DNA from: Bacteroidales bacterium
Lineage (GTDB): Bacteria; Bacteroidota; Bacteroidia; Bacteroidales; P3
Length of the DNA: 34,610 nt
Assembly (NCBI GenBank): GCA_031256055.1
Contig: JAIRRI010000170.1
Span: forward strand, 1 to 34,610
Direction of reading: 5' to 3'
Shown: positions 1 through 34,610 of the stretch, piece after piece
Layout: each line of letters starts with the position of its first letter
Numbering within the stretch: position 1 is the stretch's first letter
Made by a program: the position numbers and the translations under genes
The notes under the pieces: generated by a model
Database searches by the model: none
Seen by the model: only the letters and a program-made list of their open reading frames with translations
Told to the model about the DNA's origin: nothing

Positions 1-281
1 CGTTTGGACATATTTTTAAATATCTTATCCTGCACTTCCGTATCCACGCTCTTGAGTGCCTTTGAAAGCTCCTGGGAATCCACTTCCCGCATAACCTTTT
101 GAATATCCCTGTCTGACAAGAGAACAATATCCTCGAACACAAACATCTTTTTCCTGATCTCGTCGGCAAGCTTCGCGTCTTTCTTGCCAAGCTCGTCAAA
201 TATGTATTTTTCATTGCCCCTGTCCATATGGTTCAGGACATCTGCGATATAGTCTATGCCGCCGATTTGCGCGAAGTCGTA
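1..281 (-). CDS. fliG: FliG flagellar motor switch protein, internal fragment (foreign to the rest of the window)
   Basis: Read on the minus strand, this stretch is open from about position 281 to the left edge. It encodes a FliG middle/C-terminal segment: IGGIDYIADVLNHMDRGNEK, then LADEIRKKMFVFEDIVLL, then REVDSQELSKALKSV, then EVQDKIFKNMSKR. The MFVFEDI and KIFKNMSKR signatures are FliG hallmarks. FliG couples the flagellar rotor to the MS ring in the cytoplasm. Both ends are missing: the C-terminus lies beyond the window, and the N-terminal side stops where PurL homology begins on the other strand. Arginine codons here are mostly AGG and lysine is often AAG, unlike the downstream genes. 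Most Bacteroidota lack flagella, and the sequence looks spirochaete-like to me, which is an impression from memory and not a search. An assembly chimera is more likely than a true neighbour. Confidence 0.85.
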
Positions 282-3200
282 AATTATTTCAAAGCCGAAG
301 GACGCGATCCATTCGAAACCGAATTGAGAATTCTCGACACCTATTGGAGCGACCATTGCCGCCACACCACGTTCATGACGGAACTTGAAGAAATCACGAT
401 TGACGACTCTTTCATGAAAAATGAATTGCAAGATTCGTTGAACCTTTATCACAAGATGCGTAAAGAATTGGGTCGTGAAGACAAAAGCATTTGTCTAATG
501 GACGTCGCAACAATTGGCGCGCGCTACCTTCGAAAAAAGGGCTTGCTCGACGATTTGGAAGTAAGCGAGGAAAACAACGCGTGCAGCATTTTTATCAATG
601 TAGATGTGGATGGAAAACCCGAAAAATGGTTGCTGATGTTCAAAAACGAAACCCATAATCATCCTACGGAAATAGAGCCGTTTGGTGGTGCATCCACGTG
701 TTTGGGTGGTGCTATTCGTGACCCGCTTTCGGGACGCAGTTACGTGTATCAAGCCATGCGAGTAACGGGTGCAAGCGACATCTACAAACCCATTCGCGAA
801 ACGATGGAAGGGAAACTTCCGCAACGCATTATCAGCACAAAGGCTGCAGCGGGATATTCCAGCTATGGCAATCAAATCGGAATTCCGACTACGCACCTTC
901 GCGAAATCTACCATCCCAATTATGTTGCAAAACGAATGGAAATAGGTGCTGTCGTAGGTGCTGTCAAAGCAGACCATGTCAGACGTGAAACGCCGAAAAA
1001 AGGCGATATTATTTTACTGTTGGGTGGTCGCACGGGACGAGATGGTGTTGGCGGTGCAACAGGCTCATCTAAAGAACAAAATGTCAAATCAATTGAGGAA
1101 TGCAGTAGCGAGGTGCAAAAAGGCAATGCGCCTGAGGAGCGCAAACTTCTGCGTCTTTTCCGCAGACCGGAAGTTACTAAACACATCAAAAAATCCAACG
1201 ATTTCGGTGCAGGCGGAGTCAGTGTGGCAATAGGCGAATTAACAGACGGATTGGATATTTATCTCGACCGCATTCCGCTTAAATATAAAGGACTGAACTC
1301 TACGGAAATTGCCATCAGCGAATCGCAAGAACGCATGGCAGTGGTTATTTCACCTGAAAGCAAAAGTGAATTTGAAACCTATTGTGCGGAAGAAAATGTC
1401 GAAGTAACGCATGTTGCCGATGTTACCGACAGCAACAGAATGCGAATGTACAACAATGGAAAATTGGTTGTAGATTTGGCTCGTGAATTCATCGACAGCG
1501 CAGGTGCCAAGCATTTCGCGAAAGCGACTATCGGAAAAGTAGAAGAAAAAAATCCATTTATAAGAAACATCGAAGGCGCAACTTTAGAGGAAAAAATGTT
1601 GAACAACCTTAGCGATGACAATGTGCTTTCGCAAAAAGGATTGATAGAATTATTTGACTCAACGGTAGGCAGAGGCACAGTGTTAATGCCTTTTGGCGGA
1701 AAAACACAACACACGGAAACGCAAGTTTCAGTACAAAAAATTCCTGTTCAAAAAGGTTATACCGATACGGCGAGTATTATGGCGTTTGGGTATAATCCGT
1801 TTATTTCTGAGTGGAGCCCTTACCATGGTGCGGCTTACGCTGTTGTTGAGGCTGTAACGAAAGTTGTTGCAGCAGGTGCAAGTTACGAAAACATGCGATT
1901 TTCCTATCAAGAATATTTTGAACGCATGACTGATGATCCTCGCACGTGGGGTAAGCCTTTGAGCGCATTGCTCGGTGCTTTGAAAATGCAAAACGAACTT
2001 AGTTTGCCTTCCATCGGCGGAAAAGACTCGATGAGTGGAACATTCAAAGATATCAATGTTCCACCAACGCTTGTGGCTTTTGGAATCACTACCGTTGACG
2101 CAGGAAAAATCATAAGTCCCGAATTTAAGAAAGCAGGAAACGAAATCTATCTCATCAAACATACGCCTCTCGAAAATTATATGCCCGATACGGAACAATT
2201 GAAAAAGAATTGGAATTTTGTGACTGAATATATTCACAACGGAACAATTTTATCAGCATACTCTATCGGATTTGGTGGTGTTGGCGAGGTTTTAGCGAAA
2301 ATGGCGTTTGGAAATAATATTGGTGCAACGATTGATTATGACGATACATTGTTCGATTATTCATATGGTTCGATATTGGTAGAAACCAATAAAAAAATAG
2401 AATTTCAAGGTGCAATTCATATTGGAAATACCATTGTAGAGATGCACGGCCGTGCGTCTCTACAAATCAACGGCACACAAATTCCATTGGGCAAATTATA
2501 CAAATCCAATACCGAAAAATTTACTACGGTTTATCCTGATAAAATGGATTATAATTGTAGAGACAAGGCATGCTTTGTCTCTACAGAACCACACCCAAAA
2601 ATCAATTCCGAATATAAAGGCAACTTCATCGAAAAACCAGTCGCCTACCTCCCTGTTTTCCCCGGAACAAACAGCGATTACGACGTTGCAAAAGCATTCG
2701 AAAGGGCAGGGGCAAAAGTTGTTAGCACCGTATTTTGTAATCTTACAAGTGAGGATGTTTTCCGTTCCATCGAACAGATGAAAAATCAGATTAGTAAATG
2801 TCATATTTTTGCGATTAGTGGCGGTTTTTCAGCAGGTGACGAACCTGATGGAAGTGGAAAATTCATCGCCAGTGTGTTGAACAATAAAATCATTGCTGAC
2901 GAAATTCACAAATTGATTGAGCGTGGCGGTTTGATTTTGGGAATTTGTAACGGTTTCCAAGCCTTAGTCAAATCAGGACTTTTACCATACGGAAAATTAG
3001 GAATGGTGACCAAAGATTCGCCAACGTTATTCAAAAATGACATCAACCGTCATATCTCGCAAATTGCGAAAACTCGTGTATCATCACCAAATTCGCCATG
3101 GTTGGCAGGCTTCGATTTAGGCGAAGTTCACTCAATAGCCGTAAGCCACGGCGAAGGAAAATTCGTAGTTAGTGAAAAAATGGCGCAAGAACTTTTTGAC

Positions 3201-3434
3201 AACGGACAAGTGGCTTTTCAATACGTTGATCTCGACGGAAACGTTACTGGCGAATCGCCCTATAATCCTAACGGTTCGCAATACGCGATAGAAGGTATTA
3301 TCAGCCAAAACGGTCAAATCCTTGGCAAAATGGGACATTCGGAACGTTACGAAAACAATTTGTTTAAAAATATCAATGGCAACAAGGTGCAGAATATTTT
3401 TGCCAATGCAGTGAGGTATTTTAGGAAGTCTTAA
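228..3434 (+). CDS. purL: Phosphoribosylformylglycinamidine synthase (PurL), 5'-truncated, with two in-frame palindrome insertions
   Basis: PurL converts FGAR, glutamine and ATP to FGAM. Recognisable homology starts near position 282 (NYFKAEGRDPFETEL, then DTYWSDHCRHTTF). It includes the AIRS-like domains (FKNETHNHPTEIEPFGG, GGRTGRDGVGGATGSS, SIGGKDSMSG) and a C-terminal class I glutaminase with the catalytic Cys in GICNGFQ (about residue 907) and His in SHGEG and MGHSERYE. The long single-chain PurL is usually above 1200 residues; here about 200 N-terminal residues are absent and the first ~17 codons are antisense fliG, so the ATG at 228 is not a genuine start. Two palindromes add IVEMHGRASLQ (around residue 737) and CRDKACFVST (around residue 777), both in the linker before the glutaminase domain. 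First gene of the purine cluster in this window. Confidence 0.93.
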   Translation: MVQDICDIVYAADLREVVNYFKAEGRDPFETELRILDTYWSDHCRHTTFMTELEEITIDDSFMKNELQDSLNLYHKMRKELGREDKSICLMDVATIGARYLRKKGLLDDLEVSEENNACSIFINVDVDGKPEKWLLMFKNETHNHPTEIEPFGGASTCLGGAIRDPLSGRSYVYQAMRVTGASDIYKPIRETMEGKLPQRIISTKAAAGYSSYGNQIGIPTTHLREIYHPNYVAKRMEIGAVVGAVKADHVRRETPKKGDIILLLGGRTGRDGVGGATGSSKEQNVKSIEECSSEVQKGNAPEERKLLRLFRRPEVTKHIKKSNDFGAGGVSVAIGELTDGLDIYLDRIPLKYKGLNSTEIAISESQERMAVVISPESKSEFETYCAEENVEVTHVADVTDSNRMRMYNNGKLVVDLAREFIDSAGAKHFAKATIGKVEEKNPFIRNIEGATLEEKMLNNLSDDNVLSQKGLIELFDSTVGRGTVLMPFGGKTQHTETQVSVQKIPVQKGYTDTASIMAFGYNPFISEWSPYHGAAYAVVEAVTKVVAAGASYENMRFSYQEYFERMTDDPRTWGKPLSALLGALKMQNELSLPSIGGKDSMSGTFKDINVPPTLVAFGITTVDAGKIISPEFKKAGNEIYLIKHTPLENYMPDTEQLKKNWNFVTEYIHNGTILSAYSIGFGGVGEVLAKMAFGNNIGATIDYDDTLFDYSYGSILVETNKKIEFQGAIHIGNTIVEMHGRASLQINGTQIPLGKLYKSNTEKFTTVYPDKMDYNCRDKACFVSTEPHPKINSEYKGNFIEKPVAYLPVFPGTNSDYDVAKAFERAGAKVVSTVFCNLTSEDVFRSIEQMKNQISKCHIFAISGGFSAGDEPDGSGKFIASVLNNKIIADEIHKLIERGGLILGICNGFQALVKSGLLPYGKLGMVTKDSPTLFKNDINRHISQIAKTRVSSPNSPWLAGFDLGEVHSIAVSHGEGKFVVSEKMAQELFDNGQVAFQYVDLDGNVTGESPYNPNGSQYAIEGIISQNGQILGKMGHSERYENNLFKNINGNKVQNIFANAVRYFRKS
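2436..2463. repeat. 28-bp palindrome copy 1 inside purL
   Basis: Starts GTAGAGATGCACGG and ends with its near-perfect reverse complement CCGTGCGTCTCTAC. One T/G asymmetry is the only mismatch, and the flanking TT/AA extend the palindrome. It is translated in frame as VEMHGRASL without interrupting purL. Confidence 0.9.
2557..2584. repeat. 28-bp palindrome copy 2 inside purL (variant core)
   Basis: Starts GTAGAGACAAGGCA and ends TGCTTTGTCTCTAC, with a GCATGC centre. The outer arms match the other family members but the interior differs. It is read in the second open frame as CRDKACFVST, only 93 bases after copy 1. Confidence 0.88.
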
Positions 3435-3460
3435 CAGTTGTTTAATTTATTTTTTTTTCG

Positions 3461-3468
3461 TATCTTTG
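3461..3468 (+). promoter_or_regulatory. Bacteroidota-type -7 box for purC
   Basis: TATCTTTG follows a run of nine T and CG. A TTG about 20 bases upstream (3438-3440) could be the -33 element. The purC ATG is 30 bases downstream. The spacing fits the Bacteroidota housekeeping sigma consensus. It implies that purC onward can be transcribed separately from purL. Confidence 0.7.
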
Positions 3469-3498
3469 CAGGTGTAAATCCACCCAAAACATCCAACC

Positions 3499-4206
3499 AT
3501 GCAAAAGCACGAAATGCTCTACGAGGGCAAAGCCAAACAAGTTTACAAAACGGACAACCCTGACCTTATTGTTATTCGCTATAAAGACGACGCTACAGCG
3601 TTCAACAATGTGAAAAAATCGTCTATCGAAAACAAGGGGCTACTCAACAACGAAATATCGTCTATCATTTTCGGTAAGTTGCATGAAGCCGGTATCAAAA
3701 CCCATTTCGTCGAAAAATTGAACGAGCGTGAACAACTCTGCCGTGTTGTGGATATTTTTCCGTTGGAGTTCATCATGCGAAATATCATTGCCGGTTCGAT
3801 GGCGAAACGCCTTGATATTCCCGAAGGAACGAAACCGAATAATGAAATCATCGACATTTGCTACAAGAAAGACGAGTTGGGCGATCCGCTCATTAACGAT
3901 GACCACGCCGTAGCGCTTGGCGCAGCAACTTACGAGGAATTGGAAATTATGTACAACATGACTCGCAAAATCAATGAAATGCTGACAAAACTTTTCAAAG
4001 ATTTAGGTATCACACTTGTCGATTTCAAAATAGAATTCGGTAAAACACGCGATGGCGAAATTGTTTTGGCTGATGAAATCAGCCCCGACACCTGCCGTCT
4101 TTGGGATATCGAAACCAATGAAAAATTAGACAAAGACCGCTTTCGTCGCGACCTTGGCAAAGTACGAGAAGCATACGAGGAAATTTTGCACAGACTCACA
4201 AAATAA
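3499..4206 (+). CDS. purC: Phosphoribosylaminoimidazole-succinocarboxamide synthase (SAICAR synthetase)
   Basis: PurC ligates aspartate to CAIR with ATP to give SAICAR in the cytosol. At 235 residues it has the normal length of the short bacterial form. Visible signatures are the N-terminal [26 protein letters not shown] in the nucleotide-binding lobe, [23 protein letters not shown] and the strongly conserved [12 protein letters not shown] followed by KDRFRRDLG. The start follows a clear -7 promoter box and gives the expected N-terminus. It lies 64 bases after purL and is followed by a 59-base spacer containing a small repeat before purF. No oddities in the coding sequence. Confidence 0.97.
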
Positions 4207-4214
4207 GACACGTC

Positions 4215-4236
4215 ATCCCGAGCGTAGTCGAGGGAT
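4215..4236. repeat. Short dispersed repeat with GAGCGTAGTCGA core
   Basis: ATCCCGAGCGTAGTCG followed by AGGGAT forms a small hairpin (ATCCC/GGGAT) between purC and purF. The 12-base core GAGCGTAGTCGA recurs as its exact reverse complement at 19572-19583. A diverged 22-bp copy lies at 18509-18530. Confidence 0.6.
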
Positions 4237-4265
4237 CCCCTTGCCACAAAACACAATAAACAACT

Positions 4266-5675
4266 ATGACATTTATCAACGATAGAGAACTAAACGAGGA
4301 ATGCGGTGTTTTCGGCGTATTCGGCATACCTGACGCGGCGACACTTACTTATTACGGCTTACACGCGTTACAACACAGAGGACAGGAAGGTTGCGGAATT
4401 GCGCGCGTAAAAAACCGTGTATTCAAACGTATAAAAGGTGAAGGATTAGTTACCGAAGTATTCAACGAGGAAAATCTTGCCACGCTCGACGGCGATATGG
4501 CTATTGGGCACGTTCGCTACTCTTCGAATGACAAGGGAGGTATTGAAAACGTTCAGCCTTTTTTGTTCATGCACAATACGGGCGATTTTGCAACGGCGCA
4601 CAACGGCAGTATTGTCAATGCAGCACAACTCAAAAAACAATTAGAGGACAATGGCAGTCTTTTCCATTCCACTTCGGACAGCGAAATTTTCGCACATCTT
4701 GTAAAAAAAGAAAGCGACGACCAAGACAGACTCAATGCTATTATCGACGCGCTGAATCAAATAGAAGGCGCGTTCGCTTTTCTTATCATGACCGCAAGCA
4801 AAATCTATGCTTGTCGCGACAAACACGGCTTGCGACCACTTTCTTTAGGAACATTCAATGGTGGTTATGTGGTTAGCAGTGAAACCTGCGCATTCAATGT
4901 GGTTGGAGCAGAATTTCTTAGAGATGTAAAGCCCGGCGAAGTTGTCGTTATAGATAAAAATGGATTAACAAGTGTAGATTACTCAAAAGACAAACATCAC
5001 AATATATGTTCGATGGAATATATCTATTTTTCCCGCCCCGACAGCGATATAGAAGGAACAAATGTTCATACGTTTCGTAAGAAAACGGGCAAACTGCTGT
5101 TCCGCGAAGCGCCTCCCGTTGAAGCAGATGTTGTAATTGGCGTGCCCGATTCCAGTTTAAGCGCTGCCATAGGATACAGCGAGGAAAGCGGCATTCCGTA
5201 TGAAATGGGGATTATCAAAAATAGATATGTCGGCAGAACATTTATTCAACCTTCTCAAGAATTGCGCGAAAAGGGCGTCAGAATGAAGTTATCGGCAGTT
5301 AGAAGTATTGTCAACGGTAAACGCGTTATTCTTGTAGACGATTCGATTGTTAGAGGAACTACGTCCAGACGAACCGTTCGAATGCTCAAACAAGCCGGTG
5401 CAAAGGAAGTACATTTGCGCATTGCCAGTCCGCTGATTACACATCCGTGTTTTTATGGCGTAGATACATCCACGTATGAGGAACTTATTGGCGCAAAATT
5501 TAAAGAGAAACTCGAAAAAATCAAGGAAAGTATCGGTGCTGATTCGCTTGCTTACCTATCGCCCGAATCGCTTTATGAGGCTGCCAACAATAACTGTGAA
5601 CTTTGCCTCGCATGTTTCACAGGCGATTATCCTACTGCGCTTTACCAATCTATACACGATGTAAACAAAATATAA
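4266..5675 (+). CDS. purF: Amidophosphoribosyltransferase (glutamine PRPP amidotransferase)
   Basis: PurF makes 5-phosphoribosylamine from PRPP and glutamine, the committed step of purine synthesis. The N-terminal Ntn glutaminase has Cys13 in [11 protein letters not shown], so a 12-residue propeptide is probably cleaved. [15 protein letters not shown] and GHVRYSS follow. The C-terminal phosphoribosyltransferase domain has the PRPP loop [14 protein letters not shown] near residues 354-367. Cysteines in [22 protein letters not shown] and [13 protein letters not shown] (C444, C447 and C450) fit the [4Fe-4S]-containing Bacillus-type enzyme. Length of 469 residues is normal. It ends one base before purM, so the two are cotranscribed. 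Confidence 0.97.
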
Positions 5676-5676
5676 T

Positions 5677-6699
5677 ATGGCAAAAACCTACGAAAAAGCA
5701 GGCGTAAACCTCGAAGCAGGTTATGAAGTTGTTCGCCGAATAAAAAAACATGTTGCATCCACTCAAAGACTCGGCGTTATGGGTAATATCGGGGCATTTG
5801 GCGGAATGTTCGATCTTTCGGCGCTTAATGTCAAAGAGCCGATACTTGTTAGCGGAACAGATGGTGTTGGCACAAAATTGAAACTTGCGTTCGAACTTGA
5901 TAAGCACGACACCATAGGTATAGACGCCGTAGCCATGTGTGTGAATGATGTTTTGGCACAAGGTGCCGAACCGTTGTTTTTCCTTGATTATATTGCTGTT
6001 GGAAGCAACGAGCCTACGAAGATAGAAGCGATTGTGAGCGGTGTTGCCGAAGGTTGCCGTCAAGCGGGATGTGCGCTCATCGGTGGCGAAACCGCCGAAA
6101 TGCCTGGTATGTACGCTGATGGCGAATATGACATTGCCGGATTTACATGCGGTGTTGTTGAAAAATCGAAATTGATTGATGGCTCGAAAGTCGCTGTGGG
6201 CGATGTATTGATTGGAATTGCTTCGAGTGGTGTGCATTCCAATGGGTTCAGCCTTGTGCGAAAAATTGTGAAGGATGCAAATCTCAATTTGGATGAAAGA
6301 TATCTTGAATTTAGCGGAAAAACACTTGGCGAAGTGTTGTTAACACCGACGAAAATATACATAAAATCCGTTTTGGAAGTTGTAGCAAACTGCGATGTTC
6401 ACGGTATCAGTCACATCACGGGAGGCGGATTTGATGAAAACATTCCACGCATCCTAAAAGATGGGCAAGGCGTAGAAATCAACGCAGGGTCTTGGGATAT
6501 TTTACCCATATTCACATTCTTGGAAAAGCACGGAAACATTAATCATCGCGAGATGTTTAATATTTTCAATATGGGTATCGGTATGGTTATTGCGCTAAGC
6601 GAAACTGAGGCGGAAAAAGCAATAGAGATTTTGAAATTGCATGGGGAAACAGCAACAATCATTGGCCGAATTATTGAAGGCGAAGGCGTATATTTATGA
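5677..6699 (+). CDS. purM: Phosphoribosylformylglycinamidine cyclo-ligase (AIR synthetase)
   Basis: PurM closes the imidazole ring, converting FGAM to AIR with ATP. The 340 residues match the family. Visible signatures are [36 protein letters not shown], the glycine-rich [30 protein letters not shown] and [15 protein letters not shown]. The start lies one base after the purF stop. The TGA stop is followed immediately by GTTAGGC (6700-6706), which matches the integron core consensus GTTRRRY and may mark insertion of the following accessory genes. Confidence 0.97.
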
Positions 6700-6722
6700 G
6701 TTAGGCGTCAGTAGCAAACAAC

Positions 6723-7052
6723 GTGGCAGAATATTTGACAAAAATTTTAAAAATAAAAGAAATGAACACAAAAGAACAACTTAAAAAAAATGCTGAATTC
6801 GTTTTGGCAAAATTTACTGATAACTTTGAAATCACAAAAGTAACTCCATTTGAAGAAGTAATAGACGAAGAACTTGGAAATGATTTAGAATTTTCATTTG
6901 AAATCAAGGGAATACCACTTACAGTAACCGTTTCGAGTGATGATTATGTAGATTTGTGGCGGGATGATATAAATGCAGGTATGGGATTTCCTATTGAAGA
7001 TTTGAAAGGTTCTCATTTTTTTGAAAACATTAACAAACAAATAAAATTATGA
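6723..7052 (+). CDS. Small unknown protein (possible cassette gene)
   Basis: A soluble, acidic protein of 109 residues from a GTG start. An ATG at 6762 would give 96 residues (MNTKEQLKKNAEFVLAKF) and may be the true start. I recognise no family. The middle is rich in Glu/Asp and beta-branched residues (VTPFEEVIDEELGNDLEF), followed by FEIKGIPLTVTVSSDDYVDL and a C-terminal FPIEDLKGSHFFENI, which suggests a compact alpha/beta fold. There is no signal peptide or membrane segment. The stop overlaps the next start as ATGA, so the two genes are translationally coupled. Composition is more AT-rich than the flanking purine genes, which fits acquired DNA. Confidence 0.7.
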   Translation: MAEYLTKILKIKEMNTKEQLKKNAEFVLAKFTDNFEITKVTPFEEVIDEELGNDLEFSFEIKGIPLTVTVSSDDYVDLWRDDINAGMGFPIEDLKGSHFFENINKQIKL

Positions 7053-7339
7053 TAAAAAAAATCATAACGATATTCTGTGCGGTAGCACTTTTCTCTTCTT
7101 GCAAAACTTCTATGACGCCAATAGAGGTTCACAATACTTTGCCTAAATATACAAAAACTACGTTTTTGACTGCGTCACAAGCCCAAAACTCAAATTGTAC
7201 TTGTTTGACAAAAGACCGAAGTTACACAGCCCCTATTGGTATGACAGTAAATGCTGATTTAAGGAATGGTGCAAAAGGAATTGACGAATGGGTTGCTTTG
7301 GACGGAGGAAACGCTTATGTTTTGAGAAATTTTCAATAG
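7049..7339 (+). CDS. Small predicted lipoprotein of unknown function
   Basis: Ninety-six residues. The N-terminus MIKKIITIFCAVALFSSC is a lipoprotein signal with lipobox LFSSC, so the mature protein would be acylated on Cys18 and anchored in the envelope. The remaining ~78 residues contain NSNCTCLTKDRSYTAPIG and NADLRNGAKGIDEWVALDGG; I recognise no family. It overlaps the preceding gene by four bases (ATGA). An intracellular protein followed by a small lipoprotein would fit a cassette-encoded pair, but no function can be assigned. Confidence 0.7.
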   Translation: MIKKIITIFCAVALFSSCKTSMTPIEVHNTLPKYTKTTFLTASQAQNSNCTCLTKDRSYTAPIGMTVNADLRNGAKGIDEWVALDGGNAYVLRNFQ

Positions 7340-7419
7340 AAGACTGTTAGGAAAGATGCTACGCAGTTGTACATTGAGTTTGATACATACATTTGCAAAT
7401 AGAGAACGTAAAGCCGAAC

Positions 7420-7537
7420 GCCTAACTTGCGGTTTGGCGCAATGGCGTTCGCACTCCGCCGAAACAAAAATGGAGATAAAAAACATACCGCCGAAAGTTT
7501 TTGGTTCGCCACTTCGCCAAGTCGCCGGTCGTTATCT
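7420..7537. repeat. attC-like imperfect inverted repeat within the 346-base gene-free gap
   Basis: GCCTAAC at the left and GTTATCT at the right bracket two paired blocks. TTGGCG-CAA-TGGCG (7434-7447) pairs with CGCCA-CTT-CGCCAA (7507-7520), leaving a three-base internal bulge. Such bulged stems with terminal RYYYAAC/GTTRRRY-like boxes are the layout of integron attC sites. The rest of the gap (7340-7685) holds no convincing gene; a 72-codon open frame at 7356-7574 runs straight through the inverted repeat and has no homology I recognise. Confidence 0.45.
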
Positions 7538-7647
7538 GCAAGCAAGCGAGGGCGTTTTAACACCAAATCCATAACTCATAATTCATAACTAAAAATATGA
7601 AAAAACTGATATTTATTGTTTTTTTTGGTGATTTCAAAAAAAAATTG

Positions 7648-7655
7648 TAACTTTG
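7648..7655 (+). promoter_or_regulatory. -7 box of the mntA-hepT toxin-antitoxin operon
   Basis: TAACTTTG with TTTG at 7624-7627, a spacer of 20 bases, fits the Bacteroidota -33/-7 pattern. It lies 30 bases before the mntA ATG. Because hepT runs into purN, this promoter may also feed purN, pspC and purH. Confidence 0.6.
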
Positions 7656-7685
7656 TAGTTGATTAGGTGTTAATTTTATACGAGT

Positions 7686-7979
7686 ATGCAAACTCAAAGC
7701 GAATATCTGAATAAATTAAAGCAATTCAAACAGCAGTATTCTTCTGAATATGGCATTGAACGCATTGGCATTTTCGGTTCTGTGGCTCGTGGCGAACAAA
7801 CGGAACATAGCGATATAGATATTTATTACGAAGGCAAATCTCTCGGATTAAAGTCGCTTGTAGAATTTCCAATGGAACTTGAACGTTTTTTTGGTGCTCC
7901 TGTTGACGTGGTAAGAAAGAACAATAATCTACGCCCTTCTTTTCTAAAACGCATTATGCAAGACATTATTTATGCATAA
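7686..7979 (+). CDS. mntA: MntA-type minimal nucleotidyltransferase antitoxin
   Basis: A 97-residue minimal nucleotidyltransferase. The active-site signature GS-x10-DxD is complete: Gly31-Ser32 in IGIFGSVARGE and Asp43/Asp45 in SDIDIYYEG. In characterised MntA-HepT systems such proteins act as antitoxins by transferring AMP from ATP to a tyrosine near the HEPN active site. The C-terminal half (FPMELERFFGAPVDVVRKNN, then RPSFLKRIMQDIIYA) is typical of the family. Its stop lies inside the start of the next gene (overlap ATGCATAA, eight bases), the usual coupling for the pair. Located between purM and purN. Confidence 0.9.
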   Translation: MQTQSEYLNKLKQFKQQYSSEYGIERIGIFGSVARGEQTEHSDIDIYYEGKSLGLKSLVEFPMELERFFGAPVDVVRKNNNLRPSFLKRIMQDIIYA

Positions 7980-8343
7980 TAAAACGTTGATCATAGAGAC
8001 GCTGGAACAGGTAGAGCAGGTTATTGAAAATCTGCTCGAAAGTACGGACAATTTATCAGACATTAATGAGTTGTTAGAATCGGCAGACGGAATGTTGCGT
8101 TTGAATGGAATTTGCATGTGTTTTATCATTATTGGCGAAGAAATAAAGCGGATTGATAAATATACGGACGAAAAATTTCTTTCAAATTACCCATCAATTC
8201 CTTGGCAAAACATTAAAGGAATGCGCAATCGAATTGCACACGGTTATTTTGAAATTGATGCAGATGTTGTTTTTGACACTTTGAAAAATGATATTCCGCC
8301 ACTTCTTGCCGTTATAAAGCAGATGAAGAAAGACCTTTTATAA
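7972..8343 (+). CDS. hepT: HepT-like HEPN-domain RNase toxin (DUF86)
   Basis: An all-helical protein of 123 residues. Its HEPN catalytic motif R-x4-H-x-Y is intact: Arg85, His90 and Tyr92 in MRNRIAHGYFEID. Known HepT toxins are RNases, and the tyrosine of this motif is the residue adenylylated by MntA for neutralisation, so this pair has the residues needed for that mechanism. The N-terminal helices (LEQVEQVIENLLESTDNL) and CMCFIIIGEEIKRIDK are typical. It overlaps mntA by eight bases and ends one base before the purN start codon, tying toxin translation to a housekeeping gene. Activity is inferred from motif only. Confidence 0.9.
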   Translation: MHNKTLIIETLEQVEQVIENLLESTDNLSDINELLESADGMLRLNGICMCFIIIGEEIKRIDKYTDEKFLSNYPSIPWQNIKGMRNRIAHGYFEIDADVVFDTLKNDIPPLLAVIKQMKKDLL

Positions 8344-8344
8344 A

Positions 8345-8926
8345 TTGATTAAAAAACACATAGCAATCTTCGCCAGTGGAAACGGAAGTAATTTCGAAGC
8401 CATTGCACGCGCTTGCGCGAAAAACCGTGTAAATGCTGTGGTTGCGCTGTTGGTATGCGATAATCCAAACGCTTTTGTAATTCAAAGAGCGAAAAAATTT
8501 GATATTCCTGTTTTTGAATTTCAACCAAAAAACTATGCTTCTAAAGCCGATTACGAAACTGAAATCGTACAAATACTGAAGAAACACAATGTCGATTTGA
8601 TTTGCCTTGCCGGTTATATGCGCCTTGTATCGGATGTTTTGCTGAATGAATATGAAGGCAAAATCATCAACATCCATCCTTCGCTTTTGCCTGCTTTCAA
8701 AGGGCTGAACGCCATCCAACAAGCCTTTGAATACGGTGTAAAACTAACAGGCGTAACCACGCATTTTGTGGACAAAACTATGGATGGCGGAACAATCATC
8801 GGTCAAGTTGCTGTTCCAATCGGAAACTGCACTCTCGAAGAGTTGGAAACTCATATTCATGCCGTAGAGCACGAATTATATATTAACACCATAAATAAAA
8901 TTATCAATTATGAAAACATTACGTAG
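8345..8926 (+). CDS. purN: Phosphoribosylglycinamide formyltransferase (GART)
   Basis: PurN transfers a formyl group from 10-formyl-THF to GAR. The 193 residues match the family. Catalytic residues are visible: Asn109 and His111 in INIHPSLLPAFKG, and Asp147 in DKTMDGGTIIGQ; the 36-residue His-Asp spacing equals that of the E. coli enzyme. The N-terminal HIAIFASGNGSNFEAIA is the phosphate-binding loop. The only suitable start is TTG at 8345, one base after the hepT stop, which gives MIKKHIAIFASG. An unusual start directly behind a toxin gene suggests that the original upstream sequence was lost or replaced. It overlaps pspC by 17 bases. Confidence 0.95.
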   Translation: MIKKHIAIFASGNGSNFEAIARACAKNRVNAVVALLVCDNPNAFVIQRAKKFDIPVFEFQPKNYASKADYETEIVQILKKHNVDLICLAGYMRLVSDVLLNEYEGKIINIHPSLLPAFKGLNAIQQAFEYGVKLTGVTTHFVDKTMDGGTIIGQVAVPIGNCTLEELETHIHAVEHELYINTINKIINYENIT

Positions 8927-9545
8927 AAGTACGACAAACCGCGTGATTGGCGGAGTTTGCGGCGGAATTGCCGAGTATTTTGAGTTGGATCCGACTTTGA
9001 TCCGATTAGCCTTTCTTATCTTGGCATTTTTGGGCGGTGGCGGCATTTTGATCTATATCGTTGCATGGATTATTGTTCCTGAAAAACGCGCCGGTGACAA
9101 TATTCAAGATGCAGAACTAGTTTCGGAAGAGAAAAAACCGGAACCAAAAAAACCGGAAGATCAGTTGAAGGAAAACCTCAAAGAAGTTGAAAAAGAAATT
9201 AAAGAAATTGGAGAAAAAATTAGCAAAGAGGTTGAAAAAAAAGTTGAAAAAATGGAGAAAAAAGGTAATCAACGCTCCGGTTGGTTTGGTTATCTGTTAA
9301 TCTTTATAGGTGTTGTAAGTTTTCTGAAAATTTTCGGTTGGCTTCATTTTTCATGGCGCGGATTGTTGGATTTATGGCCTGTTCTTCTAATATTTTTAGG
9401 TGTTTCTATGATTCCGATGAAACAATGGTTGAGAAATATATTATTAACGCTTTGTGTGATTGGCGCATTGACTCTGTTGTTTTGCAATACGGGGTATTTC
9501 AACAAGAAGCAGTATCCTACATATTGGCATTGGAATTGTAGATAA
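8910..9545 (+). CDS. PspC-domain membrane protein with LiaF-like transmembrane tail
   Basis: A 211-residue membrane protein. Residues ~1-55 are a PspC domain (LRRSTTNRVIGGVCGGIAEY, then a helix rich in Leu/Ile and IVAWIIVPEKRA). A charged Lys/Glu-rich stretch at ~65-122 is likely helical or coiled coil (KEVEKEIKEIGEKISKEVEK). The C-terminal part has further hydrophobic helices (GYLLIFIGVVSFLKIFGW, LDLWPVLLIFLGVSMIP, ILLTLCVIGALTLLF), like the DUF5668/LiaF transmembrane region. PspC proteins act in envelope-stress responses at the inner membrane. It overlaps the purN end by 17 bases and lies 19 bases before purH, so it is transcribed with purine genes although no pathway link is known. Confidence 0.9.
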   Translation: MKTLRRSTTNRVIGGVCGGIAEYFELDPTLIRLAFLILAFLGGGGILIYIVAWIIVPEKRAGDNIQDAELVSEEKKPEPKKPEDQLKENLKEVEKEIKEIGEKISKEVEKKVEKMEKKGNQRSGWFGYLLIFIGVVSFLKIFGWLHFSWRGLLDLWPVLLIFLGVSMIPMKQWLRNILLTLCVIGALTLLFCNTGYFNKKQYPTYWHWNCR

Positions 9546-9564
9546 CCATTAAAATCGACATTAA

Positions 9565-11118
9565 ATGAGAGCATTAATCAGCGTCAGCGACAAAACAGGC
9601 GTAGCAGAATTCGCACAAGATTTGCAAAAATTAGGTTGGGAAATCATAGCCACAGGAGGAACGATGAAATTACTTCAAGAGAAGGGTATCAATGTTATCA
9701 ACATCAGCGATATCACCGGATTTCCGGAAATTTGCGATGGCAGAGTGAAAACGCTTCATCCCAACGTTCACGGAGGGCTTTTGGCACGTAGAGACGACCC
9801 CAACCATTTGCAAGCCTTGAAAGACAACCACATCGAATTTATTGATATGGTTTGCGTCAATCTTTATCCATTTCGCGAAACCATTGCTAAATCGGATGTT
9901 ACGATGGAAGACGCGATAGAAAACATCGACATTGGCGGTCCGTCGATGTTGAGAAGTGCTGCGAAAAACTATAAAGACGTGACGGTTGTTTGTGATCCGC
10001 AAGATTACACGCATATCATTGAAGAAATTCGCGAAAGCGGAAACACAACACCCGAAACTCGCCTGCAATTATCCGCGAAAGCGTTTAGCCACACGGCGGT
10101 TTATGATTCGTGGATTGCCACGTATTTGTGTAATAACGTAGAGACGCACGGCCGTGCGTCTCTACCAATAACCGAAAAAATATTCCTAAATTACGAATTG
10201 GTACAATCCCTCCGCTACGGCGAAAACCCTCACCAATCCGCCAAATTCTACAAACAAGACACGCCCGTTCCCTATTCGCTCGCATTCGCCAAACAACTTC
10301 ATGGAAAAGAATTGTCCTACAACAATATCCAAGATGCGAATGCTGCGCTTAATATTGTGATGGAATTTGACGAACCTTTTTGCGTAGGATTGAAACACAT
10401 GAACCCTTGCGGTGCTGCTGTTGGAAAAGATACGTTTGAAGCATGGGAAAAAACTTACGAAGCCGATAAAGTCAGTATTTTCGGAGGTATCGTGGCATTC
10501 AACCGACCTGTGGACGAAAAAACAGCAATCGCCATGAAACCGGTATTCCTCGAAATCGTGATTGCGCCAGAGTTTACAGAAGAAGCACTGAATGTTTTAA
10601 CGGCAAAGAAAAACCTCCGACTTTTGGAAGTTGACATGTCGAAAAAAATCGAAAAATCTCAACAAATCGTTAGTGTCAACGGTGGAATTTTGGTGCAAGA
10701 CTTAGATACCAGTACTGTTGAAATAACGGAAGCCATGACTGCTACTACGAAAAAACCAACCGCTACACAATTAAAAGATTTGAGTTTTGGTTGGCGCATC
10801 GTGAAACACGTTAAATCAAATGCTATTGTTGTGGTTAAAGATGGTTGTACAATCGGTGTTGGTGCAGGACAAATGAACCGCATAGGTTCTGCCGAAATTG
10901 CACTCAAACAGGTACACGAAAAAGGGCTGACAAGCGGTTTAGTTTTGGCATCAGACGGATTTTTCCCATTCGACGATACCGTTACACTCGCTGCCCAATA
11001 CGGCGTTGAAGCCATCGTACAACCCGGTGGCAGTGTGCAAGACGAAGCTTCCATAACTAAAGCAAACGAACTTGGACTTGCAATGGTGCTCACAGGAATG
11101 CGACATTTCAAACATTAA
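9565..11118 (+). CDS. purH: Bifunctional AICAR formyltransferase / IMP cyclohydrolase with in-frame palindrome insertion
   Basis: PurH performs the last two steps to IMP. The N-terminal cyclohydrolase domain (LISVSDKTGVAEFAQDL, IATGGTMKLLQ, CDGRVKTLHPNVHGGLLARRD, NIDIGGPSMLRSAAKNY) is followed by the transformylase domain (LRYGENPHQSAKFY, GKELSYNNIQDANAAL, GLKHMNPCGAAVG, ASDGFFPFDDTV, GSVQDEAS). Length is 517 residues, slightly above usual. The excess includes the palindrome-encoded VETHGRASLP at residues ~192-201, which falls in the linker before LRYGENPHQ. The stop overlaps the stop of the convergent LuxR-type gene by four bases (11115-11118), so no separate terminator exists here. Confidence 0.97.
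   Translation: MRALISVSDKTGVAEFAQDLQKLGWEIIATGGTMKLLQEKGINVINISDITGFPEICDGRVKTLHPNVHGGLLARRDDPNHLQALKDNHIEFIDMVCVNLYPFRETIAKSDVTMEDAIENIDIGGPSMLRSAAKNYKDVTVVCDPQDYTHIIEEIRESGNTTPETRLQLSAKAFSHTAVYDSWIATYLCNNVETHGRASLPITEKIFLNYELVQSLRYGENPHQSAKFYKQDTPVPYSLAFAKQLHGKELSYNNIQDANAALNIVMEFDEPFCVGLKHMNPCGAAVGKDTFEAWEKTYEADKVSIFGGIVAFNRPVDEKTAIAMKPVFLEIVIAPEFTEEALNVLTAKKNLRLLEVDMSKKIEKSQQIVSVNGGILVQDLDTSTVEITEAMTATTKKPTATQLKDLSFGWRIVKHVKSNAIVVVKDGCTIGVGAGQMNRIGSAEIALKQVHEKGLTSGLVLASDGFFPFDDTVTLAAQYGVEAIVQPGGSVQDEASITKANELGLAMVLTGMRHFKH
10138..10165. repeat. 28-bp perfect palindrome inside purH
   Basis: Starts GTAGAGACGCACGG and ends CCGTGCGTCTCTAC, perfectly self-complementary with a CGGCCG centre. 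It is in frame and read as VETHGRASL. Identical to the copies at 26741 and 27158. Confidence 0.95.
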
Positions 11119-11861
11119 ATAATTCCCATCAAATGAGCCTTGTGAATGGCTCCGGCCGGTGTATTTACACCAAGCTTTTTGTAGATATTTTGTCTTCTAC
11201 GTTTAAAATTGCTTATGGAAACCGCCAACAAACCACATATTTGTTCCGGCGATATATCTTTAACCATCCATTCCAAGATTTGTGTTTCCTCGTTGGATAA
11301 AACTTCAATTTTAGACAAAGCAAACTTGTTTTTTATAAAATCATATCTTGCGCCTGTTGTCATGTTTGTTATATGAGCCACACCTTGCACCTGTTTGGCG
11401 GAAGACCTCGTAACATGACATAGCGCCAACCATACATTTCCATTATTGCACAACTTGTAGGGAACAACTTTATGATGCAGAACTAATTCGTTGTCGTTAA
11501 TGGTTTGCAAGGTTAAATCGTAAGAAACAACGCAATTTATACGCTGATGTTCAGAAAAATTAAAAACGGTTTTATAGGCGGCTGCATTCATTTGCATAAT
11601 CCAGCCCCATTCGTCTTTTTTCAAAATGTGATAATAAAAACCAAAGCCTTTTTGCTCCATTAACTCTTTGGGATGTCCGCACAAAATTAGGGATGAAGGA
11701 GAATTAACAAAGATTTTTTCTCTGAAATAATCCACCATATAAAATTCTCCGCTACAGGCTAAATTTATTGCCTGGAGGAACTTTTCTATTTCTTCTTTGT
11801 CGAATATTTTGAGTTTGGGTTTTGGAATCTTCCATGTTTTTTTTGTAATTGAAATTTTCAT
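11115..11861 (-). CDS. LuxR-type HTH regulator with N-terminal sensor-like region
   Basis: A 248-residue cytosolic protein. The C-terminus (~residues 188-245) is a LuxR/GerE helix-turn-helix: LSNEETQILEWMVKDISPEQ, ICGLLAVSISNFKRRRQNIY, KKLGVNTPAGAIHKA. The N-terminal ~180 residues look like a PAS-like sensor (MVDYFREKIFVNSPSSLILCG, HHKVVPYKLCNNGNVWLALCHV). This layout is common for Bacteroidota LuxR-type proteins and is not the AHL-binding domain of proteobacterial LuxR. It is the last of three overlapping minus-strand genes: its ATG overlaps the E1-like gene's TGA as ATGA. Context suggests it senses or controls the product of the upstream enzymes, which is inference. Confidence 0.85.
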   Translation of the reverse strand: MKISITKKTWKIPKPKLKIFDKEEIEKFLQAINLACSGEFYMVDYFREKIFVNSPSSLILCGHPKELMEQKGFGFYYHILKKDEWGWIMQMNAAAYKTVFNFSEHQRINCVVSYDLTLQTINDNELVLHHKVVPYKLCNNGNVWLALCHVTRSSAKQVQGVAHITNMTTGARYDFIKNKFALSKIEVLSNEETQILEWMVKDISPEQICGLLAVSISNFKRRRQNIYKKLGVNTPAGAIHKAHLMGII

Positions 11862-12613
11862 GGGTTGAAATGATTTAGTTTACTATCCAAATAATAAAAA
11901 TCAGGAAAAACGAAAATTTGATTGTTCCGTAATATTTTCAAAAAAATATCCGTACAAAGTCCACCCAACAACCACGCTCCGATAGATAATTGAGGCGGCT
12001 GTTCTTTGCCTTGCTCGGCTATGTATTCAATCAACATATCTTTAAAAGCATTTATATAAAGTCCTTTTTTTTCAAGTACATTTAATACATGGTTAGCCAC
12101 GTTTATCTCCATACCCTCACACGTTTGGCTCAAACTTCTAAGATTGGCACTTTCTTTGGTCAAAACACAAGCCAACCCGCCATAGCCTAAATTATAGGGG
12201 TGAACAACGGGAATATTCATAGCAAAACAAACATCATCAAAAATTAACGGCGCCGAAGATGTAAAATCAATGGCATTAACGGCAATATCTGCACCTGCCA
12301 AATGTTCGGCAAGATTTTCTGATGTTAAATATACATTGGAATAGGTGACGTTGGCGTTGGGATTAATTTGTTTCAGTCGTCGGTAAAGAGCTTCGCATTT
12401 GGGTTTTCCAACATCATTTTGCGTATAATTTTGTCTGTTCAAATTAGATAGTTCTACACTATCGCCATCAATCAAATGCAAAGTTTCAAAACCCATTCGT
12501 AAGGCACATTCCGCAATTACGCTACCCAAGCCTAATCCGCCAAATACAATTTTGAAATCGCGCATGCGTTGCTGTTCGTTTTCGTTGATATAAATTCTAT
12601 TTCTACAATACAT
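11858..12613 (-). CDS. E1/ThiF/MoeB-like adenylyltransferase
   Basis: A Rossmann-fold E1-superfamily enzyme of 251 residues. Visible features: the glycine-rich loop FGGLGLG (residues 24-30), LHLIDGDSVELSNLNRQNY with Asp49/Asp51, Asn57, Arg60 and Gln61 for ATP-Mg binding, VGKPKCEALYRRL with a conserved Lys, and NPNANV. ADIAVNAIDF and IPVVHPYNLGYGGLACVL continue the fold. E1-like enzymes adenylate carboxylates, usually of ubiquitin-like or small-peptide C-termini. No CxxC zinc pairs and no clear thiolating Cys are evident, so simple adenylation is favoured. The start MYCRNR is chosen because it overlaps the upstream gene's stop (ATGTATTGTAG, 11 bases); a longer frame upstream would run deep into that gene. 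No sulfur carrier or thiamine/molybdopterin genes are nearby. Confidence 0.85.
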   Translation of the reverse strand: MYCRNRIYINENEQQRMRDFKIVFGGLGLGSVIAECALRMGFETLHLIDGDSVELSNLNRQNYTQNDVGKPKCEALYRRLKQINPNANVTYSNVYLTSENLAEHLAGADIAVNAIDFTSSAPLIFDDVCFAMNIPVVHPYNLGYGGLACVLTKESANLRSLSQTCEGMEINVANHVLNVLEKKGLYINAFKDMLIEYIAEQGKEQPPQLSIGAWLLGGLCTDIFLKILRNNQIFVFPDFYYLDSKLNHFNP

Positions 12614-13250
12614 AATTGAGTAAATGTTTGTGTTTTTCAACAAATGGTCGCAGTCCTGCACCTGTGTTGAGAATGGGTAAAGCCTCCGAACCCAAAACAA
12701 AATGCCCTTTGCTTAGCTCTTCGGAAACAATGCCAAGTTTGACAAGTGTTCCTTGTAGTTTTTTATCACATTCAGCAATCATTAAATTGTCCGAATGTGT
12801 GCAAACATGGGCAAATGCGTATGTCATCAACAATTTGAAATAAAATCCCTGCGACTTTCTTAATATTTGATTTTGATTGATTAGTTTTCGATCAATAGCA
12901 AAACGCCCAACGTGCCAAATTTCGGAAGGATTTAAGCCACGTGCTTTTATCAGTTGTTTTAGATTTAAATTATATTCTCGTTCAATAGCCAATTCTTCTA
13001 TACCATCCCACAAACAGGCATTTATGGCACCAAAAAAATTTCCTTCTTTGGTTTTTAAAGCATAAAAATGGGTGTGTGGATAGAGCAGTTCGTCCTCTTT
13101 GATACACATTTCAACTTCATCTATCGGTGCAGGAACATTTAAATGATGTTCGTAATAGATGCGCAAAACAAATTTAGTGAAATCCACCAAATCGTTTTGT
13201 TCCATTTTCCATAAATCAAACACCTTAAAATTTTGCAAAATATACCCCAT
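12603..13250 (-). CDS. LuxI/FeeM-like GNAT-fold acyltransferase (putative autoinducer or N-acyl amino acid synthase)
   Basis: A 215-residue protein. The central SEIWHVGRFAIDRK (about residues 109-122) resembles the E-x-SRFAV signature of LuxI and N-acyl amino acid synthases. It is followed by FKLLMTYAFAHVCTHSDNL (helix), MIAECDKKLQGTLVKLGI and SKGHFVLGSEALPIL, in the same order as LuxI helices and strands. FVLRIYYEHHLN resembles the LuxI LRYQVF..R.EW region, and HFYALKTKEGNFFGAINACL the strand with the GC.R motif. These enzymes acylate an amino compound from acyl-ACP or acyl-CoA. The start at 13250 is chosen because a TATCTTTG box lies just upstream; the ATG at 13277 would lie upstream of that box, and 13205 is an alternative. 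First of three overlapping genes. Confidence 0.65.
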   Translation of the reverse strand: MGYILQNFKVFDLWKMEQNDLVDFTKFVLRIYYEHHLNVPAPIDEVEMCIKEDELLYPHTHFYALKTKEGNFFGAINACLWDGIEELAIEREYNLNLKQLIKARGLNPSEIWHVGRFAIDRKLINQNQILRKSQGFYFKLLMTYAFAHVCTHSDNLMIAECDKKLQGTLVKLGIVSEELSKGHFVLGSEALPILNTGAGLRPFVEKHKHLLNYVL

Positions 13251-13265
13251 GTTTTGATTTTTTTG

Positions 13266-13273
13266 CAAAGATA
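13266..13273 (-). promoter_or_regulatory. -7 box of the LuxI-like/E1/LuxR operon
   Basis: On the minus strand this reads TATCTTTG followed by CA. It lies 15 bases before the chosen ATG at 13250, so the leader would be only about ten bases. A clear TTTG -33 element is not visible. Confidence 0.6.
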
Positions 13274-13300
13274 GCACTTATTTTTGACATAAAACACATT

Positions 13301-13390
13301 TTGGGCGAAAAGCCCAACTTGAAAACTCCGTTTGTTGACTTTTAAGCACGTTTTTTCAAAAAAAATAATTAAATTGGGCTTTTCGCCCAA
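13301..13390. repeat. Pair of mutually inverted hairpins between divergent transcription units
   Basis: TTGGGCGAAAAGCCCAA (13301-13317) and TTGGGCTTTTCGCCCAA (13374-13390) are each small hairpins with five-base loops, and are reverse complements of one another, extended to 18 bases by a flanking T/A. They bracket a 56-base AT-rich segment. Together with the rest of 13251-13553, which holds only promoters for the two divergent units, this region has no gene. Confidence 0.75.
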
Positions 13391-13438
13391 AGTGATGATT
13401 CTTAATGTTTTTTGCTTGTTTTATTCAGAATTTGTTCG

Positions 13439-13446
13439 TAACTTTG
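13439..13446 (+). promoter_or_regulatory. -7 box upstream of the winged-helix-like gene
   Basis: TAACTTTG followed by CA, with TTG at 13416-13418 about 20 bases upstream, fits the Bacteroidota promoter pattern. The next ATG is at 13554, leaving a leader of about 100 bases in which I see no structured element. Confidence 0.6.
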
Positions 13447-13553
13447 CAGTCGAATTTTGAAACTTCGTTAAAATAAGAAAAACCTTTTCTTGTCTATAAA
13501 AAAGAACCTGTCTATTCACCCCCAAACTAACCAACAACTAAAAACTGAACAAA

Positions 13554-13808
13554 ATGGAACTCAAAGAAAAAATCGCCAAGCTCATTCTTGACAAATTTAG
13601 AGAAAGGAATGGCCTGCCTAATCATTTTATTATGGCCCGAATCTATAACCATACGGTTATTCCGGTACTCAATCCTCAAGAACGAAATTTGTTTAAAGAT
13701 GTGGCCAATGCCCTTATTGACGAAGGTTACATCCACTATGAAACAGGCAAATCCGGACAAGAAGGCTTTAGATTAACAGAAAAAGGCTATGAAAGGATTT
13801 ATGCCTAA
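13554..13808 (+). CDS. Small winged-helix-like protein
   Basis: Eighty-four residues, no signal peptide. The pattern is helix (ELKEKIAKLILDKFRERNG), helix (NPQERNLFKDVANALIDEGY) and a short beta wing (IHYETGKSGQEGFRLTEKGY), which is the arrangement of small winged-helix domains; ALIDEGYI followed by LTEKGYERI is especially typical of MarR/PadR-like wings. I cannot name a family. It has its own promoter and lies 100 bases before the BACON lipoprotein gene, for which no separate promoter is seen, so the three genes to 17180 may be one unit. A role as regulator is inference. Confidence 0.7.
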   Translation: MELKEKIAKLILDKFRERNGLPNHFIMARIYNHTVIPVLNPQERNLFKDVANALIDEGYIHYETGKSGQEGFRLTEKGYERIYA

Positions 13809-13819
13809 TTTAAGTCGCT

Positions 13820-13842
13820 GGCGCGGATTTGTAATCCGTGCC
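13820..13842. repeat. Dispersed palindromic repeat (GCGCGGATT/AATCCGTGC type)
   Basis: GGCGCGGATT and AATCCGTGCC are near-perfect inverted arms around TGT, giving a strong hairpin 11 bases after the stop of the winged-helix-like gene. This type of repeat recurs in many Bacteroidota genomes from general knowledge. Only one copy is seen in this window. Confidence 0.65.
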
Positions 13843-13908
13843 AACACCGCAAACTAACAAAAAATAATCCAAAATAAATCGAAAATATTAACTAAAAAAC
13901 TAAGCATT

Positions 13909-14700
13909 ATGAAAAAAACAACATTCAAAATCATCACAATTTTGATGATTTTAGCGGGAGGAATGGCTTCTTGCAATGACAAGCCGAACAACTTAACTGT
14001 TAGCGAAACTTTCGTAGCTACAACAGCAGAGTCCGGAACATATTCTGTTGTAGTGCATAGTAACGGCGAATGGTTTGCCGTTGTGGAAGATGCTACCAAC
14101 CATACATGGTGCATCTTAAACAATGCAACAGGAACAAACGGTGACATACTCACCATAAATGTTTCCAAAAATCCACTACCCATAGCACGAAATGCAACAG
14201 TAAACATCACTTCAGGAAATTCGACAAAATCCGTAAGTATTAACCAAGAGGCAACAAAAGAGTTGCCAGAAGGAATCGTTGAACCCATACAACCAAGTGA
14301 GGAGGTAATGGGCTTCTTTGCATGGCCTTACATACTTGGATACGATACATTTTTTGTAGGTGGGTGGAGTCCTTTTGAGATAGCAATAGACACTTGCGTA
14401 ATAATTAATAGTATGGATGAACTTAGAAACATTTATTCTAGTTCATATCCCATACCCATGATAGATTTCGATTTATATACACTTATTATTGGTCATTCTG
14501 AGGAGTTTCCTAGTACCGCTTATAGTCTTGTCGTGCGAAATCTCATTAATGAACCGGAAACACTGGAGTTAAACCTACAGATAATTTGTCTAGATGCTGG
14601 TTACACAGTATTCGCTTCGATATTTTATTGGCGACTCTATCCAAAACTTCCAAGCAAACCACTAAATGTCAGCATCACATGGGAAGGAATCGGATTATGA
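13909..14700 (+). CDS. BACON-domain lipoprotein
   Basis: A 263-residue surface or periplasmic lipoprotein. The N-terminus MKKTTFKIITILMILAGGMASC carries a lipobox (MASC), with acylated Cys22. Residues ~27-112 look like a BACON domain: a beta-rich Ig-like fold with SGTYSVVVHSNGEWFAVVED, NGDILTINVSKNPLPIARNA and TVNITSGNSTKSVSINQEA. The remaining ~150 residues (FAWPYILGYDTFFVGGWSPF, VIINSMDELRNIYSSSYPIP) are not recognised and look like a separate beta-rich domain. BACON domains often occur in Bacteroidota glycan- or mucin-related surface proteins. The stop overlaps the subtilase start as ATGA, so the two are coexpressed and may work together outside the cell. Confidence 0.8.
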   Translation: MKKTTFKIITILMILAGGMASCNDKPNNLTVSETFVATTAESGTYSVVVHSNGEWFAVVEDATNHTWCILNNATGTNGDILTINVSKNPLPIARNATVNITSGNSTKSVSINQEATKELPEGIVEPIQPSEEVMGFFAWPYILGYDTFFVGGWSPFEIAIDTCVIINSMDELRNIYSSSYPIPMIDFDLYTLIIGHSEEFPSTAYSLVVRNLINEPETLELNLQIICLDAGYTVFASIFYWRLYPKLPSKPLNVSITWEGIGL

Positions 14701-17180
14701 AAAAATTTGTGTATACAATAGTTTTTATGCTGTGTTTGTATCAATTTGGTTTGGCTCAACAAAAGCAAAGAATAGGGCAATTTGAAAGGGTTAACGATTC
14801 CATTTTCATTGTGCAAGAAGGGTGGCGCTATGTTGCAAATCCGGACGTAATAACAGTCAAATTGATGCCCGGTGTGAGTATGGGTGAGTTGAATTTGAAT
14901 GTGATTAGTTCCAACAGGTTAGGATACATGAATATTGCCGTGCCACACGGCGTTGACATCGAAGATTATGTATCCATGCTCGACCTGACCGGCAAGTTTG
15001 AAGTTGTTGAGTATAACACCTTCGGAGAGTATTGTGGAACTACGATGCCAAATGACACTTATATAGGCAATCAGTGGTATTTAGAGCGAGTAAATGTATT
15101 CTCCGCTTGGGATATCACTATGGGAAGCGAGGATGTTATTGTTGGTGTTATTGATTCGGGTGTAGATTGGGAGCACGACGATATTGGTTATGGTAGCGAT
15201 GGCTATAAAAACATTGACCAGTCGAAAAGTTGGTGCTTTGCATTTAACAACAATACCACTAGGCCATCAAATCAGCATGGAACACAAGTGGCCGGAGTGA
15301 TTGGTGCAAAAACTAATAATTCCAAGCGAGTAGCCGGTATTTCCGGAGGCAATGGCTCATCCTCTGGTGTTACAATGATCTCTATGGGTATGGGTGCTGG
15401 GGGTGTAGATGCTTCCGCTTTGGGCAATGCGATTATTCACGCAGTAGATTCGGGTGCAAAAATAATTAACATGAGTTTATCTGTAGCGAAAACAGATGCC
15501 ATTGAATCTGCCATCGCTTATGCCACTCGGAACAATGTATTGATTGTTGCTGCTTCTGCTAATCATTCTTCTTCAACGGTTCGTTATCCGGCTTCGCATG
15601 ACGATGTAATAGCAGTTGGAGCTACCTCTAAAAATGATAGACGTGCTAGTTATTCGAACTATGGAAGTGCTTTAAATGTTGTAGCTCCGGGCGATAGCAT
15701 ATATACCACTTCGTTTCGTTTTGAAAAATGGACCAATCCAGACGGTAGTCTCATATATATAGATTCATCTGAATACGCTCATCACACGAGCCTTGCAACT
15801 CCTATCGTTTCCGGCATAGCTGCCCTCATTTTATCTGTCAATCCAAACCTTACAGGGCAACAAGTGCGTGATATTATAGAACGCACAGCTCGAAAAGTTA
15901 ATGAGTATAGTTACGCCAATCCGAACGGTTATATTTACGCAACAACCCCCGGACGCCCTAATGGCACATGGAATGAGCAAATGGGCTACGGTTTGGTTGA
16001 TGCTTATGCTGCTGTTCAGGCTGCACAAGGACTGTATGGTTCGGATACCATCATTTGCCAAGAAACCTATACGCTGTACGTTCCTGCCAATTGTACGATT
16101 ATTTGGAAGGTAGAGCCCGAAGATGTTTTCAATATCATAGTTTTTGACCAAAACTCAGTTACTATAGAGGCTTTAAGCCATAATGGACAAACCGGAACAC
16201 TTACAGCAACCTTCTGCGGAACTACGGTTACCAAACCGATTACAACCGGTTCGCTTGCTATTTTCGGTCCTGATGCGATGTCTATAAATGATTTCGAAAT
16301 GGCAATATATCAGGTTGAAGGTTTACCGCCATCGGCAAGTGCGGGATGGACATATGACAATGCTTGTTTTTCACGAGCTACCTTCCCACCCGGTAGTGGA
16401 TCACGACCTCTGATGGTAGCACCGAATCCCGACATTAGCATTGGCACATGTAAAGAGTGCTTGATAACGGCAACTGTTTCTTACAACGGTTGTGAAGTAA
16501 CGTTGCCCTCGAAAACAGTACATGTAGGGTATGGTCCGGATACCAGCCTCATAAGCACAATGCATAACTTAGATAAAGTGAACTATGCCGGATCAGCTGG
16601 AGCGTTGCTACCAAGCATCTGTATATTCAGTGATGCAATCACGTATAATGGTGCTGTTCCGTATCCCAGCTGTACTAAATACGGAATTTTGCAAGGACAA
16701 TGGCAAGCCGTATCGCCTGTTGAAGTAGTTGTACCACCTATTCAAAAAGAGCCATTTAATCCGGATAGAATTGCCGGAATACATCAAGATAGTTTAAGAA
16801 TGATTGCTCTTTCCAATGGTATGGGACATGTTAAGGTTAGCTTGGCAAATCAATGCGGTTGGAGCAAACCTGTGTACGTTGCATACTATCCCGACCCGTG
16901 TAACAAGATGCTAATTATCTATTCGCCCAATCCTGTCAACAGCGAACTCACCATCGACTTTGAAGAACTTCCCGACACCGACCAGCCGGAAGAATATACC
17001 GTTAAGCTCCTTGATAATCTCGGCAATGTCCCAAGACAAACCCGATTCCGACATCGTCACCGCGACGGCAAACCTCGTCCTGTAAAATTTAACACGTATT
17101 CGTTGCCACCCGGTACCTACTATTTGCACGTGGAAGGCGCAGGAGAATTGGTGAGGGAGCAGATTATTGTAACACGGTAA
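14697..17180 (+). CDS. Secreted subtilisin-like serine protease (S8) with type IX secretion-like C-terminal domain
   Basis: The protein has 827 residues from MKKFVYTIVFMLCLYQFGLAQ, a Sec signal peptide. This ATG is chosen over upstream starts because the signal peptide begins here and it overlaps the previous stop as ATGA. The S8 triad is intact: Asp ~153 in VIDSGVDWEHDD, His ~194 in QHGTQVAGVIGA, and Ser ~365 in HTSLATPIVSGIAAL, where His replaces the usual Gly of GTSxATP. A propeptide-like region precedes it. After ~450 come Ig/PKD-like beta regions. The last ~90 residues (YSPNPVNSELTIDFEELP, PPGTYYLHVEG) fit a type A type IX sorting domain, so the enzyme is probably surface-attached or released. 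Confidence 0.92.
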   Translation: MKKFVYTIVFMLCLYQFGLAQQKQRIGQFERVNDSIFIVQEGWRYVANPDVITVKLMPGVSMGELNLNVISSNRLGYMNIAVPHGVDIEDYVSMLDLTGKFEVVEYNTFGEYCGTTMPNDTYIGNQWYLERVNVFSAWDITMGSEDVIVGVIDSGVDWEHDDIGYGSDGYKNIDQSKSWCFAFNNNTTRPSNQHGTQVAGVIGAKTNNSKRVAGISGGNGSSSGVTMISMGMGAGGVDASALGNAIIHAVDSGAKIINMSLSVAKTDAIESAIAYATRNNVLIVAASANHSSSTVRYPASHDDVIAVGATSKNDRRASYSNYGSALNVVAPGDSIYTTSFRFEKWTNPDGSLIYIDSSEYAHHTSLATPIVSGIAALILSVNPNLTGQQVRDIIERTARKVNEYSYANPNGYIYATTPGRPNGTWNEQMGYGLVDAYAAVQAAQGLYGSDTIICQETYTLYVPANCTIIWKVEPEDVFNIIVFDQNSVTIEALSHNGQTGTLTATFCGTTVTKPITTGSLAIFGPDAMSINDFEMAIYQVEGLPPSASAGWTYDNACFSRATFPPGSGSRPLMVAPNPDISIGTCKECLITATVSYNGCEVTLPSKTVHVGYGPDTSLISTMHNLDKVNYAGSAGALLPSICIFSDAITYNGAVPYPSCTKYGILQGQWQAVSPVEVVVPPIQKEPFNPDRIAGIHQDSLRMIALSNGMGHVKVSLANQCGWSKPVYVAYYPDPCNKMLIIYSPNPVNSELTIDFEELPDTDQPEEYTVKLLDNLGNVPRQTRFRHRHRDGKPRPVKFNTYSLPPGTYYLHVEGAGELVREQIIVTR

Positions 17181-17206
17181 ATATATTTTGGTTTTTGATT
17201 GTTGAG

Positions 17207-17243
17207 AAAAAAACGAAATGCTGTATGGTGTTTCGTTTTTTTT
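17207..17243 (+). terminator. Intrinsic terminator after the subtilase gene
   Basis: AAAAAAACGAAA (17207-17218) pairs with TTTCGTTTTTTT after a 12-base loop, and the stem is followed by more T. The T tract runs straight into the next promoter box at 17246. Confidence 0.7.
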
Positions 17244-17245
17244 CG

Positions 17246-17253
17246 TATCTTTG
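17246..17253 (+). promoter_or_regulatory. Housekeeping -7 box upstream of the ECF sigma gene
   Basis: TATCTTTG preceded by eight T and CG, and followed by CA. It is placed 74 bases before the sigma ATG. A separate ECF-type promoter lies between it and the gene. Confidence 0.65.
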
Positions 17254-17274
17254 CAAAAAAATTTCACCCTGTCT

Positions 17275-17300
17275 GTAACTTTTTAGTAACCCACTTCGTC
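17275..17300 (+). promoter_or_regulatory. Putative ECF-sigma promoter of the sigma/anti-sigma operon (autoregulation)
   Basis: GTAAC (17275-17279) and CGTC (17297-17300) are separated by 17 bases, the classic -35/-10 layout for ECF sigma factors. The wider matches GTAACTTTTT and TTCGTCATA recur at 18794-18821 with identical spacing. Confidence 0.65.
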
Positions 17301-17326
17301 ATAGATATAAAAACCGGCAAATTTAA

Positions 17327-17815
17327 ATGACCGTAAACGAGTATAACGACTGTGTAAATCAATTCTCCGATGGTGTGTATCGGTTTGTACTTAAACATAT
17401 TAAGTGCAGCGATAGGGCTTCGGATGTGGTGCAGGATGCGTTTTTGAAAATGTGGGAAAAAGTGGAAACGATAAATTTCGAAAAAGCCAAATCGTATTTG
17501 TTCACGGCAGCGCACCATACGTTGGTTGATGAAGTTCGGAAGACTCAAATTCATCAACGCTTTATAACGGCGCAACCGGTAGAAAACGACTACGAAAACA
17601 CATCATACAGTGATGTTTATGAGGTTTTGAACAAAGCCATGGAACATCTGCCTGCCGACCAAAAATCCGTGTTGATGTTACGCGATTACGAAGGCTACAG
17701 TTACGAAGAAATCGCCGAAATCACAGGTCTGAACGAATCACAAGTGAAAGTATACATATTCAGAGCGCGAACATTTTTGAAGACTCATTTGGTACGAATT
17801 GAAAATTTAGTATGA
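17327..17815 (+). CDS. ECF-family RNA polymerase sigma factor (RpoE-like)
   Basis: A cytosolic sigma-70 family protein of 162 residues, the usual ECF length. Region 2 is seen in FVLKHIKCSDRASDVVQDAF, LKMWEKVETINFEKAKSYLF and TAAHHTLVDEVRK. Region 4 is seen in HLPADQKSVLMLRDYEGYSY, EEIAEITGLNESQVKVYIFR and ARTFLKTHL. It is followed with a four-base ATGA overlap by an anti-sigma gene, so synthesis is coupled. Two promoters precede it: a housekeeping -7 box and an ECF-type GTAAC-N17-CGTC site that also precedes the downstream GIN-domain gene, implying positive autoregulation. The signal is probably envelope-related, judging by the cluster. Confidence 0.95.
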   Translation: MTVNEYNDCVNQFSDGVYRFVLKHIKCSDRASDVVQDAFLKMWEKVETINFEKAKSYLFTAAHHTLVDEVRKTQIHQRFITAQPVENDYENTSYSDVYEVLNKAMEHLPADQKSVLMLRDYEGYSYEEIAEITGLNESQVKVYIFRARTFLKTHLVRIENLV

Positions 17816-18729
17816 ACATAAACCACGATAATTACGAGTCCATTTTAATGGATTACCTCGACGGAAATTTATCCGCTGCCGAGTGTGAGCAAGTGGAATT
17901 ATTTCTGCACCAAAATCCTGAAATAGCAAACCAAATCAGTGATTTTGAAGATGTAGTTTTGTCTTCAAACAACGAAATTATTTACGATCGAAAAGAAGAA
18001 TTACTAACTGCTACGTTGCCGAATCAAGAGTTTGAACACTGGGAAAATACACACCCCAAACTTCCGAAAACGTTGGTTTCTTATCCTCACAAACAAAGAC
18101 TACTCAAACCCGCAATTCGTCATATACCACAGTGGACGTGGTATGCAGCAGCATGTTTGGCAATTGTGGTACTTGTTGCGCGTCCGATGTTTGAAACGAC
18201 AACTGAAAATCCGGAATTGCCATCGATTGCGGTGTTGCCGATTGAAACGATTACGGACGAACCAATTGTGATTATGGAAATGATTGCGAATGACGACCGT
18301 AGGGATGTATTGCATACGCCCTCGCAAACAATTGCGACAAATGCCAACGAGGGCGTATGCAATACGCCCCTACAAGGTACATCATCGTCGGAAATTGTCA
18401 TCGAACGGATAATCCGTGAACATCTTGCTATCACAACAATTCAACCAATCCATAATTTCCAAATTTCACAAGAAACCCCAATAATCGAACAGATCCCTCA
18501 CAGCGTTTATCCCGAGCATGGTCTAGGGATTTGGGACGACAATTTTATTCAGGATGACAACATGGAAACCTCCCGTCGTGAACGATGGAATTTGGCTGTC
18601 AATGATAGAATTTTAGATCCGTTGAAAACAGGTATTCACAATGTGGTCAGGTATTTTTATAAACGAAAAACCGATGTGGAGTTGTTTTTGGAAGAGCACG
18701 AAATGCCGAGGTTTTTTGCGCAGAATTAA
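17812..18729 (+). CDS. Transmembrane anti-sigma factor, with a 75-bp in-frame repeat in its extracytoplasmic part
   Basis: A 305-residue single-pass membrane protein. The N-terminal cytosolic ~80 residues (ESILMDYLDGNLSAAECEQV, ELFLHQNPEIANQISDFED) resemble anti-sigma domains but lack the HxxxCxxC zinc motif. One membrane segment is at ~residues 104-122 (WTWYAAACLAIVVLVARPMF). The periplasmic part is low in recognisable domains. It includes a repeat-encoded stretch (DVLHTPSQTIATNANEGVCN, then TPLQ) at ~163-187 and a second repeat-derived patch (YPEHGLGIWDD). It presumably holds the sigma factor at the membrane until an envelope signal arrives; binding is inferred from the ATGA overlap and topology. 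It ends upstream of a palindrome that can serve as terminator. Confidence 0.85.
   Translation: MNINHDNYESILMDYLDGNLSAAECEQVELFLHQNPEIANQISDFEDVVLSSNNEIIYDRKEELLTATLPNQEFEHWENTHPKLPKTLVSYPHKQRLLKPAIRHIPQWTWYAAACLAIVVLVARPMFETTTENPELPSIAVLPIETITDEPIVIMEMIANDDRRDVLHTPSQTIATNANEGVCNTPLQGTSSSEIVIERIIREHLAITTIQPIHNFQISQETPIIEQIPHSVYPEHGLGIWDDNFIQDDNMETSRRERWNLAVNDRILDPLKTGIHNVVRYFYKRKTDVELFLEEHEMPRFFAQN
18299..18373. repeat. 75-bp composite inverted repeat inside the anti-sigma gene
   Basis: GTAGGGATGTATTGCATACG-CCCTCG (18299-18324) and CGAGGGCGTATGCAATACG-CCCCTAC (18348-18373) are 26-base inverted arms around a 23-base loop. The unit is exactly 25 codons long, so the frame is kept. The outer GTAGGG/CCCTAC-type ends match the 28-bp palindrome family. 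Confidence 0.85.
18509..18530. repeat. Diverged copy of the ATCCCGAGC...AGGGAT repeat inside the anti-sigma gene
   Basis: ATCCCGAGCATGGTCT followed by AGGGAT differs at three of 22 positions from the intergenic copy at 4215-4236. It is read in frame as part of YPEHGLGIW. Confidence 0.5.
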
Positions 18730-18747
18730 TGTAATTTACAAACATTT

Positions 18748-18784
18748 GTAGGGACGTTGCACGCAACGTCCCTACATTTTTTTT
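18748..18784. terminator. Palindrome family member acting as a likely terminator after the anti-sigma gene
   Basis: A 28-bp palindrome (GTAGGGACGTTGCA, then CGCAACGTCCCTAC, one central mismatch) is followed by A and nine T ending at 18784. A strong GC stem plus T tract is the form of an intrinsic terminator, 19 bases after the anti-sigma stop. Confidence 0.7.
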
Positions 18785-18793
18785 CAAATGGGT

Positions 18794-18819
18794 GTAACTT
18801 TTTGCAGGAGGTGTTCGTC
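18794..18819 (+). promoter_or_regulatory. Putative ECF-sigma promoter of the first GIN-domain gene
   Basis: GTAAC (18794-18798), 17 bases, then CGTC (18816-18819). It shares GTAACTTTTT and TTCGTCATA with the site at 17275. The gene's ATG is at 18867. Confidence 0.65.
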
Positions 18820-18866
18820 ATATGATTAAAACAACAAAAGATTAATCATTAAAAAAATCAAATACC

Positions 18867-19562
18867 ATGAAAAAATTATTTTTGACTACTGTACTCTGTG
18901 TTTTGTTTGCAAGTTTTTTAACTGCACAAAACCGTATTCCCACTGCCAACTTCACAAATATTGAAGTTAGAAACGCATTCAACGTTGTTTTAGTTCCATC
19001 GGACAAACATGAAGTTGTGATTCCTCAAGATTTGAAACTTCCCGATGGATTAACTCCAAAAGACATCGTTTCTGTGAAAAATGGCACGCTGACTATTGGC
19101 ATTCCCGAAAGTTACCTAAGAAAAAATAATCATCGGGTAAACAAAAAACAACCTTCGATTATGATTTATTTTAAATCTTTGGAGTCATTGACTCTATCCG
19201 GCGCTTCGTCTGCGGAATCGGAACAAACACTAAAAGGTTTATCCAAACTTCGACTTTCTGGTGCAAGCAATGCTAAAATAGATATGTCGGTAGACAAACT
19301 CAGTTCTGAAATAAGTGGTGCATCGAAGTTGGTTTTGACAGGACGTGTCAACCAACATAAAATCAATGCTTCCGGTGCATCAAATGCGAGTATGAAAGAT
19401 CTTAAAACTCAACAGGCTGATGTTCAGATTTCCGGCGCTTCATCAGCAAACATTTCAACTCAAAACGTATCGGGAAATGTTTCGGGAGCCAGTTCGTTGA
19501 AAGGAACTTGGAAAGAAAGCAATGTAAAAACAAGCGGCGCTTCATCTGTGAAACGTCGATAA
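18867..19562 (+). CDS. Exported GIN-domain (DUF2807) protein
   Basis: A 231-residue exported protein with signal peptide MKKLFLTTVLCVLFASFLTAQ. The body is a GIN/DUF2807 (head GIN) domain: NFTNIEVRNAFNVVLVPSDK, then a parallel beta-helix-like repeat in which LSGASS, LSGASN, ISGAS, ASGASN, ISGASS, VSGASS and TSGASS recur about every 15-20 residues. The repeat suggests stacked turns each capped by SGAS. The function of this family is unknown; a periplasmic or surface location is expected. It lies directly behind an ECF-type promoter shared with the sigma gene and is a paralogue of the N-terminal part of the next gene. Confidence 0.9.
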   Translation: MKKLFLTTVLCVLFASFLTAQNRIPTANFTNIEVRNAFNVVLVPSDKHEVVIPQDLKLPDGLTPKDIVSVKNGTLTIGIPESYLRKNNHRVNKKQPSIMIYFKSLESLTLSGASSAESEQTLKGLSKLRLSGASNAKIDMSVDKLSSEISGASKLVLTGRVNQHKINASGASNASMKDLKTQQADVQISGASSANISTQNVSGNVSGASSLKGTWKESNVKTSGASSVKRR

Positions 19563-19570
19563 AATTTGGC

Positions 19571-19614
19571 TTCGACTACGCTCAGCCACCAATCGGTCGT
19601 TGAGCGTAGCCGAA
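19571..19614. repeat. Inverted dispersed repeat between the two GIN genes
   Basis: TTCGACTACGCTCA (19571-19584) and TGAGCGTAGCCGAA (19601-19614) are inverted arms with one mismatch around a 16-base loop. The left arm contains the reverse complement of GAGCGTAGTCGA seen at 4220-4231. Confidence 0.7.
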
Positions 19615-19659
19615 ACGACCGACAACAAAACAAAAATTAAATTTCAAAAAAATAAAGCC

Positions 19660-21168
19660 ATGAAACGTTTATTATTTACAACCGCATTATGTGTATTATT
19701 TGCAAATTTTGCAATTGCACAAACACGAACTTTAGACTTGGGAGAATTCTCTAAAATCAGCGTCGGACAGGCCTTTGATGTGCTGTTAATTCCATCAAAT
19801 CGTTACGAAATTATCGTTCCTGAAAGTATAAGTGACGATGTGTTTCGAATTGTCGATAGTTCATTGAGAATACACGATCCGAGTCAGGTATCAAACCAAA
19901 ACAGAAATGAAGAACCGATTATTGTTCTTTTCGCTTCATTGAAACAATTGACTGTTTCGGGAGCTGCAAAAGTTTGGTCGGAAGGAGAAATAGTCGGCAA
20001 TCACTTTTCAAGACTTCAGCTTTCCGGAGCAAGTAACACAACATTAACTTTATTGGGTTCTGACATCGTATCAATTGTATCCGGAGCTGCGAATTTGAAT
20101 ATATCCGGAACAGTCAGAAAACACCAAATTCAAGGTTCCGGAGCTGCTAACATCCATGCAGAAAAATTGGATGCTCGAACAACAACTGTTTTCTTATCCG
20201 GTGCTGCAAACGCAAGAGTATTTACGCAAGTCGCAAATGGAAGACTTTCCGGAGCCAGTTCTTTGCGTCTCAATTCGGAGGCACAAAATCATGTAAGTCA
20301 AACTCGCGGAACATCTATTAGACGAATCGACAACATGGCTCAAAATTTTGAATCCACTCGGACTCAAGACATGCAAGAATTACAAGATGAATTGGACGAA
20401 GGGCTACAAGAATTACAAAGAGAGTTGAGCGAATTAAGTGAAGAACTGAACGAATGGTCCAAAAATTTTGGGAACACTACCGTGACAGTCAATTCTTCGG
20501 GTAAAATTAATGTCAACACAAATAATTCTCCAAAGCGTAGAAAATTCAACCCTTCATACGGTTATTTCGATTTCGGATTTAGCAGTTACGGGCAAGATTT
20601 TTTTCAACACACCTTGCCGGAAGACTACAAAAATATGGAACTTAAACAAAACGTATCGTTTGCTTTCAATATGAATTTGTTTCAATATGGCGTTCGTCTT
20701 GGAAGAAGTGATTTTGGTATCGGAACAGGAGTTGGTATTGGTTGGAATACTTATAGATTTTTGGATGAATCCGTAATTCCGAGTGGAGATAAGGATCTTG
20801 GTATATTTGTGATAGAGCCTTACGATGGAGACGAAGATCGGAGGTATAGAAAAAGTTTGATACGAACAACGTGGCTGAAAGTGCCTTTGTATGTGAATTA
20901 CCAACAAAAAAGATTTTTTGCAACTGCAGGTGTTGTCGGAAATGTGAGATTAGGTGCAAGCAGTAAACAAGTTTATTCATTTAACGGAAGAAACCGCGAC
21001 AAAACGAGAGATAACTTTTATCTCAATGCATTTCGTGCCGATGCGGAAGTGCGTTTCGGCTACAGAAATGTTGGTTTCTTTGCAACGTATAGTTTAACCG
21101 AACTGTTTTTGAAAAATCGTGGTCCGGAATTGATACCGTTTTCCTTTGGAATTACGTTAGGCGTGTAA
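19660..21168 (+). CDS. GIN-domain (DUF2807) protein fused to a coiled coil and an outer-membrane beta-barrel
   Basis: A 502-residue protein. Signal peptide MKRLLFTTALCVLFANFAIAQ is nearly the same as in the preceding gene, as is the GIN domain at ~22-220 (FSKISVGQAFDVLLIPSNRY, with VSGAAK, LSGASN, VSGAAN, LSGAAN, LSGASS repeats). It is followed by a charged heptad region of ~40 residues (MQELQDELDEGLQELQREL), and a C-terminal ~180-residue porin-like barrel with alternating aromatic strands (FNMNLFQYGVRLGRSDFGIG, VGFFATYSLTELF). The start at ATG 19660 is preferred because it begins the signal peptide. Tandem duplication with an added barrel is apparent. Confidence 0.88.
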   Translation: MKRLLFTTALCVLFANFAIAQTRTLDLGEFSKISVGQAFDVLLIPSNRYEIIVPESISDDVFRIVDSSLRIHDPSQVSNQNRNEEPIIVLFASLKQLTVSGAAKVWSEGEIVGNHFSRLQLSGASNTTLTLLGSDIVSIVSGAANLNISGTVRKHQIQGSGAANIHAEKLDARTTTVFLSGAANARVFTQVANGRLSGASSLRLNSEAQNHVSQTRGTSIRRIDNMAQNFESTRTQDMQELQDELDEGLQELQRELSELSEELNEWSKNFGNTTVTVNSSGKINVNTNNSPKRRKFNPSYGYFDFGFSSYGQDFFQHTLPEDYKNMELKQNVSFAFNMNLFQYGVRLGRSDFGIGTGVGIGWNTYRFLDESVIPSGDKDLGIFVIEPYDGDEDRRYRKSLIRTTWLKVPLYVNYQQKRFFATAGVVGNVRLGASSKQVYSFNGRNRDKTRDNFYLNAFRADAEVRFGYRNVGFFATYSLTELFLKNRGPELIPFSFGITLGV

Positions 21169-21205
21169 AATTGGTCGATATTGGATTTGTTGTTTCGACT
21201 ATTTG

Positions 21206-21230
21206 GGGGCGCAAAATTTTGCGCCCCTAC
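21206..21230. repeat. Palindromic hairpin with CCCCTAC end
   Basis: GGGGCGCAAAA directly followed by TTTTGCGCCCC is a perfect 22-bp palindrome (21206-21227), followed by TAC as in the GTAGRG palindrome family, though the left GTA is missing. It lies in the 121-base gap before the receptor gene and may terminate the upstream unit. Confidence 0.6.
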
Positions 21231-21264
21231 TTTATAAACTTTATGAATTTTATAAACTTTTTTG

Positions 21265-21272
21265 TATCTTTG
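21265..21272 (+). promoter_or_regulatory. -7 box of the TonB-receptor-like gene
   Basis: TATCTTTG preceded by a T run and G. It is placed 17 bases before the ATG at 21290, so the leader is short. Upstream is an imperfect direct repeat of TTTATAAACTTT. Confidence 0.65.
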
Positions 21273-21289
21273 TACCCAAAATAAACCCA

Positions 21290-24088
21290 ATGAAAAAAAT
21301 CCTCTTATCATCCATCGCGCTTTTCTCTGTATTCATCATGAAAAGCCAAGACATCACAGGTACGTGGAACGGCACGCTCTCCGTTCAAGGCCACAATTTA
21401 CGAATCGTATTTCACATTTCCAAAGATGGCGATACCTACAAAGCTACAATGGATAGTCCAGACCAAGGTGCGAACGGATTACCCGTGAGTTCCGTAACAT
21501 TTGAGGACAACAAAATTAAAATGGAAATCAGCATTCCACAAGCACCACCGGCAGAATATGCAGGCGAACTGAAAGAAAACACGATAACGGGAAATTTTAG
21601 GCAAATGGGATTTTCCTTTCCGTTGAATTTGACCCGTAGCGCACAATCAGGTAGTACGAGCGGATTTATACGCGGTCGTTTGTTCGACTCACAAACGAGA
21701 GAATCGTTGCCTTTTTCAACTGTCGCGTTACTTAGAGATGCGGACAGCAGTCTTGTAACCGGCGTCGCTACTGACGAAGACGGACGTTTTGTATTGGAAA
21801 ACTTGCGTGATGGACACTATCGTTTGAGAGTTACAACCATCGGTTATCATCCGTATATCAGCCATACCATTGAATTACGAAGAGGTAATAATCGTTTGGA
21901 TTTAGGTAGTTTTTTCCTCAATCCGAGTAGTACAGAACTTATGGGAGTGGAGATTATTGCAACACGTCCTGTTCTCGAACAACAAGCCGGAAAATTAGTG
22001 TTTAATGTTGCCGAATCCACCACAAGCGTTGGCGACAATGCGTTGGAAACGTTGAAAAAATTTCCCGGCGTAACAGTTGATAACGATGATAATATTTCGT
22101 TGAACGGAAATTCAAGCGTTTTAGTAATGATTGATGGCCGTCCGACACATTTATCGGGTGCGCAATTGGCGAATTTGTTAAAAAGTTTGCCGTCATCAGA
22201 CATCGATAGAATCGAAGCCATTGATAATCCTCCGGCGAGATACGAAGCGGAAGGTATTGGCGGAATTTTGAACATCAGAACCAAACGCACACGAATGATG
22301 GGCTATAGCGGAACCGTTCACGCAGGAGCACGGTATCACGAAAAATTTAATCACGACCAAGGATTTGATTTGAATTTTAGAACTAACAAATTCACCGTAT
22401 TTGCAAGTTTGAATATATCGAATAGCAACAGTCCTTCGGGAATGACCGGATTCACTAACTTTCCGGACGGATCTCGCTGGGAAATGAACAAAGGTAAAAA
22501 CGAGGATTGGACTACGAACCAAAATAATCGCTTTATATCAGGACGAGCCGGGTTTGACTATTATATCAATCCTCGAAATATCTTATCACTCTCTTACCGA
22601 CTTCAAGATGGACAAAGTAAAGTGTCCGGCTATACAAATACTCGACAATTTACACCGGATGACATAATCCAATCATCGTTTCGTCAAGGATTCAAAATGA
22701 AAAATGAATGGGGAAACCAAAATCTCAATTTGAATTATCAAAACATTTTTGATTCGGCCAATAATCGTCAATTTTTCATTGACGCAAGTTGGGTAAGAAA
22801 TATGCATTCCGGTGGAGGAAACAGTGAAGTTCTCTATTATTTGGGCGATTTTGCTATTCCATTGCCCGACTTGAATGATCCGTATGAACTCAATGTACGA
22901 TTACCATCCAATATTTTTTCCATCAAAGCAGATTTGGAATATCCGCTAAATAAGGAAACTAAAATAGAAACCGGTGCAAGACATAGTTATGTGAACAACG
23001 ATAATAATCAACGCTATTACAACGAAGGAGTTTTGAATCCGACGATGTCTGATCATTTCGTTTACACTGAAAATATCACGGCATTTTACGGTATGATTAA
23101 TCACAAGTTTTCAGAAAGAACGAGTGTGGAAGCCGGATTGAGAGGAGAATACACCGCTTGGAAAGGTAATAATAAATCCATTAAAGAAGTGGTAGACGGC
23201 AATTATTTCGGACTGTTTCCATCGTTGAATGCCAATCAAAAATTAACTCAAAAAACAGGACTAAATTTTTCATACAGTTATCGTTTAACACGTCCGCATT
23301 ACGCGAATTTGAATCCACTTATAACCAGAAATCTCGCGTACGAATTCAATGAAGGTAATCCGAATTTGAATCCTGAATATTCGCATATTGTCAGATTGGC
23401 TTATACGTTCAATCACGTGCCAATCGTTCGATTGTCTTATGCACGTACGGATGGCGATATTCGTCGTATTACACGTTTTGATGGAGATACAGTACGGAAT
23501 CGCCCTGAAAATCTTGGAACAAATGATGCTTTCGGTTTTAACTTAATGTTTCAACGGACATTCTTTGACAAATGGCGTTTGTTGATAACAGGTGGTGGTG
23601 AGTGGTCAAGATCGCATTTCAAATATGATACTGTTGTTGGTGATCCTCTTACTTCTATTTCTGAAACAAGAGATTTTTTCCGAGCCAGTTATTATATTTC
23701 CAACGATATCACGCTTTCAAAAACCATGAGTATGGATATCAACAGTTGGGGTATGTTTCCGCAAAAACGCTTGTTTACAAAGCATGCCGGAATGTATTCT
23801 GTAAATATAGGATTGAGAAAAAGTTTTTTTGACAGAAAGTTAACCGCAACATTGAGTCTCAATGATATTTTCAACGCTGCGAACAAATGGACAAATGACA
23901 CAGAGCTCCCGACTGGACAACGTGATTATCGAGAATATATTTGGCCAAGTCGTTCGGTTTCCGTGCGATTGAGTTATCGTTTCGGAAAAGGTAATGTTCA
24001 AACCCGCCGAATGCGAGATGCCGCAAACGAAGAAGCTGGACGCATGGGTAGCGGCGATGGTGGCCAAGGCGGCGGAATGGGACAGTAA
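21290..24088 (+). CDS. TonB-dependent-receptor-like outer-membrane beta-barrel protein (OMP_b-brl_3 type)
   Basis: A 932-residue outer-membrane protein. Signal peptide MKKILLSSIALFSVFIMKSQ gives the chosen start. Residues ~21-120 form an unusual beta-rich N-terminal domain (DITGTWNGTLSVQGHNLRIV, ENTITGNFRQMGFSFPLNLT). A carboxypeptidase-like regulatory domain follows (FIRGRLFDSQTRESLPFSTV, DEDGRFVLENLRDGHYRLRV). Then comes a plug (NALETLKKFPGVTVDNDDN, VLVMIDGRPTHLSGAQLANL, RIEAIDNPPARYEAEGIGGI) and a long barrel with AYEFNEGNPNLNPEYSH. The C-terminus is Gly-rich (GDGGQGGGMGQ). No SusD partner is present, and this barrel type is not linked to a particular substrate. It may belong to the envelope regulon but has its own promoter. 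Confidence 0.9.
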   Translation: MKKILLSSIALFSVFIMKSQDITGTWNGTLSVQGHNLRIVFHISKDGDTYKATMDSPDQGANGLPVSSVTFEDNKIKMEISIPQAPPAEYAGELKENTITGNFRQMGFSFPLNLTRSAQSGSTSGFIRGRLFDSQTRESLPFSTVALLRDADSSLVTGVATDEDGRFVLENLRDGHYRLRVTTIGYHPYISHTIELRRGNNRLDLGSFFLNPSSTELMGVEIIATRPVLEQQAGKLVFNVAESTTSVGDNALETLKKFPGVTVDNDDNISLNGNSSVLVMIDGRPTHLSGAQLANLLKSLPSSDIDRIEAIDNPPARYEAEGIGGILNIRTKRTRMMGYSGTVHAGARYHEKFNHDQGFDLNFRTNKFTVFASLNISNSNSPSGMTGFTNFPDGSRWEMNKGKNEDWTTNQNNRFISGRAGFDYYINPRNILSLSYRLQDGQSKVSGYTNTRQFTPDDIIQSSFRQGFKMKNEWGNQNLNLNYQNIFDSANNRQFFIDASWVRNMHSGGGNSEVLYYLGDFAIPLPDLNDPYELNVRLPSNIFSIKADLEYPLNKETKIETGARHSYVNNDNNQRYYNEGVLNPTMSDHFVYTENITAFYGMINHKFSERTSVEAGLRGEYTAWKGNNKSIKEVVDGNYFGLFPSLNANQKLTQKTGLNFSYSYRLTRPHYANLNPLITRNLAYEFNEGNPNLNPEYSHIVRLAYTFNHVPIVRLSYARTDGDIRRITRFDGDTVRNRPENLGTNDAFGFNLMFQRTFFDKWRLLITGGGEWSRSHFKYDTVVGDPLTSISETRDFFRASYYISNDITLSKTMSMDINSWGMFPQKRLFTKHAGMYSVNIGLRKSFFDRKLTATLSLNDIFNAANKWTNDTELPTGQRDYREYIWPSRSVSVRLSYRFGKGNVQTRRMRDAANEEAGRMGSGDGGQGGGMGQ

Positions 24089-24090
24089 GA

Positions 24091-24140
24091 GTTAAAAAGC
24101 GTGAAAGCTAGAAAGTAAAAAGACTTTCACACTTTTTAAC
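24091..24140 (+). terminator. Hairpin after the receptor gene
   Basis: GTTAAAAAGCGTGAAAG (24091-24107) pairs with CTTTCACACTTTTTAAC (24124-24140) with one G-T mismatch. Further AAAGT/ACTTT motifs repeat up to 24156. It starts two bases after the stop codon and is AT-rich, so termination strength is uncertain. Confidence 0.5.
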
Positions 24141-24163
24141 TTTCATACTTTCTAACTTTTTTG

Positions 24164-24171
24164 TATCTTTG
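24164..24171 (+). promoter_or_regulatory. -7 box for the addA-like gene, leaderless arrangement
   Basis: TATCTTTG preceded by a T run and G. The ATG starts at 24176, only four bases after the box, so transcription would begin at or near the start codon. Confidence 0.6.
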
Positions 24172-24175
24172 CACC

Positions 24176-27100
24176 ATGGAAAAAATCCATGTGTATAAAG
24201 CCTCAGCAGGTAGCGGAAAAACCTTCCGTTTGGCCTTGGAATATTTGAAACTCTTACTTTCAAAGCCCAATGCACATCGAAATATTTTAGCCGTTTCATT
24301 CACCAACAAAGCTACAGGCGAGATGAAACAGCGTATTTTGGGCGAACTTTACGGCATGGCACACCATTGCGAAAGTTCAGATGTGTATTTGGAAATTTTG
24401 TCCAAAGAAACAGGGCTTTCTGAAAATGATATTCGTCAAAAATCTGCCGAAGCCTTAAATAAAATTCTACACGATTACGGATTTTTTAATGTTGAAACGA
24501 TTGATAGTTTTTATCAACGTGTGTTGCGAAACATGGCGAAAGAATTAGGTTTAGGTGCTTATTTCAATATCGAATTGGATAATCAAAAAGCACTGAAAGA
24601 AGCGGTGCGTGCGCTAATTCAGAGTTTGTCAACCGATGCAGAATCGTTGCAGTGGATTTGCAAAATCATTGAAGATGATGCTGCAAATGAAAAATACAGC
24701 AAATCCATCGAAAAAGATTTGATTGCAACCGGGAAACAAATTTTTGAAGAGATTTTTAAACGTCATGAAACTGAAATAAAAACATTTTTTGAAGATAAAA
24801 ACCGCGTTGATGATTATGTGAAAATGCTGTATTTGCGCAAGAAGTCAGCAAAAGACAAATTAGAAAAAACTGACGCCGAAGACGAACAAAATCAGCTCGA
24901 AATAGAAATCAATTCATGCGATTTAGTGTTGAAACATTTACGAAATATGGGGTTGTTGAGCGATATTTCTAAACATTTGACAACACTTAATCACGAGCAA
25001 AATCGATTTTTGTTAGTAGATACCTCTGCCTTACTCAGTCAATTGATTGGAGAAAATGACACGCCGTTTTTATACGAAAAAATCGGTGCAAATTTAAACC
25101 ATATTTTGATTGATGAATTTCAAGACACATCGGATTTGCAATGGAAAAATTTTAAATTGTTGTTTTTGGAAAATCTTTCGAAAGGCTATTCGAATCTCAT
25201 TGTTGGTGATGTTAAACAGGCGATTTATCGTTGGCGAAACAGCAATTGGGAAACGCTGAACTCAATAGAAAAAGAATTTTACGAAGGCGCAGTAGAAGTA
25301 AGTGCATTGAATACGAATTATCGCACCGATTCTACAGTTGTGAATTTCAATAATACTGTATTTCAAAAAGCAATTGCGAGCTTGAAACAGCGATTTGAAA
25401 CAGAAATCAGCGATAGTCGTCAAGATTTGGTTGAGGTTTTAAGCAAAGCCTATGCCGATGTTTGCCAAACTCCGAAATGCAAGGAAATAAAAGGTTTTGT
25501 GGAAGTCCGATTTGTGGAAAAAAACGGACGAAAGTCCCAACAAGCACAAGCCATTGTGAACACAATGTTGAGGTTGCAAGAGGCGAAAATCAAACCTGAA
25601 GACATCATGATTTTGGTGCGAAACAAAACTCATATTCCCAAAATTTCTGAAGCGTTTGAGGCTTATCTTTCTGCCAATCCGAATTTAGATGAAGAAACCA
25701 AAAATTATTTCAAATTGGTGTCGGACGAGGCGTTTAAACTCTCGTCATCGTCGGCGGTTTGCTTGATTATAGACGCTTTAAGAACCTTATCGAATTATAA
25801 TGATCCACTTGCTTTTGCGCAATTGGCCTACACCTACCAATCACAAAGCCGGCCTAATTTTAATCAAAACTTAACTGACTTTTTCAATTCTTACAAACTG
25901 TCGAAAGACTTGAAAAAACAACCATTTCATGACTATTTACCCGAAAATTTTACTCGCGAATATAAACCATTACAAAAACTACCGTTGTATGAATTAATCG
26001 AAAAAATCATTGCAATTTTCAGTTTGTTCGAACAAAAAAATCAACACGCTTTTTTGTATGATTTTTTGGACTGCGTAAATACGTTCGTTTCTCAAAATGG
26101 CAGTAATATCGAGAATTTTCTTGAGTATTGGGCAGATGAATTGCAAAACAAAACCATTGCGATTAATGTACAAGTTTCGAGTGTTCGAGTTTTGACCATT
26201 CACAAATCGAAAGGCTTGGAATTTCACACGGTTGTTGTGCCGTTTTGTGAGTGGGGGATGGATGAAACGCGTTTTGAGCAATTGGTTTGGCACGAATCTA
26301 AGCAACATGAAAATTGGTTTGAACAAATGCCGTTAATCCCCTTAAATTATGGAAAAACGCTTAAACATTCATATTTTGTTACCGATTTTCAAAACGAAAC
26401 CTCAAAACTTTGGGTGGATAATTTGAATTTATTGTATGTCGCATTAACTCGTCCGAAACATAATTTATTAGTTTTAGCAGAAGCCTTACCAAAAAAATCC
26501 GAAAAATTACGCGTGTCTAATTTGTTGAATAATGTCGTAAACCCTTTGATTGAAGGCATTTTTCAAGAAGGCGAATTAGTTCCTTCTGTGGAAAAACACG
26601 AAGAAACATTTGACGGCAATGTGTTCAAAATGCCGTTGAAAACTATTGAAGTGCCATTTTCGATTGCACAAAAACAACCCACATTTTATCTTTCCAAAGA
26701 TGCGATAAAATGGTATTGTGAAATGCAAAATCAACCTAATGTAGAGACGCACGGCCGTGCGTCTCTACCAAACAATCCATTGGCAAAAGGTTTGCTATAC
26801 CACCGAATTCTGGCAGAAATCCGCCATTCCGACGACATCGAAAACACCATTGAAAAATTTGTATTCAACGGATTTATTTTAGAAAACGAAAAAATAAATA
26901 TAGCAACACGTATTCGTAATTTGCTAAAAAATTCGATAGCACAAGATTGGTTTTCAAAAAAGTATCGAATTTTCAACGAATGTAAAATTGTCAATCGCAA
27001 CGTTCAAGGGCGTTTGGAACAACGTCGTCCGGACAGAGTGATGCAGGATGAAAATGGAAATTTAATTTTAGTGGATTTCAAAACCGGACAAAAATATCCG

Positions 27101-27247
27101 AAACATCGCGAGCAAATTCGGGAATACGCAACATTATTGAAAAATATGTTTGCAAACGTAGAGACGCACGGCCGTGCGTCTCTACCGAAAATTACGGGGT
27201 TTCTGTGGTATTTGGATACAAACGAAATTGAACTTGTCGAATTATGA
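24176..27247 (+). CDS. AddA/RecB-like UvrD-family helicase with C-terminal nuclease, carrying two in-frame palindromes
   Basis: A 1023-residue superfamily 1A helicase-nuclease. Walker A ASAGSGKT (residues 9-16), Walker B LIDEFQDT (~312), GDVKQAIYRWR (~345), LNTNYRT, VLTIHKSKGLEFH (~672) and LLYVALTRPKHN (~754) are the SF1 helicase motifs. The C-terminal PD-(D/E)XK nuclease shows ILVDFKTGQKY (~965) and QIREYATLL. With the next gene it should resect double-strand breaks for recombination. Palindromes add VETHGRASLP at ~856 (between helicase and nuclease parts) and at ~995 (in a loop before GFLWYLDT, near the nuclease end). The start MEKIHVYKASAG is chosen over one five codons upstream because the latter overlaps the promoter box. 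Confidence 0.9.
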   Translation: MEKIHVYKASAGSGKTFRLALEYLKLLLSKPNAHRNILAVSFTNKATGEMKQRILGELYGMAHHCESSDVYLEILSKETGLSENDIRQKSAEALNKILHDYGFFNVETIDSFYQRVLRNMAKELGLGAYFNIELDNQKALKEAVRALIQSLSTDAESLQWICKIIEDDAANEKYSKSIEKDLIATGKQIFEEIFKRHETEIKTFFEDKNRVDDYVKMLYLRKKSAKDKLEKTDAEDEQNQLEIEINSCDLVLKHLRNMGLLSDISKHLTTLNHEQNRFLLVDTSALLSQLIGENDTPFLYEKIGANLNHILIDEFQDTSDLQWKNFKLLFLENLSKGYSNLIVGDVKQAIYRWRNSNWETLNSIEKEFYEGAVEVSALNTNYRTDSTVVNFNNTVFQKAIASLKQRFETEISDSRQDLVEVLSKAYADVCQTPKCKEIKGFVEVRFVEKNGRKSQQAQAIVNTMLRLQEAKIKPEDIMILVRNKTHIPKISEAFEAYLSANPNLDEETKNYFKLVSDEAFKLSSSSAVCLIIDALRTLSNYNDPLAFAQLAYTYQSQSRPNFNQNLTDFFNSYKLSKDLKKQPFHDYLPENFTREYKPLQKLPLYELIEKIIAIFSLFEQKNQHAFLYDFLDCVNTFVSQNGSNIENFLEYWADELQNKTIAINVQVSSVRVLTIHKSKGLEFHTVVVPFCEWGMDETRFEQLVWHESKQHENWFEQMPLIPLNYGKTLKHSYFVTDFQNETSKLWVDNLNLLYVALTRPKHNLLVLAEALPKKSEKLRVSNLLNNVVNPLIEGIFQEGELVPSVEKHEETFDGNVFKMPLKTIEVPFSIAQKQPTFYLSKDAIKWYCEMQNQPNVETHGRASLPNNPLAKGLLYHRILAEIRHSDDIENTIEKFVFNGFILENEKINIATRIRNLLKNSIAQDWFSKKYRIFNECKIVNRNVQGRLEQRRPDRVMQDENGNLILVDFKTGQKYPKHREQIREYATLLKNMFANVETHGRASLPKITGFLWYLDTNEIELVEL
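26741..26768. repeat. 28-bp perfect palindrome, first copy inside the addA-like gene
   Basis: Identical to the purH copy. In frame, read as VETHGRASL between QNQPN and PNNPLAKG. Confidence 0.95.
27158..27185. repeat. 28-bp perfect palindrome, second copy inside the addA-like gene
   Basis: Identical to the purH copy. In frame, read as VETHGRASL between MFAN and PKITGF, 389 bases after the first copy's end. Confidence 0.95.
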
Positions 27248-29991
27248 AACCATTCCTAAAATATGTAGCCGAAGATTTAATTGCTCGTGGATTGGATTTA
27301 TCCGAAACAGCGATTATTTTTCCGAACAAACGGGCTTCGGTGTTTTTCGACAGCCATCTCTACGATAGTTTACAACGACCGTTTTGGTCGCCGAATTATA
27401 TCGCGATTAACGAACTTTGGTCGCAGTTTTCATCGTTGCAAATTGCCGATCCGATTTTGTTGAATGTTACGTTGCACAAGATTTACAACCGATTTTTGCA
27501 AACCGATGAAAGTTTCGACGAATTTTATTTTTGGGGTGAATTGTTGTTGCGCGATTTTGATGATTTGGACAAGCATTTGGTGGATGCTCGACAATTATTT
27601 CAGAATGTTCAAAGTATTAAAGCAATGGAAAATCCGTTGCAATATTTGACAGAAGAACAAATCCAAGTTTTAAATCAATTTTTTGTGAATTTCGATCCGC
27701 AAAAAAGTAGTCAATTGAAAGAGCGATTTATTCAAATTTGGTCTTTTTTGAGCGATATTTACGAACAATTCGGACAGGTTTTGAAATCGCAAAATTTGGC
27801 GTACGAAGGGCTTTTGATGCGAGATGTAATTGAAAGTAAACTCAACAAAGAAATATTTGATTTGCCGTATAAAAATTATGTGTTTGTTGGTTTCAATGTG
27901 TTGAATACGGCGGAAGAAACGTTGTTTAAATTTTTCAAAAACACACAAAACGCTTTATTTTATTGGGATTACGACGAAAGTTTTTTCAAAATCCCCAATC
28001 ACGAAGCCGGAATTTTTATCAAACGCAATTTACAAAATTTTGAAAATGCTTTGAGTAATCCTGCAGTGTGCAATAGTTTTGAAGCATCACAAAAAACCAA
28101 ACGCATCACATTTGTAGCTTCTCCAACCGAAAACGCACAAACACGCTATGCTGATGAATGGCTTAAAACGTTCAAAACTTCAGAAACCGAAGCCCCGGAA
28201 AATGCAATTGTACTTTACAACGAACAACTTTTGATGCCCCTGATTTCAGCACTTTCCGATGAAAATGTTGCCAATATCACCATGGGCTACCCTGTGAAAC
28301 AAACGCCTATTTTTGGCAAAGTTCGACATTTTTTAATTTCGCACACAAATACTGCAAAATCGCCAAAAGACATGTTATTGGAACTTATTGAGATGTTGAA
28401 GTTCGAATTAAAATCCGATGCGGCGGCGATTGATCAACTTTATCAAGAAGCAACATTTCGCGTCGTTTTGCAATTGAATAGGGTAGTGGATTTAATTCAA
28501 AATCATCAGTTGGAATTGACGATGTCGAGCCTGCAACGCTTGATAGACCAAATGTTGAGCGTTTTGACTGTCCCATTTTTGGGCGAACCTGTTTTGGGTA
28601 CACAAATCATGGGCGTTTTGGAAACGCGGAATTTAGATTTCAAAAATTTAATTATGCTTTCCGTAAATGAAGGCATGTTACCGAAATCCGCAAACCATGG
28701 CTCATTTATTCCATATACCTTGCGAAAAGCTTTCGGAATGACGATTCCCGAACACAAAACCGCCGTTTACGCCTATTATTTTTTCCGTTTGATGCAACGT
28801 GCGGAAAACGTGGCATTGGTTTACAATACGGCAACAGAAGGTTTAAATCGTGGTGAAATGAGCCGATTTATGTTGCAACTCATGATTGAAAACGGTTTTG
28901 AGATTGAGCACAAAACCTTAGCTACAGCCGCCGTAGAACTTCAACAATCTCGAAAAATTAACATTCCAAAAACACCTGAAATCCGAAAAACATTGTTGGA
29001 AAAATACAATAAAGAAGATGGTTTAGGTTTGTCGCCTTCAGCAATCAATACATTTTTGACGTGTAAACTGAAATTTTATTTGCGTTATGTCATCGGTTTG
29101 GAAGCGAAAAAGCCTGATATTGCGGATATGGACGCTGCTACAATCGGCACATGGTTTCATCGAAGCGCAGAAATTTTGTATCGGACAATTTCCAATCAAT
29201 TGAATTTTGACGAAACAAATAAATTTGTCGAATTTTCGGGAAGTCTGATTAATGCTGATGATTTGAGAATTTATTTGGATGATGAAAAACGAGAAAAATT
29301 GATTGATGCGGCATTTGTATATGAAAAGCATTGTAGAGATGCACGGCCGTGCGTCTCTACGGAAATGAAAACCATCGGAACGGACGTGGCCAGCGACAAA
29401 TTCATCCCCGAATATTCCGGCGAAGAATTAATCGTCCGTCGATTGCTAAGCGACAATCTGAAACGCTTGATTTTATTGGACGTTCAAAAAGCACCATTCA
29501 CACTTTTGGCCATGGAAAAAAAGATTTCGGAGGTGTTAACTATCGGCGATATGTCTATAAAAATAGGTGGCTATATTGATAGAATGGATAATATTGATGG
29601 TTATTTGCGAGTGGTGGATTATAAAACCGGTGGACGTTTGAAAATGCTCAAGACTGACAAATTGCAAGATTTATTTGACGAAAAAAAGATTACGGAAAAC
29701 AGAAATTATTTGCAAGCCTTAATTTACAGTTTTTTGATTTCAAAAACATCCAAAAACTGTCGTATTTTACCCTGTTTGTTGCATGTTCATGAAGCGCACA
29801 AATCTGATTATTCACCCACATTTTTGCCGAATGATTTCAACGAAATATCTGTGGAGTTTGAAAATTACTTAACGGATTTGTTGCAAGAAATATTTAATCC
29901 GAATACAGAATTTAATGCCACGGAAACACCGACAAATTGTAGGTATTGCGATTATTTAGAACTGTGTCGAAAAAAGGTGTACGAATTTTAA
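27244..29991 (+). CDS. AddB-like PD-(D/E)XK nuclease with Fe-S cluster motif, carrying one in-frame palindrome
   Basis: A 915-residue protein. The N-terminal ~600 residues form a helicase-like fold lacking a convincing Walker A (AIIFPNKRASVFFDSHLY). The C-terminal nuclease begins LSPSAINTFLTCKLKFYLRY and has LRVVDYKTGGRL (~790) and NYLQALIYSF. Cys607 together with Cys899, Cys902 and Cys908 (NCRYCDYLELC) gives a C...CX2CX5C pattern, as in the AddB iron-sulfur staple. It overlaps the addA-like stop as ATGA, so the two are coupled and likely form a heterodimer. A palindrome adds CRDARPCVST at ~697-706, between the first Cys and the DYKTG catalytic strand, introducing two extra cysteines near an Fe-S domain. 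Confidence 0.88.
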   Translation: MKPFLKYVAEDLIARGLDLSETAIIFPNKRASVFFDSHLYDSLQRPFWSPNYIAINELWSQFSSLQIADPILLNVTLHKIYNRFLQTDESFDEFYFWGELLLRDFDDLDKHLVDARQLFQNVQSIKAMENPLQYLTEEQIQVLNQFFVNFDPQKSSQLKERFIQIWSFLSDIYEQFGQVLKSQNLAYEGLLMRDVIESKLNKEIFDLPYKNYVFVGFNVLNTAEETLFKFFKNTQNALFYWDYDESFFKIPNHEAGIFIKRNLQNFENALSNPAVCNSFEASQKTKRITFVASPTENAQTRYADEWLKTFKTSETEAPENAIVLYNEQLLMPLISALSDENVANITMGYPVKQTPIFGKVRHFLISHTNTAKSPKDMLLELIEMLKFELKSDAAAIDQLYQEATFRVVLQLNRVVDLIQNHQLELTMSSLQRLIDQMLSVLTVPFLGEPVLGTQIMGVLETRNLDFKNLIMLSVNEGMLPKSANHGSFIPYTLRKAFGMTIPEHKTAVYAYYFFRLMQRAENVALVYNTATEGLNRGEMSRFMLQLMIENGFEIEHKTLATAAVELQQSRKINIPKTPEIRKTLLEKYNKEDGLGLSPSAINTFLTCKLKFYLRYVIGLEAKKPDIADMDAATIGTWFHRSAEILYRTISNQLNFDETNKFVEFSGSLINADDLRIYLDDEKREKLIDAAFVYEKHCRDARPCVSTEMKTIGTDVASDKFIPEYSGEELIVRRLLSDNLKRLILLDVQKAPFTLLAMEKKISEVLTIGDMSIKIGGYIDRMDNIDGYLRVVDYKTGGRLKMLKTDKLQDLFDEKKITENRNYLQALIYSFLISKTSKNCRILPCLLHVHEAHKSDYSPTFLPNDFNEISVEFENYLTDLLQEIFNPNTEFNATETPTNCRYCDYLELCRKKVYEF
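29333..29360. repeat. 28-bp palindrome inside the addB-like gene
   Basis: Starts GTAGAGATGCACGG and ends CCGTGCGTCTCTAC, the same sequence as purL copy 1. Read in the second open frame as CRDARPCVST. Confidence 0.92.
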
Positions 29992-29994
29992 TAT

Positions 29995-30022
29995 GTAGGG
30001 ACATTGTGCGCAACCTCCCTAC
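29995..30022. repeat. Palindrome family member between convergent genes
   Basis: GTAGGGACATTGTG followed by CGCAACCTCCCTAC is an imperfect 28-bp palindrome filling most of the 40-base gap between the convergent addB-like and rluA-like genes. It could terminate both, although T tracts are lacking. Confidence 0.8.
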
Positions 30023-30031
30023 AATGACAAC

Positions 30032-30952
30032 CTAATATTTTTCATCCCCGTGCCCAACATTCAAAAACGTTTTCGGCATAGGAAGCGAGAGATTAACACG
30101 TTTTTTTGTAATCGGATGTTTGAATGAAAGTGAAAATGCAAACAATCGGATTTGACGAATGTAAGTCGCGTCTGCGCCGTATTTGCGGTCGCCAACAATC
30201 GGGCAGCCAATGCTTGATAATTGCACGCGGATTTGGTTTTTTCGACCGGTTTCTAAATGGATTTCCAATAATGTATAATTGTCGTGATGGGATAGGGTTT
30301 TGTATTTTAAGGTTGCTAATTGTGGGGTTTTGGGCGAATCATGACTCGCCCCTACAGGTTTTTTTGCAACAATATTTTCCACAATCATCATTTTTTGTTT
30401 CGGGCCTTCCATTACATACGATTTGATGGTGTCGCTTACCTTTTGCGGCTTTCCTTCAACCAAAGCCCAGTACAACTTCTCGTTGTCAGTCCAATTTTCG
30501 ATCAACGATTTTTTTACAATTTCCGATTTTGCAAACAGTAAAAGTCCTGAAACCTCTCTATCCAAGCGGTGAACAACAAAAACCTTTTCTTTGTGTTTGG
30601 ACTTTTTAACCACATAATCCAACACCATTTTGTACATGGATTTTTTGGTTTCGGTAGTTGTGCCAACGGTTAGAATGCCCGCAGGCTTTAGAACGGCAAT
30701 TAAATAATCGTCTTCAAAAACAATTTGAAATGGAATTTTTTCTTTCTTTTTCTTTGCTTCCGCGCCGTTGTATTTTTTGTAGTTTAAGACTTCACCTTTT
30801 TTTACGGGAGTTTCCGGATTTTTCAAAATCATGTCTCCACGAGAAACAAAGCCATACTTGATGATTTTTTTCAAATGCGTTTTACTACTTTCGGGAAACA
30901 CTTCGCCCAAAAGTTCTAACAAAGGTTGGTTTTTTTTTACTTCGATTTTCAT
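30032..30952 (-). CDS. RluA-family pseudouridine synthase
   Basis: A cytosolic RNA-modifying enzyme of 306 residues. The N-terminal ~65 residues (QPLLELLGEVFPESSKTHLK, YGFVSRGDMILKNPETPVKK) are S4-like. The catalytic domain has DDYLIAVLKPAGILTV, the catalytic Asp in VHRLDREVSGLLLFAKS (~130) and LLEIHLETGRKNQIRVQLSS followed by GCPIVGDRKYGA. It isomerises uridine in rRNA or tRNA; the exact target cannot be told. A stretch VGASHDSPKTPQ at ~200-211 is encoded by a palindrome-like repeat in a loop of the catalytic domain. It starts 12 bases after the tyrS stop, so it is probably transcribed with tyrS. Confidence 0.93.
   Translation of the reverse strand: MKIEVKKNQPLLELLGEVFPESSKTHLKKIIKYGFVSRGDMILKNPETPVKKGEVLNYKKYNGAEAKKKKEKIPFQIVFEDDYLIAVLKPAGILTVGTTTETKKSMYKMVLDYVVKKSKHKEKVFVVHRLDREVSGLLLFAKSEIVKKSLIENWTDNEKLYWALVEGKPQKVSDTIKSYVMEGPKQKMMIVENIVAKKPVGASHDSPKTPQLATLKYKTLSHHDNYTLLEIHLETGRKNQIRVQLSSIGCPIVGDRKYGADATYIRQIRLFAFSLSFKHPITKKRVNLSLPMPKTFLNVGHGDEKY
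30332..30354. repeat. Diverged palindrome inside the rluA-like gene
   Basis: On the minus strand GTAGGGGCGAGTCATGATTC continues with GCCC: a GGGCGA/TCGCCC palindrome with a TCATGA centre and a GTAGGG left end as in the family. The right CCCTAC end is degenerate. Read in frame as VGASHDSP. Confidence 0.7.
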
Positions 30953-30964
30953 TGGTATTCCTAT

Positions 30965-32251
30965 TTATCCCCGAACATTCACTAAATAATATTGTTTTTT
31001 CCCTTTCTGAACCAAAATATATTTTCCGTTCAAGCAAAAATCAGGTGTGATGATTGTTTGTTCGTTCACTTTTTCTTTATTGATGGAAACGCCGTTTTCT
31101 TTTAAGGCACGTCTTGCTTCGCCTTTGCTGGCGTAGATTTGCGTTTTTTCGGCTAAGAAATCTACAATATTTAGCGATGTGATGTCAGTTTTGGAAATTT
31201 CGAAGGTTTCAACCCCTTCGAAAACATCTAAAAACGTTTGTTCATCAAGATTTGAAAGCGCTTCTTTTGTGGCTTTTCCGAATAAAATTTCAGTAGCATC
31301 AACGGCTTTTTGATGGGCTTGTTCGCCGTGTACACGAATCGTCAAATCATTGGCTAGTGCTCTCTGCAAGATGCGTAAATTCGGGACTTCCGCATGTTCG
31401 GAAATCAATTTTTCAACCACTTCTTTGGGAAACATGGTGAAGATTTTGATGTATTTTTCTGAATCGGCATCTGAGCAATTCAACCAAAATTGGTAAAAAT
31501 GATAAGGCGATGTTTTTTCGGCATCGAGCCAAATGTTGCCACTTTCGGTTTTTCCGAATTTTCCGCCATCAGCTTTGGTGATGAGCGGACAAACTAAGGC
31601 AAACGCTTCACCGCCACATTTTCTGCGAATTAATTCCGTACCTGTGGTGATATTTCCCCACTGGTCGCTTCCGCCCATTTGCAATTTGCAGTTTTTATTT
31701 TGATAGAGCCACAAATAGTCGTAGCCTTGAACCAATTGATAGGTAAATTCGGTAAACGACATGCCTTCGCCTTCGCCTGAAAAGCGTTTTTTTACGCTGT
31801 CTTTCGACATCATGTAGTTGACAGTGATGTGTTTACCGATGTCTCGAATAAAATTTAAAAATGTGTAATCTTTCATCCAATCGTAATTATTCACCATCTC
31901 AGCAGAATTGGGCTTTCTGCTGTCGAAATCCAAGAATTTACGAAGTTGATTTTTGATACAGTCTTGATTGTGACGAAGTGATTTTTCATCGAGCATATTG
32001 CGTTCGGTGGATTTCCCGGAAGGGTCGCCAATCATGCCTGTTGCACCACCCACCAAAGCGAGTGGTTTATGTCCGCAATTTTGAAAATGTTTGAGCATCA
32101 TCACACCCACCAAATGCCCGATATGTAAGGAATCTGCTGTTGGATCAATACCTACGTAAGCCGTAGTTAGTTCTTTGTTGGTTTGTTCTTCCGTTCCGGG
32201 CGTGATGTCTTGGATCATGCCGCGCCATTTAAGTTCTTCGATGAAATTCAT
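30965..32251 (-). CDS. tyrS: Tyrosyl-tRNA synthetase
   Basis: TyrRS charges tRNA-Tyr. The 428 residues match the bacterial enzyme. Class I signatures: [20 protein letters not shown] with HIGH at ~45-48, [55 protein letters not shown] and [13 protein letters not shown], in which KFGKT (~230) is the KMSKS equivalent. The C-terminal ~70 residues form an S4 RNA-binding domain ([20 protein letters not shown]). The start [15 protein letters not shown] is chosen because a frame extension of 14 codons would cross the promoter box. Divergent from the exported-protein gene at 32445. Confidence 0.97.
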
Positions 32252-32266
32252 TGTTGAAAATTTTTG

Positions 32267-32300
32267 CAAAGATACGAAAAAAAAACGAAACAAAGTTTCG
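32267..32300 (-). promoter_or_regulatory. tyrS promoter with hairpin and T tract immediately upstream
   Basis: On the minus strand: hairpin CGAAACTTTGTTTCG (32300-32286), nine T, CG, then TATCTTTG (32274-32267) followed by CA, with the tyrS ATG 16 bases beyond. The order hairpin-T tract-CG-TATCTTTG matches 17207-17253 even though no gene ends here. Confidence 0.65.
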
Positions 32301-32308
32301 GCTTTTTA

Positions 32309-32336
32309 ATTGACAATTGATAATTGACAATTGATG
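32309..32336. repeat. Two tandem 14-base repeats in the divergent intergenic region
   Basis: ATTGACAATTGATA is followed directly by ATTGACAATTGATG. Low-complexity repeat of a kind common between Bacteroidota genes. Confidence 0.6.
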
Positions 32337-32401
32337 ATTAATCTGTAATTCGGTGATTTACAAAAAAAACGGCATTGCTTACAAATATCATTTTTTTTGT
32401 T

Positions 32402-32409
32402 TATCTTTG
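32402..32409 (+). promoter_or_regulatory. -7 box upstream of the exported-protein gene
   Basis: TATCTTTG after TTTTTTTTGT; the ATG is 36 bases downstream. A -33 TTTG is not clear. Confidence 0.65.
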
Positions 32410-32444
32410 TACCGTCAAACAATTCATTAACAAAAACAAACATC

Positions 32445-33560
32445 ATGAAAAAAACAATTTCCCTTTCATTAGCATTACTGCTTTGCACAATCTTGCATGC
32501 AGAAATCAAAAAAAACTCACTGATTACTGTTACTAGATCGAGAGATTTAGCAGGAGCCATTCAACCTCTACCTGCAGGTCAAACTTTCAGTTTCAAATTG
32601 CCGCAAAAGCTTCACTTTTACACCAGAAATATAACACCACCGGGAGGTACTTTCAATTCTTTATACACAAGTCCCAATCGGATGAGTGCAAAGGAAGACA
32701 ACAGAAATCCTGCGGATTTTCAATTCACAATTGTAACCAATGGCATAGAAAATCTGTCTGAGCCGAAAATTGTTTCTCAGAGTGCTTCGACGAGGGTTGT
32801 TGAATATACGTATACGTTTCCTGTAAAAATGGAACTTCACAATAAAGATGGCGAACTGTTAAAAACGTTCATTCTTTCTCCCGAGGACAAAGTGTACAAA
32901 ACTACGGTAGCGCCAAATTTCTTGGAGGATGTGAAAATGAACACGCCCTCAATAGCGTCAAATACCGGTGGAAGTGCAAAACCCCAACAACAGGCAGCCC
33001 CTACGGCTTTTCGTCAAAACGAAGATGTTTTGAAGTGGATAAAAACGAACGAAGCCAAAATTCTCGCTCGAATGGAATACGATGAATTGAGAAAGATGTC
33101 GAAACTTGCTTGCGAAGTTATTCCTGCCGGTTATGGCTTTCCTCGTGTAGCTGCTTTTCCTACCATTTATGGGTTAGATAAGAAAGACATTGCAAAATTT
33201 CCGGAATTAAACGAAGCTATAGAAAAACTCAAATCAGAAGTAGAACGCATGTTTACTAAAGAGTTTCTCAGTCAAGAATTAGAAGAACAATTGATGAAAT
33301 CAGGCGATTTTTTTGCATCTCAATACACCTCTGAGTCACCCAAAGCCATGATCCAACTTTGTGCTATGAACGCAGGGTTTGCTTATTTATTAGCCGGCGA
33401 TACGGAAAAAGCTATTCAGCATTTACAGGCAGCAAACAAAGCGCTTCCTGTTCTCCGTGGATTTCCGACAGCGATGTTTGAACAAGTTTCATTTATGAAT
33501 CAACTTCGAAAAAATCAAGATATAATAAACGTTTCTCCGCCACAAGGCTTACCAAAGTAG
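32445..33560 (+). CDS. Exported protein of unknown function
   Basis: A 371-residue protein with signal peptide MKKTISLSLALLLCTILHAE; the start is chosen for this peptide. I recognise no family. Residues ~20-165 look beta-rich (LITVTRSRDLAGAIQPLPAG, FQFTIVTNGIENLSEPKIVS). A Ser/Gly/Gln-rich linker follows (NTGGSAKPQQQAAPTAFRQ). The C-terminal ~170 residues are helical (VLKWIKTNEAKILARMEYDE, LNEAIEKLKSEVERMFTKEF). They end in a TPR-like unit, AYLLAGDTEKAIQHLQAANK. It is likely periplasmic or surface-exposed. It has its own promoter and is followed by an intrinsic terminator, so it is probably monocistronic. Confidence 0.8.
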   Translation: MKKTISLSLALLLCTILHAEIKKNSLITVTRSRDLAGAIQPLPAGQTFSFKLPQKLHFYTRNITPPGGTFNSLYTSPNRMSAKEDNRNPADFQFTIVTNGIENLSEPKIVSQSASTRVVEYTYTFPVKMELHNKDGELLKTFILSPEDKVYKTTVAPNFLEDVKMNTPSIASNTGGSAKPQQQAAPTAFRQNEDVLKWIKTNEAKILARMEYDELRKMSKLACEVIPAGYGFPRVAAFPTIYGLDKKDIAKFPELNEAIEKLKSEVERMFTKEFLSQELEEQLMKSGDFFASQYTSESPKAMIQLCAMNAGFAYLLAGDTEKAIQHLQAANKALPVLRGFPTAMFEQVSFMNQLRKNQDIINVSPPQGLPK

Positions 33561-33610
33561 ACAAAATTCGTCGGGCTTTAGAATCGAATAAATAGATAAA
33601 AGAAAATTGA

Positions 33611-33648
33611 AAAAAAATCGAAACAATTTGCTGTTTCGATTTTTTTTT
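33611..33648 (+). terminator. Intrinsic terminator after the exported-protein gene
   Basis: AAAAAAATCGAAACA (33611-33625) pairs with TGTTTCGATTTTTTT (33632-33646) around a six-base loop, followed by more T. It lies 51 bases after the stop codon and runs directly into the next promoter box. Confidence 0.8.
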
Positions 33649-33649
33649 G

Positions 33650-33657
33650 TATCTTTG
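33650..33657 (+). promoter_or_regulatory. -7 box of the TlpA-like lipoprotein gene
   Basis: TATCTTTG directly after the terminator T tract and a G. The ATG is 24 bases downstream at 33681. Confidence 0.65.
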
Positions 33658-33680
33658 TCCGGTATTTAAAATTCACTAAT

Positions 33681-34610
33681 ATGAAAAAAATTGCACTTTT
33701 CTTCTTTGCTACAATGCTTTTATTGGGTTGTGGCAGTACAGACCAAAACCAAAACACAATTGAAATTTCCGGAAAAATCAGAGGTTTGGGCGATGAATCC
33801 ATGGTCTTGCGCTATCGGTTTGACGGTACAACCTACATGGACACTATTACCGCCCAAAATGATGTTATTTCATTCAAAAAAGAAATCGAACTACCGCATT
33901 TGCTTTGGGCTACTTTGCAATACATCGGGGAAAACGAAGATATTCTCGTACCACGCACCGGCTTTTTTATCGAAAATGGCATAAAAATTGTTTTAGATGG
34001 TAATTTGGCGGATTTAGACGCTTTGAATGTGAAAAACAGTCCGCATTTTAACGAAGTGATAAAGCTTCGCAATGAAAACAGAGAACTTACTCAAGAACTT
34101 TGGAATTTGAGCAAGTTTTTTACAGAACATCCCAATGAAGTTGGCGGAGAGAGACTCGAAAGATACAGGGCTATTAGCAAAGAAATAGAGGAAAATACTA
34201 AAAACTTTATTGAAAACAACAAAAATTCGGTATATGCTGCCTTCTTGTTTTCACAGAATTTGCTTGATAAATCTGTGGAAGAAATTGAAGCCGGCTTTGA
34301 AAAATTTACAAAACAAGTTCAAAACTCCGTATTTGGAGAACAGATTCGCAAATATATAGAAACGGCGAGAAGCGTGGCTCCGGGTGCTGTTGCTCCGAAT
34401 TTTACACAAGAAGATATTAACGGGAATATTATTACTCTTGAGCAGTTCAGAGGCGAATATGTGATGTTGGTATTTTGGGGTTCGTGGTGCGGACCTTGCC
34501 GTCGCTCGCATCCGCATTTGATGGACTTGGTGCATAAATACAAAAACAGTCCGATTCAATTCATTGGTTTTGCCAGCGATAAAGATATAAACAAATGGAA
34601 AGTAGCCATT
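33681..34610 (+). CDS. TlpA-like thiol-disulfide lipoprotein (3' end beyond the window)
   Basis: 310 codons are present and the frame is still open at the right edge. The N-terminus MKKIALFFFATMLLLGCGS has lipobox LLLGC, so it is a lipoprotein. Residues ~25-115 resemble the DUF4369 domain common in Bacteroidota thioredoxin-like lipoproteins (ISGKIRGLGDESMVLRYRFD). A helical linker follows (FNEVIKLRNENRELTQELWN). From ~230 a TlpA/AhpC-type thioredoxin fold begins: APGAVAPNFTQEDINGNIIT, LEQFRGEYVMLVFWGSWCGP and CRRSHPHLMDLVHKY. The WCGPC redox motif is intact, suggesting a role in periplasmic disulfide reduction or cytochrome maturation. Neighbouring promoter and terminator suggest an independent unit. 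Confidence 0.92.
   Translation, partial: MKKIALFFFATMLLLGCGSTDQNQNTIEISGKIRGLGDESMVLRYRFDGTTYMDTITAQNDVISFKKEIELPHLLWATLQYIGENEDILVPRTGFFIENGIKIVLDGNLADLDALNVKNSPHFNEVIKLRNENRELTQELWNLSKFFTEHPNEVGGERLERYRAISKEIEENTKNFIENNKNSVYAAFLFSQNLLDKSVEEIEAGFEKFTKQVQNSVFGEQIRKYIETARSVAPGAVAPNFTQEDINGNIITLEQFRGEYVMLVFWGSWCGPCRRSHPHLMDLVHKYKNSPIQFIGFASDKDINKWKVAI

Follow-up and report, generated by a model that had tools for sequence, protein, structure and literature searches.

A shared two-box motif predicts an autoregulated ECF sigma factor and GIN (DUF2807) targets in a Bacteroidota genome

What switches on the GIN (DUF2807) genes that lie next to an ECF sigma factor gene? The question is raised by one contig (C200; 34,610 nucleotides, here called the window) of a draft genome of 2.1 Mb in 213 contigs, whose source lineage is judged from its genes and relatives to be Bacteroidota, probably Bacteroidales. 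The original prediction placed matched promoters before the sigma gene and before the first GIN gene, and both sites are indeed present: their GTAAC-N17-CGTC cores occupy 17275-17300 and 18794-18819 on the plus strand, with 17 bases between the boxes, and the window holds no other core matches with a spacing of 15-19. In full, both sites read TGTAACTTTTT-N10-TTCGTCATA (17274-17303 and 18793-18822); the search string first proposed, with N12 between the long blocks, therefore misses both.

The first site, P1 (TGTAAC-N17-CGTCATA), follows a terminator-like intrinsic hairpin and T-run (17206-17243) that closes an upstream subtilase gene, and it lies 23 nt before the ATG of the sigma factor gene (17327-17815, 162 aa). 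The latter overlaps by 4 nt with the gene of a predicted membrane-anchored anti-sigma factor (17812-18729, 305 aa), which is separated from the GIN genes by a second terminator-like hairpin and T-run (18747-18784). Thus, the GIN unit likely needs a promoter of its own, and the second site, P2, stands 44 nt before the ATG of its first gene, which encodes a GIN protein of 231 aa with a hydrophobic, signal-like N-terminus (18867-19562). This gene is followed by a second GIN gene (19660-21168, 502 aa) and by a gene for an outer-membrane protein with CarboxypepD_reg and OMP_b-brl_3 domains (21203-24088, true start likely ATG 21290), all of these features being on the plus strand. We infer from their sequence that P1 and P2 are promoters. 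The region also contains a palindromic element with 26-nt arms (18299-18373), in frame within the variable extracytoplasmic linker of the anti-sigma gene, a linker that is strongly divergent among congeners; similar palindromes occur at 18734-18789 and 19571-19614.

The sigma protein consists of sigma-70 regions 2 and 4 only (Sigma70_r2, residues 10-74; Sigma70_r4_2, residues 101-151; profile search), and as a short two-region protein whose profile matches solved ECF structures it belongs to the ECF sigma factors. Its nearest family model is NF058625 (sigma_PG0214/GFO_1088), at 128.8 bits against a curated cut-off of 130. Membership in this family was rejected on that score, and since another protein of the same genome, encoded on contig C76, scores well above the cut-off (168), the window sigma is best regarded as a sister of NF058625. 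Its partner has a helical N-terminal domain on the predicted cytoplasmic side and one transmembrane helix at about residues 108-127, which, with a gene adjoining that of the sigma factor, is the layout of a class I membrane anti-sigma factor. Moreover, a gene for a single-transmembrane protein lies directly 3' of the sigma gene in 68 of 69 loci. The profile match to zf-HC2 is weak, the fold search returned one meaningless match and a PDB sequence search gave no informative match; position, topology and conservation are what suggest that the 305-aa protein is the anti-sigma factor.

Both GIN proteins match the DUF2807 profile and, together with the beta-helix fold, this places them in the DUF2807/GIN (Toastrack) group. 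In the AlphaFold model of the second (pLDDT 84.8), an N-terminal hydrophobic helix is followed by a beta-helix (residues 22-223), a helix of 39 residues (226-264) and a C-terminal beta-barrel of outer-membrane type. Foldseek pairs the GIN head with 3pet (TM 0.82 over the target) and other DUF2807 structures, and its lower-ranked matches include OmpT/OmpA-type barrels. The protein aligns along nearly its whole length with a GIN-barrel protein of the phylum (E 4e-43) and through its C-terminus with a bare barrel; by these alignments its gene is a relative of the third gene of a cluster conserved in the phylum. From the model and the fold matches, the GIN-barrel is predicted to sit in the outer membrane.

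A genome-wide motif search had been proposed as a check on the prediction, and its outcome depends on the length of the motif. The bare core is at background, with 24 matches to TGTAACN15-18CGTC in the whole 2.1-Mb genome versus 21 for the reversed control and at least two bare cores in 9 of 100 shuffled windows; GTAAC/CGTC was therefore rejected as a genome-wide marker and is not diagnostic. The extended form far exceeds what chance would give: allowing up to two mismatches, four sites occur in 2.1 Mb, three of them exact, and the exact long motif is found only before the sigma gene, the GIN unit and an ABC operon. The four best places within three mismatches are the two window sites, an exact site on contig C2, where a MacB-like ABC operon (genes for an ABC ATPase, two permeases of MacB/FtsX type, an unassigned exported protein, HlyD and OEP) starts 18 nt downstream, and a site with two mismatches on contig C134, where an S41-type peptidase gene starts 25 nt downstream. 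The motif does not accompany every GIN gene: the third one of the source genome, lipoprotein-like and located on contig C55, has no site. The S41 peptidase gene is reduced to a broken fragment in one near genome (G006, C13:16051-16589).

Conservation was assessed in a near set of six genomes, comprising the source genome, four congeners and a single sister-genus genome, whose sigma factor is 60% identical. These genomes hold 30 matches to TGTAAC-N17-CGTCNTA versus 3 for the reversed control, mostly 1-55 nt ahead of a start codon, and the sigma gene is preceded by the motif in all six. About 9 of 13 GIN (DUF2807) transcription units carry it as well (hypergeometric p about 2e-21, assuming 1750 genes per genome); in G018, each of three GIN genes has a separate copy. 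The motif also precedes PspC-LiaF fusions in three near genomes (G006, G029 and G007), genes for an ABC ATPase and for CarboxypepD/TonB-type outer-membrane proteins and, in G029, a relative (77% identical) of the outer-membrane protein gene at 21203-24088. The source genome has a PspC-LiaF fusion gene at 8910-9545 of the window, between purN-like and purH-like genes of a purine biosynthesis cluster; no ECF motif was found before it, nor was any motif-bearing PspC gene found elsewhere in this genome. The same purine cluster holds a nucleotidyltransferase and HepT-like pair of the MntA/HepT toxin-antitoxin type (7686-8343), and a related PspC-LiaF copy with an internal stop lies upstream of the G006 sigma gene (C11:34906-35550). 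In 15 genomes of the family without a sigma match, the motif occurs only twice, versus twice in the control, and one of these two matches (G043) marks the promoter position of a sigma gene truncated by a contig end; here the motif led to the cut gene and thus predicted it. Genomes from other genera of this family keep just one or two exact sites, and a wide regulon is therefore visible in no more than two genera.

Further afield, the upstream regions of 80 sigma relatives were read (49-62% identical; Bacteroidales, Flavobacteriales, other Bacteroidota and Chlorobiota, by record title). An exact TGTAAC-N16/17-CGTC lies within 200 nt upstream of 66 of the 80 and a copy with at most one mismatch upstream of 79, compared with 0 in 100 Markov shuffles. 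The consensus over these loci is TGTAACTTTT-N12/13-CGTCnTA. Altogether, the 80 loci (0.9 Mb) contain 99 exact sites versus 2.7 expected, 65 of which precede the sigma gene and 31 other genes. Most of the 31 stand before the cluster's third gene, which encodes a barrel protein of OMP_b-brl_2 type and in 7 cases adds a GIN head; in about 30 of the 80 loci this outer-membrane beta-barrel gene, whether it includes a GIN head or lacks one, is preceded by a separate motif. Among the non-sigma genes, the motif precedes 7 of 12 GIN genes versus 24 of 728 others (Fisher p 8e-8). On the sigma tree, the -10 variants CGTC, TGTC, CGTA and CGAC fall into clusters (14 changes versus 27 in shuffles), a pattern that fits co-evolution and to which kinship contributes too, so that it is partly expected. 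A common spacing of 16 or 17 for sigma and target within one locus was considered and discarded, being inconsistent across the loci inspected.

A two-box motif common to the sigma gene and its targets, and conserved at orthologues, is the sequence signature of an autoregulated ECF promoter. Both autoregulation, with the motif upstream of the sigma gene in six of six near genomes and in nearly all phylum relatives, and GIN targeting, with GIN genes repeatedly carrying their own copy in the genus and beyond, are thus well supported at the sequence level, as the original prediction had proposed. It is highly probable, in our judgement, that the sigma factor reads P1 and P2 and thereby governs an autoregulated sigma/anti-sigma pair, a GIN/outer-membrane unit and a small envelope regulon. 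P1 would drive the sigma/anti-sigma operon in a positive autoregulation restrained by the membrane-anchored anti-sigma factor, and P2 a separate unit of GIN, GIN-barrel and probably the outer-membrane protein gene at 21203. An envelope signal would inactivate the anti-sigma factor; once free, the sigma factor would induce the operon that encodes it, the GIN/outer-membrane proteins, the MacB-HlyD-TolC-like exporter and the S41 peptidase. In close relatives, PspC-LiaF proteins would be induced as well. The outcome would be a PspA-free, Lia/Psp-like regulon for envelope maintenance. As for the envelope-stress regulon of the original prediction, envelope-type targets were found, and the stress role itself, which they fit, is put forward as plausible.

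One may argue that the regulon is real but serves surface adhesion or colonisation, the GIN proteins being adhesins and the exporter and outer-membrane proteins remodelling the surface. In P. gingivalis, biofilm and attachment are reported to need the DUF2807 protein PGN_1547, described as an adhesin (PMC10949514), and the GIN-barrel of the window is predicted in the outer membrane. DUF2807 adhesins (PGN_1547; structures 3pet, 4opw and 3ljy) share the fold of its GIN head by Foldseek; the second GIN protein of the window has in addition a helix and a C-terminal barrel. However, in relatives PspC-LiaF fusions and a MacB/TolC-type exporter stand under the same motif, and the literature links the toast-rack superfamily, of which DUF2807 is part, with the membrane stress systems Psp/Lia (PMC11237479). 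We give the adhesion role roughly one chance in four, and the two roles are not mutually exclusive.

A lesser alternative keeps P1 and P2 as ECF promoters and has them read mainly by another ECF sigma factor, or by several overlapping ones, with the neighbouring sigma gene as one target among others. Overlapping promoter use is common among ECF sigma factors, as with SigX, SigW and SigM of B. subtilis, and in most of 30 loci the sister family NF058625 has TGTAACAAA-N-CGTC, built on the TGTAAC/CGTC core as well, upstream of its own genes, so that another ECF could read some of the sites. The source genome itself has an NF058625-type paralogue on C76. Yet this paralogue has no good copy of the motif within 200 nt upstream, its closest core-like site being TGTCAC...CGTC with one mismatch about 540 nt upstream; moreover, genomes that lack a window-type sigma have almost no copies of the long form, and a site almost always stands before that sigma gene. 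We therefore hold this alternative to be improbable, while exclusive recognition of P1 and P2 by the window sigma is, given the core shared with sister ECFs, something that we infer. Downstream of the paralogue, which is on the minus strand (2502-2996), come a putative anti-sigma gene and one for a small exported DUF4252-like protein, a gene order like that of P. gingivalis PG0214-0216. In other genomes of the class, NF058625 sigmas have a highly regular promoter of their own, TGTAACAAA-N-CGTCTTG with a spacing of 16, and NF058625 is apparently, on this sequence evidence, a second phylum-wide autoregulated ECF family. A P. gingivalis mutant under peroxide shows a rise of about 10-fold in its sigma/putative anti-sigma pair PG0214-PG0215 (PMC10101095). 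A reading of the motif as an operator bound by a conventional transcription factor, or as a repeat that has no regulatory role, is very improbable: any conserved box could be an operator, but this one has two asymmetric boxes with the 16-17 spacing typical of ECF promoters, points to the next gene at short distance and is linked to the sigma gene itself, and its differing spacers and flanks show that it is not a mobile repeat.

Among known systems, B. subtilis SigW/RsiW and E. coli RpoE resemble the window in having a small two-domain sigma factor, an overlapping gene for a membrane-anchored regulator, an own upstream promoter with an AAC-type -35 and a CGTC-type -10, and a small regulon. In contrast, the window has an exported GIN/beta-barrel target set and an anti-sigma N-terminus with no clear zinc-finger match. 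In B. subtilis, PspC and toast-rack genes (yvlABCD) are also under the control of SigW, and thus the window system would be a further case of such ECF control, in another phylum. What is distinctive compared with these ECF-controlled toast-rack systems is the predicted outer-membrane anchoring of GIN proteins. DUF2807 is one of three Pfam models unified as Toastrack, and the authors of that work record ABC transporters close to Toastrack genes as well as an operon-linked sigma factor (PMC11237479). The likeness to Psp/Lia lies in ABC exporters and, in the relatives G006, G029 and G007, PspC-LiaF fusions as partners of Toastrack proteins; the differences are that control is predicted to be by an ECF sigma factor instead of LiaRS or PspF, and that no PspA was found in the six near genomes, with control genomes positive. 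Furthermore, most Toastrack proteins are proposed to be intracellular (PMC11237479), whereas the GIN proteins of the window have signal-like N-termini and one carries an outer-membrane barrel. Among the papers searched, none brought ECF sigma factors together with DUF2807 or PspC and ECF terms together with Bacteroidetes, and none gave the GTAAC motif for ECF sigma factors of Bacteroidetes.

DUF2807/GIN proteins occur widely across Bacteroidota, and most of them are unexplained. The predicted promoter links them to PspC-LiaF, to a tripartite exporter and to a conserved barrel of the outer membrane, and reveals a toast-rack branch with signal-like N-termini and an outer-membrane barrel. As a phylum-conserved sequence, it makes the predicted regulon readable from many genomes and testable in cultivable relatives such as Alkaliflexus, Marinifilum, Labilibacter and Carboxylicivirga; Alkaliflexus imshenetskii and Marinifilum flexuosum are examples in which the locus is arranged as in the window. 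More speculatively, and with something under a one-in-three chance, the sigma factor, the anti-sigma factor and an outer-membrane GIN-barrel or bare barrel with a sigma-dependent promoter might form a three-part sensing circuit conserved in Bacteroidota, in which the outer-membrane GIN protein would feed back on the anti-sigma factor and PspC-LiaF and MacB-TolC would act as effectors. Such a circuit would be a counterpart of Psp/Lia that is driven by an ECF sigma factor, has no PspA and places its toast-rack domains outside the cytoplasm.
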